DNA from: Pseudomonadota bacterium
Lineage (GTDB): Bacteria > Pseudomonadota > Alphaproteobacteria > Sphingomonadales > Govanellaceae
Reading direction: 5' to 3'
Length of the DNA: 64,000 bases
NCBI GenBank assembly: GCA_003577275.1
Contig: QEVO01000006.1
Span: 1 to 64,000 of the forward strand
Under the pieces are notes generated by a model, which was given only the letters and a program-made list of their open reading frames with translations, was not told the DNA's origin and did no database searches. How positions within the stretch are numbered: the stretch's first letter is position 1; the number at the start of each line of letters is the position of its first letter. Shown in pieces: positions 1 to 64,000 of the stretch. Both the position numbers and the translations under genes were made by a program.

Positions 1-1
1 A

Positions 2-1927
2 AAAGCCTATTTAAGGCGGGTTTTAAAGACCGTTCCTGCCCCGGTTACGCCGGCCGAGCCACCGCAAGCGGCGGCAGAGCTGCAGGACTGGCAGCGCCGG
101 GTGATGGAAGCGCGCGCCACAATCCTGTCCGAAATCGACCGGCTGACGCTGATCACGTCGCGCAACCAGGCGGTGAAGACCGTTATCGAGGCGGCGAAAC
201 GGGGCGAGCTGCGCCCCGATCTGATGGCCATGGTGGAAGCGGCCAACGCCAAGTCGGGCGCTGGAAGAACGCTGTCGCGCGGCAGGATTTACGAATGGCT
301 GCGGTTACGCACCAAGCATGGCGTCGAAGGGCTAGCCCCGCGCGCCCAGCCCGTCAAGGGAACGCCGGAGTGGGCGTCCGCCCTGATGGACCTTTACGCC
401 CGGCCGCAAAAGCCGAGCCTTGCCTATTGCGTCGAGCGCCTGCAGGCGGAAGCCCCGAATTTGGCCCCGTCCTACGCCCAGGCGGCGCGCTTTGTGCGCA
501 ACCTGGACGCGATTACCAGGAACCAAGGCCGGATGGGGCCGCGCGAACTGAAGCGCCTTAAGGCTTTCGTGCGGCGGGACACGTCCGAGCTATGGCCGAC
601 GGCGGTTTATTCGGCTGACGGCCATACCTTTGACGCCGAGGTTGCCCATCCCTTGCACGGCAAGCCGTTCCGGCCGGAAATCACCACGGTGATCGACATT
701 TTCACCCGCCGGGTGGTGGGCTGGTCGGTGGCGTTGGCGGAGGCGACCTGGGCGACCATGGACGCCATCCGCCATTCGTTCGAGACGTCCGGGATTTGCA
801 CCATCTGGTACGTGGACCGCGGCAAGGGCTTCAACAACGCGGTTTTTGACGCCGACGTGACCGGGTTTTTGGGCCGGTTCGGCGTCACCAAGCAAAACTC
901 GCTGCCCTACAATTCTCAGGCGCGCGGGGTGATCGAGCGGGTGCATCAAAGCTTGTGGGTGCGTGGTGCCAAAACGCTGCCCACCTACATGGGCGACGCC
1001 ATGGACGGGGAAGCGCGCAACCGCGCCTTCAAGATCACGCGGCGGGATATCAAAGCCACCGGGCAATCGCGGCTTTTGATGCCGTGGGCCGACTTCATGG
1101 CGTGGTGCGCCGCGCAGGTGCTCGCCTATAACCAGCGGCCACACACGAGCCTGCCGAAAAAGCGCAGTTACCTTGCGGGCCGGTGGGAACACATGAGCCC
1201 CAATGATTTATGGGGCCAGTGCTTTTCGGACGGCTCTTTTACCCCTGACTTGGTTGACCCCAGTCAAAGCGACCTTTTCCGCCCCTACATGGCGCGGACC
1301 GTGAGCCGGGCAGAGGTCAAGTTGTTTGGCAACACCTACTTCGCGCCGCAACTGGAAGCTTATCACGGCGACCAGGTGCTGGTGGGCTACGACATCCATA
1401 ATGCCGATAAAGTGTGGGTGCGGGACAAGGACCAGCGTCTGATCTGCGTCGCCACCTTCGGCGGCAACCGCCGGTCTTACTTCCCGGTGTCGGCCATGGA
1501 TCAGGCGCGCGAGAAGCGCGCGCAGGGCCGCCTGCTGCGGCTGGTTGAGAAAGAGCGCGAGGTTCAAGAGGAGCTGGACCCCGACGCCTTCCTGGAAGCC
1601 GTCAACAAGCCCTTGACAGCGGAAGAAATCGAGATCGGAGACGCGGTTTACGCTCAGATCGAGGCGCGATCAGCGGAAGCGGAAGAAAAACCGGCATCAC
1701 ACCTGGCGCTGGTGGATGAACGGCCTGAATTCAACACGGAATTTGAATGGGCGCAGTGGCTGTCGTTGCACCCCGATAAAGCCGAAAACCTGGATCGCGA
1801 ATTCTTGGAGCAATGGCTGCGCATTCCATCATTCGTGCGCTTCCTGCAGGTCAATCGCGTCGACGTCCCAACCTTGAAGCGGATCAGGGACGCCGACGCC
1901 AAAGAGTGTGCAACACTAGAGGAGTAA
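2..1927 (+). CDS. MuA-like DDE transposase, 5' end outside window
   Basis: Catalyses integration and replicative transposition of the phage genome, as MuA does. The frame is open to the left edge of the window, so the true start is upstream; the first internal start is GTG at 101, which would give 608 residues (MuA has about 660). Numbered from that GTG, the DDE triad of the rve-type core is D173 (SADGH), D239 (YVDRGKG) and E279 (GVIERVHQ). A helical DNA-binding part precedes the core and a Mu-type C-terminal domain with a charged tail follows. The MuB-like ATPase begins 8 bases after the stop, the normal A-B order. The family is certain from motifs and neighbours; the missing N-terminus should carry the end-binding domains. 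Confidence 0.95.
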   Translation, partial: KAYLRRVLKTVPAPVTPAEPPQAAAELQDWQRRVMEARATILSEIDRLTLITSRNQAVKTVIEAAKRGELRPDLMAMVEAANAKSGAGRTLSRGRIYEWLRLRTKHGVEGLAPRAQPVKGTPEWASALMDLYARPQKPSLAYCVERLQAEAPNLAPSYAQAARFVRNLDAITRNQGRMGPRELKRLKAFVRRDTSELWPTAVYSADGHTFDAEVAHPLHGKPFRPEITTVIDIFTRRVVGWSVALAEATWATMDAIRHSFETSGICTIWYVDRGKGFNNAVFDADVTGFLGRFGVTKQNSLPYNSQARGVIERVHQSLWVRGAKTLPTYMGDAMDGEARNRAFKITRRDIKATGQSRLLMPWADFMAWCAAQVLAYNQRPHTSLPKKRSYLAGRWEHMSPNDLWGQCFSDGSFTPDLVDPSQSDLFRPYMARTVSRAEVKLFGNTYFAPQLEAYHGDQVLVGYDIHNADKVWVRDKDQRLICVATFGGNRRSYFPVSAMDQAREKRAQGRLLRLVEKEREVQEELDPDAFLEAVNKPLTAEEIEIGDAVYAQIEARSAEAEEKPASHLALVDERPEFNTEFEWAQWLSLHPDKAENLDREFLEQWLRIPSFVRFLQVNRVDVPTLKRIRDADAKECATLEE

Positions 1928-1935
1928 TCATACAC

Positions 1936-2694
1936 ATGAGACGCACTTTCGTCAAAATCGATAATGTCAACCGCTTTTTGGCTGCCTTCACGGCGCTTGA
2001 AAACCGGGGCGCGCAGGAATGTTGCCTGATGGTGATTGATGGCTTGCCGGGCCTGGCAAAAACATCCGTCACCGAGTGGTGGGCCGCCGAAAATGATGCT
2101 GTGTTCGTGCGCGCCAAATCCGGCTGGACCGGCAATTGGATGTTAAGCGACCTGCTCACCGCGCTTAATGTGGTGCCGCGCCATTCCTTCGAAGCCAAAT
2201 TCGAGCAGCTTCTGGTCGCCCTTGGCCAGCGCCAGCAGGAAGCGATGCTGGCTGGACGATCCTTCGCGGTGGTGATTGATGAGATCGATCACATCTGCCG
2301 TCGGGAGAAGATGTTGGAGCCGCTGCGCGATCTGACCGATCACTTGCAAACGGTGCCGATGATTTGGGTCGGCATGGGCAAGGTGCGGACAAACCTGACG
2401 TTGTTCCCGCAAATTGCGTCGCGCGTCGCGCAATACGTGCAGTTCACTCCGGCATCGATGGCTGACACCCGCGCCCTGGTGGAAGGCTTGTGCGAAGTGC
2501 CGGTGGCCGATGACCTCATCGAGTATCTGCATCGTGTGTCCAAGGGCCGCATCCGTGAAATCAAGGAAGGCATCATGGCTATCGAGCGCGTCGGCAAGCT
2601 CGCTCGCGGCAAGACGGTGGACCGCGCCATGATGGTCGGCAAGGTCTTGCTCAACAGCCGCGATACCGGAGAACCCATTAAGGTGGAGGCGTAA
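1936..2694 (+). CDS. MuB-like AAA+ ATPase, transposition target activator
   Basis: 252 residues. It should bind target DNA with ATP and activate the MuA transposase, as MuB and TnsC do. Walker A is G36-LPGLA-K42-T43 and Walker B is AVVID115E116IDH. The reading frame is open from 1813, but I place the start at ATG 1936 because GAGGAG at 1917-1922 is a good ribosome site and the transposase stops at 1927. It is shorter than Mu MuB (about 312 residues), mainly at the N-terminus, where MuB has a small helix-turn-helix domain. It is followed without a gap by the next early gene. Confidence 0.93.
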   Translation: MRRTFVKIDNVNRFLAAFTALENRGAQECCLMVIDGLPGLAKTSVTEWWAAENDAVFVRAKSGWTGNWMLSDLLTALNVVPRHSFEAKFEQLLVALGQRQQEAMLAGRSFAVVIDEIDHICRREKMLEPLRDLTDHLQTVPMIWVGMGKVRTNLTLFPQIASRVAQYVQFTPASMADTRALVEGLCEVPVADDLIEYLHRVSKGRIREIKEGIMAIERVGKLARGKTVDRAMMVGKVLLNSRDTGEPIKVEA

Positions 2695-3279
2695 ATGAGC
2701 GGCGACGCCACATGCCAAATGGAAGTGCTGCGGCTCATTCCGGCCGGCGCGTGCCTGACCATGGATCAGCTTGATCCGATGACGGAGTTGACCCGCCGCC
2801 AGATCGCCAAGGCGGCGGGCAAACTGATATCACGTGGACTTTTAGAACGCATAGAAGCGGGTTGTTATCAACTGACGCCGGCCGGGATTGCAGCGCGGGA
2901 GAGCGGCATGCCGCTCACCTCCGGTCCTAACCGGCGGCGTCCTGGCCCACAACCATGGCGGAAGGAGACATTTCGCGCCCGCATGTGGCGGGTGATGCGC
3001 ATGAAGAAGGTTTTTACCGTGCCTATGCTGCTGGAGCTGGCGTCGCGCGGCCCGAATGACACGGCGCAGGGCTGTCATCGGTATTTATCCGTGCTGCGCC
3101 GCGCCGGCTATGTGATGCGCCTGCCCGGCCGCGCGCCGGGCACCGCGATTACCTCCAACGGTTTTGCGAAGTACATGCTGGTGAAAGACACCGGTCATAA
3201 ATGGCCGCTGGTCAGGAAGCACGGTGTCTATGACCAGAACTTGCGTGAAGTAGCGCCATTCACAGGAGCGCAATCATGA
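2695..3279 (+). CDS. Early phage protein with two winged-helix-like segments
   Basis: 194 residues. The start directly follows the MuB stop (TAA then ATG), which indicates translational coupling. Residues about 18-65 (TRRQIAKAAGKLISRGLLERIE...YQLTPAG, in pieces) look like a winged helix that ends in the usual LTPAG wing. A second similar segment at about 100-160 (VPMLLELASRG...RYLSVLRRAGYVMRLPG) reads as another wHTH. Position in the early operon and the fold suggest DNA binding, perhaps in replication or early control. I do not recognise a specific Mu counterpart. Confidence 0.75.
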   Translation: MSGDATCQMEVLRLIPAGACLTMDQLDPMTELTRRQIAKAAGKLISRGLLERIEAGCYQLTPAGIAARESGMPLTSGPNRRRPGPQPWRKETFRARMWRVMRMKKVFTVPMLLELASRGPNDTAQGCHRYLSVLRRAGYVMRLPGRAPGTAITSNGFAKYMLVKDTGHKWPLVRKHGVYDQNLREVAPFTGAQS

Positions 3280-3668
3280 AGGCGGTTGCCTCCATGACGC
3301 GGGCGCGTGATGCATGGGGTGCGGCGATGCCCGCATGGGTGAAGGCGCTAGCGGAAGAATGCGACCGCACGAGCCAAGAAAAAGCCGCGCGGCGTATCGG
3401 CACGACCGGGAGCACCATCAATATGGTTTTGGGCAAAAAATATCGCGCCGGAACCGATCGGATCGAACGCAAGGTGCGGGCGCTCTTAATGCACGAGACT
3501 TGTCACTGCCCTTTTTACCGCGCCGAGATCAGGAAAGCGGATTGCGACACTTGGCGCGCGCGTAAATCGCCGACCTACAGCCCGCAGGCGTTCAGGTTGT
3601 GGCAGAGCTGCCAGACCTGCCCGGAAAATCAGCAAATCACCAGCGATGCGAGGAGCAAAACATGTTGA
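3276..3668 (+). CDS. Small HTH protein with cysteine cluster
   Basis: 130 residues, start overlapping the previous stop (ATGA at 3276). Residues about 30-55 (SQEKAARRIGTTGSTINMVL, continuing) form a Cro/LacI-like helix-turn-helix. The C-terminal half has cysteines in the pattern CHCP, then a lone C, then CQTC, which may bind a metal. Proteins of this kind are common in early regions of Mu-like phages of alpha- and betaproteobacteria. It may be a small regulator, but its target is unknown. Confidence 0.75.
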   Translation: MKAVASMTRARDAWGAAMPAWVKALAEECDRTSQEKAARRIGTTGSTINMVLGKKYRAGTDRIERKVRALLMHETCHCPFYRAEIRKADCDTWRARKSPTYSPQAFRLWQSCQTCPENQQITSDARSKTC

Positions 3669-3871
3669 GCGAAGACTTGGAAAATTTAGGCAGCATGATC
3701 CACGAGCTTGCCTCCACCCACAAGGGGCTAAAGCCGCAGCACGCCGAAATCATCGAGACGCTGATCAAGGTTCACGCCGAGCGGGCGCGGATCATGGAGC
3801 GCTCCGTGGTGATGGCGTCGGCGCGGGCGCAAATTGGCGGCAACGTGGTGCCGATTGGAGGACGTCAATGA
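3662..3871 (+). CDS. Hypothetical early phage protein, 69 residues
   Basis: Starts at ATG 3662 after GAGGAGC at 3650-3656 and overlaps the end of the previous gene by 7 bases; it ends in an ATGA overlap with the DUF3164 gene at 3868. The frame is open further upstream (to 3599) but no ribosome site supports an earlier start. The product is helical and charged (ENLGSMIHELAS, HAEIIETLIKVHAERARIME), with no motif I recognise. Tight packing between two real genes is the main support. Confidence 0.65.
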   Translation: MLSEDLENLGSMIHELASTHKGLKPQHAEIIETLIKVHAERARIMERSVVMASARAQIGGNVVPIGGRQ

Positions 3872-4485
3872 CCGAGACAGCAATCCCCGATGGGTACATG
3901 CAGGACGCCAAGGGCAACTTGGTGCCGCTGGCCAACGTCAAACCCATCGATCGCGCGCGCCATGATCTGGTCAACGAGCTGGCAGCAGGGGCCAAGCGCC
4001 AAGCGGCCAGCATGAAGGCATTCAAAGCCGCCGCGTTCGCCGACATCGCCGCTTTCATCGAGCTTTCGGCGGAGCAGTATGGTGTTTCCATCGGCGGCAA
4101 GAAGGGCAACATCACGCTGACCTCGTTCGATGGCCGCTACCGCATCATCCGGCAGGTATCGGAGCATATCGTCTTCGACGAGCGTCTGGCGATCGCCAAG
4201 GAACTTATCGACCGCTGCATCACCAAGTGGGCGGAAGGAGTGAACGATCACATCCGCACGCTGGTGGAGCACGCCTTCCGCACCAACCGGCAAGGCCAGG
4301 TTTCGACCGGTGCAATCCTGGGATTGCGGCGGCTGAACATCGACGACGCCGAATGGAAGCAGGCGATGGAGGCGATTGCCGACAGCATCCAGGCCAACGA
4401 CAGCACGACCTATGTCCGCTTTTACGAGCGCGTCGGCGAGACGGATATCTACCGCCCGATCGCGCTTGATCTGGCGGCGCTTTAA
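3868..4485 (+). CDS. DUF3164 family protein
   Basis: 205 residues, the usual length of DUF3164. Characteristic stretches are IPDGYMQDAKGNLVPLANVK at the N-terminus and GGKKGNITLTSFDGRYRI in the middle, with a C-terminal region ending YRPIALDLAAL. The family is a marker of Mu-like phage early regions; its biochemical role is not established. The start is ATG 3868 in an ATGA overlap with the preceding gene; the frame is open upstream to 3646, but that part is a shadow of the 69-residue gene. Confidence 0.88.
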   Translation: MTETAIPDGYMQDAKGNLVPLANVKPIDRARHDLVNELAAGAKRQAASMKAFKAAAFADIAAFIELSAEQYGVSIGGKKGNITLTSFDGRYRIIRQVSEHIVFDERLAIAKELIDRCITKWAEGVNDHIRTLVEHAFRTNRQGQVSTGAILGLRRLNIDDAEWKQAMEAIADSIQANDSTTYVRFYERVGETDIYRPIALDLAAL

Positions 4486-4499
4486 GGGGCGGCGATATC

Positions 4500-4838
4500 A
4501 TGAAGCCCGCGCCCGTCACGGCAACCGAGATGAAGGCGGCATTGACCGAGCTTCTTCTGGTGGCGGCGGGCTTCATCCATGGCCGCCCGGATGCCGCCGC
4601 CAAGCGCCGGCTGTCGGCCGCCATCGCGCGCGCAGTGCCGTTGTTGAAGGCGGCAGTCATCGCCGACAGCCTTGACCCCAAGGACGCCGCCGCGCTGGTC
4701 GCCCGCTACATCGAGGCCGACGGCGATTGGTCTGTACTGGTCGAAGCCGTCAACGATCACGCCGCCATCGCCTGCGCGCGGCGCTATAGGAGAGAAAATG
4801 CGACAAAAACTGCCGAACAGACGTCCGTGCGTCACTGA
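4500..4838 (+). CDS. Hypothetical phage protein, 112 residues
   Basis: Starts at ATG 4500, 14 bases after the DUF3164 stop, with a GGGGCGG stretch as the likely ribosome site. The product is mostly alpha-helical (ALTELLLVAAGFIHGRPDAA, AAALVARYIEADGDWSVLVE). No catalytic motif or membrane segment is visible and I do not recognise a family. Its last 41 bases overlap the next gene in another frame. Confidence 0.6.
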   Translation: MKPAPVTATEMKAALTELLLVAAGFIHGRPDAAAKRRLSAAIARAVPLLKAAVIADSLDPKDAAALVARYIEADGDWSVLVEAVNDHAAIACARRYRRENATKTAEQTSVRH

Positions 4839-5136
4839 AACTATTGAGGTGCGCGACAACCCGACCGCGCCGCCGTCGCGCTTCCATTTATCGGTAGGGT
4901 TTGATCCGGCGACGGGGAACCCACGCGAGATGTTCTTGATGGGGCCAAAATCAGGAACGCAGATGGCGGCGTTGGCGCACGATGGCTCGATCCTCGCGTC
5001 CCTTGCGTTGCAGAACGGCAAGACGGCGCGCGAGCTCGTCAAAAGCCTGTCGATGATCGAGGTGATGGAAGGGCTGGCCGCTCCCGCCTCGGCCATTGGC
5101 GCGGCGCTGGCCGTGGTGGCGGAGTATGAGAAATGA
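4798..5136 (+). CDS. Small TSCPD-like domain protein
   Basis: 112 residues starting at ATG 4798 behind AGGAGA (4790-4795). The core FHLSVGFDPATGNPREMFLM followed by GPKSGTQMAALAHDGSILA resembles the TSCPD domain found at the C-terminus of some class II ribonucleotide reductases, here as a free-standing protein (family similarity judged by eye). The TSCPD cysteine itself is not present at the expected place. It ends in an ATGA overlap with the next gene. The function in the phage is unknown. Confidence 0.6.
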   Translation: MRQKLPNRRPCVTETIEVRDNPTAPPSRFHLSVGFDPATGNPREMFLMGPKSGTQMAALAHDGSILASLALQNGKTARELVKSLSMIEVMEGLAAPASAIGAALAVVAEYEK

Positions 5137-5306
5137 GCAACATCGAAAGTTTACGCGCCGAGGTGGTGAAGAAAGCCATCCTGTGGTCGTCGGCCAAGGG
5201 CAACGACGTCAATGGCGAGCAGGTCAACCGCGAGCGCGCCTTGCGGCAGGCTTGCGCGGCCTATACCGACGCCCTGGTGGAGAGCGATTTGGGGGCGAAG
5301 GAGTGA
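5133..5306 (+). CDS. Hypothetical phage protein, 57 residues
   Basis: A short gene: ATG 5133 overlaps the previous stop (ATGA), and the frame runs MSNIESLRAEVVKKAILWSS to VESDLGAKE, TGA at 5304-5306. It contains a conserved-looking segment GNDVNGEQVNRERALRQAC typical of small Mu-like phage proteins. The next gene starts 4 bases after its stop. I see no functional motif. Confidence 0.55.
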   Translation: MSNIESLRAEVVKKAILWSSAKGNDVNGEQVNRERALRQACAAYTDALVESDLGAKE

Positions 5307-5310
5307 AGGG

Positions 5311-5787
5311 ATGAGCGAGAAAAAAGACCCTCCTATAGTTCCACAGCCTTTTTTAAGTGGTGTTAAGGTTATTGATTTTGGCGAGATACGAATTGCACGT
5401 GGATTTAGTCGTTACCCGTTTTCTCTGTGTCAACATAAGAGCATGGTTTATGACCGCGCCGAGAGACGGATATGGTGTGAAGAATGCGAAAGAAATCTAG
5501 ATGCGTTCGATGTCGTGATGAATATGGTGGAGGGCTTTGACGCTGCCGTTAAGAAATTAGATGCACGACATAAAAAAATATTAGAAGCGGAGCAACATAC
5601 CATCAGATTGCGGGCAGCCCGAGCGATTGACAAGGCGTGGCAATCGCACACCACAGTGCCGATGTGCCCTCATTGCAGTCACGGTCTATTTCCAGAACAC
5701 TTCGCAAATGAAAAATTTGGTCTGGTCGGTAAGGATTACGCTAGGGCGACCATAGCCCGCGCTAAAAGAAAAAAGGAAGAAAAATAA
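5311..5787 (+). CDS. AT-rich cargo gene, putative zinc-ribbon protein
   Basis: 158 residues starting at ATG 5311; the frame is open to 5212 but the upstream part is the shadow of the 57-residue gene. By hand count the gene is about 45 % GC, far below its neighbours. Cysteines occur as a set C..H then WCEECE (residues about 40-60) and again MCPHC near residue 118, suggesting two zinc-binding sites, with a helical stretch of about 45 residues between them. It is probably a recently acquired accessory gene. Function unknown. Confidence 0.7.
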   Translation: MSEKKDPPIVPQPFLSGVKVIDFGEIRIARGFSRYPFSLCQHKSMVYDRAERRIWCEECERNLDAFDVVMNMVEGFDAAVKKLDARHKKILEAEQHTIRLRAARAIDKAWQSHTTVPMCPHCSHGLFPEHFANEKFGLVGKDYARATIARAKRKKEEK

Positions 5788-6275
5788 TGCCCATCCGCCC
5801 GGAAAATCGCCGTCGCTATCCCCAAAACTGGAAAAGCATATCTTATAAAATTATGCAGCGGGCGGGCAACCGCTGCGAAGTCTGCGGCGTTCGTCATGGC
5901 GATTGGGGCTGGCGCGATGAGCGCGGCCGGTTCCAGCGAGTTCGCGCCCGGCCATTTATCGAGGCCGGACATGGGAAACCGCCATTTTATACCAATATGC
6001 GTTGGCCCGATGGAGTTGTCCGTGAGGTCAAGATCATCAAAATCATTCTCACGGTGGCGCACCTTGACCATCAGCCGGAAAACTGCGCGGATGAGAATTT
6101 AATGGCTATGTGCCAGCGGTGTCATAACCTCTATGACATCAATTTTCGCGCATTCAACCGCCATCGATGCCATGGCACGGCGCCGCTGTTTGGCGAGCTG
6201 CCCATCCAAGTTAAAGACCCAAACAAACTCTTCGAGCTTCTCCGAGCCAACCAGGAGGGTATTCCATGCACATAA
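5787..6275 (+). CDS. HNH endonuclease-like protein
   Basis: 162 residues; stop of the previous gene and start overlap by one base (TAATG). The N-terminal half has a CEVCG knuckle, and the C-terminal half has the HNH signature LTVAHLDHQPENCADENLMA followed by MCQRCHNLYD, i.e. AH-x-DH, N, and CxxCH. Proteins of this type are frequent in the early region of Mu-like phages. It could nick or cut DNA, but whether it acts in phage replication, superinfection exclusion or as a mobile nuclease cannot be told from here. Confidence 0.8.
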   Translation: MPIRPENRRRYPQNWKSISYKIMQRAGNRCEVCGVRHGDWGWRDERGRFQRVRARPFIEAGHGKPPFYTNMRWPDGVVREVKIIKIILTVAHLDHQPENCADENLMAMCQRCHNLYDINFRAFNRHRCHGTAPLFGELPIQVKDPNKLFELLRANQEGIPCT

Positions 6276-6544
6276 CCCGGCATGGGGCGGAGCGCATGCG
6301 CGAGCGGTTGGGCGTGCCGAAGCGAGCCGTGGCGCGGAGGGCGGCGCTGGCGTTGGAGCGCGGCCGGCCACGGGAGGATTTTAGCGGCTCGTTTCGCAAA
6401 TATCTGGACGCCAAGTTTCGGCTGCATCTCGTCGCCGACAACATGCGGGTGTTTGGCAATCACCTGTTCTTGTTCCAGGGAGATATTTTGATCACCGCCT
6501 GGACCATCCCCTTGTGTTTCAGAAAGGCGGCGCATCATGAGTGA
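6266..6544 (+). CDS. Hypothetical phage protein with N-terminal RHGAERMRERLG
   Basis: 92 residues, overlapping the HNH gene by 10 bases and the methyltransferase gene by 8. The N-terminus ITRHGAERMRERLGVPK and the beta-rich C-terminus (RLHLVADNMRVFGNHLFLFQ) resemble small DUF4258-like or RelE-fold proteins seen in Mu-like phages, but no active-site pattern is clear. Function unknown. Confidence 0.65.
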   Translation: MHITRHGAERMRERLGVPKRAVARRAALALERGRPREDFSGSFRKYLDAKFRLHLVADNMRVFGNHLFLFQGDILITAWTIPLCFRKAAHHE

Positions 6545-7136
6545 CCTTATCCCGAACCTTTCCCTTGGCGTTTCCATGCGCGGCGGCGGCAAGGATAAGA
6601 AGGACAAAGACCCGCTGGAGTTCTTCCCGACGCCCGCGCCTTTCACCCGCGCTTTGTTGTCCGTCTGGCGGCCACGCTCCCCGACCGTGTGGGAGCCGGC
6701 CTGCGGCGAAGGGCACATGGCGGACGTGCTGATGGAGGAAGGCCTGGACGTGATCGCCACCGACATCGTGGACCGTGGGTATGAGCACCAAGATTGGATG
6801 TGGGACTTCTTGCAGGAGACAAAAGCCTGGGGCGGGGCGCTGATCACCAATCCGCCCTTTTCACGCTCACTGGACTTCATGCAGCATGCCTTGGACCTTG
6901 GCATCAAGGAAATGGCTTTCTTGACCAAGATCGAATTTTGGGCGGTGGGGAAGAATGCGCGCTTCTATAACCGGAATCCGCCGGCGCTGGTTATTCCCGT
7001 GGTGGGCCGCGCCGATTTTACCGGCGCGGGCAACCCGGTGATGTATATGCAATGGACCGTTTGGGATGCGCACCATCAAGGTGGCACGCTGCATAAGCTG
7101 GCGCGCCGTATCCAGCAGAAGGAGTTGCCACTATGA
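6537..7136 (+). CDS. Adenine-type DNA methyltransferase
   Basis: 199 residues. The product opens with DPLEFFPTP (residues 25-33), then motif I EPACGEGHMADVL (53-65) for S-adenosylmethionine binding, an acidic loop ATDIVDRGY, and motif IV NPPF (105-108), the active-site motif of N6-adenine methyltransferases. The protein is small and has no evident target-recognition domain. Position before gemA in the early/middle region fits modification of phage DNA against restriction or control of phage promoters. The recognition sequence cannot be predicted. Confidence 0.88.
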   Translation: MSDLIPNLSLGVSMRGGGKDKKDKDPLEFFPTPAPFTRALLSVWRPRSPTVWEPACGEGHMADVLMEEGLDVIATDIVDRGYEHQDWMWDFLQETKAWGGALITNPPFSRSLDFMQHALDLGIKEMAFLTKIEFWAVGKNARFYNRNPPALVIPVVGRADFTGAGNPVMYMQWTVWDAHHQGGTLHKLARRIQQKELPL

Positions 7137-7390
7137 GCCAGAAATGCCTGCATTGCGACATTATGGAGATGATCAACGATCGCGTTCCGCAGGGGCTGCG
7201 GTCGCCGGAGACATTACGCTCGCTCGCCTGGGTGGCAGGCGACGTGATAAAAGCCTGTCCTCATGGTGATGCTGAAAAAGCAAGGATGCTCGGGGCAATA
7301 TTCGGGGAGATCACCGCGCGCACTGGGCTTAAAATTAAAATAGTTGCGCTGAATAACTCGATCTCCAAATCAAACGAGAGCGTCCACTAA
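7133..7390 (+). CDS. Hypothetical small phage protein with CLHC motif
   Basis: 85 residues, start overlapping the methyltransferase stop (ATGA) and stop overlapping the gemA start by one base. The N-terminus has CLHCD and a later lone cysteine in ACPHGD. The last third is noticeably AT-richer. No family recognised. Confidence 0.6.
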   Translation: MSQKCLHCDIMEMINDRVPQGLRSPETLRSLAWVAGDVIKACPHGDAEKARMLGAIFGEITARTGLKIKIVALNNSISKSNESVH

Positions 7391-7794
7391 TGACCCGCTC
7401 CGCTCTCGCCAAGGTGCATATCGCCAAGAAGGAATTGGGGCTTGACGACGACACCTACCGCGCGCTGTTGCTGCGCGTGGTGGGAACGGAGTCCTGCGCC
7501 GGTCTCAGCGAAGTAAAAATCGGCCGTGTGCTCGACGAGCTAAAGCGGCTGGGCTGGAAGCCGCCGGTAAAGCGCCGGCTGGGGGCCGAGGCGGCCAAGA
7601 TGTACGCGCTGTGGTGCGTGCTCGCCGACCACGGCCACGTGGAAACCCGCTCGGTCAAGGCGCTTGAAGCTTACGCGCGGCGCATGACCGGGATTGCGCG
7701 GCTCGATTGGATCAAGCGGCAAGACGCCACCCTTGTCATCGAAAGCTTGAAGCAGTGGCTCCGTCGCGTCGGCCTGGAAGGAGAATTGGCATGA
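7390..7794 (+). CDS. gemA: GemA / Mu gp16-like regulatory protein (DUF1018)
   Basis: 134 residues. The sequence begins with the family hallmark ALAKVHIAKKELGLDDDTYR, followed by GLSEVKIGRVLDELKRLGWK, and later MYALWCVLADHG. GemA of Mu affects host gene expression and DNA topology early in lytic growth; that role is known for Mu and inferred here. The gene lies between the methyltransferase block and the Mor-family activator, the place where Mu-like phages carry gemA, and overlaps the next gene by ATGA. Confidence 0.9.
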   Translation: MTRSALAKVHIAKKELGLDDDTYRALLLRVVGTESCAGLSEVKIGRVLDELKRLGWKPPVKRRLGAEAAKMYALWCVLADHGHVETRSVKALEAYARRMTGIARLDWIKRQDATLVIESLKQWLRRVGLEGELA

Positions 7795-8312
7795 GCTGGA
7801 CCCCCTTATCACACAACCGCGCCGGCGCGCATCAGCGCACATGCGTGCGAGTGGCGCTCAGACTTCGCGGCAAGAAGAGGCTGGGCGTGATCATCGCCAT
7901 GCCCGATCTGATCTTGGCGCACCTGGGCTGGAAGCGCGGGGATAAAGTGGCGGTGCAGATCGGCGGCGGCGAACACGCGGGGCTCGTCAAGCTTGCAAAG
8001 AGCGATGTCGGCTATGTCATCGGCACGTCTGGCACCGGCAAGCATGAAGTCAAGCAAGTGGTGCTGCCCGCCGCCTGGGCGGGATTGCCGAAGACGCCGC
8101 GCCCGGCTTGCGAGGCAGCACATCATTTTGACGATGATTGCCTTATCATCACGCTGCCGACCTGGGCGCCGCGAGCGCCAGCGCTGGCGCCAGCACAGAC
8201 GGCCGTCGTTACGGAAAAGACGCCCGTCGCGGCGCGCCCCACGCCGCCGCTTGATCCAAAGTGGGCGGCGGCCATGAAGGGCAAAACATTCGGCGGCAAG
8301 GTGCAGAGGTAA
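7791..8312 (+). CDS. Hypothetical phage protein, 173 residues
   Basis: The start at ATG 7791 overlaps the gemA stop. The first half contains a beta-rich unit (CVRVALRLRGKKRLGVIIAM, then GWKRGDKVAVQIGGGEHAGL) reminiscent of an AbrB/SpoVT-like swapped-hairpin fold. The second half is rich in Ala and Pro (PRAPALAPAQ, ARPTPPLDPK) and looks like a linker with a short tail. No function can be assigned. Confidence 0.65.
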   Translation: MSWTPLSHNRAGAHQRTCVRVALRLRGKKRLGVIIAMPDLILAHLGWKRGDKVAVQIGGGEHAGLVKLAKSDVGYVIGTSGTGKHEVKQVVLPAAWAGLPKTPRPACEAAHHFDDDCLIITLPTWAPRAPALAPAQTAVVTEKTPVAARPTPPLDPKWAAAMKGKTFGGKVQR

Positions 8313-8314
8313 CC

Positions 8315-8725
8315 GTGACAACCGAGCTGCCGCCATCAAATGATGCCGCCTCGCTGCCGCCGGTGCTGGCGGAGATCGCGGACATCATCGGCATCACCGC
8401 CGCGCTGAAACTGGCGGCGGAATGCGGCGGCACCTATATTTACATCTCCGCCAAGCCAAAGCCGGACAATCGCGCGGCCCAGGTGATCGGCGCGGACGCC
8501 ATGCGCGCCCTGGCGCGCCACTTTCGCGCCGGTATCCTGGAAATGCCCATCGCCACCCACGCGCAGCTTCACCGCCGCAATGAGACCATCCGCGCCGGCG
8601 CGCAGCAAGGGCTGTCGCAAAGCCAACTGGCGCGCCGCCATCGCATGACCGCGCGCCATGTTCGCCGGATATGCGCCGATAGCGCTGTCGATGACCGGCA
8701 AATCGATCTTTTTGACAACGACTGA
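8315..8725 (+). CDS. Mor/C-family transcription activator
   Basis: 136 residues from GTG 8315, 2 bases after the previous stop. The pattern LAEIADIIGITAALKLAAEC then GGTYIYIS is the dimerisation part of the Mor family (Mor and C of Mu), and RRNETIRAGAQQGLSQSQLA followed by RRHRMTARHVRRIC is the helix-turn-helix. Mor-family dimers bind a dyad just upstream of -35-less promoters and recruit RNA polymerase. Two dyads of this kind follow, at 8770 and 17325. No second Mor/C paralogue is in the window, so this protein may do both the middle and late jobs. Confidence 0.9.
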   Translation: MTTELPPSNDAASLPPVLAEIADIIGITAALKLAAECGGTYIYISAKPKPDNRAAQVIGADAMRALARHFRAGILEMPIATHAQLHRRNETIRAGAQQGLSQSQLARRHRMTARHVRRICADSAVDDRQIDLFDND

Positions 8726-8769
8726 TCCGCCCGCCTAAGATCGCCGCGCGCGCCCTTCACCCGCCTTCC

Positions 8770-8812
8770 GGACATGTGTCCTTATTTCCCGAGGCTTCCC
8801 GTCATCCTATCG
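8770..8812 (+). promoter_or_regulatory. Mor-type operator and late promoter before lysis block
   Basis: GGACATGTGTCC (8770-8781) is a perfect 12-base palindrome, preceded by CCCGCCTTCC and followed by T-ATTT. A CTAT element lies at 8807-8810, where a -10 would be if the activator sits at about -43. The same palindrome core, flank and CTA spacing recur at 17325. There is no recognisable -35, as expected for an activator-dependent promoter. Confidence 0.75.
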
Positions 8813-8819
8813 TCGGGGC

Positions 8820-8993
8820 ATGAAGCTCAAGCACCGCACCAATCGCCCAGGTAAGCGCGCCCGCTTTCGTCGCCGCCGTCGCACCGCGCCGGTCACCGCA
8901 CCGCGTTTCGACAGCGTTGTAATGCGGCGATTAAAAGCGATGATGCGGCAATCCGATCTGACGCACATGACGGTTATGGCAGGTGGCGCATGA
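8820..8993 (+). CDS. Possible small arginine-rich protein, perhaps leaderless
   Basis: 57 residues, MKLKHRTNRPGKRARFRRRR at the start, ending ATGA-overlapped with the endolysin gene. The ATG lies only about 10 bases downstream of the predicted -10, so the transcript would start at or next to the codon and lack a ribosome site. The second half (MRRLKAMMRQSDLTHMTVMA) has several internal ATGs that could be the real start. It may equally be non-coding leader. Confidence 0.4.
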   Translation: MKLKHRTNRPGKRARFRRRRRTAPVTAPRFDSVVMRRLKAMMRQSDLTHMTVMAGGA

Positions 8994-9502
8994 GAGTGCC
9001 GCCGCCGATCATCGCCGCCATCGCAGCCGGAGGATTATCGGTCGGCGGCGTGTCGTTTTACGAGCATAACGAGGGCATGAAATTACAGCCCTACCGCGAC
9101 GTGACCGGCACGTGGACGGTGTGCGCCGGCCTAACGCAGGTGGAGATGCGCGCCTACACCGCCGAGGAATGCCGCCAGATGACGGTGCGCGCGGTGCAGG
9201 AGGCTGGCCATGCGGTGGAGACGCTGACGCCGGCGGCCAAGGGCAACAATTTCTACGTCGCGGCGCTTGCTGATTTTTATCTGAATGTCGGCCGCGCCAA
9301 CTATCTGGCGAGCACGGCGCACAAGAGGTTTTCCGACGGCGATCCGTTGGCCGGCTGCCTGGCGCTCGGCCCATACATCGTCGATTATCAGACCGGCGTC
9401 GCCCGCAGCGGCTATATCCACAGCAAGGGGTCGGTCATCAACGGCCTTAAAAACCGCCGTCTGGCGGAGATGGACGTGTGCTTGCGGGGGTATGGATCGT
9501 GA
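8990..9502 (+). CDS. SAR-type endolysin, GH24 lysozyme
   Basis: 170 residues. Cleaves peptidoglycan glycosidic bonds at the end of the lytic cycle. The catalytic triad of the T4/P21 lysozyme family is visible as E28 (HNEG), D37 (PYRD) and T43 (GTWT). The N-terminal stretch PPIIAAIAAGGLSVGG is weakly hydrophobic and rich in Ala and Gly, as in signal-anchor-release endolysins that leave the membrane when it depolarises. The spanin genes follow at once. No separate canonical holin is next to it; a pinholin would suit this enzyme type. Confidence 0.9.
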   Translation: MRVPPPIIAAIAAGGLSVGGVSFYEHNEGMKLQPYRDVTGTWTVCAGLTQVEMRAYTAEECRQMTVRAVQEAGHAVETLTPAAKGNNFYVAALADFYLNVGRANYLASTAHKRFSDGDPLAGCLALGPYIVDYQTGVARSGYIHSKGSVINGLKNRRLAEMDVCLRGYGS

Positions 9503-9954
9503 TGGCGGGGGTTATCATGCGGCCTTGGGCGCGCTTTGTTTTGGGCGCGATTGTCGCCACCGCCATCATCGGTGGTTTGTGGGGCCTTTATGCCTACGGC
9601 GTCGCCACTGGCCGGAATGAAATTCAGCAGCAATGGAGTGCAGTCAATGCCGAGGCCAAGGCGCAAGCCGCGCGCGATGAAGCCATGGCCACGCGGATTG
9701 TATCCGACACAGCTGCGGCGCTGAGCAGTGAACTGGCCAACCTGAAAATTCAGCACACCACCATCCATAGGACCATTGAAAATGAAGTTCGCGAGGTGCC
9801 TGTTTATTCTGAGTGCCTTATCACTGGCAGGGTGTTCGACGGCCTCAACCAGCTACTCGCTGAGACGGCTGCCGGAGATGCAGCCGGCGCTACGGCAGCC
9901 GTGTCCGGCGATGGCACCGCTGAAAAACCGGGAAATGGGTACGCTGGCAAATAA
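9502..9954 (+). CDS. Rz-like inner-membrane spanin
   Basis: 150 residues from ATG 9502, which overlaps the endolysin stop (TGATG). One N-terminal membrane segment (FVLGAIVATAIIGGLWGLYA) is followed by a long alpha-helical periplasmic domain (about residues 35-95) and a flexible Ala/Gly-rich tail. This is the i-spanin topology. The o-spanin gene begins inside it in another frame, which confirms the assignment. Confidence 0.85.
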   Translation: MAGVIMRPWARFVLGAIVATAIIGGLWGLYAYGVATGRNEIQQQWSAVNAEAKAQAARDEAMATRIVSDTAAALSSELANLKIQHTTIHRTIENEVREVPVYSECLITGRVFDGLNQLLAETAAGDAAGATAAVSGDGTAEKPGNGYAGK

Positions 9955-10066
9955 GACCGCCGAGGTTACCTCGGCCTATGTCGCTTGCCAGAAGCGATTT
10001 GGTGCGTTGTTGCGGGCCTACGATGATCTGGTGCGGCTGTACAAGACGCCAGGGGCGATGGACTAG
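9782..10066 (+). CDS. Rz1-like outer-membrane lipoprotein spanin, nested in Rz
   Basis: 94 residues from ATG 9782 (a TTG at 9776 is also possible). A signal peptide ends in the lipobox LSLAGC, so the mature protein would be lipidated and inserted in the outer membrane. The first 173 bases overlap the Rz gene in the +1 frame. Rz and Rz1 together bridge the periplasm and fuse the membranes in the last step of lysis. Rz1 is longer than the lambda protein (60 residues), as in other phages with overlapping spanins. Confidence 0.88.
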   Translation: MKFARCLFILSALSLAGCSTASTSYSLRRLPEMQPALRQPCPAMAPLKNREMGTLANKTAEVTSAYVACQKRFGALLRAYDDLVRLYKTPGAMD

Positions 10067-10072
10067 GTTTCG

Positions 10073-10282
10073 ATGGACATCATCGACCGGGCGCAGGAGC
10101 TGGAAGAGCGTCAACGCGCCGACGCTATTGCGCGGCGATCGAGAATGCGAGGGTTTAGCGTGGGTGTTTGTGACATATGCGGCTCATCGATCCCGCCCGC
10201 CCGCCTAGCGGCGGTTCCGGGCGTTGCGACCTGCGTCGATTGCCAAGCGAAAAAGGAAAGGGCGGATCGTGGACTGGCTTAA
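10073..10282 (+). CDS. TraR/DksA-type zinc finger protein
   Basis: 69 residues. The motif CDICGSSIPPARLAAVPGVA then TCVDCQ is the C4 zinc finger of the DksA/TraR family; the N-terminus is a single helix (IDRAQELEERQRADAIARR). Short TraR-like proteins of phages and plasmids bind the secondary channel of RNA polymerase and mimic DksA with ppGpp. Here it lies between the spanins and the head genes. Confidence 0.88.
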   Translation: MDIIDRAQELEERQRADAIARRSRMRGFSVGVCDICGSSIPPARLAAVPGVATCVDCQAKKERADRGLA

Positions 10283-10601
10283 TTTTATATCGCAGTTCTA
10301 TGCGCCGATCTCGACGCTGGTCAATCTGATCATTGTCTGGGTGATCTGGTCGCTGCGCCAGTCATTCGCGCGCAAGGAGGACTTAACAAAGTTGGAGGCC
10401 GCCGTTTCGACCTTGAAATCGGAAGTAGGGCACCTGCCGACCGGGAGAGAAACCAATGAACTGTCGATACGTATCGCCACCCTGCACGGAGATATAAAAA
10501 CGCTGGAGGCTAACGTCAAAGGCTTGGGGCGCTCCTTGGATCGGGTCGAAAAACCGCTGAACATGATGATTGAGAATGAGTTGAAAGGTAACAACAGATG
10601 A
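10269..10601 (+). CDS. DUF2730 protein, Mu gp25-like
   Basis: 110 residues from GTG 10269, overlapping the zinc finger gene by 14 bases. One N-terminal membrane segment (ISTLVNLIIVWVIWSLRQ) is followed by a coiled coil (LTKLEAAVSTLKSEVGHLP...LHGDIKTLEANVKGLGRSLD in pieces), the layout of DUF2730 proteins at the start of the Mu head module. Its role is unproven. Confidence 0.82.
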   Translation: MDWLNFISQFYAPISTLVNLIIVWVIWSLRQSFARKEDLTKLEAAVSTLKSEVGHLPTGRETNELSIRIATLHGDIKTLEANVKGLGRSLDRVEKPLNMMIENELKGNNR

Positions 10602-10897
10602 GTTTACGAGACATCATGGACGCCGAGCGTCGGTTGTGCATCCTGACGCTGTTATCCGAAACGCCAGATTATCGGCTGAACCACAAAATTCTGGCCACCG
10701 CCGTATCGGCGCTGATGGCGCCGCGGGTTTCCGGCGACGTGATCCAGGCGGACCTGGCGTGGCTCAAAGACGTCGGCCTGGTGCAGATTGAAACCGATAT
10801 TTCCTGGCCGGTGATCGCCCGGTTGACGCCGCGCGGATTGGATGTGGCGACCGGTGCTACCGTGGTGCCCGGCGTTAAGCGGCCGGACCCGAGGTAG
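10598..10897 (+). CDS. Mu gp26-like small wHTH protein
   Basis: 99 residues, ATGA-overlapping DUF2730. The product is a compact winged helix (LCILTLLSETPDYRLNHKIL ... QADLAWLKDVGLVQIE ... ARLTPRGLDVATG), the gp26-type ArsR-like protein that sits between gp25 and gp27 in Mu-like phages. Function unknown; the conserved position suggests a role in packaging initiation. Confidence 0.82.
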   Translation: MSLRDIMDAERRLCILTLLSETPDYRLNHKILATAVSALMAPRVSGDVIQADLAWLKDVGLVQIETDISWPVIARLTPRGLDVATGATVVPGVKRPDPR

Positions 10898-10901
10898 CAT
10901 C

Positions 10902-11459
10902 ATGCCGCCCAAATCGTCCATCACGCGGCTGCCCAAAGAGCTGCGCCAGCTACTGGAAACCATGCTGGTGGATGGCCGGCTGACGCTGGACCAGATCATG
11001 CAGGCGCTCAAGGACGCCGACGCGGGCGTATCGCGCAGTGCGGTCGGGCGCTACGCCAAAAGCCAGGAAAAGGTCATCCAGAACCTGCGACGCATGCGGG
11101 AATTGGGTGAAGGGTGGGGAAAAGAATTTGGCGATCAGTCCACCACCAAGACGGTACGCACCCTGATTGAACTATTGCAGTCTTATATCTTTGAAATCCT
11201 GATGGCCCGCGCCGATCTCGCCGATGGCGGCGAGCCGATGAGCACAAAGGAAATCAACCAGCTTTCGCAAGCCCTGCACAAGCAAATTCTCGGCGTGAAA
11301 GCGGCGCTGGAAACTGAAATCACCATCCGCAAAGACCAGGAAGAGCGCACCAAGGCGGCGGCGGTCAAGGCGGCGGAGACGGTGGCCAAGGAAAAGGGAT
11401 TATCCACCGATACGATTGAAGCCATCAAGGCGCAAATCCTGGGCGTGAAGACCACATGA
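10902..11459 (+). CDS. Small terminase-like protein, DUF3486 / Mu gp27
   Basis: 185 residues from ATG 10902. The N-terminal helix-turn-helix (SSITRLPKELRQLLETMLVD, then TLDQIMQALKDADAGVSRSA) would recognise the packaging site; the rest is a long helical oligomerisation region with an Ala/Lys-rich end. The stop overlaps the large terminase start (ATGA), as in Mu. Confidence 0.88.
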   Translation: MPPKSSITRLPKELRQLLETMLVDGRLTLDQIMQALKDADAGVSRSAVGRYAKSQEKVIQNLRRMRELGEGWGKEFGDQSTTKTVRTLIELLQSYIFEILMARADLADGGEPMSTKEINQLSQALHKQILGVKAALETEITIRKDQEERTKAAAVKAAETVAKEKGLSTDTIEAIKAQILGVKTT

Positions 11460-13066
11460 GCGCCGCGCCCGCCCACATCCCGAAGGCGGAACTGCCGCCG
11501 TTGCTTTTGGACCAGGGCTTGCCCTCGGTCCTTTTGCCGTATCAGGGCAAGGTGCTGTCCACCACTTCGACCATCGCGCTGACCGTCATCGAGAAGTCGC
11601 GGCGGATCGGCGTCACCTGGGCGTTGGCGGCGGCCGGCGTCTTGACCAGCGGCGCGGCGCGCAAAGCGGGCGGCATGGATACGCTCTATCTCGGCCCATC
11701 CTTGGACATGGCGCGGGAGTTTATCGACGCCGCCGCCATGTGGGCGAAAGCGTTCCTCCCCGCCGCGTCCGAGGTGGAAGAATTCCTGTTCAAGGACCAT
11801 CATTCGGAAGGCGATAAGGACATCCAGGCATTCCGCATCAAGTTCGCCTCGGGCTTTGACATCGTGGCGCTGTCCTCCGCGCCGCGCTCCTTGCGCGGGC
11901 GGCAAGGCTTCGTCATCATCGATGAGGCGGCGTTCCATGACGCGCTTGATGAAGTCTTGAAGGCCGCCTTGGCTCTGATCATGTGGGGCGGCCGGGTGGC
12001 GGTGGTATCGACCCACAACGGCGACCTCAATACCTTCAATCAGTTGGTCAAGGAAATCCGCACCGGCAAACGGCCCGGCGCGCACCTCCGCGTCGACTTC
12101 GACGACGCCTTGAAGGATGGGCTCTATCGCCGCATCTGCCTGGTCTTGGGCAAGGAATGGACCGCCGAGGGTGAGGCCGCCTGGCGCCAGGAGGTGGTGG
12201 ATTTCTATGGCGAGGACGCGGAAGAAGAGTTGTTCTGCGTGCCCAAGGCCGGCACCGGCGCGTGGCTTTCCCGCGCGCTCATCGAGGCGCGGATGCAAGA
12301 CGGCTTGTCCGTCATTCGCTGGGAGCAGCCGGACAGCTTCACCCATGAGAGCGACCACATCCGCGAAGCGGAATGCCTCGACTTTTGCGAGCGCCATTTA
12401 AGACCCCTTTTAGCGGCGCTTGATCCCCATTTAAGAACGTCGCTGGGGAGCGACTTCGGCCGCTCCGGCGACCTATCCGTGTTCTGGCCGTTCCAGGTGC
12501 TTGCCGACACCACGCGGCGCACCCCGTTCGTTCTGGAGCTGCGCAACATCCCCTATAAACAACAAGAACAGATCCTCTACTACATCGCCAATCGCCTGCC
12601 CCGGCTGTCGGGCATCGCCATGGACGCGCGGGGCAATGGTCAGGCGCTGGCCGAATTCGCGGTGCAAAAGTACGGCAGCGGCATGGTGGAGGCGGTGATG
12701 CTGTCGACGGAGTGGTACCGCAAGAACATGCCGCTTTACAAAGCCGCGTTCGAGGACGCCACCGTCATCCTGCCGCGCGATGAAGACATCGCCTCCGACC
12801 ATCGAGCCATCGTGCTCGACAAGGGTGTGGCCAAGCTGCCGGAGAAAGGCGGGCGGCGGAAAGGTACGGACGGCAAGCAGCGGCATGGCGACGCCGCCAT
12901 CGCCGGCGCGCTGGCCTATTACGCCTCGCTCATCGATGTGCAGGTCTATAAAGTTTTAAGCACGGGCGAGCGGGTGCGGGCCTTTGATGAGCAGCCGGGC
13001 GTACAAGTCGATCAGGCCGTGGGCTTTGGCGTGGTGCGGCGCGACTTGAATTTAGGAGGATATTGA
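11456..13066 (+). CDS. Terminase large subunit, Mu gp28-like
   Basis: 536 residues. Powers headful DNA packaging and cuts the DNA. The ATPase has a Walker A variant at S48-RRIGVT-54 and Walker B VIID156E157AAF. The C-terminal RNase H-like nuclease starts with GSDFGRSGDLSVFW, supplying its first aspartate. Product length and gene order (gp27, gp28, gp29) match Mu. Confidence 0.93.
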   Translation: MSAAPAHIPKAELPPLLLDQGLPSVLLPYQGKVLSTTSTIALTVIEKSRRIGVTWALAAAGVLTSGAARKAGGMDTLYLGPSLDMAREFIDAAAMWAKAFLPAASEVEEFLFKDHHSEGDKDIQAFRIKFASGFDIVALSSAPRSLRGRQGFVIIDEAAFHDALDEVLKAALALIMWGGRVAVVSTHNGDLNTFNQLVKEIRTGKRPGAHLRVDFDDALKDGLYRRICLVLGKEWTAEGEAAWRQEVVDFYGEDAEEELFCVPKAGTGAWLSRALIEARMQDGLSVIRWEQPDSFTHESDHIREAECLDFCERHLRPLLAALDPHLRTSLGSDFGRSGDLSVFWPFQVLADTTRRTPFVLELRNIPYKQQEQILYYIANRLPRLSGIAMDARGNGQALAEFAVQKYGSGMVEAVMLSTEWYRKNMPLYKAAFEDATVILPRDEDIASDHRAIVLDKGVAKLPEKGGRRKGTDGKQRHGDAAIAGALAYYASLIDVQVYKVLSTGERVRAFDEQPGVQVDQAVGFGVVRRDLNLGGY

Positions 13067-14517
13067 TGGCTTCGACACGCGAGAACAAACCCCTCTTCGA
13101 GGAACTGGCCAACCCGGCGCAGCACAAGTCGGCTCTATATGCCGAGGCCATCACCAAGAGCGTGCTCGATGAGAAAGGCGGCGCGCGCAAGCTCTATGCC
13201 GAAATCATGCGCGACGATCAGGTGAAATCCACCTGGCAGCAGCGCACCACGCGGCTTACGTCACTGCCCTATGAAGTGGTCGCCGGCGGCGACGCACCCC
13301 AGGACCAAGAGGCCGCCGACTTCATGGAGCAGCAACTCAAAGACGTCGGCTTCCCTCTTGTTGTGGAAAAGATGCATCACGGCCTGTTCTACGGCTTCGC
13401 GGCGGCGGAGATGCTGTGGGGCGTGGAGAGCGGCAAAATCATCATCGAGGACATCAAGGTGCGCGACAAGTTCCGCTTTCAGCTTGAGGTCGGCGACAAG
13501 CTCACCCTGAAAGCGGCCGGCGGCTCCGGTGTTGTCATGCCGGAGCGCAAGTTCTGGCTCTTTAAAGCGCCGGCCGACAACGACGACGTGGCGCACGGCC
13601 TGCCGTTGGCGCACTGGCTCTATTGGCCCTGCTTCTTCAAGCGCAACGATATCCGTCTGTGGCTGTTGTTTCTAGACAAGTTCGGCGCGCCATCGACCAA
13701 GGGCAAGTACGCGCCCAACGCCACTGACGCGGAGAAAAAGATGCTGCTTGAAGCGGCGGCGGCGCTCCGCTCGGACGCGGCGGTGGTAATCCCCAACACG
13801 ATGGAGCTGGAACTGATCGAAGCGGTGCGCTCGGCCAGCGGCAACTACGACGACGTTTATGACCGCATGGACGCGGCCATCGCCAAGGTGATCCTGTCGC
13901 AGACCATGACCACCGATGACGGCGCGTCGCTGTCTCAGGCCAAGGTGCACGAGGGCGTCGCCGACGCGGTGGTCAATTCGGACGCACGTCTGTTGGCGGC
14001 GAGCTGGAACACCGGCCCCGGCTGGTGGCTCACCGCATGGAACTTTCCGAACGCCAAGCTGCCGCAGTTGCGCTTCATCACCGAGGAGCCGGAAGACCAG
14101 GCGCAGGCGGTGGCGCGCGACCAGGCGCTCCACGCCATGGGCTGGAAGCTCACCGAAGACAAGGTGCGGGAGACCTATGGCGAGGGCTACGAGCGGGCGG
14201 AAGCAGCGCCGCCGGCGCCAGGACAACCGCCGCAAGCCGCCGCCGATGAACCGCTATCGCTGTCGGAAGCCGACGCCTTGGACATCGTCGACCGTTTTTT
14301 GATCGACGAATTGAACGCCGATTGGGCGGAGCTGATGACGCCGGCGATCGATCCCATTCTGGCGCTGGCCGATGGCGCCACATCCTTCGATGACTTCATC
14401 GGCAAGCTGGCCGCCACGCTTTCAGAGATGGATGTGGCCAAGCTTACGGAACACCTGGCGCGGGCGGCGTTCAATGCGCGGCTCGCCGCCGTGGCGGAAG
14501 TGGACGGCGATGCATAG
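13066..14517 (+). CDS. Portal protein, DUF935 / Mu gp29-like
   Basis: 483 residues from ATG 13066, with AGGAGG at 13053-13058 and a one-base overlap with the terminase stop; a TTG one codon earlier is less likely. It has the DUF935 features FYGFAAAEMLWG and FLDKFGAPSTKGKYAPNA. It forms the dodecameric ring through which DNA enters the head. The last 100 residues are acidic and helical. Confidence 0.92.
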   Translation: MASTRENKPLFEELANPAQHKSALYAEAITKSVLDEKGGARKLYAEIMRDDQVKSTWQQRTTRLTSLPYEVVAGGDAPQDQEAADFMEQQLKDVGFPLVVEKMHHGLFYGFAAAEMLWGVESGKIIIEDIKVRDKFRFQLEVGDKLTLKAAGGSGVVMPERKFWLFKAPADNDDVAHGLPLAHWLYWPCFFKRNDIRLWLLFLDKFGAPSTKGKYAPNATDAEKKMLLEAAAALRSDAAVVIPNTMELELIEAVRSASGNYDDVYDRMDAAIAKVILSQTMTTDDGASLSQAKVHEGVADAVVNSDARLLAASWNTGPGWWLTAWNFPNAKLPQLRFITEEPEDQAQAVARDQALHAMGWKLTEDKVRETYGEGYERAEAAPPAPGQPPQAAADEPLSLSEADALDIVDRFLIDELNADWAELMTPAIDPILALADGATSFDDFIGKLAATLSEMDVAKLTEHLARAAFNARLAAVAEVDGDA

Positions 14518-14526
14518 GAGAGCGGC

Positions 14527-14802
14527 ATGGCAAGCGCGGATATGAAAACGGCGCAAATTGAGCGTGCGATGGAGCGCCTTAGGGCAGCACGGGCCATGGC
14601 GGATATGTTGATCGCGGAATACCCTGATTTTTGCGCGGCCCTGCGACCTCATATGTTGACCGGGAACATCGAAGGGCTCGCTAAAGTGATCGCTGAATTT
14701 GCCGACAGTAGTCGTGGCCCGGACAGGGAGTTGGCGGAATCTTTTTCTGAACTCGCGGCCGTCATGGATTTTTTTGTGTCAGGCGGAAAACACCATGCCT
14801 GA
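14527..14802 (+). CDS. Hypothetical protein between portal and MuF
   Basis: 91 residues, starting 10 bases after the portal stop behind AGGAGAG (14516-14522) and overlapping the MuF start by 8 bases. All-helical and mildly acidic (IERAMERLRAARAMADMLIA, AESFSELAAVMDFF). It has lower GC than its neighbours. Mu has no gene here. If the MuF C-terminus is a toxin, a small acidic neighbour could be an immunity protein, but immunity genes normally lie downstream and nothing else supports this. Confidence 0.55.
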   Translation: MASADMKTAQIERAMERLRAARAMADMLIAEYPDFCAALRPHMLTGNIEGLAKVIAEFADSSRGPDRELAESFSELAAVMDFFVSGGKHHA

Positions 14803-16930
14803 AATTGACCTCAAACCCCTGCCGCCGGAGGAGGCGGTCAAGTTCTTCCGCGACAAGGGCTATGCCTTTTCCTTCAACTGGAAGGACATGTGGCAGGAAG
14901 AACATGGCCGCGCCTTCACGGTGGCCAAGGCCATGCGGCTCGACATCCTGCAGGACATTCGCCAGTCGGTGGACAAGGCGCTGGCCGATGGCATCACCTT
15001 CGAGCAGTTTCGTAAAGAATTGACGCCTATTCTGCAAAAGAAAAACTGGTGGGGGCGGCAGACGATGACCGACCCCAAGACCGGCGAGACCATCATGGCC
15101 CAGCTTGGCAGTCCGCGCCGGTTGCGGATCATCTATGACACAAACTTGCGCATGGCGCGCGCGGCGGGGCGGTGGGAGGCGGCGCAGCGCCTGAAAAAGC
15201 GCCGGCCCTTTTTACGCTATACCGCCGTCCTCGACAGCCGCACCCGGCCGGAGCATCGCGCTTGGCACAACACCGTGCTGCCGGTGGATCATCCCTTCTG
15301 GCAGACCCACTATCCGCCCAACGGCTGGAACTGCTTCCCGGCCGAGACGGTTGTGCGCTGTGCCGCCAAGCTGGGGTTAAAAGCCTGGTATGCGGGGGAA
15401 ATGGTGGAGCTGCACACGGCCCTCGGGCACCGATTGACCGTCACCGCCAACCATCCCGTATTGACCAGCCGTGGATGGATTGGCGCGCACATGCTGCAAA
15501 AAGGCGACAAGCTGATTGGCGCAAGCGGCGATGTCGATGCCGCGCTTCATGGGATCGTAGACAATGAGCATCCTCCAGCCCGCGCTGAAGATTTGTTCGA
15601 GGCGCTCGCGGCGGAGGGCCTTCGCATCGCTCCAATGGCGTCGGACGATTTCCACGGCGACGCGCGGTTCATGGAAAGCAAAGTCCACATTGCGGGCGCC
15701 GATGGCGCCCTGATGCACATAGTCAAGGCAGCGCGCCGTAAGCTCATCCGCGAAAGCGGGTTCCAAGCGGCACTGCATCGCGGGATTGAAGCCACCGACG
15801 TTGCCGTTAGCGCGCCGCAGACTGCGGCGGTCATTGGTGATGCCATGCTTGCGCAAAATACCGCTGACGGTCGGCTTTGCCATGCCGAGCCGTCGCGCGA
15901 TGGCGGCGCTGCTCATGAGCCCCGAGCGGTAAAGGGACAAGACCTGGCGCTCGGTTTTAGCATTGCGCGCATCGGCGGCGATCCAGGCGGCCTTGAGCTG
16001 CCGCTCGATACCTCCAGGCGCGCTTTTGATCGCCCGCCATTTCATCTTCTCGGCGGCCGCACGGCCGCGCAGGGTGACGCCCGCGCGTCCGAGCGCGCGG
16101 GCGAGGGCGGGGCGGCTGCATCCCGCCTCTTCCGCCAACTGCTTAAGGCTAACCCCGCCACGGTAGCGCGCAACGAGGTTATCGAGATTCGAAAATTCCA
16201 ATGGACGGGTCATGTCTACGACTTCACGACGGAATCCGGCCTGATTATGGCGGGCGGAATCATTGTAAGCAACTGCCGCTGCATCGTGCAATCGCTGAAT
16301 GAGCGGGATCTGGCGCGGGTGGGCTTGAAGCCGTCGGCCGCCGCGCCGGACTTCAAAACCCGCACCCTGATCAACAATCGCACAGGAAAAGAGATCGCGG
16401 TGCCGGACGGCATCGATCCGGGCTTCGGCTACAATGTGGGCCGGGCGGCGATGGCAGGGAGCAATGACGCCCTGACGGCGAGCGTCATCAGGGCTGCCCC
16501 AAGCCTCACCGGGGCGGCGCGGGCGACGGTGCGCGAGGTGGTGGAGTCCAGGGCATTTGAAAAGTTCATAACGGATGCTGCGGGGACAATGCCCGTCATG
16601 GTCATCGGCGATGAATTAAGGGCTGCCATTGGCGCAAAAAACCCGGTTGTCGTTTTGTCGGATGAAACCATGCTCAAGCAGCATGCGGCGCATCCGGAGC
16701 TCACCGTGAAGGATTACCGCCGCCTGCCAGCCATCGGGGAAGCTCCAGATCTCGTTATCCAAGATGGAAAAAATACGCTCGTCTTCATTCAGCGCGGGGA
16801 TGTGTGGTTTTCCGCCGCCATCAAGGCGACCAAAACCGGCAAGGCGAATTTCTTGACCAGTTTCCGCCGCACGAACGCCGAGGACGTGGAACGGCATAAG
16901 CGCCGGGGCAAGGTCTTGTTTGGGGAATGA
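14795..16930 (+). CDS. MuF-type minor head protein with intein and toxin-like C-terminus
   Basis: 711 residues from ATG 14795 (the frame is open to 14699, but that is the shadow of the previous gene). Residues 1-179 are the N-terminal MuF domain (gpF/gp30) with ALVDSRTRPEH-like YTAVLDSRTRPEHRAWHN and HYPPNGWN. An intein of 314 residues follows (15332-16273), and the motif resumes as CRCIVQSLN. Splicing would leave 397 residues with an intact NGWNCRC. The last 125 residues resemble the phage-borne Barnase/EndoU/ColicinE5/RelE-like nuclease tails found on MuF polymorphic toxins. The protein should sit at the portal and may be injected with the DNA. Confidence 0.88.
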   Translation: MPEIDLKPLPPEEAVKFFRDKGYAFSFNWKDMWQEEHGRAFTVAKAMRLDILQDIRQSVDKALADGITFEQFRKELTPILQKKNWWGRQTMTDPKTGETIMAQLGSPRRLRIIYDTNLRMARAAGRWEAAQRLKKRRPFLRYTAVLDSRTRPEHRAWHNTVLPVDHPFWQTHYPPNGWNCFPAETVVRCAAKLGLKAWYAGEMVELHTALGHRLTVTANHPVLTSRGWIGAHMLQKGDKLIGASGDVDAALHGIVDNEHPPARAEDLFEALAAEGLRIAPMASDDFHGDARFMESKVHIAGADGALMHIVKAARRKLIRESGFQAALHRGIEATDVAVSAPQTAAVIGDAMLAQNTADGRLCHAEPSRDGGAAHEPRAVKGQDLALGFSIARIGGDPGGLELPLDTSRRAFDRPPFHLLGGRTAAQGDARASERAGEGGAAASRLFRQLLKANPATVARNEVIEIRKFQWTGHVYDFTTESGLIMAGGIIVSNCRCIVQSLNERDLARVGLKPSAAAPDFKTRTLINNRTGKEIAVPDGIDPGFGYNVGRAAMAGSNDALTASVIRAAPSLTGAARATVREVVESRAFEKFITDAAGTMPVMVIGDELRAAIGAKNPVVVLSDETMLKQHAAHPELTVKDYRRLPAIGEAPDLVIQDGKNTLVFIQRGDVWFSAAIKATKTGKANFLTSFRRTNAEDVERHKRRGKVLFGE
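15332..16273 (+). other. Intein in MuF head protein
   Basis: Begins with Cys1 (CFPAETVV, block A) and has block B as TANHPVLTSRGW with the T38-x-x-H41 pair. It ends with block F (GHVYDFTTESGLIMAGG) and block G (IIVSN), directly followed by Cys+1. The penultimate residue is Ser instead of the usual His; such inteins can still splice but often more slowly. Excision joins NGWN to CRC and restores the most conserved MuF motif. Between blocks B and F, about 230 residues on this strand show no LAGLIDADG or HNH motif; the opposite strand encodes a nuclease there. A bacterial intein-like (BIL) domain is the alternative, but Cys1, Asn314 and Cys+1 favour a true intein. Confidence 0.88.
15377..16213 (-). 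CDS. Antisense homing-endonuclease-like gene inside the intein
   Basis: 278 residues from ATG 16213; the frame is open to 16291. Residues 21-46 (GVSLKQLAEEAGCSRPALAR, then ALGRAG) and 98-123 (GLMSSAAIARRLGMAKPTVS, then GILRKH) are two helix-turn-helix units. Residues 170-220 match a Vsr/DUF559-like PD-(D/E)XK core: NVD177FAF, VAVE188I, RRHW, then RRERLEQ and GWRMLIVYD. The gene sits wholly within the intein, between its splicing blocks, in the register complementary to the + frame. Over 165 codons (15560-16054) my hand count gives about 76 % GC at the minus wobble position and 64 % at the plus wobble position, favouring this strand. TTGCAC-18-TACAAT (16291-16262) could be its promoter. No good ribosome site is seen. 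The last 35 residues are antisense to intein block B and may not be functional. Confidence 0.7.
   Translation of the reverse strand: MTRPLEFSNLDNLVARYRGGVSLKQLAEEAGCSRPALARALGRAGVTLRGRAAAEKMKWRAIKSAPGGIERQLKAAWIAADARNAKTERQVLSLYRSGLMSSAAIARRLGMAKPTVSGILRKHGITNDRRSLRRANGNVGGFNPAMQCRLEPAFADELTARCLDYVHQGAIGARNVDFAFHEPRVAVEIVRRHWSDAKALRRERLEQIFSAGWRMLIVYDPMKRGIDIAACANQLVAFLQHVRANPSTAGQYGMVGGDGQSVPEGRVQLHHFPRIPGF
16553..16927 (+). other. Toxin-like C-terminal domain of MuF protein
   Basis: Last 125 residues of the MuF protein, from AFEKFITD to the end. Landmarks are VVVLSDETMLKQHAAHPEL, TVKDYRRLP, IQDGKNTLVFIQR, IKATKTGK and FLTSFRR. This layout (a Lys/His-bearing helix, a beta-hairpin with an invariant-looking Lys, and an F-x-R strand) is that of the PBECR-type nuclease tails of MuF polymorphic toxins; the match is by eye. 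It would be an RNase-like effector delivered with phage DNA or acting on competing cells. Confidence 0.5.
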
Positions 16931-17324
16931 TGCCGCGCGGTGGGACTCCCATGTCCCCACAAGCGCTCCGCTGGACCAGAGGTCAACGTGCTACGGCCGG
17001 GAGATTCACCGTGTCACGCGCGGCACCTGATTTACGCTAGTCCATTTTGCTCTTTTTTTCAATAGACCGTAACACTCCCCGCTTCCCCTCACCCCGCTCC
17101 CGATCCCGGTTTGTTCCGCAAGCCGTTTTAAAGCGCCACGAGCGGCCGAGCGCGCCTATCCGCCCCCCTGGGGGCTGGCGGCCGCGGACCCCATTCAAAA
17201 ACCCGTTTTACGGGGCAGCAATCGCGTGATTGAGCGCGCGGGTAAGGCCGCCGCCTTGTCCGCCGCCCCGATCCCGGCTATAGGTGTCACCATCCCCCCG
17301 CTTCACCCGCCCCGCCCGCCTTCC
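16931..17324 (+). other. Non-coding spacer upstream of late promoter 2
   Basis: About 390 bases without a supportable gene. It contains a T-rich run (17046-17060, CTCTTTTTTTC), a GC hairpin around CCCCCCTGGGGG (17164-17175) and a small hairpin CCCGTTTTACGGG (17202-17215), which may terminate transcripts from the head operon. Short open frames here have no ribosome site or motif. In Mu the gpG gene follows gp30; here that gene (24078) has moved into the tail block, and the spacer marks the break. Confidence 0.5.
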
Positions 17325-17366
17325 GGACACGTGTCCTGATTTTTTAGCCCTGCGGCTGCCGCTAGG
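17325..17366 (+). promoter_or_regulatory. Mor-type operator and late promoter before protease/capsid block
   Basis: GGACACGTGTCC (17325-17336) is a perfect palindrome identical to the 8770 site except for the central base pair. Both are preceded by CCCGCCTTCC and followed by T-ATTT, and CTAG at 17362-17365 aligns base for base with CTAT at 8807-8810 as the -10. The first gene downstream begins at 17402 behind CGAGGGA, leaving a leader of about 30 bases. Confidence 0.75.
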
Positions 17367-17401
17367 GTGCCCTCGACGCTTGCTTTCAGCCACGAGGGAC
17401 C

Positions 17402-18526
17402 ATGCCACACGCCATCGAAATCTTCCGCGCCGGCACGCACACCGCCATGAACGGCCGTCAGGTGACCATATCGCCTGAGGATGTGGCCGCCATGGCCGCG
17501 AGTTACGACCCGGCGGCGTTCGAGGCCCCGGTGGTGGTGGGGCACCCGCGCCACGACGCCCCGGCCTATGCCTGGGTGAAGGGCCTGAAGGTCGGCGACA
17601 ACGCCACCCTGATTGCGGAGATTGACGATCTTGATCCTCAGTTCGCCGAGCTCGTCGCCGCCGGCCGGTTCAAGAAGGTCAGCGCCAGCTTTTACGAGCC
17701 GAGCGCCGCCGCCAACCCCAAGCCCGGCGCTTACACGTTAAAGCACGTGGGCTTCCTGGGGGCCGCCGCGCCGGCGGTCAAGGGGCTTAAATCCGTGTCC
17801 TTCTCGGCCGACGAGGAGGCCATCACCATCGAATTCGGCGCGGCCGAGGCCGCCCGCGCGGCGGGCTGGGGCTTGCGCACCATGGCGGGCGTGATCCGCC
17901 GGTTGCGGGAATTCCTCGTGGAGAAGGAGGGCGTCGAGGTGGCCGACCGGGTGATCCCCGGCTGGGATGTCGACGCCCTCCAAGCCGACGCCGCCGAAAC
18001 CGTGGCCGAGATCGACCAGCGGGTCGGCCCGGCCTTTGCCGAGACCATCAAGGAGACTGAGATGACGTTAAAACCGGAAGACCTGGCGGCGCGCGAAGCC
18101 GCGCTGACCGAGCGGGAGGCGAAGCTTGCCGCCGATACCTTGGCCTTCGCCGAGGAGCAAAAGATCAAGCGCCATGGCGAAAACGCCGCGCAGCTCGACG
18201 CGCTGATCACCACCGGCAAGCTCGCGCCGGCGCTCAGGGCCGATCTCTTGGCCTTCATGGATGGCCTCGACCACGCCGGCGTGCTGGCGTTCTCCGAGGG
18301 CGCGCAAAAATCGCCGCTCGCTTTCTTCCGCGAGCTCTTGGGCAAGACCGGCCAGGTGATCAATTTCGCGGAAGTGGCGAAGGCGGATGGTGCGGTGGCG
18401 GCCTTCGCCGAGCTTAACGCCAACGGCGTCGCGGCGGCGATCGCGGCCTACCAGAAAGACCAGGCGGACAAGGGGCGGATCATCGACGCCGCAACCGCCG
18501 CAACCGAACTTAAAAAGAAAGGCTGA
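17402..18526 (+). CDS. Prohead protease / scaffold, Mu gpI-like
   Basis: 374 residues. The N-terminal half (MPHAIEIFRAGTHTAMNGRQ ... VVVGHPRHDAPAYAWVKGLK ... KKVSASFYE) is the Mu-type capsid maturation protease. The VGHP...D and SAS segments would hold the His and Ser of the active site. The C-terminal third (from MTLKPEDLAARE) is a helical scaffold with a Glu/Ala-rich coiled coil. It is the first gene after the second Mor-type promoter. Confidence 0.88.
   Translation: MPHAIEIFRAGTHTAMNGRQVTISPEDVAAMAASYDPAAFEAPVVVGHPRHDAPAYAWVKGLKVGDNATLIAEIDDLDPQFAELVAAGRFKKVSASFYEPSAAANPKPGAYTLKHVGFLGAAAPAVKGLKSVSFSADEEAITIEFGAAEAARAAGWGLRTMAGVIRRLREFLVEKEGVEVADRVIPGWDVDALQADAAETVAEIDQRVGPAFAETIKETEMTLKPEDLAAREAALTEREAKLAADTLAFAEEQKIKRHGENAAQLDALITTGKLAPALRADLLAFMDGLDHAGVLAFSEGAQKSPLAFFRELLGKTGQVINFAEVAKADGAVAAFAELNANGVAAAIAAYQKDQADKGRIIDAATAATELKKKG
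18062..18526 (+). CDS. Internal in-frame scaffold protein (Mu Z-like)
   Basis: 154 residues. ATG 18062 lies inside the protease gene, in frame, 6 bases after AGGAG (18051-18055), a stronger ribosome site than most starts in this prophage. The product would be the coiled-coil scaffold alone. Mu makes its Z scaffold from an internal start within gene I, so the arrangement has precedent. Confidence 0.65.
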   Translation: MTLKPEDLAAREAALTEREAKLAADTLAFAEEQKIKRHGENAAQLDALITTGKLAPALRADLLAFMDGLDHAGVLAFSEGAQKSPLAFFRELLGKTGQVINFAEVAKADGAVAAFAELNANGVAAAIAAYQKDQADKGRIIDAATAATELKKKG

Positions 18527-18532
18527 TATCCC

Positions 18533-18907
18533 ATGAGCAATCCCGGACTGGTGAAGAACTATCTCGCGGGAGCCGCCATCGCGGCCTACCGCATCGTCAA
18601 GTGGAGCGACGCCGACGGCAAGGTGGTGCAGGCCGCCGCCTCCACCGACGCGCTCATCGGCGTGGCCGACAATCTCGGCATCGCTTCTGGCGCGCGCGGC
18701 GACATCATCCGCAGCGGCCTGGCGGAAGTGGAATATGGCGGCAACGTCACGCGCGGCGACTGGCTGACCGCCGACGCCGACGGCAAGGCGGTAGCCGCCG
18801 CGCCGGCGGCGGGCGTCAACGCCAACGTCATCGGCCGCGCCGAGGTTTCCGGCGTCGCCGGCGACATCGGCTTGGTGGCGATCGCGCCGGGCCGCATCCA
18901 GGGCTGA
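18533..18907 (+). CDS. Head decoration protein, DUF2190-like
   Basis: 124 residues. Pattern LAGAAIAAYRIVKWSDADGK then GVADNLGIASG, RGDIIRSGLAEVEYGG and GDWLTADADGKAV is that of the DUF2190 capsid cement/decoration family. It lies between scaffold and major capsid genes, the standard place. Ala and Gly are abundant, as in other small capsid-binding beta proteins. Confidence 0.85.
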   Translation: MSNPGLVKNYLAGAAIAAYRIVKWSDADGKVVQAAASTDALIGVADNLGIASGARGDIIRSGLAEVEYGGNVTRGDWLTADADGKAVAAAPAAGVNANVIGRAEVSGVAGDIGLVAIAPGRIQG

Positions 18908-18946
18908 TAAGGCCCCCTTTAACCCCCTTTTAATGAGGTCTTAAAC

Positions 18947-19873
18947 ATGCCTGCTCCATTCCCCGTCGACCCCCATCTGACCGGCATCAGTATCGCCTAT
19001 AAGAACGCCGACTATATCGCCGACGCCGTGCTGCCGCGCGTCTACGTCGGCAAGGAGAGCTTCAAATACTGGCTCTATAATCTGGGCGAGGGCTTCACCA
19101 TTCCCAATACGCGGGTGGGCCGCAAGAGCGAACCAAACCAGGTGGAGTTCAGCGCCACCGAAGCCACCGCCTCCACCGACGATTACGCCCTCGACGATCT
19201 CATCCCGCAAAGCGACATCGACAACGCGCCGGCAAACCATGACCCCAAGGCGCGGGCGGTGCAGGGCATTACCGATCTCGTCATGCTCGACCGCGAGGTG
19301 CGCACCGCCGGGCTGGTGTTCGCGGCTGCGAACTACAACGCCGCCAATAAGGCGACGCTTGCCGGCAACGATCAATGGTCGGACTTCGTCAACTCCGATC
19401 CCGTCGAAGATATCGAAACGGCGCTCAACGCCTGTCTCGCCCGGCCCAACATCGCCGTCTTCGGTCAGGAAACGTGGTCGGTGCTGCGCCGTCATCCCAC
19501 CATCATCAAGGCGGTGAACCGCAGCTCGGGCGACAAGGGCCTGGCGAGCCGCCAGGACGTGGCGGAACTCTTTGAGCTGGAGGAAATCTTGGTCGGCCAA
19601 GGCCGGCTCAACACCGCGAAGAAAGGCCAGGCGGTGACACTCTCTCGGGTGTGGGGCAAGCACGCGGCCTTTTTATACCGCAACCGCCTGGCGGACACGC
19701 AGCAGGGCTTGACCTTCGGCTTTACCGCGCAGTTTGGCGATCGCGTCGCCGGCGAAATTGCGGCCCCGACAAAAGGCATGCGCGGCGGGACCATCGTGCG
19801 CGCCGGCGAATCCGTCAAGGAACTGATCGTCGCCGACCGCGCCGGCTACCTGTTCACCAACGCGGTGGCGTAA
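18947..19873 (+). CDS. Major capsid protein
   Basis: 308 residues. The N-terminus HLTGISIAYKNADYIADAVL, the stretch DDYALDDLIPQSDIDNAP, and AVFGQETWSVLRRHPTIIKA are typical of the HK97-fold coat protein of siphovirus-type Mu-like phages and related prophages. Gene order (protease, decoration, capsid) agrees. A ribosome site (ATGAGGTC at 18933-18940) precedes ATG 18947. Confidence 0.9.
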   Translation: MPAPFPVDPHLTGISIAYKNADYIADAVLPRVYVGKESFKYWLYNLGEGFTIPNTRVGRKSEPNQVEFSATEATASTDDYALDDLIPQSDIDNAPANHDPKARAVQGITDLVMLDREVRTAGLVFAAANYNAANKATLAGNDQWSDFVNSDPVEDIETALNACLARPNIAVFGQETWSVLRRHPTIIKAVNRSSGDKGLASRQDVAELFELEEILVGQGRLNTAKKGQAVTLSRVWGKHAAFLYRNRLADTQQGLTFGFTAQFGDRVAGEIAAPTKGMRGGTIVRAGESVKELIVADRAGYLFTNAVA

Positions 19874-19884
19874 GGAGGGTTGTG

Positions 19885-20136
19885 ATGGCCAAAACCACCA
19901 AGACTGACCCCGCCGCGCCAGAGGCTTCGCCCGCGCCCGCCGCCGCGCCGGCCCCGGCGGCGACCGCCACGACCGCAAAAGGCGCGCGGGTGCGTGCGGT
20001 GTGGACCGTGAAATACGGCGGCAAGTGGCAGGCCGAGGGCAGCGCGTTTCCGGTCGCTGCGGAACATCTGGATGCGCTCCTTGCATCCGGCGCGGTGATG
20101 CTTCTGAAGGCGGGCGATGACAAGGGAGCGGCTTAG
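19885..20136 (+). CDS. Small Ala/Pro-rich head or connector protein
   Basis: 83 residues from ATG 19885, with AAGGAGG (19872-19878) upstream; the frame is open to 19651 only as a shadow of the capsid gene. The first 32 residues are an Ala-Pro-Thr linker, the rest a small beta-rich domain (RVRAVWTVKYGGKWQAEGSA). Such short proteins follow the coat gene in many Mu-like phages. Role unknown. Confidence 0.65.
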   Translation: MAKTTKTDPAAPEASPAPAAAPAPAATATTAKGARVRAVWTVKYGGKWQAEGSAFPVAAEHLDALLASGAVMLLKAGDDKGAA

Positions 20137-20374
20137 GGCGCTCGGCAAATACCTCTATGAGGTCGCCGCCGCGTTCAGCCAGCTTCTCAACACCATCCTG
20201 GGCGGGGAGCGGGATCAAACCTTCTCCGCCCGGATTTACGAAGCAACCCTCGTGCGCAAGCCGTGGGCGGGCGTGATGCGGCGGATCGTGAACGGCTTGT
20301 GGTTCTGGCAGCGCGATCACGTCAAATCCGCCTACCACGCCGACAGCGAGCACACCTACTTACCGGATGATTGA
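20117..20374 (+). CDS. Hypothetical phage protein, 85 residues
   Basis: Overlaps the previous gene by 20 bases. Contains LNTILGGERDQTFSARIYEA and GLWFWQRDHVKSAYHAD, a pattern seen in small uncharacterised proteins of many tailed phages. Its biochemical role is not known. Coding is supported by the conserved-looking motif and tight spacing to the next gene (20387). Confidence 0.7.
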   Translation: MTRERLRALGKYLYEVAAAFSQLLNTILGGERDQTFSARIYEATLVRKPWAGVMRRIVNGLWFWQRDHVKSAYHADSEHTYLPDD

Positions 20375-20386
20375 AAGGACATTTCC

Positions 20387-20668
20387 ATGACCGTCCGCGC
20401 CAAATTTAAGGTCGATAGCATTGAGCGCAGCACCACCACGGCCAAGACCGGAGAGGATGCGGCCGGCAAGCCCATTTACGGCCCCGTGGAGACGCAAACC
20501 ATCAAGCTGTTTCCTGTTTATGGCAACGATGACCCAACCCACGAAAACACCAAGTTCTGGCATTACACGCCGGCGGGCGAAATCAGATTGAGCACCATCA
20601 ACAAGGCCGCCGGCGATTATTTCGAGCTGGGCAAAGAGTACTACATCGATTTTGTGAAGGCGGAATAG
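20387..20668 (+). CDS. Hypothetical phage structural-region protein
   Basis: 93 residues from ATG 20387 after GAAAGGA. The product is beta-rich (KFKVDSIERSTT, QTIKLFPVYGNDDPTHENTK, EIRLSTINKAAGDYFELGKE) and resembles small beta-barrel proteins found in capsid regions of siphovirus prophages. No definite function. Confidence 0.7.
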   Translation: MTVRAKFKVDSIERSTTTAKTGEDAAGKPIYGPVETQTIKLFPVYGNDDPTHENTKFWHYTPAGEIRLSTINKAAGDYFELGKEYYIDFVKAE

Positions 20669-20673
20669 CCGAT

Positions 20674-20883
20674 ATGGCCGTTTATGCATGCGACGTGATT
20701 GGCACCGGCACGGACGATGATCCGTTTCGTCCCGCCATCGACGACCATCTGAAAGGCTGGTCGGCCGTTGATGGCCGGGCCGATCCGACGCAGGCGACAG
20801 GCTCTATGCTGGCCTTTTGCGATCCGTCGCCAGAGGAAGCGGTGGTCATCGCGGGTGATGCGCGCATTGAGGTTATAGCATGA
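20674..20883 (+). CDS. Hypothetical phage protein, 69 residues
   Basis: Short acidic protein that opens MAVYACDVIGTGTDDDPFRP and ends AGDARIEVIA; the stop overlaps the next start by ATGA (20880). The N-terminal pattern C-x-V-x-GTGT-x-DDPFRP suggests a small beta domain of a capsid or neck component. Not assignable further. Confidence 0.6.
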   Translation: MAVYACDVIGTGTDDDPFRPAIDDHLKGWSAVDGRADPTQATGSMLAFCDPSPEEAVVIAGDARIEVIA

Positions 20884-21092
20884 CGGTGCGCCAGGCATTA
20901 GAGATCAACTTGGCGCGTGTGGCGGGCGGCTTGCCCGTGGGTGATTTCACGCCCGGCGAGCGCATGACGCTCAACGTCACCTTGGCGCGGCGTTCGCCGG
21001 GGTTCTCCATTGCCGCCGGACGCTCGAAAGCGCAAGTCATCGGCGACCTTGTGGAGTTCCTGCTGGCGCGGCAGGTCGAGCGGAGGCGCTAG
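20880..21092 (+). CDS. Hypothetical phage protein, 70 residues
   Basis: ATGA-coupled to the gene before it, and its TAG overlaps the GTG start of the next gene by one base. It has a basic C-terminus (LLARQVERRR) and a central GERMTLNVTLARRSPGFSIA stretch. No known family recognised. Confidence 0.6.
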   Translation: MTVRQALEINLARVAGGLPVGDFTPGERMTLNVTLARRSPGFSIAAGRSKAQVIGDLVEFLLARQVERRR

Positions 21093-22438
21093 TGGGCACT
21101 TTCGCACAAGACAGTTTCACCGATGCCAACGGCACCAATCTAACCGGCCATACCGGTGAAGTGGGTGCAACCTGGGCGAAGCTTACCGGGTACACGGGCA
21201 ATCTCTATATCAACGGCAACGTCCTTGAGAACGAAGACGGCAGCGATGCCGATGCAGCCTACTACACCAGCGGCGCGCCGGCGAGCTCCGATTATGATGT
21301 CGAGGCTGATTATACCTGGGTAAACAGCCAGCTTTGCGACTGGCGCGTCTGCGGGCGCATCGACACGTCGAATGGCAATTACTATTCCTTCTACTATCGG
21401 CGCGGCAGCAATACCTATCGCTTAACCAAGCGGGTGAGCGGCACGACAACAACGCTGGCCAGCGCATCCGGCAGCAGCCCCAATAGCGGCGACTGGCTGA
21501 ACCTCCGGCTCAACCTTAATGGAAGTACCCTGGAAGGGTTTGCAAATGACGTCTCCGTTCTGACTGCAACCGACTCTACAATCACGGCTGCCGGCAAAGT
21601 TGGCGTTGCAGCCACGTCCACAGGCGTCAGCGGTCCGCGCATTCGGTGGAATAACTTCCTGGCCACCGAGGCGGGCGGCAGTGAATTATCCGTAACGAAA
21701 GCCTGCGCGGTGGAAAGCGGCGCTAGTCTGGCTAAAACCGCCACCGCGCCGGTGGAAAGCACGGCCACCATCGCCTTTACGCCAGCTTTCTTGCTGCAAT
21801 GGGCGGCGGCGATAGAGAAGCTGTCGCCGCTGGCGTTTGAGAGTGTAACGGCGATATCGAGTCACTACGCCAGCGCCGTCGAGGCGGCGGCTGATATGCG
21901 GCAGGTGGCGGCGCTGTGGGTAGAGAACGGGCTGACGATCGAGGCCGAGCGCATCGCTAATATCGCCTGGACCCTCACCGTCGCCCGCGCCGCCGGCACG
22001 CCGGTGGAATTTTCCGCCAACGTGGCGGCCGCGCAAGGCTTGCCGGTGGAATGGGCCGGCGAAGCGATCTTTGAAATCACGGCGGCACTGCCCATCGAGC
22101 ATGGCGCGGAGGTAAAAGCCACACGCGCTCTGCCGGCCGAGGGGCTGCATACCGTCATTCTGGCCGAGCCGCTGCCCCTCGACCTTCTCGCTGACGCCTT
22201 CGCCTCGCGCGAGATCGTTTTCGAGGCGCTGAAGAAAGTCAGCGCCCACGGCGACCTGCCGGCCGACTGGTCGGCGCTCATGATCGTGTCCGAAACCGTG
22301 CCCGTCGAATGGGACGGCCAGGCCGTGTTCCTGGATGGCAAAGCGCGGCTCTTGAAAGCCGATAAGCGCGGCCGCGTCTTTGCCTCGTCCGGCCGCGCCC
22401 GGCTGTTTCCCAACCGCCGCAAAGACAAACTGACCTGA
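21092..22438 (+). CDS. Large structural protein with concanavalin-like N-terminus
   Basis: 448 residues from GTG 21092. Residues 1-190 form a jelly-roll/LamG-type unit (FTDANGTNLTGHTGEVGATW ... RLNLNGSTLEGFANDVSVLT ... AGKVGVAATS). Residues 205-410 are built of degenerate modules of about 25-30 residues with recurring VE-x-A and PVEW-x-G patterns. This looks like a head fibre or surface decoration that binds carbohydrates. There is no Mu counterpart at this place. Confidence 0.65.
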   Translation: MGTFAQDSFTDANGTNLTGHTGEVGATWAKLTGYTGNLYINGNVLENEDGSDADAAYYTSGAPASSDYDVEADYTWVNSQLCDWRVCGRIDTSNGNYYSFYYRRGSNTYRLTKRVSGTTTTLASASGSSPNSGDWLNLRLNLNGSTLEGFANDVSVLTATDSTITAAGKVGVAATSTGVSGPRIRWNNFLATEAGGSELSVTKACAVESGASLAKTATAPVESTATIAFTPAFLLQWAAAIEKLSPLAFESVTAISSHYASAVEAAADMRQVAALWVENGLTIEAERIANIAWTLTVARAAGTPVEFSANVAAAQGLPVEWAGEAIFEITAALPIEHGAEVKATRALPAEGLHTVILAEPLPLDLLADAFASREIVFEALKKVSAHGDLPADWSALMIVSETVPVEWDGQAVFLDGKARLLKADKRGRVFASSGRARLFPNRRKDKLT

Positions 22439-22448
22439 GGAGATCACC

Positions 22449-23207
22449 ATGCCGCTCGCCGCCTCCGACATCGTCTTTCTGGGCTCCGCCGTCATGCCGG
22501 AAAACGACGCCACGACGCAAATCGGCGGCGCGGTGGCGGCGGCCGTCTCGGTGGTCTTTACCGACCTTGACGCCAACGGCACGGTGGAGGTGATCTCCAC
22601 CAACGCCGCCGACACCATGAACCTGACGGTCTATGGCCGCAACGCCGCCGGCGAGATCGTGTCGGAAACCAAGGCTTTGAACGGCACGACGGTGGTGTCG
22701 TTCACCACCACCTTCAAGCGCTTGATGAAGGCGGTGCTCGCCTCCGCCGCCGCCGGCACGGTGACGCTCAGGAAAGCCTCCGCCGCCGGCGATCTGATGG
22801 AGTTTTTGCCCGGCATCACCGAGGTGCGCCGGGTGTTCTATGACGTGGCGGCGGACGTCGCCGGCGGCAGCACGCGCAAGTTCTATGAAAAGATTTTCGC
22901 CAAGAACAAGCATGCCGGCGACGCGCTGACCAACGCAAAAATCTCGCTGCCCACCAATCCGGGGGGCAAGATCGCGTTCGCGCTCGAAGCCGCGCTCGAT
23001 GGATCGGACACCAATGGCGCCGGCAACAACCGGCAGGTGGCGCCAGGGGGCTATACCTTCACCACGGCGGAGAAAAACGTCGCCAACAGCGGCAACCACA
23101 GCCCAACCAAGGTGCAAGGCATCTGGCTGGAGCTCCAGCTTGCCGCCGGCGCGGCGGCGGCGGCGGAGACCTTTGAGATCAAGGAAATGGGGACCAACGC
23201 CGCATGA
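22449..23207 (+). CDS. Phage structural protein, 252 residues
   Basis: Starts 10 bases after the previous stop behind GAGGAGA. The product is beta-rich with many Ala, Thr and Gly (VVFTDLDANGTVEVISTNAA, TLRKASAAGDLMEFLPG). It resembles the capsid-associated or tail-surface proteins found between coat and gp36 genes in siphovirus Mu-like phages. Exact role unknown. Confidence 0.65.
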   Translation: MPLAASDIVFLGSAVMPENDATTQIGGAVAAAVSVVFTDLDANGTVEVISTNAADTMNLTVYGRNAAGEIVSETKALNGTTVVSFTTTFKRLMKAVLASAAAGTVTLRKASAAGDLMEFLPGITEVRRVFYDVAADVAGGSTRKFYEKIFAKNKHAGDALTNAKISLPTNPGGKIAFALEAALDGSDTNGAGNNRQVAPGGYTFTTAEKNVANSGNHSPTKVQGIWLELQLAAGAAAAAETFEIKEMGTNAA

Positions 23208-23215
23208 TGTTGGGA

Positions 23216-23264
23216 TCAGATGTCAGATATCAGATGTCAGATGTCAGATGTCAGATGTCAGAGG
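23216..23264 (+). repeat. Seven tandem copies of a TCAGATG heptamer
   Basis: Six units TCAGATG (one reads TCAGATA) plus a seventh variant TCAGAGG, with period 7, in the 139-base gap between the structural gene ending at 23207 and the gp36-like gene. It is clearly unlike the GC-rich surroundings. It lies outside coding sequence, so copy-number change would alter only the spacer before the next gene. Confidence 0.9.
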
Positions 23265-23346
23265 GCGGCCGGTCGGGCGTTCTACGGATTGGCGGCGGAT
23301 CGCAGATGCCGTCGCCGGGGCACTCGCTTGGGGGTGAGAGGTAGTG

Positions 23347-24078
23347 ATGTCAGCACTCGTTAAACAGCCATCCGAAGATCTGTTGTACGACCTGCCGGTG
23401 GGCGAGATCGGCGCGGCGGCGATCACCGCCGTTACCTCCCTTGTGGCGACGGCGAAGGGATTGGTGGCGCAGGTTGCGCCGCTCACGGTGGATAGCCCAA
23501 CATTCTCCGGCAATGTGGTGCAGTTCCGCGTGCTCGGAGGCACCGACGGCGAGCTTTATCTGATCACCGTCAAGGCGACGCTCGATACCGGCGGCGCGGT
23601 GGAGGCCGAGGGCGAGCTGCGCGTCCTTGACCTTTCCTGGACGCTGCCCGGCGATCCGGGCGGCTCCTACATCTCCCCGCAAGGCTATGTGGATCGTTTC
23701 GGGCTCTCAGAGCTGGTGCGGCTCACCGACGAAGCCGCCGCCGGCCGGGTGGATAAGGGCGCGCTTTACGCCGCGCTCAGTGACGCCACGGCGGAAATCG
23801 ATGCTTATCTTACCAAGCGCTACGCCACGCCGCTCTCCCCGATCCCGGCGCTGATTACCCAGCTTGCCGCCGACATGGCGCGCTACAAGCTCCATGCCGA
23901 TATCGCCTCGGAGTCGGTGATCGCGCGCTACCGCGACGCCGTGCGCACCCTGGAGCGCCTGGCGCAGGGCCTGGCGGTGTTGCCGGGCGCGGCGGTGGTG
24001 ACGGGCGGCGGATCGGCCACGCCCGCTGTGAGCGCGCCCGACGGCGTCTTTACCCGCGACACGCTGGAGGGCTTTTGA
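23347..24078 (+). CDS. Fusion of Ig-like domain with DUF1320 (Mu gp36)
   Basis: 243 residues from ATG 23347 (GTG one codon before is possible). Residues 1-97 are a beta-sandwich type domain (LTVDSPTFSGNVVQFRVLGG, TDGELYLITVKATLDTGG). Residues 105-190 are DUF1320: YISPQGYVDRFGLSELVRLT ... AEIDAYLTKRYATPLSPIPA ... ADMARYKLH, a head-completion (head-tail connector) protein. In Mu gp36 is only about 140 residues; the N-terminal addition is the odd part. Confidence 0.85.
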   Translation: MSALVKQPSEDLLYDLPVGEIGAAAITAVTSLVATAKGLVAQVAPLTVDSPTFSGNVVQFRVLGGTDGELYLITVKATLDTGGAVEAEGELRVLDLSWTLPGDPGGSYISPQGYVDRFGLSELVRLTDEAAAGRVDKGALYAALSDATAEIDAYLTKRYATPLSPIPALITQLAADMARYKLHADIASESVIARYRDAVRTLERLAQGLAVLPGAAVVTGGGSATPAVSAPDGVFTRDTLEGF

Positions 24079-24566
24079 TGACCGCCGCCCTACACATCAC
24101 CATCGACGACGCGGCGGTCAAGGGCGCGCTCACCCGCTTAATCGCTGCCGGGCAATCCCTGCATGCGCCCATGGATGAAATCGGCGCAAGCTTGCTGGCC
24201 TCCACGCAACAGCGCTTTGAAGAGGGCAAGTCGCCCACCGGTACGCCATGGAAGCCATCCATCCGCGCCAGCCGCGACGGCGGCGTGACGCTGGTGGATC
24301 GCGGCCATCTGAGCGACAGCATGACGCACCGCGCCAGCGACACTGAGGTCGAGGTCGGCACCAACGTGCTCTATGCCGCCGTGCATCAGTTCGGCGCGAC
24401 GATTAACGCCAAGACGTCAAAGGGTCTGCGCTTCAAGATCGGCGATAAGTTCATCACCAAGCAATCGGTAACCATTCCGGCGCGGCCGTTTTTGGGCATC
24501 TCCGAGGATGACGCAGCGGAAATCCAGGAAATCCTGGCCGACCATTTAAGGGAGGCCGTGGCATGA
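24078..24566 (+). CDS. Virion morphogenesis protein, Mu gpG / P2 gpS-like
   Basis: 162 residues from ATG 24078, overlapping the previous stop by one base; TTG 24075 is in frame but less likely. Family marks are FEEGKSPTGTPWKPS, LVDRGHLSDSMTHRASDTEV and YAAVHQFGATINAKT, then IPARPFLGIS at the end. It is a tail completion/connector protein. In Mu the gpG gene follows gpF directly, before the protease gene; here it lies with gp36 and gp37. Confidence 0.9.
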   Translation: MTAALHITIDDAAVKGALTRLIAAGQSLHAPMDEIGASLLASTQQRFEEGKSPTGTPWKPSIRASRDGGVTLVDRGHLSDSMTHRASDTEVEVGTNVLYAAVHQFGATINAKTSKGLRFKIGDKFITKQSVTIPARPFLGISEDDAAEIQEILADHLREAVA

Positions 24567-24976
24567 GGATCGGCCCCGTCATCGACAAGCTCGACGGCCT
24601 GAAGGCGTTCCGCCAGGTGGATGGCGCGCTGGCCATGGCCGACCTTCGCCAAGTATTGAAATCCGCGCCGGCGGCCTTCGTCGTCCCCACCGCCGAACGC
24701 GCCGGAGAAAACCGGCTCGCCGGCGCGCACGATCAGAAGATCGACGTCGGTTTTACCGTGGTGGTGGCGATCGCGGCGGCCGCGCGCGCAACGGACAGCG
24801 TGCCGGAGAACCTGCACGATTTAACGACAGCAGTGCGCGACGCGCTTACCGGCTGGACGCATCCCGACATGGCGAGCGCCACCGAATATGGCGGCGGCCA
24901 GATCATCAATCTGACCGGCGGCTATCTGTTCTGGCGGCTGGATTTTCGCGCCCGCTATCACTTTAGAAAGGTCTGA
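24563..24976 (+). CDS. Tail terminator-like protein, DUF1834 / Mu gp37
   Basis: 137 residues, ATGA-coupled to the gpG-like gene. The segments AFVVPTAERAGENRLAG, FTVVVAIAAAARATDS and GGYLFWRLDFRARYH are typical of gp37-like tail terminators, which cap the tail tube and join it to the head. Confidence 0.85.
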   Translation: MRIGPVIDKLDGLKAFRQVDGALAMADLRQVLKSAPAAFVVPTAERAGENRLAGAHDQKIDVGFTVVVAIAAAARATDSVPENLHDLTTAVRDALTGWTHPDMASATEYGGGQIINLTGGYLFWRLDFRARYHFRKV

Positions 24977-24980
24977 TCCC

Positions 24981-25181
24981 ATGACACACGACGCACCGAC
25001 CAAACCCGCCCCGCGCGACGGCAACGGATTCCTGTTGGCCAGCGACGGCTTGCCGCAAAGCCCGCATGCCCGCGCCGCCGCGCTGGCGGCCAAGGGCAAG
25101 AAAACCGATCCCTTGGGGCTGGTCGGCGATGATCTCATCGCCGGTTATGCCCCCGCAAAACCCGCTTTAGAGAAGGAGTGA
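24981..25181 (+). CDS. Small hypothetical protein before tail tube
   Basis: 66 residues, unstructured-looking, rich in Ala, Pro and Lys (APRDGNGFLLASDGLPQSPH). The position corresponds to Mu gp38 (DUF2635), but the sequence does not clearly match that family. It ends 4 bases before the tail tube gene. Confidence 0.6.
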   Translation: MTHDAPTKPAPRDGNGFLLASDGLPQSPHARAAALAAKGKKTDPLGLVGDDLIAGYAPAKPALEKE

Positions 25182-25185
25182 TCCC

Positions 25186-26127
25186 ATGGCTGTCTCCGCC
25201 AAAAATCTGGTCATCCTGGCCAAGAAGGAAACCACCTATAAAACCGACGCCGCGCCGGTGGTGGCGACCGACGCCATCCTGACGCGCAATTTCCAGCCGG
25301 TGCCGCTGGAAGTGTCCGTATTGGAGCGGAACCTCGATCTGCCCACCGTTGGCGGATCGAAAGTCGCCATCACGCAGGCCCAGCAGCGCGTGCAGTTCGA
25401 GGTGGAGATCGCCGGCTCCGGCACGGCCGCCACCGCCGCCAAGTGGTCGCGGCTATTGGAAGCCTGCGGCATGGGGGCACCCGCGTCCTTGACCACGCCC
25501 ACGCGCAACGAACAGAAGTTCGCCGCCCCACCTTATTCTTCACTGACCATTTATCACCATTACGACAGCGAGCGGCGCAAAATGCTGGGCGCGCGCGGCA
25601 CCTTCGGCTTCAACTTCACCGCTGGCGCGTACCCCTTTTTATCGTTCGATTTTCTAGGGCTGCTGCCGACGGCGAACGCCTTTGACACCAGTGCGCCGGG
25701 CACGCCGGACTTCACCGCGTTCAAGGAACCGGTGGAGGTCAACACCGACAACACCACCTTCACATTGGATGGCTTCGCGGCGGTGCTGCGCTCCATCGAC
25801 GGCGCGGCCAACATCAACATCAACCGCCGCTCGCTCGTTGGCGCCGATTACATCAACCGCGGCAATCATGCGCTGACCGGCAACATCGTCATCGAAGCGC
25901 CCAATCTGGCGACCAAGGATTATCTCTCGACGCTGAAGGCAGGATCGGAAGTGGTGCTGGCGCTGCAGCATGGCACGGCAGCAGGCAACATCGTCAAGCT
26001 CGATGGCACCCACATTCAGTTGACGTCGGTCAGCGAGGGCAAGGAGGACGATATCCTGATGTTTAATTTAGGATACCGCGCCAACATCAGCACCGGCTAC
26101 GACGACATCCTCATCACTACCATGTAA
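25186..26127 (+). CDS. Phage tail tube protein (siphovirus type)
   Basis: 313 residues. Begins SAKNLVILAKKETTYKTDAA and contains VALQHGTAAGNIVKLDGTHI and a C-terminal GYDDILITTM, features of major tail tube proteins of non-contractile tails. No sheath gene (Mu gpL) precedes it and no baseplate genes follow the tape measure, so the virion should have a flexible siphovirus tail like B3, D3112 or RcapMu. Confidence 0.85.
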   Translation: MAVSAKNLVILAKKETTYKTDAAPVVATDAILTRNFQPVPLEVSVLERNLDLPTVGGSKVAITQAQQRVQFEVEIAGSGTAATAAKWSRLLEACGMGAPASLTTPTRNEQKFAAPPYSSLTIYHHYDSERRKMLGARGTFGFNFTAGAYPFLSFDFLGLLPTANAFDTSAPGTPDFTAFKEPVEVNTDNTTFTLDGFAAVLRSIDGAANININRRSLVGADYINRGNHALTGNIVIEAPNLATKDYLSTLKAGSEVVLALQHGTAAGNIVKLDGTHIQLTSVSEGKEDDILMFNLGYRANISTGYDDILITTM

Positions 26128-26142
26128 AGGGGCTTTAAAATC

Positions 26143-26619
26143 ATGTTCAAGCTGGTAAAAGACACCACCTCCTGGTGGCCCGTGGCGTGGAACGGCGTGG
26201 CCGAGGATGGCAGCCTCGTCGAGAACCGCATCGAGGTGCAGTTCGTTCTGGTCGGCCGCAGCGAGTTTAAAAAAATGTTCCTCGCGCAAGCGGCGGAGGA
26301 CGAGGATGGCGATGACCGCGACCGCGCCGTGGCGGCGCGCATCATGCGCAACTGGCGCGGCATCGGCGACGAGGACGGCAAGCCCTTGCCGTTCACGCCG
26401 GAGTTTCGCGATCAGTGGCTCGATATCCCCACCGTGCCGGCCGCCGTGCTGGCGGCTTACGCCCGTCTGCTCATGGCCGCGCCGGAGGTGCGGGAAAAAA
26501 ACTTAAATCCGTCGCCCGCGCCTGGGCCGGCGGCGGCGCCGGCGGCGGGCGCGACACCACAGCCATCGCGGAAAGCCTCCGGCAATGGGGAACGCCGGAA
26601 GAAGACATCGCGCGGCTGA
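26143..26619 (+). CDS. Tail assembly chaperone, unshifted form
   Basis: 158 residues. Begins MFKLVKDTTSWWPVAWNGVA and continues with RIEVQFVLVGRSEFKKMFL, the tail assembly chaperone fold of lambda gpG type. The last 38 residues after the A-AAA-AAC site (26496-26502) are a Pro/Ala-rich tail without structure. It lies between tail tube and tape measure, the usual place for a frameshifted G/GT pair. Confidence 0.85.
   Translation: MFKLVKDTTSWWPVAWNGVAEDGSLVENRIEVQFVLVGRSEFKKMFLAQAAEDEDGDDRDRAVAARIMRNWRGIGDEDGKPLPFTPEFRDQWLDIPTVPAAVLAAYARLLMAAPEVREKNLNPSPAPGPAAAPAAGATPQPSRKASGNGERRKKTSRG
26496..26502 (+). promoter_or_regulatory. Slippery heptamer A-AAA-AAC for -1 frameshift
   Basis: In the chaperone frame the codons read GAA AAA AAC, so bases 26496-26502 form the canonical X-XXY-YYZ heptamer A-AAA-AAC. 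A -1 slip moves translation into the frame that runs to 26858. The sequence just downstream (26520-26555) is very rich in GGC/GCC and can fold, which would help pausing. Confidence 0.85.
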
Positions 26620-26858
26620 CCGGCGAGAAAGCCGGCGGCGGCATCGAAATTCCGCCCGATCAGGTGGAGGCGGTGACGCTGTTCTTCTCGCTCGCCACGC
26701 AGTGGCGGGAGGGGTTCTCGGGGCGGATCGGCTTGGATTACGCCGCCATCCGCCCCACCGCCGAAATGGCGGGCATCGAGCTGACGCCTGACTTGTTCCG
26801 GGATCTGCGGGCGATGGAAACGGAAGCGCTCAAGGTATGGAGTGAAAAGCGCACATGA
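26502..26858 (+). CDS. -1 frame extension of tail chaperone (GT-like, DUF1799-like)
   Basis: 118 residues translated after the slip, giving a fusion of about 238 residues with the first 120 codons of the gene at 26143. The part AIAESLRQWGTPEEDIARLT, VEAVTLFFSLATQWREGFSG and LFRDLRAMETEALKVW is DUF1799-like, the second tail chaperone domain. An ATG for independent start exists only at 26415, without ribosome site, so frameshifting is the sensible route. The stop overlaps the tape measure start (ATGA). Confidence 0.8.
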   Translation, partial: LKSVARAWAGGGAGGGRDTTAIAESLRQWGTPEEDIARLTGEKAGGGIEIPPDQVEAVTLFFSLATQWREGFSGRIGLDYAAIRPTAEMAGIELTPDLFRDLRAMETEALKVWSEKRT

Positions 26859-29800
26859 CGGAGCTGGCGGTCAGCGTACGCTTGAAAGCCGACGGCTCCG
26901 GCCTGGTCGGCGAGCTGCGCGTTTCCAAAGCTGAACTCGACAAGCTCGCCCAGGCGGCGAAGGGGGCGGGCGCATCCGCCGCCAAGGCGGGCGGCGACAT
27001 CGAGCGCGCCGGCGAGAAAACCCGCAAGGCCGGTCAAGCGGCGCGGCAGGCCAGTAGTGGATTTGGTGAGCTGAAAGCGCTGCTGGCCACCCTTGGCCTG
27101 GCGGCGATGGGACGCCAATTCCTGCAAGCCGCCGATAGCATGACCTTGATGCGCGGCCGGCTCGCCCTGGTGGTGCGGGAAGGCGAGAGCGTCGACGCGG
27201 TGTTTAATGATCTGTTCGGCCGCGCCCAGGATGCGCGGACGAATTTCGAGGCATTCAACACGACGTTCTTCCGCACTGCCTTGGCGCTCAAAGAACACAA
27301 GACCCTGGCGGGATCGGCGGTGGAGGTGACGACGCTGTTGTCCAAGGCAGCGCGGGTGGGCGGCGCGGGCATGGTGGAGATGAACGCCGGCTTGATGCAG
27401 CTTTCACAGGGCTTGTCCTCGGGGGAACTGCGCGGCGAGGAATTCCGCTCGGTGATGGAGAACATCCCCGGCGTGGCGCGAGCCATCGCCGCCGGGCTTA
27501 ACCTGCCGACGGCGGCACTACGCGACTTGGCGGAACAAGGCAAGCTGACCGCCGACGTCGTAGTGAACGCCCTGTTGCGGCAAAAAGACGCCATCGAGCG
27601 GGATTACGCCACCCTGCCGCGCACAGTGGGCGAAGCGTGGGTGCAGTTTAAAAACGAATTGGTCCGCATCGAGGATGAACAGAACCGCGCCACGGCGGCC
27701 ACCAGCGGCCTTGTGGACAGCATCGACAGCCTGCGCGGCTCTCTGACCAGCGCCGCGCCGGTCATCGCCGCCCTGGCTGTCGGCCTGGCCGATGGAGCGA
27801 CCTTCGCCGCCAATAATCTCGATGTGATTGTTTCGTTGACCACCGCCTATTTCACTTATCGCACGGCAGTGGTGGGGCTGACTGCGGCGGTGAATGTCGC
27901 CACTAAAGTCATGGCAATTTTCAATGGCACGCTGAAGGCTAGTCCGATCGGCCTGATCGCCACGGGGTTGAGCCTTGCTGCGGGCGCGTTGGTTTATTTC
28001 CAAACCAACACTGACAAAACCACCAATGCCCTGCTTGAACAAATAGAGGCACAGAAAGCCCTCAAAGAGGCATTGGACTCCGGGGCAATAGCAACAGAAG
28101 CAACAGCGAAAAGGAACCTCGACGCCGCCAAGGCCAGTCTTGAAGCTGCCCTCGCCACGCGTGAGGAAACAAAGGCCAGGCTCGAATCCGCCAAGGCAAT
28201 CCTTGAAGAACAGCACGCCAAGCTCCGCGCCGCCGCACTCACCTCCAAAGGACTGGTTGACCAGTATGCGGGCGGCCAGACCAAAGCGCAGGCAGAGGTT
28301 GATGCCCTACAAAAAAAGCTGGGGCTGGCGGATGAGGACATTGCCGTTACCGAAGACAACATAAAACGGCTCAATACGCTCATCAAAAATATCGGCAAGA
28401 GTGGCAAATCTGGCGGTGACGACGGCGGCATTACCTTTGGCCTCGGTAAATCCGAAAAAGATAAGATCATCTCCGACTATGAGGATGTGGCGGCGGCGCT
28501 GGACCCGGTGCTGCAACGGCAGTTCCAACTGGCCGAGGCGACGGGAAAGCTGAAGTCGGCGTTTGCCGCCGGCGTCATTGATCAGGGCACGCTTGATCGT
28601 CTGAAAGCCTTGGCGGAAACAAAGTTCGCCGCGCCGGATGCGGCCAAATGGATGGATGAGCAGGCCAAGGCCAGTCGGGAACAGCTTCGGCTGTTGGGCC
28701 TATCCACGCGCGAGCGGGAGATCGAAGAGGAAACGATCCGCCGGGTAAATGACGCCAAAAAAGACGGCGTCACCATAGAAGGGCAAAATTTAGAGATCGT
28801 CCGCCAGCAGGTGGCGGCGGAATATGACGTCGCCGCGGCGGCTGAAAAACGCCGGGAGGCGCAAAAGCGCGCTGGCGATGAGTTCAACAAGATTTGGGAA
28901 AACGCGGTCGAAAACGTGCAACGTACGCTGGCCGACACCATCGATGGCGTGCTGGGCGGTAAGATCAACAGCGTCAAGGATTTTTGGAAGGCGTTCATGA
29001 ACATCGGCCGCCGCGCCATCGCCGATACCCTGGCGGCGCTGGTGTTCACCGGCGGTAAAATACCAGAAGGATCATCGCTGGGCGGATTGGCGGGCGTTCT
29101 TACTTCCATCTTCGGCGGCAAAAAGAAGAAGCAGGAAAAAGAGGATGGGGATAGGGGCGCGTGGGTCAAGAAAATCGAAGATGATCTGGACATTGCGCCG
29201 AAGGATAAGCCCAAATTGGGCGCTTTCGGCGTCGGCTTGAAGGATGCTTTCACCCAGGCCGAGGAACTGTTAAAACCGCTGGCGGAAGGGCTTAAAAAGA
29301 CCTTTAAACCGCTGTTTGAAAGCTTCGGTAAAACCTTCAAGGGGGTGTTCGGGCGCAGCGTCGGCGAAGCTTTTGGCCGCGCCTTTGGCGGCGCGGGCGT
29401 CGGCACCATGGTGGCCGGCATCGGCAAGGCGCTGGGGATCAATCTTTCCACCACCGGATCGCAGATCGGCGGCGCTATTGGATCGTTCATTCCGATCCCC
29501 GGCGGCAATATAATCGGCTCGATCATCGGCGGCCTGGTGGGCAAGATGTTCGGCAAGACGCCGGTGGCGCGGGCCTCGTTCTCCACGGGGGCTGTCGATC
29601 CCGAAACCTACAAGCGCGGCAAGGCCGACACCGGCGTCGCCGTGGGGCTGGTGGGCGCGGCGCGGCAAGGGCTGGAGCAGATCGCCTCCACCCTTGGCGG
29701 CAGCATCGTCGAGGGCCTCGATCTCGGCGGGCTCGGCACGCGCAAGAAAAAGTACGTTTTCGATCCCGTTGGCCAGGGCAAGAAGTTCGGCAAGAACAAA

Positions 29801-30649
29801 TCCACGCGCTACAACACCGCCGAGGAAGCGACGGCGGCGGCGGTGCAATATGCCCTTGAACATGACGCCATCGCCGGGCTTTCGGAAACGGCATCGCGGG
29901 TTCTAAAGCAGTTCAAGGACGTCAACGTAGGGCTTCGCGAAGCGACTAAGGTCGTCAATCTTGAGCGCTTCATTGACAGTTTCACCAATCCATTCAAGAC
30001 CGCCGCCAAGGAGTTCGAGCTGCAGGCGGCGGAGCGGGTCAAGGTCGCGCGCAATTACGGCTTTGATGTCGTCGAGATTGAGCGGCTCAACGCCAAGGAG
30101 CGCGAGAAGTTCATCGCCGCGACGCTGGAACAGACCACAGGATCGGTGAAACGGCTCCTGGACGATCTGAAGCTCGGCGGCCGGGCGGAAGGATCGGCGG
30201 TGGAGCGCCGCGCGGCGCTCCTTGCCGAGCGCGATCAGCTTGCGGCCAAGGCGCAGGCCGGCGATACCTCGGCACTGGATCGCCTGGCGGAAATTTCAGC
30301 GCAGCTTTTGGATGCGTCCGAGGAAGCCTTCGGCTCGACACAAGCTTACGCCGATGATCGCGCCGCCACTATGTCGCTGCTGCAATCGCTCCTGACTGAG
30401 ACCGAAGCGCGGATCAAGGCGGCGCAGGACGAAGCGAAAGCGTCCGTGGCGGCGGCGACGAACCCGCAACTGAGCGAGGCCAATCAGAGCCTTGACGACA
30501 TTGCTAATGGAGTGGGCCAGTTATTGGCGGAATTTGTCCGCCTGCGTCAGGCGATGACCGGCACCACGGCGCAAGGGACGGCGACGCCGACGCCGGCGGT
30601 CAACGCCGATCTGTTGGCGCGCCTGCGCGCCAGCGTGATGAGGTTTTAG
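26855..30649 (+). CDS. Tape measure protein
   Basis: 1264 residues. Sets tail length and is ejected ahead of the DNA. The N-terminal 60 residues (SVRLKADGSGLVGELRVSKA) and the following tape measure domain (LNLPTAALRDLAEQGKLTAD) match the TIGR02675 type. A large part is helical (residues 400-520, Ala/Glu/Lys-rich), with hydrophobic segments near residues 300-380 and 855-900 (GGAIGSFIPIPGGNIIGSII). The start overlaps the chaperone extension. At 3.8 kb it implies a tail of roughly 190 nm by the usual rule of about 0.15 nm per residue. Confidence 0.93.
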   Translation: MTELAVSVRLKADGSGLVGELRVSKAELDKLAQAAKGAGASAAKAGGDIERAGEKTRKAGQAARQASSGFGELKALLATLGLAAMGRQFLQAADSMTLMRGRLALVVREGESVDAVFNDLFGRAQDARTNFEAFNTTFFRTALALKEHKTLAGSAVEVTTLLSKAARVGGAGMVEMNAGLMQLSQGLSSGELRGEEFRSVMENIPGVARAIAAGLNLPTAALRDLAEQGKLTADVVVNALLRQKDAIERDYATLPRTVGEAWVQFKNELVRIEDEQNRATAATSGLVDSIDSLRGSLTSAAPVIAALAVGLADGATFAANNLDVIVSLTTAYFTYRTAVVGLTAAVNVATKVMAIFNGTLKASPIGLIATGLSLAAGALVYFQTNTDKTTNALLEQIEAQKALKEALDSGAIATEATAKRNLDAAKASLEAALATREETKARLESAKAILEEQHAKLRAAALTSKGLVDQYAGGQTKAQAEVDALQKKLGLADEDIAVTEDNIKRLNTLIKNIGKSGKSGGDDGGITFGLGKSEKDKIISDYEDVAAALDPVLQRQFQLAEATGKLKSAFAAGVIDQGTLDRLKALAETKFAAPDAAKWMDEQAKASREQLRLLGLSTREREIEEETIRRVNDAKKDGVTIEGQNLEIVRQQVAAEYDVAAAAEKRREAQKRAGDEFNKIWENAVENVQRTLADTIDGVLGGKINSVKDFWKAFMNIGRRAIADTLAALVFTGGKIPEGSSLGGLAGVLTSIFGGKKKKQEKEDGDRGAWVKKIEDDLDIAPKDKPKLGAFGVGLKDAFTQAEELLKPLAEGLKKTFKPLFESFGKTFKGVFGRSVGEAFGRAFGGAGVGTMVAGIGKALGINLSTTGSQIGGAIGSFIPIPGGNIIGSIIGGLVGKMFGKTPVARASFSTGAVDPETYKRGKADTGVAVGLVGAARQGLEQIASTLGGSIVEGLDLGGLGTRKKKYVFDPVGQGKKFGKNKSTRYNTAEEATAAAVQYALEHDAIAGLSETASRVLKQFKDVNVGLREATKVVNLERFIDSFTNPFKTAAKEFELQAAERVKVARNYGFDVVEIERLNAKEREKFIAATLEQTTGSVKRLLDDLKLGGRAEGSAVERRAALLAERDQLAAKAQAGDTSALDRLAEISAQLLDASEEAFGSTQAYADDRAATMSLLQSLLTETEARIKAAQDEAKASVAAATNPQLSEANQSLDDIANGVGQLLAEFVRLRQAMTGTTAQGTATPTPAVNADLLARLRASVMRF

Positions 30650-33600
30650 ATGGGCCGCGTCGTCCTCATCGAAGCCTGGCCGCGCCGGCCCAGCGATGGC
30701 GCCACGGTGCCGTTCCGAGTGATCGGCGGCGCACCTATCCGCGCCGATTATTTTGGCGTGCAATGGCTGCCGGCGCTGGCCACGCTGCCGCGCTTTGAAA
30801 CCCGGCTGGGGTTTGACGGCCGGGTGTTCGGCGCCGGCGCGGTGAACAGCGTGGGCGACATCTCCGTGGCGCTGGGATCGACCGCGCTTGACGCCTACCT
30901 GGAATACCTGTGGGCCAATGCGGCGGTCACCATCAAGGAAGGCAATACCGACGACGCCGACGGCGCGTTTGTGACGACCTGGACTGGCCGCGCCGCCACC
31001 GCCAAGGCGGCCAACAAGCGGATGATCATCACGCTCGCTGATCCGGCGGAGGAGCTGCGCCGCCCGGTGTTGACCAGCCGCTATGCCGGCAGCGGCGATC
31101 TGGAAGGCCCGGCCGATTTAAAAGGCGAGCTGAAATACAAAGGCTGGGGTGTTTGCGAGAACGTACCGACGCGATTGATCGATCCCGCCTATAACATCTG
31201 GCAGGCCAATGATGGCGCGGTGACCTTTGGCGCGATCCGCGACGGCGGCGTGGCGTTCTCGTCAGTTTCCAATGTCGCCGATCTGGCGGCGTTGCGCGCC
31301 GCTGTCATCGCCGCCGGCGCGGTTGTCACCTGCAACGCGCTGGGATTGATCCGCCCGTGGACCGCCCCGAAATATAAGCTGACCGCCGACATCACGGTGG
31401 GATCGGCGACCACGGCGGCCGACATCGCACAGGCCATCGTGACGGCGCGCTCGACCTTAACCTTCGCCAGCGGTACGGTGGCCGCGTTCAACGCACTCAA
31501 CAGCGCCGCGATCAGCGTGTTCATCGATGATGAACGCACGGTGGCGGAAGCGCTCGATCAGATATTCGCCGGTATCGGCGCGTGGTGGAAGCTTAATGCG
31601 TCGGGTCAGATCGAGCTCGGGCGATGGGAATTCGGCGGCGGCGCACAAACCTTCGAAGCGGAGGTGGCCGACATCGCCAGAGTTGATATTTTGGCCCCTA
31701 CCTACCGCCGCCAGGTGGGATACCGCCGCAATTATGCGCCGCTGTCGGACGGTGAAATCGCGGCAGCGATCTTGAGCGGGGATATTTCGGATATCGGAGC
31801 CTTCGCGCCGATTGCATTGGTCAACGACGCCGGCTGCACGATCACCGGCAATGTGGTGGTGGCGACGGGGGCAACGGGAGCATGGGGCGTCGCGGCGGTA
31901 CATAGCGTCAATGCGTATGCTGGCGGCGTCTTCGTGGAGTTCATGCCGGCGCAGGCCGATAAGCAATTCATGGTGGGTCTGAGCGTCACGCCGACCACGG
32001 ATAACAGTTACGCCAGCATTAACTTTGCGATTTTTTGCGCGGCGACCGGCGACTTACAGGTCTATGAGGGTGGCGTCCAGAAATATTCATCCAGCACTTA
32101 TGTTGCTGGCGACGTGTTGGCGGTGACATTCGACAACGTGAATGTTCGGTACTGGAAAAATGGCGTGGTGATTTACACCAGCGCCCAACCGCCGGCCGTG
32201 GGGGCCAAGCTTTATCTTGACAGCGCCTTTTTGAGTCTGAACGGTAAGGTCACCATTCTCGGCTTCGGTCCTTACACGGCGAACGATGTGTACGGCAGGC
32301 CGCCATCACAGGTTCTGTTGGGCCTGACGGAAATCCACGAAACATTCAGCCGCTACGCCTCGGTTTCCGACATTCCCTGGACATTCACTGGCAGCGGTGA
32401 ATTATCATTGGTGTCCAGCACCGACAGCGGCGGCAAGGCGCTGCGGTGCGGCAACAACAGCGGTAATGATCACGTTCAAGGCATCTGCAATCAGTGGCTG
32501 GATTACAGCCCGGAAGATTTGTACATGGTGTCGTTTGATATCGAGATCGAAGCGGTCAGCTCCGGCGTGATGTATTTTGGCGTGAAAGGGGAAGACGTAG
32601 ACGGAAATAACATCATATCTGACGCCGGCACTTACCACTATCAGGCGGGCATAGCCGAAGTTGAGAGCTCTACCGGCAGGTTTAAGTACATAGGGTATAT
32701 TCGGGGATTGGCCGCCGCCGGCGGCAGCACGGGATACGAGGCGGGCGCGCCGGATAATCCACGTCCCATGAAAACTGGGGTCGTGCGGATAAAACCCATG
32801 TTCATCGTCAACTATTCAGCGGCGGCGGGGCAAATCAAAGCCCATGAGGTTCGGCTGCGGAAGGTGGTGGACGCCACGCCGCTTTATCGAGGAAACTGGT
32901 CGTCGGCCACCACATACTACATTAATGACGCGGTGGATTATCAGGATCGCCGCTTCATGGCGCTCATCAAAAACACCAACGTCGCGCCACCCGCCTCAGA
33001 AAGTTCCAGCGCCACGTGGCTTTACATCGGCAAGCAGCCCGCCGAGGCCGGCGCAACGCGCAATGATATTTACAATCAAACCAGCGACCCAGGCGCGGTG
33101 GCTAATGGAAGTTATTGGTACAGCTCATCGACAAAATTGCTCAAGCGGCGGGAGAGCGGCGCGTGGGTGACGGTGGGTAATGCTTTCGACAACACAAACT
33201 CGTTGACTGACGGCGCGAACCTCGGTGGCACGGCGACATGGAGCGGTGTCAGCGGCACCGGCAAGCCGGAAGATTATTCCACCCGCAACGACATTTACAA
33301 TCAGACCTCCGATCCCGGCGCGGTGGCTAATGGAAGTTATTGGTACAGCTCAAGTACCAAGCTTTTGAAGCGGCGCGAGAGCGGCGCGTGGGTGACGGTG
33401 GGTAATGCTTTCGACAACACAAACTCGTTGACTGACGGCGCGAACCTCGGTGGCACGGCGACATGGAGCGGGGTTTCCGGCACCGGTAAACCTACGGACT
33501 ATGCCACGCGCAACGATTTTTACAATCAAACCAGCGACCCAGGCGCGGTGGCCAATGGCAGCTATTGGTATTCATCGTCGACAAAATTGCTCAAGCAGCG

Positions 33601-34129
33601 ATTGAGCGGCGCGTGGGTGACAGCGGCCAGCTACAACACCGGCGCGCTCGCTGACAAGAATACGGTGGGAAACGCTGATGTTGACGACGACGCCATCAGC
33701 ACGCCAAAAGTGCAAGATGGTGCCGGTGCTATCGTAGCGGCGGCCTACACATCGGGCAGCATCACCACGTCGAGCGATAGTGTATGGAGTGTGGCGCAGC
33801 AAGTCACGGTGACTGACAGCACCGCCGAAATCATTTCCATCAGCTTCACATTTCACGCCATAAATTTGGGCGGCGGCTGGACGAAAAATTCGGTGCGGGT
33901 GCGACGTAATTTAGGTGGGGTTGATACCTATGTTTGGGGAGGCAGCGCCGGCAAGCCTTTCATTATCGATAACGACGGCATGGCGGTATCGGGAGGATGC
34001 ACCGATACGGTGGCGGCCGGCGATGATCCAACGTATTACGTCGAGTTTAAAAAATATACTGGTTACACCGGCAGTACTTTAAGCGTTTCGGAGCGGCATA
34101 TGGTGGCGATCGAGGATAAATTCGCATGA
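30650..34129 (+). CDS. Tail tip / host-specificity protein with carbohydrate-binding and repeat domains
   Basis: 1159 residues, starting directly after the tape measure stop. Residues 1-380 are the tail hub-like part (GRVVLIEAWPRRPSDGATVP ... QVGYRRNYAPL). Residues 395-545 form a LamG/SPRY-like sandwich (GVAAVHSVNAYAGGVFVEFM). Residues 550-740 are a carbohydrate-binding-like module. A short CBM5/12-like unit follows (YRGNWSSATTYYINDAVDYQ), then three 75-residue repeats and a C-terminal beta domain. The role is receptor binding; the repeated part is likely the exposed fibre. The Mu-like phages of B3 type have a similar central fibre. Confidence 0.82.
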   Translation: MGRVVLIEAWPRRPSDGATVPFRVIGGAPIRADYFGVQWLPALATLPRFETRLGFDGRVFGAGAVNSVGDISVALGSTALDAYLEYLWANAAVTIKEGNTDDADGAFVTTWTGRAATAKAANKRMIITLADPAEELRRPVLTSRYAGSGDLEGPADLKGELKYKGWGVCENVPTRLIDPAYNIWQANDGAVTFGAIRDGGVAFSSVSNVADLAALRAAVIAAGAVVTCNALGLIRPWTAPKYKLTADITVGSATTAADIAQAIVTARSTLTFASGTVAAFNALNSAAISVFIDDERTVAEALDQIFAGIGAWWKLNASGQIELGRWEFGGGAQTFEAEVADIARVDILAPTYRRQVGYRRNYAPLSDGEIAAAILSGDISDIGAFAPIALVNDAGCTITGNVVVATGATGAWGVAAVHSVNAYAGGVFVEFMPAQADKQFMVGLSVTPTTDNSYASINFAIFCAATGDLQVYEGGVQKYSSSTYVAGDVLAVTFDNVNVRYWKNGVVIYTSAQPPAVGAKLYLDSAFLSLNGKVTILGFGPYTANDVYGRPPSQVLLGLTEIHETFSRYASVSDIPWTFTGSGELSLVSSTDSGGKALRCGNNSGNDHVQGICNQWLDYSPEDLYMVSFDIEIEAVSSGVMYFGVKGEDVDGNNIISDAGTYHYQAGIAEVESSTGRFKYIGYIRGLAAAGGSTGYEAGAPDNPRPMKTGVVRIKPMFIVNYSAAAGQIKAHEVRLRKVVDATPLYRGNWSSATTYYINDAVDYQDRRFMALIKNTNVAPPASESSSATWLYIGKQPAEAGATRNDIYNQTSDPGAVANGSYWYSSSTKLLKRRESGAWVTVGNAFDNTNSLTDGANLGGTATWSGVSGTGKPEDYSTRNDIYNQTSDPGAVANGSYWYSSSTKLLKRRESGAWVTVGNAFDNTNSLTDGANLGGTATWSGVSGTGKPTDYATRNDFYNQTSDPGAVANGSYWYSSSTKLLKQRLSGAWVTAASYNTGALADKNTVGNADVDDDAISTPKVQDGAGAIVAAAYTSGSITTSSDSVWSVAQQVTVTDSTAEIISISFTFHAINLGGGWTKNSVRVRRNLGGVDTYVWGGSAGKPFIIDNDGMAVSGGCTDTVAAGDDPTYYVEFKKYTGYTGSTLSVSERHMVAIEDKFA
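33059..33621 (+). repeat. Three direct repeats of 225 bases in the tail tip gene
   Basis: Units begin at 33059, 33284 and 33509, exactly 225 bases (75 codons) apart; the third stops after about 113 bases. Each encodes RND-I/F-YNQTSDPGAVANGSYW then YSSSTKLLK and GAWVT. Unit 1 and unit 2 are almost identical in their second halves, while unit 1 and unit 3 share exact DNA in the first part (TTTACAATCAAACCAGCGAC). The pattern suggests exchange between copies. Confidence 0.95.
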
Positions 34130-34893
34130 TGCGGGCAGTGCTTTATGATACACGCAGCGGCCACATAATCGCCGTAGGCGACGCTGAAAGCATGTTGAGG
34201 CGAATGGGTGACCACGCCGATATTGTTGCGTTCTCACAGGGTGCATCGGACGCCAGCCACTATGTGACTGACGGCGCGGTCACGCCGCGAGAAGAATGGG
34301 CCAGCGCAGCGCTGGATCGGGCGGATATTTTGGCGGACGGCGTGGACGCCGCCACGTTGAGCGGGCTGCCTGACCCGTGCTGGATCGATGTTAACGGCGA
34401 ACCGGTGGAGGTGGTGGGCGGTGAATTTGAGATCACTGCACCCACCCCAGGATTAATCCGCGTGGAGATGATTGGCCGGTATATCGGCGTGCTGTGGCTG
34501 ATCAGTGCACACGATCTGTCAACGTTAAAAACCACCACAAAAACGCGGATCGACGCGGCGGCGGAAGCGGCGCGGCTGCAATATATCACTGCCGGGGCTG
34601 GCCAAGCGATGGTCTATGAGCAGAAGAACGCCGAGGCCAAGCGCTTTTTCGAGGTAGTGAACAATGGCGAGACGACCTCGCCGGCCGATTATGTGATCCT
34701 GGCGGCGGAGGCAACCGCCAAGGGAGAGACCCTGCTGAATGTTGCAACATTGGTGCGTGATACAGCGGCGGCCTGGCTACCTATCGCCGCCATGATCGAG
34801 GCCAAGAGGATGGCCGGTAAGAAGGCGGTGGACGCCGCCGCGACCGTCAGCGCGGTGCTGGCGGCGGAAACAATCGATTGGAGTACTCCATGA
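34126..34893 (+). CDS. Hypothetical tail fibre-associated protein
   Basis: 255 residues, ATGA-coupled to the tail tip gene. N-terminal part RAVLYDTRSGHIIAVGDAES and a beta module ending in VEMIGRYIGV; the C-terminal 120 residues (RIDAAAEAARLQYITAGAGQ ... VYEQKNAEAKRFFE) are a helical domain shared by many tail-fibre-proximal proteins of phages. It may be a fibre chaperone or minor tail protein. Confidence 0.65.
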   Translation: MMRAVLYDTRSGHIIAVGDAESMLRRMGDHADIVAFSQGASDASHYVTDGAVTPREEWASAALDRADILADGVDAATLSGLPDPCWIDVNGEPVEVVGGEFEITAPTPGLIRVEMIGRYIGVLWLISAHDLSTLKTTTKTRIDAAAEAARLQYITAGAGQAMVYEQKNAEAKRFFEVVNNGETTSPADYVILAAEATAKGETLLNVATLVRDTAAAWLPIAAMIEAKRMAGKKAVDAAATVSAVLAAETIDWSTP

Positions 34894-35075
34894 TCAAATA
34901 TCTGACTGTTATTATTTCAAACGAACCCATCGCACAGCGGGAGGGCATGCCCGGCATCATCGAGACCCGCGCCGTGGACCTGCCGGAAGACGCGACGGCG
35001 CGTCGCGACGAAACGATGGATGTGATTGGACTCTTGGCCAGCGCAGCCATCGATCGGAGCGAACAAGATGCATAA
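34890..35075 (+). CDS. Hypothetical phage protein, 61 residues
   Basis: ATG 34890 overlaps the previous stop (ATGA). Sequence MIKYLTVIISNEPIAQREGM ... DVIGLLASAAIDRSEQDA. No motif recognised; supported by its place in a chain of coupled starts. Confidence 0.55.
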   Translation: MIKYLTVIISNEPIAQREGMPGIIETRAVDLPEDATARRDETMDVIGLLASAAIDRSEQDA

Positions 35076-35346
35076 TCCTTTCATTGCAGCCATCATGGGT
35101 TTCTACTCCCAGGGCGGTTGGCGCAAGCAGCTTGTCGATCAGGCGGGACATTTCGCCTGGGGATATGTGCTCGCCTGGCCAGCTGCCGCGCTGGGCGGCG
35201 CGTGGTGGGTGTGTATCCTAAGCGCTCTCATCGGCGCCATCCCGCGCGAATTATGGGATCAGCGACCGATCCATCGCTGGCGCGACACCATCCTTGATTT
35301 GGCGGTGTTCGCGGCCGGTGGCGCTTTCATGTGGTGGGTGATCTGA
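35068..35346 (+). CDS. Small membrane protein, possible holin
   Basis: 92 residues from ATG 35068, overlapping the previous gene by 8 bases. Two or three hydrophobic segments (FAWGYVLAWPAAALGGAWWV, ILSALIGAIP, ILDLAVFAAGGAFMWWVI). No holin was found near the endolysin, so this could serve, but it lies 26 kb away in the tail-fibre block and could equally be an envelope-modifying protein. Confidence 0.6.
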   Translation: MHNPFIAAIMGFYSQGGWRKQLVDQAGHFAWGYVLAWPAAALGGAWWVCILSALIGAIPRELWDQRPIHRWRDTILDLAVFAAGGAFMWWVI

Positions 35347-35709
35347 ATGACCGCCGCCGATCCAGCCCTGATCAACTTCCTCAAAGAGGTCGAGCGCTTC
35401 GGCGTCTATGAGGATGCGGCGGTCAAAGCCAAATGGGGCGATGATGCGGTGGAAGTCGTCCAGTCCTCGTTGCTGCGCGACGCTGCCGCCGCCGCCACGG
35501 AAGCGCAGCGCCAGCAAGGCATCACCGGCAACGTTCTGGCGCGCGATCAAGTGCGCTTGAAGGGCATCTTCGAAGGGCTGGAAGGCAAGACCGTCACCGT
35601 GAAATATCCGCGCTTAGGATACGCCGCCGGCCGCAGCTTCCTGGTGGCGGCTGCGGCCCATGACCGCGACAGCAACGAGACCATCCTGGAAGGGTTTGTG
35701 ATCTTATGA
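35347..35709 (+). CDS. Hypothetical tail-region protein, 120 residues
   Basis: Starts directly after the membrane protein stop (TGA, then ATG). Helical N-terminal half with an Ala-rich stretch and a beta C-terminal half (KGIFEGLEGKTVTVKYPRLG). ATGA overlap with the next gene. No family recognised. Confidence 0.6.
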   Translation: MTAADPALINFLKEVERFGVYEDAAVKAKWGDDAVEVVQSSLLRDAAAAATEAQRQQGITGNVLARDQVRLKGIFEGLEGKTVTVKYPRLGYAAGRSFLVAAAAHDRDSNETILEGFVIL

Positions 35710-36491
35710 GCAATCTCTTGATTTTAGACCCCATCGATCTTGCCAGCGGCTGGATCACGGCGTCGCATGAGGTGGCGGGATTTCCGGCGACGAACGTGAT
35801 CCATAATCAGCCGCTGGTGGTGTGGAAGGCATCCTCGGGGGCGACTTATAACCTGACCATCGACTTGCAGGCCGATACGCCGATCGACACGGTTTACCTG
35901 GGCTATACCAATGCGGCGGCCAGCACCACATGGCAGATCGTAGGGGCGACGGCGGCGCAGGGCACGGCCTATCTGACCAATCCGGGCGCGGTGATGATGG
36001 CGACCGCCACGCTCAGGGCCAGCGAGGCGCTGGGGCCGTATTACCATGCCTTCTGGACCGGGACGTCGAAGACGGTGAGGTATCTGCGCCTCATCGTCAC
36101 TCACAGCGGGGAGTTTTCCGCCGGCCGGCTGCTGATCGGCAGCGCCTGGCGGCCGACCTGGAATTATGAGTGGGAGGCCGGGCGCGGCGTGGTCGATACG
36201 TCGCTGAAAGAGCGCTTGCGCGGCGGCAATCTCGATATCGACGAGCGGGGGATTGTTGCCGAGTGGACGATGGCGCTTGGCGATCTGACCGACGCCGAAG
36301 TCCGCGCGCTGTGGAAGATTAAGAAGCAGCACGGGGAAAGCCGGCCGCTCCTGTTGTGTGAAGACCCGGATTCGGGCGTCGCCGGGCTCAACGAGCGGTT
36401 GCACTACGGCGTGTTCAAGGAGCTGACGCGCTATAGCCGGACGGCACCCGACAAAGTGCGGTGGGAGATGACGGTTGAAGACTGGCTCTGA
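35706..36491 (+). CDS. Tail protein with discoidin-like sandwich
   Basis: 261 residues. SHEVAGFPATNVIHNQPLVV with IDLQADTPIDTVYLGYTNAA and KTVRYLRLIVTHSGEFSAGR are the pattern of a galactose-binding (F5/8-type) sandwich; the C-terminal part (GGNLDIDERGIVAEWTMALG ... KVRWEMTVEDWL) resembles distal tail components. Probably sits at the tail tip with the large protein at 30650. Confidence 0.7.
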   Translation: MSNLLILDPIDLASGWITASHEVAGFPATNVIHNQPLVVWKASSGATYNLTIDLQADTPIDTVYLGYTNAAASTTWQIVGATAAQGTAYLTNPGAVMMATATLRASEALGPYYHAFWTGTSKTVRYLRLIVTHSGEFSAGRLLIGSAWRPTWNYEWEAGRGVVDTSLKERLRGGNLDIDERGIVAEWTMALGDLTDAEVRALWKIKKQHGESRPLLLCEDPDSGVAGLNERLHYGVFKELTRYSRTAPDKVRWEMTVEDWL

Positions 36492-37056
36492 TGTCATCGG
36501 CCCCTATCGGCTGGCATTGGCCGACACGCCGGAGCTGATCCACGTAGCCTATAAGCTGCGGCATCACGCCTATTGCATGCGCGCCGGTTTTGAGCGCCGG
36601 GATATGGCCGATATGGAGGTGGATGGGTTTGACCGCCGCGCCGTGCATGTGTTGGTGTTCTACCGCGACTGGCCGCTGGCCTGCGCGCGGCTGATCCTGC
36701 CGCCGGTGCTGCCGCTCTTACATCACTGTCCTGATGTACCGCTTGAGCCAGGCGCGGCCGAGGTGAGCCGGTTTTCCATCCCGGCCCCTACCGCCCGCCA
36801 GACGTTCAATGTCATCACGGTGCTGCGGTTGTTGGGGCAAGGGGTTTGGGAGGCCGGTCAGCGCCACCGCGTGGCATCCTATTACCTGCTGATGAAGCCG
36901 GCCTTGAAGAGCCTTCTAAAGCGCGCCGGTTTTGAGTGTGAGCCGGTCGGCGCGCCGGTGGAGCTGCACGGTCGCCGGATTCCGACACGCTTCAGCCAGA
37001 TCACCGCCGCAGAGCGGGAGGACGGGGTGTTCCAGCACCCCGAGCCGCGAGCATGA
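36475..37056 (+). CDS. LuxI/FeeM-like N-acyltransferase cargo gene
   Basis: 193 residues from TTG 36475 (no in-frame ATG near; overlaps the tail gene by 17 bases). The invariant residues of the LuxI and FeeM/PEP-CTERM N-acyltransferase fold appear at proper spacing: R29 (LRHHAYC), D50 and D53 (EVDGFD), R72 (ARLIL), E96 and R99 (EVSRF). The C-terminus GFECEPVGAPVELHGRRIPT is more like FeeM/exosortase-associated enzymes than classical LuxI. It would transfer an acyl chain from acyl-ACP or acyl-CoA to an amine. No LuxR partner is nearby. It sits at the right end, where Mu-like phages carry dispensable genes such as mom. Confidence 0.72.
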   Translation: MKTGSDVIGPYRLALADTPELIHVAYKLRHHAYCMRAGFERRDMADMEVDGFDRRAVHVLVFYRDWPLACARLILPPVLPLLHHCPDVPLEPGAAEVSRFSIPAPTARQTFNVITVLRLLGQGVWEAGQRHRVASYYLLMKPALKSLLKRAGFECEPVGAPVELHGRRIPTRFSQITAAEREDGVFQHPEPRA

Positions 37057-37392
37057 ACCTCGCACGACCACAACCGGCCTTGTCATGGCCGTCCCCGCGC
37101 CTGCCGGCAGGCGCGGGAAGTCTTATCGGGAAACCATTAATGGAGTATCACCGCGTTGATCCTGTCCGCCCCGTCGCCCCATATCTGGGCGGCAAACGTC
37201 AGCTTTCAGGCCGCCTGGCCCAGATGATCGACGGCATCGACCATGCGGACGGAGGTAAGGCAGGTCTTTCGGGACTTTAAAATCCAGGGCGTGGCCGTAT
37301 CCTACACGGCGGGCGGTGCGGCCAAGACCAAGCCGGCGCGCGAGGTGATCATTACGGGCCTTAAAAGGGCTCTTAAAAGGGATGTTTTATGA
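37053..37392 (+). pseudogene. Internally deleted Dam-type adenine methylase
   Basis: From ATG 37053 (ATGA with the gene before) or ATG 37140, the frame reads VRPVAPYLGGKRQLSGRLAQ, the N-terminal SAM-binding motif of D12-class N6-adenine methylases, then stops at 37278. From about 37246, in another frame, the sequence reads EVRQVFRDFKIQGVAVSYTA and PAREVIITG up to TGA 37390, the C-terminal end of the same family. The catalytic DPPY part and some 180 codons are missing, so the gene cannot make an enzyme. Confidence 0.75.
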
Positions 37393-37401
37393 CCCGGACG
37401 C

Positions 37402-37450
37402 TTGTCCTGAATGGCGCGTAAAATTGTCCCGAATGGCGCGCGCCGCTACA
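37402..37450 (+). repeat. Paired 17-base direct repeats, probable prophage right end
   Basis: TTGTCCTGAATGGCGCG (37402-37418) and TTGTCCCGAATGGCGCG (37424/37425-37441) are direct repeats 23 bases apart with one mismatch. A terminal CTACA follows (37446-37450). Mu places two adjacent 22-base transposase sites a few bases inside a right end that finishes in CA, so the layout fits a MuA-type right end. A remnant of an IS21-like insertion sequence end is the alternative. The left end is not in the window, so the 5-base target duplication cannot be checked. Confidence 0.55.
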
Positions 37451-37505
37451 CTATGTCTTAGGGACAAGCTGTTACCTATGTCTCCGGTATGGACAACGGG
37501 AAAAG

Positions 37506-37581
<76 letters not shown>

Positions 37582-37663
37582 ACGGGAAAGGTTAGCGGGG
37601 CCTCTCATAGCAAACCGATCTGGCCTTGTCGATAGCCAAAGGGAGCCTTGCTGAGGCAAAAGT

Positions 37664-38812
37664 TTAGGCGGTGAATGCGCCGCCCCGGGCGATGATGGTA
37701 TTGCGGTGCAAAACGGCGCTCAAAATCAGCCCGAAGCCCAGCAAAAGCGTCAGCATGGCCGAGCCGCCGTAGGAGACCAGGGGCAGCGGCACGCCGACCA
37801 CCGGCACCAGGCCCATCACCATCGCCATATTGATGAACATGTAGAAAAAGAAGGTGGCGGCCAGGCCGGTGGTCAGCAGGCGGCCGAAATGGTTTTTGAT
37901 GCCCAGGCTGGCGTACATGGCATAGCCGATGAGGAGCGTATATAGGAGGAGCAGGCTAAAGCTGCCCAACAGCCCGAGCTCCTCCGCCAGCATGGTGAAG
38001 ATGAAGTCGGTCTGCTTTTCCGGCAGGAAGTTCAACTGCGCCTGGGTGCCCAGCAGCAGCCCCTTGCCGGTAACGCCGCCGGAGCCGAAGGCGATCTTCG
38101 ATTGCAGGATGTGATAGCCGGCGCCCAAGGGGTCGCGCTCGGGGTCGAGGAAGGTCAGCACCCGGTCCTTTTGATAATCCCTCAACATCCCCCAGGCCAT
38201 GGGAATGGCGGCGGCGACGCCGGCGATGCCGGCCACGAAGACGGACGTCCGCACCCCAGCGAGGAACATCACGGTGGCGCCGGTAGCGGTGATCAGCACC
38301 GCGGTGCCGAGATCAGGCTGACGCAGCACCAACGCCGCCGGCAGGGCGGTCAGCAGGAGCGGCAAGGTCAGGCTGCGCACGCGCGCCGCCTCGCGGGTGG
38401 TCAGGCCGTGGTAATAGCGCGCCAGCGCCAATACCAACGCCAGCTTCATGATCTCCGACGGCTGCAGGCGGATGACTCCAAGGTCCAGCCAGCGCTGCGC
38501 CCCCATGCCGATATCGCCCATGATCTCCACCGCGAGCAGCATCAGGAACGTGCCGCCGTAAATCCAATAGGCCGACGCCATCCACCATCTTAAGTTGATC
38601 AGCGCCACAATGATCATCAGCACGAAACCGACGGCAAAGCGGGTCATTTGCGGCGCCGCCCACGGCTCCAGGTGGCCGCCCGATACCGAGTAGAGCATGG
38701 TAAAGCCGACGCTGGCGATGATGATGATAAGAGCGATGACGAACCAATTCAGATCGCGCAGTTTGGCGAACAGATTGCGTTGCTGGCTTCTGATGGCGAT
38801 CACGGTTTTCAT
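37664..38812 (-). CDS. mrdB: RodA, peptidoglycan glycosyltransferase
   Basis: 382 residues. SEDS-family polymerase that elongates the cell wall together with PBP2 in the rod complex. About ten membrane segments; SEDS marks include QPDLGTAVLI, HYILQSKIAFGSGG-type GAGYHILQSKIAFGSGGVTG, and FVLPEKQTDFIFT-like NFLPEKQTDFIFTMLAEELG with the functional aspartate region. The gene follows mrdA (start 3 bases beyond its stop), and the two are surely co-transcribed with the mre genes. Confidence 0.96.
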   Translation of the reverse strand: MKTVIAIRSQQRNLFAKLRDLNWFVIALIIIIASVGFTMLYSVSGGHLEPWAAPQMTRFAVGFVLMIIVALINLRWWMASAYWIYGGTFLMLLAVEIMGDIGMGAQRWLDLGVIRLQPSEIMKLALVLALARYYHGLTTREAARVRSLTLPLLLTALPAALVLRQPDLGTAVLITATGATVMFLAGVRTSVFVAGIAGVAAAIPMAWGMLRDYQKDRVLTFLDPERDPLGAGYHILQSKIAFGSGGVTGKGLLLGTQAQLNFLPEKQTDFIFTMLAEELGLLGSFSLLLLYTLLIGYAMYASLGIKNHFGRLLTTGLAATFFFYMFINMAMVMGLVPVVGVPLPLVSYGGSAMLTLLLGFGLILSAVLHRNTIIARGGAFTA

Positions 38813-38815
38813 GGC

Positions 38816-40678
38816 TTATACCTCAATCCCTGAGGAGGGCGGCGTTGGCGCATCGGGATCGCGCGCGGAATTGCGGCGCATGGCTTCTAAGAGCACATCA
38901 CGGGCAATGGGTCCCGCCGCCTTGGAGCCGCTGCCGCCATGCTCCACCACCACGGCGATGGCGTAGCGTGGGTTGTCGATCGGGCCATAGCCGACGAACA
39001 GCGCGTGGTCGCGCTCGATCCAGGGCTTGTCCTCGTTCTTGATCACCCGGATGGCGCGTTCCTCCTTGGTGATGCGGCGCACCTGCGCGGTGCCGGTCTT
39101 GCCCGCCATGCTGTAGCCTTCTTCGGTGATGCGCGCGCCATAGGCGGTGCCGCGCGCGCTCGTCGTCACTTCGACCATGCCCTGGCGAACCACCGAAAGG
39201 GCATAGTCCGACACTTCGATGCGCGATGGCTTGGATTCTTTCTTCGGCCGCACCAGCCGCGGCATGACGGCATAGCCGCCGTTGGCGATGCGCGCCGTCA
39301 TCACCGCCAACTGCAAAGGGGTAGTCAGTATATAACCTTGACCGATGCCGACGATCAGGGTCTCGCCTTTCTGCCAGGACACGCCGAAACGCTTCTGCTT
39401 CCAGGCCATCGACGGCACCAATCCCGAGGCGGTATGGGGAATGCCGATATCGAAAGCTTCGCCAAGTCCGAAGCGGCGCGCCATGGCGGCAATGGCGTCA
39501 ACCCCGGTGCGCTCGGCCAAATCATAGAAATAAACGTCGCAGGAATTGCGGATGCCGCCGATCATGTTCTGCGTGCCATGACCTTCCCGTTTCCAGCAAT
39601 GGAAAACGTGATTGCCGAGCCGCCGCTTGCCCGGGCAGTAAACCTCGTGGGAGGCATTCACGGCGCCTGACTCCAGCGCCGCCATGGCCACCACCATCTT
39701 GAACGTCGACCCGGGCGGATACTGCCCTTGCACGATCTTGTCGACCAGAGGCTTGCGGATATCGTTGAGCAGCATTTTCCAGGTATCCTGGCGGATGCCG
39801 ACGTTGAAATCGTTGGGGTCATAAGCCGGCATCGAAGCGAAGGCCAACACGTCGCCGTTGTGAACATCCATGACGATGACAGAGGCGCTTTCGGCGCTGA
39901 TCCGCTCGGCGGCGAATTTCTGCAAGCCCAGATCGATGGTCAGTTTCAGTTCAGCGCCCGGCGTCGCCTGTTCCTGATCAAGTTCGCGGATCACCCGGCC
40001 ATAGGCGTTGACTTCAACCTTCATGTTGCCGGCAACGCCGCGCAGCGGCGCGTCAAAGGTGCGCTCCAGGCCGTTCTTGCCGATCTTGAAGGAGGGAAGG
40101 TGCAACAAGGGATCGTTGCCGGCTTCCTCCTCATTGGGCGCGCCGACATAACCCAAGAGATGGGCGGTCAGATCGCGATAGGGATAATAGCGCGTGGTGC
40201 CGACATCGGGCTGAACGCCCGGCAGGTCGGGGCTGGCGATGTTGATGCGTGCAAATTCATCCCAACTCAAGTTTTCCGCCACCGGCACGGCGAAGAAGCT
40301 GCGTTGCCGCCGGGAAGTGGCGAGAATACGGGTACGATCGCCATCATCGATGGGAATGATCTTGGCCAGGGCGTCGAGGGTGGCGGCGACGTCCGCCGTC
40401 TGCTCAGGAATGATGTAGGCGCGGTAGTCGGCGCGGTTGGTTGCCATAATTTCGCCGAAGCGGTCGACGATGCGGCCGCGCACCGGGGCTAACAGGCGGA
40501 TGCTGATGCGGTTTTCATCGGCAAGCTTTTTAAAGCGGTTGCTTTCGATGACTTGCAGATAATACATGCGGCTGGCCAGGACAGCGATCAGCGTTCCCTT
40601 GATGCTGGCGACGATGATGGCCCGGCGGGTGAAGACCTTTAAGCGGTCAGGGCGGTTTTTGCGGGTCGTGGCTTTCAT
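38816..40678 (-). CDS. mrdA: PBP2, peptidoglycan transpeptidase
   Basis: 620 residues from ATG 40678; the frame is open to 40813 but that part overlaps mreD. One N-terminal membrane anchor (residues 18-40) is followed by the pedestal and the transpeptidase domain with S324-TFK327, S378-C-D380 and K526-TG528. It works with RodA and MreCD in lateral wall growth. The start overlaps the mreD stop by 4 bases. Confidence 0.95.
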   Translation of the reverse strand: MKATTRKNRPDRLKVFTRRAIIVASIKGTLIAVLASRMYYLQVIESNRFKKLADENRISIRLLAPVRGRIVDRFGEIMATNRADYRAYIIPEQTADVAATLDALAKIIPIDDGDRTRILATSRRQRSFFAVPVAENLSWDEFARINIASPDLPGVQPDVGTTRYYPYRDLTAHLLGYVGAPNEEEAGNDPLLHLPSFKIGKNGLERTFDAPLRGVAGNMKVEVNAYGRVIRELDQEQATPGAELKLTIDLGLQKFAAERISAESASVIVMDVHNGDVLAFASMPAYDPNDFNVGIRQDTWKMLLNDIRKPLVDKIVQGQYPPGSTFKMVVAMAALESGAVNASHEVYCPGKRRLGNHVFHCWKREGHGTQNMIGGIRNSCDVYFYDLAERTGVDAIAAMARRFGLGEAFDIGIPHTASGLVPSMAWKQKRFGVSWQKGETLIVGIGQGYILTTPLQLAVMTARIANGGYAVMPRLVRPKKESKPSRIEVSDYALSVVRQGMVEVTTSARGTAYGARITEEGYSMAGKTGTAQVRRITKEERAIRVIKNEDKPWIERDHALFVGYGPIDNPRYAIAVVVEHGGSGSKAAGPIARDVLLEAMRRNSARDPDAPTPPSSGIEV

Positions 40679-41184
40679 CGGTCGAGCGCCAAGCGGTGAA
40701 TTTGGCCCAGGAAGCGCGCCACCAAAGGATACACCGAAACCGTCATCAGAGTCTGCATCACGATGGGAGTGGACTTGACCGGCGCGTCGGTGATCATCGA
40801 CAGCATGAGCCAATCGGCGATGCCGTAAGCGATGGCGACGCTGATGAAGCCGAGCCAGCTTAGCAGAAACAGCCGGCCGGCCAGGATACGTCGTTGGCTG
40901 ACGGCAAAATAATGCATGACCACCAGGGCGAAGGCGGTCAGACCGAAGGCGCCGCCGTTGGCGAGATCATAGAGCAATCCTGCCAGGAACAGCGGCGCAA
41001 CGCCCATCAGATCGGGGCGGAACAGAGCCCAATAATACGCCGCGGCAAGAAACAAATGCGGCATGATCGCCTGGATATGGGCGAAACGATAAGGAACAAA
41101 TTCCAAAAGCATCAACAGCAGCGCCGTTATGATCGGCACCGTGCCGCGTATGAAGGCAAGGGTTTGATGAGCCAGGCGCATCAT
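40675..41184 (-). CDS. mreD: MreD, rod-shape membrane protein
   Basis: 169 residues with five membrane segments (IITALLLMLLEFVPYRF, LFLAAAYYWALFRPDLMG, and so on). The PDLMG and LLYDLANGGAFGLTAF segments are typical of MreD. It binds MreC and PBP2. Both ends overlap neighbours by 4 bases. Confidence 0.92.
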   Translation of the reverse strand: MMRLAHQTLAFIRGTVPIITALLLMLLEFVPYRFAHIQAIMPHLFLAAAYYWALFRPDLMGVAPLFLAGLLYDLANGGAFGLTAFALVVMHYFAVSQRRILAGRLFLLSWLGFISVAIAYGIADWLMLSMITDAPVKSTPIVMQTLMTVSVYPLVARFLGQIHRLALDR

Positions 41185-42077
41185 GGCGATGGCTGCGGCG
41201 CTTCTGCCGCCGGCGGCGTTTCCGCTGCGGTCGGCGGCGGCGTCGCCGGGGTGAAGGCGAGCAGGCGCACGTAATCAAGCCGCGTCAGATCCGATGACAG
41301 CATCACCCTCGGCTTGCCGCCCTTTGGCGTCAGCGCGACGCGGCCCACCGGCATGTCAGGGGGAAAGATGCCGCCATGGCTGGTGGTCACCACCCAGTCG
41401 CCGGCGGCGATTTGGCTGCCGGCAGGTAAAAAAGTCAGCATCGGCTGATCGAGATTGTCGCCGGCGAGAATGGCGTTGACGTCCGCCGGCAGCACCTTGA
41501 CCGGAATGCGGCTGTTTAAGTCGGTCAGCAGCAACACCCGCGCCGTGGTCGGGCTTACGGTTATGACGCGGCCAAGGACGCCGCTGCGATCGGCCGCCAC
41601 GTGACCGGGAGCAACCCCGGCGTTTTGGCCGGCGTTGATGAGAATGGTGCGAACGTAATTGCCGGCGCTTTGGCCGATGATGCGCGCGGTGGCGATCGGC
41701 GTCGCCTGCATGTCATGGACATCAAGCAGGGACTTTAAGCGGCTATTCTCGGTGGCCAGGCGTTGCGCCGCCAGCTGCCATTCCATAAGCCGCTGGTTTT
41801 CGTCGCGCAGGCGGATGTTCTCACGATAAAGGAAGGCGACATCCTGCCCCCAGATCACCACATCCTCGACCACACGGACCGGCAGATTGACGACGTAAAT
41901 GATGGGGGCCAGCACGCCATCCACCGCTGCCCGCAGCCGCTCCAGCGGCGCCGGGCTGACTTGGCTGAAAATGAACAGGGCAAGCGCCAGAATAGCGGAA
42001 ATCGCCAGCGAGAAACGAGCGCCAAAGCCACGGAGCGATCGCGCAAGTCGTCCCGTTCTGCTCCGCGCCACTCTCAA
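41181..42077 (-). CDS. mreC: MreC, rod-shape periplasmic protein
   Basis: 298 residues. A basic N-terminus and one membrane segment (SLAISAILALALFIFSQV) are followed by a coiled coil (RENIRLRDENQRLMEWQLAA) and a double beta-barrel (ARIIGQSAGNYVRTILINAG, GVLGRVITVSPTTARVLLLT). The C-terminal tail is Pro/Ala-rich. It activates PBP2 and links it to MreB. Confidence 0.94.
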   Translation of the reverse strand: MRVARSRTGRLARSLRGFGARFSLAISAILALALFIFSQVSPAPLERLRAAVDGVLAPIIYVVNLPVRVVEDVVIWGQDVAFLYRENIRLRDENQRLMEWQLAAQRLATENSRLKSLLDVHDMQATPIATARIIGQSAGNYVRTILINAGQNAGVAPGHVAADRSGVLGRVITVSPTTARVLLLTDLNSRIPVKVLPADVNAILAGDNLDQPMLTFLPAGSQIAAGDWVVTTSHGGIFPPDMPVGRVALTPKGGKPRVMLSSDLTRLDYVRLLAFTPATPPPTAAETPPAAEAPQPSP

Positions 42078-42109
42078 GGCCGCCGTCCTCCGCTAGACTG
42101 GAAAACTCC

Positions 42110-43201
<1,092 letters not shown>

Positions 43202-43240
43202 TCACCACAATCTCCGGTTTCGGCTGTCGGGTACGGCGCT

Positions 43241-44791
43241 TTAGGCCGTAAGCGACGCCGGAGCCGTTTTCATACGCTTGACCAAGAGCTTGTTCAAGGC
43301 ATGGACATAAGCGCGCGCCGAAGCCACCAGGGTATCGGGGTCAGCGCCCTGTCCGGATACCGTTTTACCATCTTCTTCCAAACGAACCGTTACTTCCGCC
43401 TGGGCGTCGGTGCCGCCGGTGACCGCATGCACCTGGTAGAGCTGCAGGTGGGCATGATGGGGCACCAGTTCGCGGATCGCCTTGAAGGTGGCGTCCACCG
43501 GACCGTCGCCGGTGGCGGTGGTCGACTTCAAGCGGCCTTCGACCATGAGTTCCAGGTCCGCCCTCTGCGGGCCCTTGGAGCCGCATTGGATTTGCAGCGA
43601 CACAAACTTGACCGCATCATGGCCGCGGATCACCTCATCGTCGACCAGCGCGATGATGTCCTCATCGTAGACGGTCTTTTTCTTGTCCGCGAGGTCTTTG
43701 AAGCGATTGAAGGCGTCATTCAAGGCGTTTTCGCCCAGGTCATAGCCAAGCTCTTTTAATTTCTCCCGAAAAGCGTGGCGGCCGGAATGCTTGCCCATCA
43801 CCAGGGAGGACTTGCGCACGCCTACCGATTCCGGGGTCATGATCTCGTAGGTCTGAGCGTTTTTCAGCATGCCGTCCTGATGGATGCCGGACTCGTGGGC
43901 GAAGGCGTTGGCGCCGACGATGGCCTTGTTGGCCTGGACGGCGAGCCCAGTGATGGTCGACACCAGGTGCGAGGCGGGGGCCAATTTTTCGCTGATGATG
44001 CCGGTGGCGTAGGGCAGGGCGTCGCGGCGAGTGCGCAGCGCCATGACGACCTCCTCCAGGGCGGCGTTGCCGGCCCGTTCGCCGATGCCGTTGATGGTGC
44101 ATTCGATCTGCCGCGCGCCGCCCTCGACGCCGGCCAGGGAATTGGCCACCGCCAGCCCTAAGTCATTGTGGCAATGGGTGGAAAAGACCGCCTGGTCGGC
44201 GTTCGGCACGCGGTTGCGGAGCATTTCGAAGACGGCCTTGTATTCCGCTGGCACGGCATAGCCGACGGTGTCCGGGATATTGATGGTGCGCGCCCCGGCC
44301 TTGATGGCGATCTCCACCGCCCGGCACAGGAAGTCGTGCTCGGTGCGGCTGCCGTCCTCGGCCGACCATTCCACGTCCTCGCATAAGTTACGGGCGTGGC
44401 TGACGCTGCGCTCGATGGCCTCCAGGACCGCCGCCGGCTCCATCTGGAGCTTGAACTTCATGTGCAGCGGGCTGGTTGAGATAAAGGTATGGATGCGTGG
44501 CCGTCGGGCATGGCGCAGGGCCTCCCAGGCGCGGTCGATGTCCTTCTGGCCGGCCCGGGCGAGGCCGCAAACGGCGGCCGTTTTGGCGATTTTCGCCACT
44601 TCCGCCACCGCCTCGAAATCGCCATTGGAAGCAATGGGAAAGCCGGCTTCGATGACGTCGACGCCCATCTGATCGAGGGTCTCGGCGACGCGCAGCTTTT
44701 CTTCCAGGTTCATGGAGGCGCCGGGCGACTGTTCGCCATCGCGCAAGGTGGTGTCGAAGATGACAATTTGGTTTTTCATGGTCGTGGTCAT
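43241..44791 (-). CDS. leuA: 2-isopropylmalate synthase
   Basis: 516 residues from ATG 44791 (ATG 44779 is also possible). Condenses acetyl-CoA with 2-oxoisovalerate, the first committed step of leucine synthesis. The TIM barrel has [16 protein letters not shown] and the metal-binding HCHNDLGLA; the C-terminal LeuA dimer domain (about residues 390-510), which binds leucine for feedback control, is complete. It lies downstream of ilvBNC on the same strand. Confidence 0.95.
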
Positions 44792-45150
44792 GTCACTAAT
44801 CCTAAAGCTTGAGCAATTCCATTGGTCTTTAACGCGAAAGACCGTCATGAACTGGCTTTTACCCCTAAACGCCCCGCAAAACGGCGAGAAACCCAGCGCT
44901 TAGGGGCAGCTAAGTCGAAGTGACCCACGAAGGAGGGAAGACGCGAGCGCATGGGAAATCGCAGCAGCGATGCTGCCTTGATCGGGTTTCCTATGCGAAC
45001 GACGGATCATACCGCCCTATATCCTCGATCTTTTGCCAACGGTTCTTGGAAGCTTTCAGCCGATATCTAGCGACTGAACCCACTATAAGCCTCTATCGCA
45101 GTGTAGTTAACAATGTTTTATGGCGAGTTCAACGGCGTTTTTTCGCCAAT
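44792..45150 (-). other. leuA leader, no gene seen
   Basis: About 360 bases upstream of leuA. A 7-base-pair hairpin GGTCTTT/AAAGACC lies at 44824-44843, and a longer-range pairing is possible between CCCCTAA and TTAGGGG (about 44862-44904). An in-frame N-terminal extension of leuA to ATG 44848 exists but adds residues unlike the family. No leucine-rich leader peptide or T-box is seen, so attenuation is not demonstrated. Confidence 0.4.
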
Positions 45151-45246
45151 CCCCCTCACCCAGCTGCGGGTAAGGCTCGCAAAACGCTCGCCAACCCTAC
45201 GCATCCCTCTCCCCCGTTAACGGGGGAGAGGGGTAGGGTGAGGGGG
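45151..45246. repeat. Nested palindromic intergenic repeat
   Basis: A perfect 28-base palindrome (45205-45232, CCCTCTCCCCCGTT with its complement) lies inside an outer inverted repeat CCCCCTCACCC (45151-45161) / GGGTGAGGGGG (45236-45246). It starts 12 bases after the ilvC stop and can fold in the ilvC transcript. The absence of a T-run argues for a REP/MITE-type element rather than a simple terminator. Confidence 0.8.
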
Positions 45247-45257
45247 CGCTATGGCTA

Positions 45258-46852
<1,595 letters not shown>

Positions 46853-46876
46853 TGTCGGGCGTTTCCTTAAGGTTTT

Positions 46877-48640
46877 TTATACCAGCGCCTTGCCTTCATC
46901 CGAGATCGGGCTCAAGCCCGCATCCTCGGCGCTGAGGATCATTTCGTTATGGGCCGCTCCCGAGGGCATCATCGGGAAGCAGTTTTCCAGCTTGGCGACG
47001 CGGCAGTCCACCAACACCGGGCCGTCGGTCTTCATCATTTCCTTGATGGTGGAGTCAAGATCGGCGGGATTCGATACCCTTAAGCCTGACGCGCCGAAGG
47101 CTTCCGCCAGCCGCACAAAATCGGGCAAGGCGGCGGTGTAGCTTTCGGCATAGCGGCCGCCGTAGGTCAGATCCTGCCACTGGCGCACCATGCCCATGTA
47201 TTCGTTGTTCAAGATGAACACCTTGACCGGCAAACGGTGCTGCACGGCGGTGGACAGTTCCTGGATGTTCATCAGGATCGAGGCTTCGCCGGCGATGTCG
47301 ATGACCAGCGCCTCGGGATGGGCGATCTGCGCGCCGATGGCGGCGGGCAGTCCATAGCCCATGGTGCCCAAGCCGCCGGAGGTCATCCAATGGTTGGGCT
47401 TATCAAAGCCAAAGAACTGCGCCGCCCACATCTGATGCTGGCCGACCTCGGTGGTGATGTAGGGGTTCTTGTCCTTGGTCAGGGCGTAGAGCCGCTCGAT
47501 GGCGTACTGCGGCATGATGATGTCGTCGCGTTTGGCGTAGGAGAGACATTTACGGCCGCGCCATTCGTCGATCTGCTTCCACCACGCCTTGAGCGCCTTT
47601 TCGTCGGGCTTGCAGATCTTCGACTTCCAGATTTTGATCATATCCTCGATGACATGGCCGGCGTCGCCGACGATGCCGAGATCGACATGAACGTTCTTGT
47701 TGATGGAGGAACGGTCGATATCGACGTGGATTTTCTTGGAATGGGGCGAGAAGGCGTCGATGCGGCCGGTCACCCGATCGTCGAAGCGCGCGCCGAGGCA
47801 CAGCATGACGTCGCAGCCGTGCATGGCAAGGTTGGCTTCATAGGTGCCGTGCATGCCGAGCATGCCGAGGAAATGCGGGTCATGGCTGGGGAACGCGCCC
47901 AATCCCATCAGGGTCGAGGTGATGGGATAGCCGGTCAGCCGCACCAGCTCGCGCAGCAATTGCGAGGCCGCCGGGCCGGAATTGATGATGCCGCCGCCGG
48001 TGTAGATGATGGGCTTCTTGGCCTTGGCCAGGAGGTCAACGGCTTCCTTGATCAGCGCCAAGTCGCCCTTGATCTGCGGCCGGTAGCTGCGGTGCTGCGC
48101 CTTCGAGGGCCGGATGTAAGGCGCCTTGGCGACCTGGATGTCCTTCGGCAGGTCGATCACCACCGGGCCGGGCCGGCCGCTGGTCGCCACATAAAACGCC
48201 TCGTGCATGACGTAGGCGAGGTTCGCCACGTCCTTGACCAGATAATTGTGCTTGGTGCAGGGGCGGGTGATGCCCACCGTGTCGGCTTCCTGAAAGGCGT
48301 CGTTGCCGATCAAATGGGTCGCCACCTGGCCGGTCAGGCAGATGACGGGAATGGAATCGAGGAGAGCGTCGGTCAGCCCGGTGACCGCGTTGGTCGCCCC
48401 CGGACCCGAGGTAACCAGCGCCACCCCCGGCTTGCCGGTGGAGCGGGCGTAGCCCTCGGCAGCGTGAAGCGCCGCCTGTTCATGGCGCACCAGGATGTGG
48501 CGGATGTGGTTCTGCTGAAAGATCGCATCGTAAAGCGGCAGCACCGCGCCGCCGGGATAGCCGAACACCACGTCAACCCCAAGATCGACCAAAGACCTCA
48601 AAACGATGTCCGCGCCGCTGATGGGTTCCGCCGTTGTCAT
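46877..48640 (-). CDS. ilvB: Acetolactate synthase large subunit
   Basis: 587 residues. Thiamine diphosphate enzyme that makes acetolactate and acetohydroxybutyrate. The catalytic glutamate is in RHEQAALHAAEGYAR; the TPP/Mg segment reads DIAGEASILMNIQEL, with GEA where GDG is usual, a variant common in alphaproteobacterial enzymes. The FAD-binding middle domain is complete. Confidence 0.96.
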   Translation of the reverse strand: MTTAEPISGADIVLRSLVDLGVDVVFGYPGGAVLPLYDAIFQQNHIRHILVRHEQAALHAAEGYARSTGKPGVALVTSGPGATNAVTGLTDALLDSIPVICLTGQVATHLIGNDAFQEADTVGITRPCTKHNYLVKDVANLAYVMHEAFYVATSGRPGPVVIDLPKDIQVAKAPYIRPSKAQHRSYRPQIKGDLALIKEAVDLLAKAKKPIIYTGGGIINSGPAASQLLRELVRLTGYPITSTLMGLGAFPSHDPHFLGMLGMHGTYEANLAMHGCDVMLCLGARFDDRVTGRIDAFSPHSKKIHVDIDRSSINKNVHVDLGIVGDAGHVIEDMIKIWKSKICKPDEKALKAWWKQIDEWRGRKCLSYAKRDDIIMPQYAIERLYALTKDKNPYITTEVGQHQMWAAQFFGFDKPNHWMTSGGLGTMGYGLPAAIGAQIAHPEALVIDIAGEASILMNIQELSTAVQHRLPVKVFILNNEYMGMVRQWQDLTYGGRYAESYTAALPDFVRLAEAFGASGLRVSNPADLDSTIKEMMKTDGPVLVDCRVAKLENCFPMMPSGAAHNEMILSAEDAGLSPISDEGKALV

Positions 48641-48810
48641 GGCTTAAGTCCTCGTACCTTTACGTGTTTCCTCATGGCCGCCAACGGCCAATTTTAACGT
48701 CCTCTTTATCGGCAAACCGGATTGAGCGCAAACGCGCAAGCGCCAAAATCACGCCATATGCCGAAAAAAGCCTACGGCCAGCGCCAGTCGCCACAGTGAG
48801 GCCGGCGCAC

Positions 48811-48837
48811 CGTATAAGACGTTTATTGCGTCGTCAA
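48811..48837 (-). promoter_or_regulatory. Candidate ilvB promoter
   Basis: On the minus strand TTGACG (48837-48832) and TATACG (48816-48811) are separated by 15 bases, slightly short of optimal. This lies directly after the miaA stop and about 170 bases before ilvB. The leader contains a GGCCGTTGGCGGCC-type hairpin but no Ile/Val/Leu-rich leader peptide. Confidence 0.4.
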
Positions 48838-48840
48838 CCC

Positions 48841-49767
48841 TTAAAATCTAATAAATGGAAATTTTTCGGATAGCAATCTTTTCAAAAATTGCTCATCGCC
48901 GGATGGCCAATCTGAAAATTGATGGCGAAACCAGGTCATCTGCCGCTTGGCGTACTGCCGGGTGGCGGTCTGGGCGAGGCGAAGCGCTTCGTCAAAGCCA
49001 AGCTCGCCGGCGAGATGGCGGCTGAACTCCGGCACCGCCAGCGCCCGGCGCAAGGGGACGTCCGGCGGCGGATTGGCGGCGAGAAAGGCGCGGATTTCCG
49101 CCAGCCCCCCTTCCGCCATCATCTGCGCCAAGCGCCGGTCGCAGCGCTCATAAAGCACGTCGCGGGGCGGCGCGAGCACCAGCAACAGGGCGTCGATTCC
49201 GGGCAACAGGCCACCCTCCGGCGGTCGCCGTTGCCAGGCGCTCAAAGGTTCGCCGGTGGCCAGCGCCACCTCCAGCGCCCGGGCGATACGCTGCCGGTCG
49301 CCGGGGGTAAGCTTGACCGCTGTTTCGGGGTCCAGTTTGGTAAGCTCCCGGTGCAGGGCTTCGGGGCCTTCCGTGGCCATCCGTGACCTTACGGATTGCC
49401 TCAGATCTGCCGGGACGTCGGGGATAGGGGCGATGCCGTAGAGAAGGGTGCGCAGGTAAAGCCCGCTACCGCCGATGACGATGGGGAGCCGGCCTGCCGC
49501 CCAGGCTTCTGTTAAGGCCGCCGTGGCGTCCGCGCTCCAGGCGGCGGCGGAGGAGACGTCAGACGCGGCGCGGTAGCCGTAGAGGCGATGGGGAACCCTG
49601 GCCTCCTCCTCGGGCGAGGGGCGGGCGGTGACTACCCGCAGCTCGCGGTAGACCTGCATGCTGTCGGCGTTGATGATGACGCCGCCAGCCCGCTCGGCGA
49701 GCGCCAGCGCCAGCGCCGATTTGCCGCCGGCGGTGGGGCCGGCCAGGAATACCGCTTTATTTTTCAT
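48841..49767 (-). CDS. miaA: tRNA dimethylallyltransferase
   Basis: 308 residues. Adds a dimethylallyl group to A37 of tRNAs that read UNN codons. P-loop AGPTAGGKSALALALAER, then INADSMQVYRELRVVTARPS and the VIGGSGLYLRTLLYGI segment identify the family. Read divergently from serB with 87 bases between the two starts. Confidence 0.96.
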   Translation of the reverse strand: MKNKAVFLAGPTAGGKSALALALAERAGGVIINADSMQVYRELRVVTARPSPEEEARVPHRLYGYRAASDVSSAAAWSADATAALTEAWAAGRLPIVIGGSGLYLRTLLYGIAPIPDVPADLRQSVRSRMATEGPEALHRELTKLDPETAVKLTPGDRQRIARALEVALATGEPLSAWQRRPPEGGLLPGIDALLLVLAPPRDVLYERCDRRLAQMMAEGGLAEIRAFLAANPPPDVPLRRALAVPEFSRHLAGELGFDEALRLAQTATRQYAKRQMTWFRHQFSDWPSGDEQFLKRLLSEKFPFIRF

Positions 49768-49854
49768 GGCGAGTTGGTTAATCCCCTCGGGTTGGATAGT
49801 TATATCGGCCGCAACGCGGCTCCATGCAAGCGTTTGGCCGAACGGAGGCCGGTA

Positions 49855-50760
49855 ATGACCGTCGACCTAGTGGCAACGTTAATCAGCGGCGTGAAGGCGA
49901 GCATGGTCACCGAGGCCGCCATCGACGCCGCCCATGCGGCGTTTGCCGAGGCGGGGGCTAAGGTCGGCGCCATCGACTGGCTCAATCCCGGCATTGCCGC
50001 CGATATCGAGCTGTTTGACCTGCCGCTCGCTCACGCCCGCGAGGTGGGCCATCGCCTGTCCGACGCCCTGGCGATCGATGTCGCCGTGCAGCCGACGGCG
50101 CATCGCAAAAAGAAGCTCCTCGTCGCCGACATGGATTCCACCATCATCACCGTGGAGTGCATCGACGAAATCGCCGACATGGTGGGCCTGAAGGAAAAGG
50201 TCGCCAAGATCACCGAGGCGGCAATGCGCGGCGAGCTTGATTTCATCGGCGCGCTCAAGGAGCGTGTCGCCATGCTCAAAGGTCTGGATGTGGCGGCGCT
50301 GGACAAGGTCTATGCCGAGCGCGTGCGCTTAACCCCCGGCGCGCGCACGCTCATTCAGACCATGAACGCCAATGGCGCGATGACGGTGCTGGTCTCCGGC
50401 GGCTTTACGTTTTTCACCGATCGCGTCGCCGCCGCCGTCGGCTTTAAAGTCGCCCGCGCCAATACATTGGAGATCAAGGACGGAAAGCTTACCGGCAAGG
50501 TGACGCCGCCGATCGTCGATTCCGCGACCAAGAAGGCGACCTTGCAGGAATTCGCTGCCCAGATCGACGGCGGCGTGGCGGCCGCGCTGGCGCTGGGCGA
50601 TGGCGCCAACGATATCCCGATGATTGAAACGGCAGGGTTGGGCGTGGCGTTTTACGCCAAGCCGAAAACCGCCGCCGCCGCCGACGTCGCCATCCGCTAC
50701 GGCGATCTGACCGCCGTGCTTTATTTGCAAGGCTACAAGCGAGAAGACTTCAAGTTTTAA
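49855..50760 (+). CDS. serB: Phosphoserine phosphatase
   Basis: 301 residues from ATG 49855 behind GGAGG (49844-49848). HAD phosphatase that makes serine from phosphoserine. Motif I VADMDSTII, motif II VLVSGGFT and motif IV ALGDGANDIPMIETAGLGVA are present; the first 80 residues are the N-terminal regulatory-like domain. The stop overlaps the convergent transpeptidase gene by 4 bases. Confidence 0.95.
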   Translation: MTVDLVATLISGVKASMVTEAAIDAAHAAFAEAGAKVGAIDWLNPGIAADIELFDLPLAHAREVGHRLSDALAIDVAVQPTAHRKKKLLVADMDSTIITVECIDEIADMVGLKEKVAKITEAAMRGELDFIGALKERVAMLKGLDVAALDKVYAERVRLTPGARTLIQTMNANGAMTVLVSGGFTFFTDRVAAAVGFKVARANTLEIKDGKLTGKVTPPIVDSATKKATLQEFAAQIDGGVAAALALGDGANDIPMIETAGLGVAFYAKPKTAAAADVAIRYGDLTAVLYLQGYKREDFKF

Positions 50761-51515
50761 TCCCTCGCCGCGAGGCGCATGGATGGGCCGCTCTGGCAAT
50801 TCAGAAAGGGCGAGGATTCCAGCCAGCGCGTGTCGGGGTAATAGGAAAATACGTACTGGCCGTCTTTTAATACATTGATGAGCTTTTGCGCCACCGCCTG
50901 GCGCACCGCCGGGCAGCCCCAGCTGCGGCCCAGCCGGCCGTGGGTTTCGGCGAAGGATTGCGCGACGTAGGGCGCGCCGTGGATGACGATGGCGCGCTCC
51001 TTGGCCTTGTCGTTAAATCCGGGATCAAGCCCCTCCATGCGCAGCGAATAGCCGTTCGAACCGTGGTACGGCTCCAACGTGCGAAACAGGCCGATGCTGG
51101 TCGCCAGGCTGTTCAGCTTGTTGGAAAAGCGCCGGGCGTGGTTGTCGCCGGTGTTCTTGCCGTGGGCCACCAGCTCCTCAAACAGCAGCCGGCGTTGGGC
51201 AAGGTCGAACACCCACAGCCGGGGCTCGGTGGAGGGGCGCGAATAGTCGATCACCGCCAGCCGCCGCGCCGCGCCCAGACCGCTGGCGTCGGCGCAGCCC
51301 ACGGCATCCAGCGCCAATTTCAGGACATCGGGGTTGGCGGCGGGAGCGAGCTTGGCGAGGGATTGAACGAGCGGGGCGCGCGCCGTCTCGGCCTGCCCGG
51401 CGACGGGCGCGGCGAGAAAAATGAGCAGGGCAAGCCCCCCAAACAGCACACGCGAACGGCTCATGATGAACCGCAGCATAGCAGAGAAACCGCCGTTAAC
51501 TCGCTCAAAATTCAT
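50757..51515 (-). CDS. Murein L,D-transpeptidase-like protein (YkuD_2 type)
   Basis: Up to 252 residues; ATG 51479 or ATG 51464 are plausible starts, because the signal sequence is SRSRVLFGGLALLIFLAAPV. The catalytic region reads AIVIHGAPYV ... GRLGRSWGCPAVR, the H...SWGC pattern of the second YkuD-type family. It is exported and acts on peptidoglycan crosslinks or lipoprotein attachment. Diverges from another L,D-transpeptidase gene. Confidence 0.85.
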   Translation of the reverse strand: MNFERVNGGFSAMLRFIMSRSRVLFGGLALLIFLAAPVAGQAETARAPLVQSLAKLAPAANPDVLKLALDAVGCADASGLGAARRLAVIDYSRPSTEPRLWVFDLAQRRLLFEELVAHGKNTGDNHARRFSNKLNSLATSIGLFRTLEPYHGSNGYSLRMEGLDPGFNDKAKERAIVIHGAPYVAQSFAETHGRLGRSWGCPAVRQAVAQKLINVLKDGQYVFSYYPDTRWLESSPFLNCQSGPSMRLAARD

Positions 51516-51609
51516 GGGTTTCCAATAACCGCTTGAATTTGCGCTTTAATTAGGCCCGACAATGCCAATATACCATGGGACATGGTGACAACTTGTTAAA
51601 GGCCACCCC

Positions 51610-53226
51610 ATGAACCCGATACGGGTCATCGCCTATTATTTTGTCGTCTTTATGGCCTTCGACCTGGCCGCGCCGGCGCTTGCCGCAAAAACGGCCCCCG
51701 ATCCGCTGCCCATGGCCATCCGCGCGGCGCTGGCGGCGTCGCCCGAGGGCGTCGTGCCCGCGCGTCCCGCCGTCGGCATGACGCTCGAAGAGGCGGCGCG
51801 GCGGCTCTATGGCGCGCGCGACTTTCGCCCCATCTGGACCACCGGCGCGATGGCGGATCAGTTGCTAAGCGGGCTGAAGGGCATGACAGAGGATGGCCTT
51901 GACCCCGAAGATTATGGGTTGAGCCGGCTCATCGCCGCGCGCGCGGTGATCGGCGATTTGCACGCCGATCCGGCGCGGCGGGCGGCGGTCGACGTGCTGG
52001 CGACCCGCGCCTATATCCACGCCCTGTTTCATCTCCATCGCGGCAAGCTCGATCCCATCGATTTCGCGCCCCGTCCGGTGGACGCGGCGGCGGGATTGAC
52101 CCGCATTGTCGATAAGCTGCAAGCGGGCGACGTGCTCGCCGCCTTTGCGGAGGCGCGGCCGCAGAGCAAACTTTACGCCGCCTTGCGCGATGGTCTGAAG
52201 GCCATGCGGCAAGTGGCGGCAAAGGGCGGCTGGCCGGTGGTGCCAAACGGCCCGACGCTCAAACTCGGCATCAACGATCCGCGGGTTCATGCGCTGCGGC
52301 AGCGGTTGGCGGCGGAGGGCTACTTGCCGCCAGCAGCGGCAGACGACGGCAACTTTGACGCGACGCTTGAGGATGCCGTCAAACGCTTCCAGAACGATTA
52401 TTATCTCGAACCCGATGGGCTGGTGGGCGGCAAGACGCTGGCGGCGCTAAATGTCTCCGCCGTCGCCCGGGCGGAGCAGATCCGGGTCAATCTCGAACGC
52501 GCCCGGCAGCTGATGGGCGTGGCGCAGGGCGATTTCGTGGTGGTGGACATCGCCGGCTACCGCGTTTCCTTTTACCGCGATGGCCAGGCGATATGGCGCT
52601 CGCGGGTGGTGGTGGGCAGACCGTACCGCCAGACGCCGGAATTCAAGTCGGCAATCACCTCCATCACGCTCAATCCCGATTGGACCGTGCCGCCTTCGAT
52701 CTTCAGCAAGGATATGGCGCCGAAGATCCGCCGGAACCTGAATTATCTGGCGGAAAATCATCTGCGCGTGCTGGATGGGCAGGGCAAGGAGATCGCGCCA
52801 GCCAGCGTCAACTGGAGCAATCCGCGCGGCATCATGCTGCGCCAACAGGCGGGGCCGTGGAATGCGCTGGGCCGCGTGGTTATCCGCTTCGCCAATCATT
52901 ACGCGGTCTACTTGCATGACACGCCGTATCAAGAGCTGTTCGATAAGGCGCAGCGGGATTTCAGTTCCGGCTGCATCCGCGTCGAAGAGCCGTTCGAGCT
53001 TGTCTATCGCTTGTTCAATGCCGATGACGACGCGGCCCGCGCCGTAATCGATGAGGGCGTCGCCAGCGGCGAGACATTGAAAATTCCGCTCCCCAAGTCG
53101 GTGCCCATTTTACTGATCTATTGGACAACCGACGTGCGCGACGATGGGCGGGTGATGTTCAAACCCGATATCTATGGCCGCGACGCGCAAATCCTAGCGC
53201 GGTTGAATGTGCGCACGATGCTTTAG
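51610..53226 (+). CDS. L,D-transpeptidase, YcbB/LdtD type
   Basis: 538 residues. N-terminal signal/anchor (IAYYFVVFMAFDLAAPALA), a scaffold domain, a peptidoglycan-binding segment (LRQRLAAEGYLPPAAADDGN ... DALEDAVKRFQNDYYLEPDG-like), and the YkuD domain with YLHDTPYQELFDKAQRDFSS then GCIRVEEP, containing the catalytic cysteine. Makes 3-3 crosslinks in the periplasm. Confidence 0.92.
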   Translation: MNPIRVIAYYFVVFMAFDLAAPALAAKTAPDPLPMAIRAALAASPEGVVPARPAVGMTLEEAARRLYGARDFRPIWTTGAMADQLLSGLKGMTEDGLDPEDYGLSRLIAARAVIGDLHADPARRAAVDVLATRAYIHALFHLHRGKLDPIDFAPRPVDAAAGLTRIVDKLQAGDVLAAFAEARPQSKLYAALRDGLKAMRQVAAKGGWPVVPNGPTLKLGINDPRVHALRQRLAAEGYLPPAAADDGNFDATLEDAVKRFQNDYYLEPDGLVGGKTLAALNVSAVARAEQIRVNLERARQLMGVAQGDFVVVDIAGYRVSFYRDGQAIWRSRVVVGRPYRQTPEFKSAITSITLNPDWTVPPSIFSKDMAPKIRRNLNYLAENHLRVLDGQGKEIAPASVNWSNPRGIMLRQQAGPWNALGRVVIRFANHYAVYLHDTPYQELFDKAQRDFSSGCIRVEEPFELVYRLFNADDDAARAVIDEGVASGETLKIPLPKSVPILLIYWTTDVRDDGRVMFKPDIYGRDAQILARLNVRTML

Positions 53227-53265
53227 GGCGGCTTACGTTCAAGTCGGTCACATTCAATAGGTAAT

Positions 53266-53293
53266 CGTCATCCCCGCTTTCGTGGGGATGACG
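53266..53293. repeat. Short palindromic repeat / hairpin
   Basis: CGTCATCCCC (53266-53275) and its complement GGGGATGACG (53284-53293) flank a loop of 8 bases. It can fold on either strand between the convergent transpeptidase and DegP-type genes. The sequence is of the widespread GTCATCCCCG...GGGGATGAC repeat type and may also end the transpeptidase transcript. Confidence 0.75.
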
Positions 53294-53337
53294 TTGATAT
53301 GGTTCTATATGATTGCGCTACGCCCAAACAAAACCAA

Positions 53338-53357
53338 GGGCGGCCCGAAGGCCGCCC
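53338..53357 (-). terminator. Rho-independent terminator of the DegP-type gene
   Basis: GGGCGGCC/GGCCGCCC forms an 8-base-pair stem with loop TTCG on the minus strand, followed by TTGGTTTTGTTT. It lies 24 bases beyond the stop of the protease gene. Confidence 0.85.
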
Positions 53358-53381
53358 TGATTTAAAAACCATAGCCGTTAG

Positions 53382-54863
53382 TTACCGGCCGAACGGCACC
53401 GTGATGTGGCTGAAGCCGCCGCCGCGGTAGATGCGGAGCAGTACCGAGGGCCGGCCGCTCTTCTTCACCGTCTCGATGCGCTTGGCAAAAGCGGCGGGCG
53501 AGTCGATGTCTTCCAGCGATACCGAGACGATCACGTCGCCGCGCTGCAAGCCTTTCTCCGCCGCCTCGCTCATGGGATCGACGTTCAGGATCACCACGCC
53601 CTTGATGTCGGCGGGCACGCCAAGGCTTTCCCGGACATCGGGACCAAGCCCGCCCACCGTCATGCCCAGGCTGGTCACCTCGCCGCCGGGTCCGGGCGTT
53701 GCGGGCCCGCCATCCTGCGAGGCTTGCAGCTGCGTTTCGTTGCGCTCGCCGATCTTGACGGTCAGCGCTTTACGTTCGTTCTTGCGCAGCACCACGAGCT
53801 TGACTGATTTGCCGATGGGCGTCGCCGCCACCAGGCCGGGCAGGCGCTGGTTGGAGGTCACGCGCTTGCCGTCGTATTCGACGATGACGTCACCCGATTG
53901 CATGCCGCCCTTGGCCGCCGGGCCGCCCGGGGTGACGTCGGCCACCAGCGCGCCTTCCACCGATTTTAGCCCTAAGCTGTCGGCGAGATCCTTGGTGATG
54001 GGCTGGAAGCTGACGCCGAGCCAGCCGCGCTTGACCTTGCCCGCCGTCTTTAATTGGGCGATGACGCTTTTGGCCATGTTGGCGGGAATGGCGAAGCCGA
54101 TGCCGTTGTTGGCGCCCGAGGGCGAGAAGATGGCGGTGTTGATGCCGATCACCTCGCCATTCATGTTGAACATCGGGCCGCCGGAGTTGCCGGGGTTGAT
54201 CGGCGAATCGGTTTGAATGAAATCGTCGTAAAGCCCGGTGTTGATGTCGCGGTTGCGGGCGGAAATGATGCCCGCCGTCACCGAGCCGCCAAGACCGAAG
54301 GGATTGCCGATGGTGATCACCCAGTCGCCCACCCGCGCCTTGTCGGAATCGCCGAATTTCACCGCTGGCAGCGGCCGCTTGGTTTCGATCTTGATCACGG
54401 CGATGTCGGTGGGCGCATCAGAGCCGATGAGCTTGGCTTTGAATTCCTGACCGCCTTGCAGCCGGACGGTGATGCTGTCGGCGCCCTCGATTACGTGATT
54501 GTTGGTGATGATGACGCCTTGGGAGTCGATGATGAAGCCGGTGCCGCCGCCGGCGCGGCGGCGGGGTGGGGCGGGGCGCTGCTGATCATCGTCCTGCCCG
54601 GGCAGGCGCGGGCCAAATCGGCGCATGAACTCTTCGATGGCCGGGGTCGACTGGACCGTCTTCTCGACGGTGATGTCGACCACCGCCGGCAGCACCTGTT
54701 CGGCCAGATCGGCGAAGGTCGCCGGGGCGCCTGGGGCCGTGGGGGCGGCTTGCGGCGCGGGCGCCGCCAGCAAAAGGGCGGCCATGGCCAGCATCGTTAC
54801 GAACATTGCCTGGCGGGCGAGGACGCCAAAGGGGCGGGATTGTACAACGATTGATCGGCTCAC
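53382..54863 (-). CDS. DegP/Do-type periplasmic serine protease
   Basis: 493 residues. A signal peptide (FVTMLAMAALLLAAPAPQAA) leads into a trypsin-like domain with the triad in NNHVIEG (His), DIAVIKI (Asp) and GNSGGPMF (Ser), then two PDZ domains (GWLGVSFQPITKDLADSLGL, and GVVILNVDPMSEAAEKGLQR). Periplasmic quality control. It shares the strand and neighbourhood of hflKC, as in many alphaproteobacteria. Confidence 0.94.
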   Translation of the reverse strand: MSRSIVVQSRPFGVLARQAMFVTMLAMAALLLAAPAPQAAPTAPGAPATFADLAEQVLPAVVDITVEKTVQSTPAIEEFMRRFGPRLPGQDDDQQRPAPPRRRAGGGTGFIIDSQGVIITNNHVIEGADSITVRLQGGQEFKAKLIGSDAPTDIAVIKIETKRPLPAVKFGDSDKARVGDWVITIGNPFGLGGSVTAGIISARNRDINTGLYDDFIQTDSPINPGNSGGPMFNMNGEVIGINTAIFSPSGANNGIGFAIPANMAKSVIAQLKTAGKVKRGWLGVSFQPITKDLADSLGLKSVEGALVADVTPGGPAAKGGMQSGDVIVEYDGKRVTSNQRLPGLVAATPIGKSVKLVVLRKNERKALTVKIGERNETQLQASQDGGPATPGPGGEVTSLGMTVGGLGPDVRESLGVPADIKGVVILNVDPMSEAAEKGLQRGDVIVSVSLEDIDSPAAFAKRIETVKKSGRPSVLLRIYRGGGFSHITVPFGR

Positions 54864-54978
54864 GGGCCTACTCCTTGGTGTATTTGGATAATCCCTCTCC
54901 GGCAGCGTCCACCCCAGGGGCTATTGTTCTAAAGATTTTGTCGGAAGTATGGTGCCATTTGATGGAATTGCAACCGTA

Positions 54979-55164
54979 TTACCCTTTAATGAACCAAACC
55001 ACTAGAAAGCCGGCTAGTGCGCCGATTAGGCCGAAGCGGCGTAAATTTACCGGCGGCAGCTCAAGGGCCAGCCGCATCATCCGCTGCATGGCCTCGGGAA
55101 AGAGCGCGTAAAGCACCCCCTCCAGCACCAACACTAGCCCCAGAGCAACCCCGAGCTCGGTCAT
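54979..55164 (-). CDS. DUF2065 membrane protein
   Basis: 61 residues from ATG 55164 (ATG 55170 is two codons earlier). Two membrane segments flank FPEAMQRMMRLALELPPVNL and RRFGLIGALAG, the DUF2065 signature. It is typically found next to hflKC, as here, 9 bases after hflC. Function not known. Confidence 0.88.
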   Translation of the reverse strand: MTELGVALGLVLVLEGVLYALFPEAMQRMMRLALELPPVNLRRFGLIGALAGFLVVWFIKG

Positions 55165-55173
55165 AAGCACACG

Positions 55174-56046
55174 TTACCGCCGCGGCTCGAGGTTCTCGAA
55201 GTAACGGAAGAACTCGCTTTTGGGCGACAGGATGAGGGTCGTATCTTCCTTGGCCAAGGCTTCCCGGTAGGCCTGCATCGAGCGGTAGAAGGCGTAAAAT
55301 TCGGGGTCCTTATTGAAGGCTTCGGCAAAGGTCTTGATCGCCAAGGCGTCGCCTTCGCCGCGCGTCGTCTCGCTCTCGCGCTGCGCTTCTGCCAGGAGGA
55401 TGGTGCGCTCGCGGTCGGCGCGGCTGCGGATACGTTGCGCCAGCTCGGCGCCTTGCGCCCGCGCTTCCCGCGCTTCCCGTTCGCGTTCGGCGCGCATGCG
55501 CTTGAAAATCGCCTCGCTGTTGGCTTCCGGCAGATCGGCCCGCCTGATGCGCACATCGATAACGCTGATGCCCAGCTCGGCCGCCTCCTCATTGACGGCG
55601 ATGCGGATCTGCTCCAGAAGGCGCAGCCGCTCCTCGGTCAAGATAGCGCTGAAGGCGGCGCTGCCCAGCACCCGGCGCAACACCGAATTGACGGTGGTTT
55701 CCAGCCGGTTGGCGGCGCCGTTCTCGTCGCGCACTGTCTGATAGACGCGCAACGGGTCGGTGACGCGAAAACGTGCGAAGGCATCGACGATGACGCGCTT
55801 CTGGTCCGAGGTGATGATCTCCTGCACCGGGGTATCGAGCGGCAAGATACGCCGGTCAAGATAGGTGACCGACTCCCAGGGCAGCTTGAAATGCAGACCG
55901 GCGTCCTGCACGGTGCGGATCGGGTTGCCGAACTGCACGACGATGGCCTGCTGGGTTTCAAACAAGCGGTAGACGGAGCTGAAGGCGGCGATCAGAATGA
56001 CGACCGCCGCAACGATGATGAGAGTCAGGCGCTGGCTTTGCATCAC
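55174..56046 (-). CDS. hflC: HflC, FtsH modulator subunit
   Basis: 290 residues. One N-terminal membrane segment (LTLIIVAAVVILIAAFSSVY), then the SPFH/prohibitin domain (QAIVVQFGNPIRTVQDAGLH, ISVIDVRIRRADLPEANSEA) and a coiled coil. With HflK it forms a membrane cage around FtsH protease. Overlaps hflK by 4 bases. Confidence 0.94.
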   Translation of the reverse strand: MMQSQRLTLIIVAAVVILIAAFSSVYRLFETQQAIVVQFGNPIRTVQDAGLHFKLPWESVTYLDRRILPLDTPVQEIITSDQKRVIVDAFARFRVTDPLRVYQTVRDENGAANRLETTVNSVLRRVLGSAAFSAILTEERLRLLEQIRIAVNEEAAELGISVIDVRIRRADLPEANSEAIFKRMRAEREREAREARAQGAELAQRIRSRADRERTILLAEAQRESETTRGEGDALAIKTFAEAFNKDPEFYAFYRSMQAYREALAKEDTTLILSPKSEFFRYFENLEPRR

Positions 56047-57116
56047 TGGCCTCCCGATTTGCGTTTTTCAAGATCGGGCAGCGGCAGATAGGGAACGACG
56101 CCTTTGCCCGCCCCCTCATCAATGATGACTTTGTTCATACCGCGTAATACTTCTTCCATGGTTTCCATGTAAATCCGTCGTTTTGTGACGTCCTTGGCGG
56201 TGCGGTACTGTTCCAGCACCTTGACGAAGCGGGATGCGTCGCCTTTCGCCTTGGCGACCACCTGTTCGCGATAGGCCTCGGCATCCTGCACCATTTTCGC
56301 CGCCTCGCCGCGGGCGCGGGGAATGATGTCGTTCTGATAGGCTTCCGCCTCGTTTTGTTGGCGTTCCTTGTCGGCCTGGGCGGCTTGCACATCACGGAAG
56401 GCGTCGATGACGGCGGCCGGCGGATCGACCTTGGACAGTTTGACCTGGGTGATGCTGATGCCCGCCTGATAACTGTCGAGCACTTCCTGGAGGCGGCGCT
56501 GCGCTTCCAGTTCGATGCGCTGGCGGCCGCCGGTCAAGGCCGATTGAATTTGCGTCTGGCCGATGATTTCCCGCATCACGCTTTCGGCCACGGCGCGCAC
56601 CGTTGCTTCCTGCGCTTCGATATTGAACAGAAACTGCCCGGCGTCACGAATGCGCCAGAACACCGAAAATTCAATGTCGACGATATTCTCGTCACCGGTC
56701 AGCATCGAACGCTCCTTCTCGAAGTCGATGCTGCGCCGGGCGCTGGCGCTATCCGCGCTGAGGCCATAGCCGATGTCGACGCGGTTGATGACGGTAACCC
56801 GCGGCGTCAATACCGTCTCGATGGGCGCGGGCAGGTGATAATTGAGTCCGGGCGCGGTGGTTTCCACCCATTTGCCGAAGCGCAAGACCACGCCTTGTTC
56901 ATCGGGCTTTACCGTATAAATGCCGGTGGCGAGCCAGGCGAGCAGCACCAGAAGCAGGATGATGAGTACGCCGCGGCCGCCAAAGCCGCCGGGAAAGGCG
57001 CTTTTGAGCCGTTCTTGCCCTTTTTTGAGGATATCCTCGATATTTGGCGGTTGCGGACTGCGGCCAGGGCCTTGTCCCCAGGGATTGCGGCCGCCGCCGT
57101 TCGATTGCCAAGGCAT
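56043..57116 (-). CDS. hflK: HflK, FtsH modulator subunit
   Basis: 357 residues from ATG 57116; the frame is open to 57341 but the family N-terminus MPWQSNGGGRNPWGQGPGRS fixes the start. Gly/Pro/Asn-rich N-terminus, one membrane segment (GVLIILLLVLLAWLATGIYT), SPFH domain (DEQGVVLRFGKWVETTAPGL) and a helical region. Confidence 0.94.
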   Translation of the reverse strand: MPWQSNGGGRNPWGQGPGRSPQPPNIEDILKKGQERLKSAFPGGFGGRGVLIILLLVLLAWLATGIYTVKPDEQGVVLRFGKWVETTAPGLNYHLPAPIETVLTPRVTVINRVDIGYGLSADSASARRSIDFEKERSMLTGDENIVDIEFSVFWRIRDAGQFLFNIEAQEATVRAVAESVMREIIGQTQIQSALTGGRQRIELEAQRRLQEVLDSYQAGISITQVKLSKVDPPAAVIDAFRDVQAAQADKERQQNEAEAYQNDIIPRARGEAAKMVQDAEAYREQVVAKAKGDASRFVKVLEQYRTAKDVTKRRIYMETMEEVLRGMNKVIIDEGAGKGVVPYLPLPDLEKRKSGGQ

Positions 57117-57207
57117 AACTCTTAACTCCTCGCCCAAGTTTGACTGAGTAGCGTTATATGATACGTAGCTAGCCAGCGCAACGACCACTACCTTTGGAGA
57201 TGTCAGA

Positions 57208-58296
57208 ATGAGTAGCGTAAATCGAGACGACGTGCTGCGGGCGCTGGCCGCGGTCAAAGACCCCAAAAGCGGCCGCAACGTGGTGGAAGCCGGCATGATC
57301 CAGGGCTTGGCGGTCAAGGACGGCAAGGTCGGCTTCGCCATTGAAGTGACGGCGGAAAACGGCGCGGCCTATGAGCCCGTGCGGCTCGCCTGCGTCGAGG
57401 CGGTGAAAAAATTGCCGGGCGTGGCGCAAGTCACCGCCGTGCTGACCGCCGAGCGGCCGGCGGGCGAGCCGCCGGCGGCCGCGCCCCATGGCCACGGCCA
57501 CGGCCCTGCGAAAGCCCCGGTGCCGGGGGTGGCCAAGATCGTCGCCGTGGCCAGCGGCAAGGGCGGCGTCGGCAAGTCGACCACGGCGGTCAATCTGGCG
57601 GTGGCGCTCTCCCGGCTGGGGCTGAAAGTGGGGCTTCTGGACGTCGACATCTATGGCCCATCGGTGCCCAAGCTATTGGGACTATCCGGCAGGCCCGAGA
57701 TGGGCGCCGACAAAAGAATCGTGCCGATGCGCGCTCACGGCATCGTCGCCATGTCCATCGGCTTTCTTCTGGGCGAGCAGGATCAGGCGGTGATCTGGCG
57801 CGGTCCGATGGTGATGGGCGCGGTGCAGCAGCTCCTCGCCGATGTGGCGTGGGACGCCTATGGCCCGCTCGATGTGCTGATCGCCGACATGCCGCCCGGC
57901 ACCGGCGACGCGCAACTGACCATGGCGCAGCGGGTGCCGCTTGCCGGCGCGGTCATCGTCTCGACGCCGCAGGACATCGCGCTCATTGACGCCCGCAAGG
58001 GCATCAACATGTTTGCCCGGGTCGAGGTGCCGATTTTGGGCGTGGTGGAAAACATGAGCACCTTCGTTTGCCCGCACTGCGGCGGCGAGAGCCATATATT
58101 CGGCCATGGCGGCGCGGCCGAGACGGCGCAAAAATTCGGCGTGCCGCTGTTGGCGGAAATTCCGCTGACCATCGATATCCGGCAAACCTCGGATGCCGGC
58201 ACGCCGATCGCCGCCATCGCCCCCGATGGTCCGCAAGGCAAGGCTTATATGGATCTCGCCCGCGCCGTGGCGGCTAAACTTGGATATTCATCATGA
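57208..58296 (+). CDS. mrp: Mrp/ApbC iron-sulfur cluster carrier
   Basis: 362 residues. N-terminal DUF59/MIP18 domain (residues 1-80), a His/Gly/Ala linker, then a P-loop with deviant Walker [21 protein letters not shown] and the cluster-binding pair CPHC (residues about 288-291). It transfers Fe-S clusters to apoproteins in the cytoplasm. It is ATGA-coupled to the next gene and divergent from hflK. Confidence 0.95.
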
Positions 58297-58715
58297 ACCA
58301 TGACAATTATCCCGACAGCTATTTAAAGGACATCCTGACCACGGTGAAAACCATCGCCGTGATCGGCGCCAGCGATGACGAGACGCGGCCCGTTTACGGG
58401 GTGATGCGATTTTTGCAGAGCCGGGGCTATCGCGTCATCCCGGTCAATCCGCGCCTGATCGGAAAGAAGCTGATGGGGGAAACGGTTTATGGCGCGCTTG
58501 GCGACATTGCCGAGAAAATCGATATGGTGGATGTCTTTCGCCGCAAGGAGGACTTGCCGATGGTGTTCGATGACGCCATCGCCATCGCTCCGGCGGTGAT
58601 CTGGACGCAGCTCGGCTTACGCGACGACGCGGCGGCGGCGAAAGCCGAATCCGCCGGCATCAAGGTGGTGATGAACCACTGCCCGGCAATTGAGATTCCG
58701 CGGCTGGGGGTTTGA
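58293..58715 (+). CDS. CoA-binding domain protein, YccU-like
   Basis: 140 residues. Rossmann fold of the succinyl-CoA synthetase alpha type: [39 protein letters not shown], and [20 protein letters not shown], with [19 protein letters not shown] at the end. Single-domain proteins of this kind bind CoA; their physiological role is unclear. Confidence 0.9.
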
Positions 58716-58744
58716 TGGAGAGTATTATAAGATAAGGCCAGACC

Positions 58745-58886
58745 TGTCACTGCGAGCCGCTGCAAAGCGGCGCGGCAGTCCATCCTAACGTTTTCTGGAT
58801 CGCCACGCCCGCCACTAAATGGGATTGCACAGGTTAAGCAATGGCATCATCAGTTCATCCCATTTAGTGGAGGGCTCGCGATGACA
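58745..58886. repeat. MITE-like element with a second palindrome inside
   Basis: Outer inverted repeats TGTCACTGCGAGCC (58745-58758) and GGCTCGCGATGACA (58873-58886) match at 12 of 14 positions. Inside lies a perfect 14-base inverted repeat CCACTAAATGGGAT (58812-58825) / ATCCCATTTAGTGG (58857-58870). The outer part is of the GTCATTGCGAGC family of intergenic repeats common in alphaproteobacteria; the inner part looks like an independent insertion. Confidence 0.75.
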
Positions 58887-58912
58887 TATAGAGAGAAGTT
58901 TTTCAACCCCTC

Positions 58913-59389
58913 TTAAGGCGCGGCGGGAGCTGGGCTGGCGTTGCCGGTATCGGCCTCGACCCGCCACGAACCGTCCGCCTGCCGGCGCCAAATCGTCAAA
59001 TACTTCCCGTAGTGGGGTTCACCTTCCGCGAAAGTGTTGATGAAATGGCCCCAGGTGTAGGCAAGGTCATTGGCGCGGGAAATGCCGCCGCCCGCGGGAA
59101 CCCACGTCAGCTTGGCGCCGGTGGGAAAATCATTGAAACTGGCGGCCAGCGCATCGCGGCCAGTTATCGGCTGGCCGCCGCTGGGCAGGAATACGACATT
59201 TTCCATCGCATAGCGCGTGAACGCCTCCTTGACGCCTGCCGTTTCCGAAACGCCGGAAAAAGCGGTATCGGTCGCCTTCACCACTTCCAGGTCAGCGGGC
59301 GGCGGCGCTTGCAGGCGATCGACGGCGGCATAGCCAAGCGCGCCGGCGGCGATGCCGACGATGAATACCAGCAATGGGGATGCGCGCAT
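58913..59389 (-). CDS. DUF4440 / SnoaL-like exported protein
   Basis: 158 residues. A signal-like N-terminus (PLLVFIVGIAAGALGYAAVD) precedes an NTF2-like fold: VVKATDTAFSGVSETAGVKE, VVFLPSGGQPITGRDALAAS, and GKYLTIWRRQADGSWRVEAD, the DUF4440 pattern. No enzymatic activity can be assigned. It is the last gene on this strand of the rubrerythrin group, 18 bases after DUF3501. Confidence 0.85.
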   Translation of the reverse strand: MRASPLLVFIVGIAAGALGYAAVDRLQAPPPADLEVVKATDTAFSGVSETAGVKEAFTRYAMENVVFLPSGGQPITGRDALAASFNDFPTGAKLTWVPAGGGISRANDLAYTWGHFINTFAEGEPHYGKYLTIWRRQADGSWRVEADTGNASPAPAAP

Positions 59390-59407
59390 GTGTTTCTCTC
59401 CTTGACA

Positions 59408-60001
59408 TCAAGAAAAATCGTTCGCCAGTTCTTGTCGCATTTCATTCGATAGCCGCGCCATGTGGCCGTAATTTACATGGTCGATGACGAAAACGACCGG
59501 CGTCTTCAGATCACGGAAGGCGGCGATATCGCCGTCGCTGAAGGGGAAATGGAGAAAGTGCACGGCGCTGGTCTTGCCAGCTTCATTGGTGCGCTCCACA
59601 TCGCCCTCTGGCATAGCCTTGATGCGCCGCTCGCCCACTTGCAGGTAAATATGGTTCTCGACGCCGCCCAGCGATGACAGGATCTTGTGGCGCTGCTGAG
59701 GATCTTCGATTTCAAACAGCAAGGTGGCGGTCAATTCACGGCCATTGGGCACCATGGGATTGTAGGCGCGAAGCTCATCCTCGATCTGCGCCGCGCCGCC
59801 TTTTTCGATGTAAAGCATGTCCTGAATTTGCAGCCACATCGACTCCCAGCACTCAAACAAAACCGTGACATGGGGGCCGACGGATAGTTGACGGCGCGCC
59901 TTGCGGGCCACATTTTCCGCCCGCTTGGTCTGACGGATCAAGGCATAGTCTTCATTGGCGATCAGATCGTCGCGGGTGATGCGTCGCTCGCCGCGGGGCA
60001 T
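59408..60001 (-). CDS. DUF3501 family protein
   Basis: 197 residues. RRITRDDLIANEDYALIRQT, VTVLFECWESMWLQIQDMLY and VENHIYLQVGERRIKAMPEG are the family signature. It regularly accompanies a rubrerythrin and a GlpC-like Fe-S protein in alpha- and betaproteobacteria; the three likely work together in an oxidative-stress or respiratory function that is not yet defined. 12 bases separate it from the GlpC-like gene. Confidence 0.9.
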   Translation of the reverse strand: MPRGERRITRDDLIANEDYALIRQTKRAENVARKARRQLSVGPHVTVLFECWESMWLQIQDMLYIEKGGAAQIEDELRAYNPMVPNGRELTATLLFEIEDPQQRHKILSSLGGVENHIYLQVGERRIKAMPEGDVERTNEAGKTSAVHFLHFPFSDGDIAAFRDLKTPVVFVIDHVNYGHMARLSNEMRQELANDFS

Positions 60002-60013
60002 GGCGCTCCTCCC

Positions 60014-61348
60014 CTAGAAACCGTAAGCCATGGCCAAGAGTTCGATCGGGTGGTAGGTGCGCGGCGGCGCTTCCTCCTCGCTGATTTTTTCCATGCCCTG
60101 CGCCAGGTGATCGGCGGCAAGCGGACACTCGGAGGCGATGAACTTCGCTTCCACGGCGATGGCTTGCCGCGCCGCCGGCTTGCCGACTTTGATGGCGGTG
60201 TCGAAGTTCTCCTTCATCATGCCCCATTTGCCGCCATGGCCTGAGCAACGCTCGATCACCGAGATTTTTGAATCGGGGATCAGCTCCAGCATTTGCGCTC
60301 CTTTGGGGCCCATGTTCTGCGCCCGGGCGTGACAGGCAAGATGCATGGCGACATGACCGGGCAGGGGCTTCAAGCCGGCCGCCAATCCTTCCTTCTTGGC
60401 GATGTCGACGATGTATTCGGCAATGTCGAAGGTGGCCTGCGAGAGCTTTTTCACCGCATCATTGCCGGGCGCGATCAGCGGCCATTCGAACTTCAGCATC
60501 AGCGCGCACGACGGCGTCAGCGCGATGATGTCGTAGCCCTCATCGATATAAGGCGTCAAGGCGGCGGCCACTTCCGCTGCCGCCTTGGCGACGCCTTCCA
60601 GATCGCCGTTCTCCAGCTTGGGCATGCCGCAGCACCCGGGATAGACGACCTTGGTGGCAACGCCGTTCTTGGCCAGCACGTGTTGCGTCGCCTGGCCCAC
60701 CGCCGGCGCGTTATAGTTGACGAAGCAGGTGGAATAAAGCACCGCCTTGCGGCCGTGGGCCGGCGCATCGGCGTTGATGGTCGGCGTGGCGCGCGCCGAG
60801 CGTCGCTCAAAGGTGTTGTAATAGAAATAAGGCATGGCGGCGTCGCGGTCGATGCCGGCGATTTTTTCCATGGCCGGGCGCGTCAGTTTGTTTTTACGCC
60901 GCGTCGCCCAGTTGGCCAGTCCGGCAATGCTGCCGGCCAGTCGGCCGTTGCGGTCGGTCTTCGCCAGTTCCTTGTCGACAAAATCACGCTCGCCGCGACG
61001 AAACTCGGCGGCGCGGTAGCGCACCATCAGATGCGGAAAATCGACATTGAATTCATGGGGCGGCACATAGGGGCACTTGGTCATGAAGCACATGTCGCAC
61101 AGCGTGCAGGCATCGACCACGCTCTTGAAACTCTTCGAGGGCACCGCGTCGAGCTCGCCGCTTTCCGATTCGTCGACCAGCGTAAACAGCCGTGGGAAGG
61201 AATCGCATAAATTGAAGCAGCGCCGGCAGCCGTGACAGATGTCGAATACCCGGCGCAATTCGGCGTCTAGCGCCGCTTCATCGTAAAATTGCGGATTCTG
61301 CCAGTCGATGGGGCGCCGTGTCGGCGCGTCAAGACTGCCTTCGCGCAT
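60014..61348 (-). CDS. GlpC-like Fe-S oxidoreductase subunit
   Basis: 444 residues. Two ferredoxin-type clusters near the N-terminus: [15 protein letters not shown] and [17 protein letters not shown]. Then two CCG domains, of which [17 protein letters not shown] and [11 protein letters not shown] are visible, as in GlpC and HdrB. It would pass electrons at the membrane or between soluble partners. Rubrerythrin lies upstream and DUF3501 downstream on the same strand. Confidence 0.9.
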
Positions 61349-61429
61349 GGCGCGTCCTCCATGTGTACAGAAATCAGGGGCCGCACGATTATCGCGCCGG
61401 CCCCCTCATGAAATCAAATGGAGAAATGA

Positions 61430-61870
61430 TCAGCCAAGGGTGTCGAGCGCTTTTTGGAAGCGGCCGGCATGCGACTTTTCCGCCTTGGCCAAGGTTTCGA
61501 ACCAGTCGGCGATTTCGTCGAAGCCTTCACTGCGTGCGGTTTTCGCCATGCCGGGGTACATGTCGGTGTACTCGTGCGTTTCACCGGCGATGGCGGCCTT
61601 CAGATTGGCGGCGGTACTGCCGATGGGCAGGCCGGTGGCCGGGTCGCCGGTCTGCTCTAGATATTCAAGGTGGCCATGGGCATGGCCGGTTTCGCCTTCG
61701 GCGGTGGAGCGAAATACGGCCGACACGTCATTATAGCCTTCGACGTCGGCTTTTTGCGCGAAATAGAGATAACGGCGGTTGGCTTGGCTTTCGCCGGCAA
61801 ACGCCGCCTTGAGGTTTGCTTCGGTTTTGCTGCCTTTCAGTTTCGAGGATGCGGACATTGGTGCCTCCAT
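61430..61870 (-). CDS. Rubrerythrin-type diiron protein (short form)
   Basis: 146 residues; ATG 61858 is an alternative start. The four-helix bundle with two E-x-x-H-type ligand pairs is seen ([67 protein letters not shown]). The C-terminal rubredoxin-like domain is absent, so reduction must come from a partner, plausibly the GlpC-like protein. It is expected to remove hydrogen peroxide. Confidence 0.92.
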
Positions 61871-61982
61871 GTCAATCTACGGGTGAAATCGATTCGTCCG
61901 GGAGGCGTCAGAGGAAGTTGGAAGGCGCGCCTCTTTTATGACGATGGAACCATATTACGATCTCATGGGGGCGAGTCAATAG

Positions 61983-61999
61983 TTTAGAATAATTACAAA
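61983..61999. promoter_or_regulatory. Irr/ICE-like box upstream of rubrerythrin
   Basis: TTTAGAATAATTACAAA matches the iron control element TTTAGAA-N3-TTCTAAA at 12 of 14 defined positions. It stands in an AT-rich gap between folA (stop 62013) and the rubrerythrin start (61870), about 115 bases upstream of the latter. Irr binds such boxes in many alphaproteobacteria under low iron. Single site, judged by eye. Confidence 0.35.
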
Positions 62000-62012
62000 A
62001 TACTCAGCTGGA

Positions 62013-62516
62013 TTAGAGCCGATCATACACCACAAAGGCATGGGCGGGAAACTCGCCAACGGCGGGATGGGTAACGCGGTCGGTTTCGCGCCAAGTTGCC
62101 GGATCAAGCGCGGGAAAGAAGGTGTCTCCTTCCGGCGCGGCGTCAACCTCGGTCAGATACACCCGGTCGGCGAGCGGCAGCGCCAAAGCATAGATTTGGG
62201 CGCCGCCAATGATCATCACTTCATCCACTCCCTTGGCCTCGGCCAGACGCGCCCCAACCTCCAAGGCGCTCTCCACGGTGGGCACCACGGTGACGCCGCC
62301 GGCATCCCAGCGCCGTGAGCGTGAGACGACGATATTGTCACGGCCGGGCAGCGGCCGGCCCAGGGACTGGAAGGTCTTGCGTCCCATGACGATGGGTTTG
62401 CCCCAGGTCAGTTCGCGAAAGTGCTTCAAGTCACCCGGCAAGCGCCAGGGCAGCTTGTTGTCCTTGCCGATGACGCCATTTTTGGCCACCGCCACCACTA
62501 ACGCCACGCGCGTCAT
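62013..62516 (-). CDS. folA: Dihydrofolate reductase
   Basis: 167 residues. ALVVAVAKNGVIGKDNKLPW, LKHFRELTWGKPIVMGRKTF and the GGAQIYALALPLADRVYLTE segment are the DHFR signature, with active-site Asp in KLPWRLPGDLKHF. One base separates it from the thyA stop; the two enzymes form the thymidylate cycle. Confidence 0.95.
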   Translation of the reverse strand: MTRVALVVAVAKNGVIGKDNKLPWRLPGDLKHFRELTWGKPIVMGRKTFQSLGRPLPGRDNIVVSRSRRWDAGGVTVVPTVESALEVGARLAEAKGVDEVMIIGGAQIYALALPLADRVYLTEVDAAPEGDTFFPALDPATWRETDRVTHPAVGEFPAHAFVVYDRL

Positions 62517-62517
62517 G

Positions 62518-63312
62518 TCAGACCGCGACCTTGGCCGGAATGTGGGGATGGAAGCGGTAGTTCTCCAAGGCGAAATCCTCGAAGGAAAAGGCGAAGATGT
62601 CCGTCACCGCCGGATTTAGCCGCATGCGAGGCAGCGGGTAGGGCGCGCGGGCAAGCTGCAGTTCCGCCTGCTCCACATGGTTGAGGTAGAGGTGGGCGTC
62701 GCCGAAAGTATGGATGAACTCGCCGGGCTTGAGGCCCGTCACTTGCGCCACCATCAAGGTCAGCAGGGCGTAGGAGGCGATATTGAACGGCACGCCGAGG
62801 AAGATGTCGGCGCTACGCTGATAAAGCTGGCAACTCAAGCGGCCGTCGGCGACATAGAACTGAAACAGGCAATGGCAGGGCGGCAGCGCCATGCGTCCCA
62901 CCTCGGCGACATTCCAGGCGCTGACGAGGAGGCGGCGGGACTCCGGGTTGGCGCGGATCTGGGCGATCAGTTGCGCGATCTGGTCGATCTTGCCGCCGTC
63001 CGGCGTCGGCCAGGAGCGCCATTGATGGCCATAGACCGGCCCCAGATCGCCCGCCGCATCCGCCCACTCGTTCCAGATGGTCACTCCATGGTCATTGAGA
63101 TAGCGGATGTTGGTATCGCCTTTAAGGAACCAGAGCAGTTCGTAGATGATTGATTTTAAATGGAGTTTCTTGGTGGTCAGCAGCGGAAAGCCGGCCGCCA
63201 AGTCAAACCGCATCTGGTGGCCGAAGATGCTCAAGGTGCCGGTGCCGGTGCGGTCCTCCTTGCGGCTGCCCTGGTCGAGCACAAGGCGCAGCAGATCAAG
63301 ATATTGTTTCAT
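62518..63312 (-). CDS. thyA: Thymidylate synthase
   Basis: 264 residues from ATG 63312, the exact length of the E. coli enzyme; the ORF extension to 63381 is ignored. Methylates dUMP with methylene-tetrahydrofolate. Active-site cysteine in [27 protein letters not shown] before it, and [20 protein letters not shown] after it. Confidence 0.97.
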
Positions 63313-63419
63313 CAAGAACCATCCGGCGCAGATATCGTGGGTGATCTTCCTTATGTATGCGATTCGGGGCGGAGGAGGCAAACGATCCGCGAGGTCTTTT
63401 AAAATGCCCCGCCTTTCCC

Positions 63420-63703
63420 TATATTAGAGCCGTCGGGCAACCGACTATGGCGATAAACGGCCCTGCGTAATAGACGTTTCGGACCCGGGGGCGGTACCCG
63501 GCGCCTCCACCATTACCCTGATCTTGCATCTTGGGGGGCGAACTAGGATCGACGAGCGTTGAAAGGCTTGGCTTTTGCCCGGAATGATACCACCGTGACG
63601 GGTCAAAACCTAGAAATGCCAACGACAATGATGTCATGGCGCTTGCTGCGTAAGCAGTAGGCGGGGTTCGGAGGGCACCTAGCAACAGAAGCCCTCCACT
63701 TAC
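63420..63703 (+). ncRNA. ssrA: Circularly permuted two-piece tmRNA
   Basis: The acceptor piece comes first and ends GGCGCCTCCACCA at 63512 with T-arm ACCCGGGGGCGGTACCCGG upstream. After about 21 bases of intervening sequence the coding piece begins GGGGGCG at 63534, which pairs with CGCCTCC and places G-U at the third pair, the alanyl identity of tmRNA. The tag reads ANDNDVMALAA followed by TAA (63618-63653). This split, permuted form is diagnostic of alphaproteobacteria (and some other lineages). TATATT at 63420-63425 may be the -10, so the mature 5' end lies near 63432; both outer ends are approximate. Confidence 0.93.
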
Positions 63704-63706
63704 CCC

Positions 63707-64000
63707 TTAATCAAAATCCTCGGCGATTTCTTCCAGCTTGTCGAACTCTCTGATGACCACCCGGCTGCGCTCGGGCAGGGCGATGACGCCATCGCCCTTA
63801 AGCTTGGTGAAGGTGCGGCTCACCGTTTCTATGGTCAGACCAAGATAGTCGGCAATATCTTCCCGGGTCATCGACAGCTCGATGGTGTCCACCGGCCGCT
63901 CCCAGCGGGCGTTGTTGCTCGACAGGCGCAAGAGGAACGACGACAGCTTGGCCAGTGGCGTCTTTCTGCCCAACAGCAGCATCTGTTCCTGAGCCACCGT
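63707..64000 (-). CDS. Fnr/FixK-type regulator, C-terminal half
   Basis: The frame is open at the right edge of the window, so only about 97 C-terminal residues are seen; the first residue visible is internal. MTREDIADYLGLTIETVSRT with the following FTKLKGDGVIAL is the Crp/Fnr helix-turn-helix, including the recognition helix ETVSR, and the sensor domain with any Fe-S cysteines would lie outside. It is read towards the tmRNA gene. Confidence 0.92.
   Translation of the reverse strand, partial: TVAQEQMLLLGRKTPLAKLSSFLLRLSSNNARWERPVDTIELSMTREDIADYLGLTIETVSRTFTKLKGDGVIALPERSRVVIREFDKLEEIAEDFD

Follow-up and report, generated by a model that had tools for sequence, protein, structure and literature searches.

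Mor and C of phage Mu are the textbook late activators, and the detail about them comes from that one phage. Among its late promoters, Plys and PI are both C-dependent (PMC4461284), and by the gene order of Mu they lie at the two positions that match the sites described below; for each of the four promoters Plys, PI, PP and Pmom, binding of C to a dyad element is reported (PMC4287176). According to the accessible part of the work on the middle promoter Pm, this promoter has a -10 but no -35 element, and a 16-bp element bound by Mor and centred at -43.5 stands in for the latter (PMC4390567). RNA-seq of the B3-like phage Fc02, as far as the available account goes, places mor in the early operon; after it come one cluster with the holin-endolysin and packaging genes and another with the structural genes (PMC9936078). 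No account of late operators in Mu-like phages other than Mu was found in the accessible open-access literature; subscription literature lay outside the search.

Two probable operator sites in the prophage

The first base of the window (the whole 64-kb stretch of DNA that was analysed) is at a contig edge and falls within a transposase gene, whose frame is open over positions 1–101, so the left end of the prophage and its repressor genes lie off the contig. The transposase gene is followed by genes for a MuB-like ATPase, a protein matching phrog_286 (7390–7794), a family for which no function is given, and a Mor/C-family protein (8261–8725, with the conserved part from 8318); this last gene, the two operators, their putative -10 hexamers and the late-operon genes located below are on the forward strand. 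The product of 8261–8725 matches PF08765 with 38.3 bits (cut-off 24.9) and phrog_836, 'late transcriptional activator', with an E value of 1e-31, which places the predicted protein among the Mor/C activators (PF08765). A profile of 17 relatives reaches the structures 9l0x (C with polymerase and promoter; E 4.5e-6) and 1rr7 (Mor; E 0.001). A single-sequence search against the solved Mu Mor and C structures gave no match, and Foldseek with the activator model returned Mu C and Mor only at E 1.2 and 1.9, with neither below 1. The recognition helix reads R-H-V-R-R (residues 113–117, numbered from 8318) and falls in a predicted helix at 112–121 (model mean pLDDT 87.9).

The original prediction held that a late operator at 8770 has a second copy before the protease/capsid block, that the two palindromes differ only centrally, and that they share flanks and an equally spaced CTA. 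The sequence agrees on every point, and the matching second site is confirmed. Operator A (8760–8787) carries the dyad core GGACATGTGTCC at 8770–8781, and its 19-mer starts 38 bases past the stop codon of the activator gene, which is directly upstream. Operator B (17315–17342), 8.6 kb from the first site, carries the core GGACACGTGTCC at 17325–17336 and sits between the lysis/packaging block and the protease/capsid/tail block. By position, A corresponds to Mu Plys and B to Mu PI. The cores differ by a single central base, so that only 17325–17336, and not 8770–8781, is a perfect 12-bp palindrome. The two sites have the 28-base stretch CCCGCCTTCCGGACAYGTGTCCTKATTT in common, with few differences. 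At both, CTA starts 37 bases past the first base of the dyad core (8807 and 17362) and overlaps a putative -10 hexamer, TATCGT at 8808–8813 and TAGGGT at 17363–17368, each at +33 from the dyad centre.

The first putative late operon begins with a 57-codon ORF (8820–8993) that has its ATG at the predicted start (+1) of promoter A, and continues with an endolysin gene (8990–9502; Phage_lysozyme, phrog_7) and the packaging genes (10842–16930), which encode the small and large terminases, the portal and a MuF-like protein with a putative intein. The first gene of the second encodes the head maturation protease (17402–18526; phrog_976, E 1e-102), and the major head protein gene lies at 18947–19873 (phrog_1005, E 4e-100; PF03864). 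As a separate observation, the MuF-like protein (14699–16930) has an insertion at about residues 213–525 that matches the intein-splicing families PF14890 and TIGR01445, both under their cut-offs; the homologues in loci L041, L042 and L045 lack the insertion and are contiguous across its place.

The long motif is rare. The 19-mer CCTTCCGGACAYGTGTCCT occurs in the window only at 8764 and 17319, and a search allowing up to 3 mismatches gave the same number of matches, 2, versus 0.04 expected by shuffling (0 of 100 shuffles reach 2). The prediction that the 64-kb window holds no third copy is thus borne out at this stringency. It had also called for a scan of the complete prophage. Across the whole genome of the host, in which this contig carries the prophage without its left end, the 14-mer CCGGACAYGTGTCC has 2 matches, both of which are these sites; a search of 295 further genomes from the same order gave no match. 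Taken alone, the 12-bp core with its central pair left free is less special than the long motif, occurring at 4 exact places in the host genome, 2 of which are the operators. One candidate third site, GGACGCTTGTCC at 37396–37407, has matching half-sites and was rejected, as no -10 lies at the right distance. It is located at the right end of the prophage, beside putative transposase-binding repeats. Among viral contigs, an exact 18-mer search gave 0 matches and an exact 15-mer search gave 15 single matches, without a counterpart in any of them to the Mor, lysis, head or transposase proteins tested.

Paired putative operators and promoter spacing in related phages

To compare related phages, 80 loci were collected with a protease profile and joined by four named phages, and Mor genes were located with a profile built from 11 seeds. 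Twenty-six phages in which over 1.5 kb separates mor from the protease gene downstream were used, with L055 (a near-copy of L053) and L041 (a copy of L083) dropped. Similarity was taken as the best shared ungapped segment between the region after mor and the region before the protease gene. Its mean is 17.9 for own pairs versus 10.2 for 650 mismatched pairs from the 26 phages (p 4e-12). Dyad pairs were scored against a fixed threshold of 5.0, which corresponds to the 99th percentile among 200 mismatched pairs. A dyad pair scoring at least 5.0 is present in 15 of the 26 phages, and then in 19 of 25 newly fetched two-block loci from viral contigs and class-level genomes; 11 of the 26 (three of them accepted by eye) and 6 of the 25 lie below it. 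The operator logo was built from 36 operators of 18 phages, namely the 15 past the threshold plus L074, L083 and L093, accepted by eye. Judged by these sequence comparisons, a layout of one predicted activator and two predicted promoters with phage-specific operator letters is widespread in Mu-like phages.

Individual phages illustrate the layout and its variants. RcapMu carries CCCCCGGACCTGTGTCCGGGGG twice, at 13949 and 22370, about 8.4 kb apart; no published description of these sites was found in the accessible open-access literature, the RcapMu genome paper being outside the search. RcapMu (complete record) and YPCBV-1 (nearly complete) have one Mor-family ORF each and exactly two exact operator copies each. 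KS10 has three copies, with -10 offsets counted by hand on the sequence, and its lysis/packaging block is inverted, at the left end of the genome and running leftward. The copy at 7600 separates gp11 from gp10 and, in the leftward direction into the packaging block, has TAACCT at +32; the copy at 18125 precedes the protease homology, with CAGACT at +32; and the copy at 31108 precedes the tail gene gp44, with GATCAT at +32. The inverted block is still preceded by a copy, which suggests that the operator travels with its operon. In L087 a further exact copy, its third, lies between genes at 15883, several kb downstream of the second, and L039 has a third copy at +13129 from mor, several kb past the second. 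Some relatives therefore appear to have a third, tail-side operator like Mu PP. Extra copies in L112 and L117 are inside or near ORFs and were not trusted. The same method found no dyad pair in Mu, so Mu could not serve as a positive control, and a scan of B3 for the GA core gave no convincing pair.

When the 36 operators are aligned on the dyad centre, A is present at +33 in 20 of 36, A at +35 in 17 of 36 and T at +37 in 19 of 36. A TATAAT-like hexamer starts at +32 with a mean score of 3.14, whereas 1000 shuffles reach at most 2.61. In 24 held-out operators from 12 lineages the hexamer peak is at +33, with a score of 3.88. Both window sites have the hexamer at +33, unlike the first set. As a side observation, operators of the GAC class seem to put the -10 at +33 and those of the GAA class at +32. 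If the hexamer is assumed to start at -12, the dyad centre falls at about -43.5 to -44.5, and at -44.5 for the window sites, which would fit the spacing of a Mor/C-type promoter provided that TATCGT and TAGGGT are the -10s. In 13 of 60 operators, an ATG occupies positions +1 to +3 counted from the predicted start. This suggests leaderless late mRNAs in some phages, with the ATG on the inferred +1, and the 57-codon ORF at 8820–8993 is possibly one such case.

Recognition-helix letters and half-sites

GA and TC of the half-sites are common to all 18 first-set phages (L117 was re-registered by hand), and the adjoining bases vary. Reading the Mor helices beside the half-sites gave two helix rules, which were written down before new data were fetched. 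After lineages at least 80% identical to the first set in the helix region were dropped, 12 new lineages were held out; 10 of them have a GA/TC core and form the rule count, and L135 and L213/L140, which have strong pairs without this core, were left out. The inner-base rule (C if residue j is Arg, otherwise A) holds in 10 of 10 held-out lineages, 7 with Arg and 3 with another residue (Fisher p 0.008), and in all 28 lineages (12 + 16) without exception (p 3e-8), although both p-values overstate independence because the lineages are related by descent. The outer-base rule held for Tyr and Glu and in only 3 of the 5 held-out Arg lineages: the expected Arg with G at b3 failed in L234 and L235, where RTVRR occurs with TGAC (2 of 5 Arg lineages; 2 of 10 held-out lineages). 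Among the Mor columns tested, association with the operator letters b6 and b3 peaks, respectively, at the two neighbouring recognition-helix residues named by the rules (z 12.6 and 10.9, against 4.7 and 4.4 for the columns ranked next), and both residues fall in the predicted helix 112–121. The residues aligned with them in Mu C are Tyr and Gln. A further scan covered 30 Mor loci outside the rule count (16 others and 14 sub-threshold two-block loci), with the GA/TC core required. Six were judged clear cases (L039, L042, L043, L044, L045 and KS10; L044 with a single good copy in the available stretch), and 6 of 6 follow the inner-base rule.

These readings argue, with some reservation, for a simple code in R-x-V-i-j, in which j as Arg goes with GAC and any other residue with GAA, and the base just before this triplet depends mostly on i, being G for Arg, T for Tyr or Phe and C for Glu or Ser; phages would have drifted to a large number of operator pairs that differ from one another, with the two promoter positions and the spacing kept. 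The idea comes from the helix letters read beside the half-sites and not from the overall correlation of helix and operator similarity, which is weak (Mantel r 0.26, p 0.02; N-terminal part r 0.09, p 0.26). If the code is true, the late operator of a new phage would be predictable from its activator.

A probable single activator for two late operons

The same two places are occupied in different phages by other letters, the -10 lies at a fixed distance, and the half-sites covary with the recognition helix. The idea that a single Mor/C-family activator serves two late operons through these sites is supported on these grounds, and we consider it very probable that they belong to two late promoters, both switched on by the 8261–8725 protein. 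We infer a one-step cascade, in which the activator would be made from the early operon and would lead from early to late expression without a separate Mor stage. A dimer would sit on the dyad, whose centre lies about 44 bases upstream of the predicted start, would take over the role of a -35 element and would let a host sigma-70-type polymerase use the weak -10 hexamer. Promoter A (predicted start about 8820) would drive the lysis and packaging genes, and promoter B (about 17375) the protease, capsid and tail genes.

The alternative that survives best, though improbable, is a two-stage Mor-then-C cascade with the second activator on the missing left end. The left end is indeed absent, with the transposase frame open to the contig start, and L127 has two tandem Mor-family ORFs (2701–3213 and 3246–3737). 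Against this, L127 is the only one of 37 Mor-bearing loci (103 scanned) with more than one Mor-family gene, and RcapMu and YPCBV-1 have one each. A C-type paralogue with sites of its own had been named at the outset as the finding that would speak against a single activator; the search of the host genome (14 contigs, 88.6% complete) gave one Mor-family gene above the Pfam cut-off. With the left end off the contig and the genome complete to that degree, a second activator retains a small probability, and its absence is presumed.

It is still less likely that the palindromes are intrinsic terminators of the upstream operons. The dyads of RcapMu, L097 and L087 form a stable GC-rich hairpin followed by T, T-rich stretches follow the window sites, and a stem of at least 6 combined with at least 5 T in 7 is present in 5 of the 36 operators. 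The remaining 31 miss these criteria, the stem in the window is only 4 bp, and a terminator could do without a near-identical pair, a -10 at constant spacing and letters that covary with a DNA-binding protein. In RcapMu, L097 and L087, the operator may also end the upstream transcript.

Slightly less likely again is that the sites bind a repressor, either the c-type repressor of the prophage or a host protein, which would silence the late promoters. Palindromic operators at promoters generally fit a repressor equally well, and the prophage's own repressor is off the contig. However, the dyad letters follow the Mor helix, and the dyad lies upstream of the -10 at the position given for Mor in the accessible text on Mu (centre -43.5; PMC4390567). 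A chance or non-regulatory repeat, for example one related to the central gyrase site before gene I of Mu, which is annotated in the same gap, can practically be dismissed in view of the other copy, which lies at a distance of 8.6 kb behind the activator gene, and of the shuffle and mismatched-pair statistics.

The operator pairs can be recognised directly in genome sequences, and helix-letter covariation would make late-gene control in Mu-like phages predictable. The pairs offer ready-made activator/promoter combinations for swap experiments and bear on how a phage shifts operator specificity at several sites together.

Of the described systems, the Mu C regulon resembles this locus in its Mor/C-family protein, in the activator gene directly before the lysis operon, and in dyad operators that precede the lysis genes and the protease gene (here at 8770 and 17325, respectively). 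In contrast to Mu, no separate Mor was found in the window prophage, no P (tail) or mom site was found in the 64-kb window at up to 3 mismatches, the operator letters differ, and the two sites are far more alike than Mu's own. Mu Pm with Mor shares the dyad-to-start geometry within one base, but Pm controls the middle operon with C, whereas the window sites head late operons. RcapMu has one Mor-family gene, the same gene order, the RHVRR helix letters and two identical operators with GGAC/GTCC half-sites; its dyad is longer and also terminator-like. Fc02, in the available account, likewise has a single mor ending the early operon and separate lysis/packaging and structural clusters, but its early operon runs leftward, a third late cluster is reported and the late operators are unmapped (PMC9936078).

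The original prediction of a single activator for two late operons therefore stands on the recurring pair, the -10 spacing and the helix covariation. Its view of the cascade as a simplification of Mu needs narrowing, as C of Mu already serves both Plys and PI; the simplification lies in the apparent absence of a Mor/C split and of the P and mom sites. The simplest reading is that the Mu C regulon has collapsed onto a single Mor/C protein: the regulon itself is known, and what would be new is its single-activator, two-promoter version.

Follow-up and report, generated by a model that had tools for sequence, protein, structure and literature searches.

What does an enzyme of the LuxI/FeeM superfamily do in the tail operon of a Mu-like phage? 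The window analysed here comprises the first 64000 bases of contig C8, from an alphaproteobacterial genome. It carries a Mu-type prophage from base 1 to ~37450 (Table 1), and the last intact gene of this prophage is an open, uninterrupted reading frame. A preliminary description of this DNA saw in it a LuxI/FeeM-like acyltransferase at the right end of the prophage, coupled to the tail operon and accompanied by no luxR gene, considered that such an enzyme could make a signal or modify host lipids, and suggested placing it in a phylogeny and looking for it in related prophages. We consider it probable, with some reserve, that the gene is a conserved late cargo of alphaproteobacterial Mu-type phages, encoding a GNAT-fold N-acyltransferase that makes an amphiphilic N-acyl compound.

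The window protein matched the Pfam profile Acetyltransf_5 over its gathering score (E 8e-5). Its best-scoring curated model was exosort_acyl of NCBIfam (TIGR03694, E 3.7e-25), at ~88.8 bits and thus below the curated cut-off of 111.95. This model was matched by all five phage proteins of our set (the window protein and those of the four relatives described below), the window protein giving the best E-value. With Autoind_synth of Pfam, the window protein stayed below the gathering score (13.5 bits vs 24). The Pfam FeeM profile matched the other four phage copies (best E 0.0011) and left the window protein unmatched at E 1; OlsB gave weak matches in three of the five copies (best E 0.0014). No PHROGs family convincingly holds the protein. 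Searches with phmmer weakly matched it to LasI, EsaI, and RpaI, and a profile built from the five phage proteins retrieved LasI (8.8e-7), EsaI (4e-6), and TofI (7e-6) from the PDB. The AlphaFold model of the window protein has a mean pLDDT of 80. When compared with the PDB by Foldseek, it matched LasI best (1.8e-8), then TofI, RpaI, BjaI, and FeeM among other GNAT proteins, with E 9e-6 for the FeeM structure 2G0B. The FeeM-domain match L060 did not retrieve 2G0B when used as a sequence query.

The polar residues that are diagnostic of the fold had been described as six. Their conservation stands, their number does not: we found seven. The LuxI-type framework R-D-D-R-E-R is present in the window protein as R29, D50, D53, R72, E96, and R99, to which E48 has to be added. 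All seven are invariant in the five phage, four solo-type, 26 exosort-type, and 15 LuxI proteins, except for one LuxI in which E96 is replaced by D. Position 39 separates these proteins differently, with F in the window copy and the exosort-type proteins, and W in LuxI and the other four phage copies. The homology of the window protein to LuxI/FeeM-type enzymes exceeds chance by far. Acetyltransf_5, exosort_acyl, the five-phage profile, and the structural match to LasI agree with the acyltransferase first proposed, and membership of the LuxI/FeeM/exosort_acyl superfamily is secure.

Table 1. Features of the prophage and of its right border (window coordinates).
Feature	Position	Strand	Remarks
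MuA-type transposase	101..1927	+	Mu-transpos_C, rve
MuB/TniB-like ATPase	1813-2694		
Lysozyme	8990		
Mu-type portal protein	13063..14517	+	Portal_Mu E 1e-93
MuF head protein	14699-16930	+	contains an intein
304-aa ORF within the MuF intein	15377-16291	-	antisense; two helix-turn-helix matches
Baseplate-hub/tail protein	30650..34129	+	N-terminal match to phrog_8917; weak match to the N-domain of phiJL001 Gp84
120-aa tail-region gene	35347..35709	+	matches the C-terminal part of phrog_8917; syntenic in relatives
Last tail-region gene, 261 aa, phrog_8610	35706..36491	+	directly 5' of the acyltransferase in five of five phages
LuxI/FeeM/exosort-type N-acyltransferase, 193 aa	36475..37056	+	TTG start; R29 E48 D50 D53 R72 E96 R99
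Dam-type DNA methylase, N-terminal remnant	37146..37247	+	residues 9-42 of relatives; tblastn E 9e-11
Dam-type DNA methylase, C-terminal remnant	37252..37365	+	residues 235-276 of relatives; tblastn E 8e-5
Inferred phage right terminus	37402..37450		two TTGTCCYGAATGGCGCG copies (37402, 37424), then GCGCGCCGCTACA ending at 37450
Host tRNA-Lys(CTT)	37506..37581	-	3' end lies 55 nt beyond the terminus

The siphovirus-like tail region of the prophage extends to 36491. The acyltransferase overlaps its last gene by 17 nt on the same strand, with no terminator-like or promoter-like site found between the two, which agrees with the described coupling to the tail operon. In the relatives, translation starts at an ATG adjoining the upstream stop (36491); this ATG is out of frame in the window copy, which apparently starts at TTG 36475, within the preceding gene. 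The motif GGTGGGAG lies ~7 nt upstream of this TTG and is a plausible Shine-Dalgarno sequence. Translation must proceed from TTG 36475, or else the start of the window copy is lost.

At the other end of the prophage, the contig starts 100 nt upstream of the MuA-type transposase gene, hence the left end of the phage is not in the window. To the right, the acyltransferase gene ends 394 nt inside a common phage terminus (...GCTACA at 37450), in accordance with the right-end position given in the preliminary description. We take 37450 as the terminus because the IMG/VR contig L053 ends precisely with this layout, which is also present in two other relatives (L037 and L055). Between the acyltransferase and this terminus lie two remnants of a Dam-type methylase in different frames, from which an internal deletion has removed ~190 codons. 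The methylase is intact in four related phages.

Given the TTG start inside the upstream gene and the broken methylase, the window copy may be decaying. It might even be a relic that is no longer expressed and degrades along with the methylase, as the internal deletion and the out-of-frame ATG would lead one to expect. This concerns the window only and is compatible with any other reading for the relatives. We find it doubtful, if conceivable, even for the window, where the 193-codon frame is intact and keeps all framework residues, its GC3 (0.78) is near that of the tail neighbour (0.82), and the TTG is preceded by the plausible Shine-Dalgarno sequence.

In phage Mu, the right end is occupied by mom. 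The acyltransferase could accordingly be a positional analogue of Mom, i.e., a GNAT-fold DNA modifier that protects phage DNA together with the adjoining Dam-type methylase, which is the next gene in the four relatives. A BFVD search does list a Mom of a Salmonella phage (E 4e-4), but many unrelated GNAT proteins equal this score. Moreover, the protein has no sequence match to Mom, the Pfam and PHROGs scans revealed no Mom-like family, no PADLOC family matched the acyltransferase, and the LuxI/FeeM framework residues are all retained. A role akin to that of Mom is therefore very improbable.

We found the gene in four relatives: two metagenome-assembled genomes (MAGs), one labelled Emcibacter (L036, identical with L056) and the other also alphaproteobacterial (L037, identical with L057), and two IMG/VR contigs, L053 and L054/L055. 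All four have the order phrog_8610 gene, acyltransferase, intact Dam-type methylase. Related prophages thus do carry the gene, and in five phages, including that of the window, it follows the phrog_8610 gene. At least one relative (G530) is likewise of the Mu type, and the record of L055 includes, at the far end, a gene for MuA. For the four relatives, amino acid identity is 55-70%, pS 0.65-0.85, and dN 0.25-0.40, with synonymous sites near saturation. Such identity despite near-saturated synonymous sites reveals constraint on the acyltransferase protein. The gene was kept in the same place by five related viruses, and therefore probably benefits the phage.

Outside this group the acyltransferase was hard to find. 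A single-sequence scan of viral contigs gave no match, nor did tblastn searches of 50,697 phage records with the window and L036 proteins. At E 1e-15, profile searches of 385 genomes at the class level and 398 at the phylum level retrieved no copy besides that of the window, hence this phage lineage is rare. Homologues of the phrog_8610 gene occurred in ~20 other class-level genomes. In those alphaproteobacterial loci that we examined, the ~1.5 kb around these homologues contained no acyltransferase. Where the next gene could be read, it often resembled a tail fibre gene or was a lysis gene. The acyltransferase is therefore the cargo of one phage group rather than a core tail gene.

We built two maximum-likelihood trees with phage, LuxI, exosort-type, and solo-type proteins. 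In both, the phage proteins grouped together, and the LuxI clade excluded them (99/93 and 100/99). The second tree placed them between the LuxI and the exosort-type proteins. The nearest non-LuxI lineage differs between the trees (the first has a fork at 86/68), and grouping the phage proteins with the exosort-type or the solo-type proteins was not firmly rejected by the AU test (p 0.07 and 0.08). Judging from these trees, we call the phage proteins a putative third deep lineage, outside the LuxI and the exosort_acyl clades, with closest kin that differ by tree. The phylogeny suggested at the outset thus gives them a lineage of their own.

This position bears on the idea that the enzyme is an AHL synthase, whose product would be read by a LuxR of the host or of a co-resident phage to steer lysis or lysogeny. 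There is a precedent in Phaeobacter inhibens, where lysogeny is under the control of AHLs made by prophage LuxI enzymes, of which one belongs to a Mu-family phage (PMC13345283). AHL synthases are also the best sequence and structure matches of the phage proteins, which agree with them in the seven framework residues and, for four of the five, in the LuxI-type Trp. Yet, the LuxI clade includes none of the phage copies, and F stands in place of this Trp in the window protein. As for a receptor, neither the contig of the window nor G529/G530 gave a match to Autoind_bind, in line with the described lack of luxR, but the host does encode two LuxR-type Autoind_bind genes on contig C10. The late tail operon is, furthermore, not the repressor-side location of the xre-luxR-luxI modules. 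On balance, we regard an AHL product as unlikely. The two LuxR-type genes of the host lie ~5 kb apart (G000:C10:116967-117314 and 122489-122833). The only LuxI-superfamily proteins found in this genome are that of the prophage and two chromosomal ones of the exosort and solo types: a true exosort_acyl next to PrsT on C11 (219.9 bits), and on C1 a superfamily relative of 239 aa that is common to the other genomes of the host's family.

Enzymes with the framework shared by LuxI, FeeM, and the N-acyl amino acid synthases (NAS) use acyl-ACP or acyl-CoA as the donor of an acyl chain and an amine as its acceptor. We infer the timing, substrates, product, and purpose of the phage enzyme as follows. 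After induction, the tail operon would be transcribed with the acyltransferase gene in it. The enzyme would take a fatty acyl group from acyl-ACP or acyl-CoA of the host and transfer it to an amine, with E96, which may correspond to E95 of FeeM, as putative general base within the framework of R29, D50, D53, R72, and R99. The resulting compound would be small and amphiphilic. Being made late and without a LuxR of the phage, it might serve as a surfactant-like aid in lysis or competition, or as a signal for receptors of the host.

Characterised NAS give an idea of such a product. Nas354 depends on its catalytic Glu, being inactive as the E103A mutant; N-acyltyrosines act as surfactants and are both antibiotic and haemolytic; and there is a link between NAS genes and PEP-CTERM systems (PMC4897644, PMC7293339). 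We therefore favour a product that is made late and is either an N-acyl amino acid or an N-acyl amine. The former, of the FeeM/PEP-CTERM-linked type, seems more likely than a homoserine lactone, a preference that rests on trees disagreeing over the nearest non-LuxI lineage.

The GNAT fold is versatile, and the acceptor could also be a macromolecule, such as a protein of the virion or of the host envelope, or else a host lipid headgroup like that of ornithine lipids, in which case the gene would act in lysogenic conversion or superinfection exclusion. The weak OlsB matches and the coupling to tail genes would fit such a role. However, small-molecule N-acyl synthases match more strongly, and the conserved partners of the gene are limited to tail-region genes and the methylase. 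We thus think this quite unlikely, and keep to a small N-acyl compound as the product.

How does this gene compare with known systems? With exosort_acyl it has in common the framework residues and a C-terminal GxR stretch (TofI also has GR there), but the window protein is ~80-100 residues shorter, scores below the cut-off, falls in a different clade, and is encoded in a phage tail operon instead of a PEP-CTERM/exosortase locus. The LuxI-type AHL synthases (LasI, EsaI, TofI, RpaI, BjaI) share its fold and framework and are its best PDB matches, whereas the clade, the absent luxR partner, and the Trp missing from the window copy set it apart. FeeM, an N-acyl amino acid synthase, has the same fold, and its Pfam model matches all phage copies except that of the window; its genomic setting is different. 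The xre-luxR-luxI modules of prophages, found only in Roseobacters (PMC13345283), also provide a LuxI-superfamily synthase in a Mu-family alphaproteobacterial phage, but there it is part of a lysogeny switch with luxR and xre, whereas the window gene stands alone in the late tail region. Other AHL synthase genes of phages are in the databases, i.e., an entry of Roseobacter phage RDJL Phi 2 (BFVD) and lasI of Acinetobacter phage MD-2021a, and a coral phage carries raiI with bjaR1 (PMC11309003). They too are phage-borne members of the LuxI superfamily, but the window and L036 proteins are of a different lineage, with no counterpart in the phage records searched.

Phage-borne LuxI-type genes and prophage LuxI/LuxR lysogeny modules are hence already known. 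As far as our searches show (subscription literature lay mostly outside them), the novelty is a member of a separate lineage that has no receptor and keeps a constant place in Mu-type phage tail operons. Control of lysogeny by prophage LuxI/LuxR was only recently demonstrated. If our proposal is true, phages also use acylated small molecules of their own making for purposes beyond lysogeny control.

The analysis gave three further observations. In two relatives, the gene after the methylase encodes a protein of 115 aa that contains cysteines and a DGCSGG...CxxHD stretch (L036, 7870-8217; L037, 3227-3568, reverse strand). Its PHROGs matches are phrog_6098, of unknown function, and phrog_1158, which bears the label tail assembly chaperone. 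Its CxxHD motif recalls phospholipase A2, yet it has no Pfam or PDB match.

Several inferred termini lie just outside the 3' ends of tRNA genes, namely those of tRNA-Lys in the window (55 nt), tRNA-Arg in G530 (~50 nt) and in G023 (~40 nt), and tRNA-Met in G095 (~190 nt). The loci are 37450/37506 of the window, L136, L037, and L151. The MuA of the G023 phage is related. In G040 and G020, which also have a related MuA, the stretches read contained no tRNA, and the right ends were not found there. A Mu-type transposase with a preference for tRNA-proximal targets is possible.

Finally, the MuF gene contains an intein (Intein_splicing, E 1.6e-5 on the segment; PT-HINT). The C-terminal part of the protein encoded antisense within it looks, by eye only, like a nuclease of the Vsr/DUF559 type. 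This antisense frame was found by tblastn in 67 phage records and is open, opposite a MuF/head-morphogenesis gene, in the four cases examined (Pseudomonas, E. coli, Gordonia, and Salmonella; L152-L155). The arrangement suggests an intein with a homing nuclease encoded antisense, although the sense frame is also similar, so that the antisense matches may mirror it.
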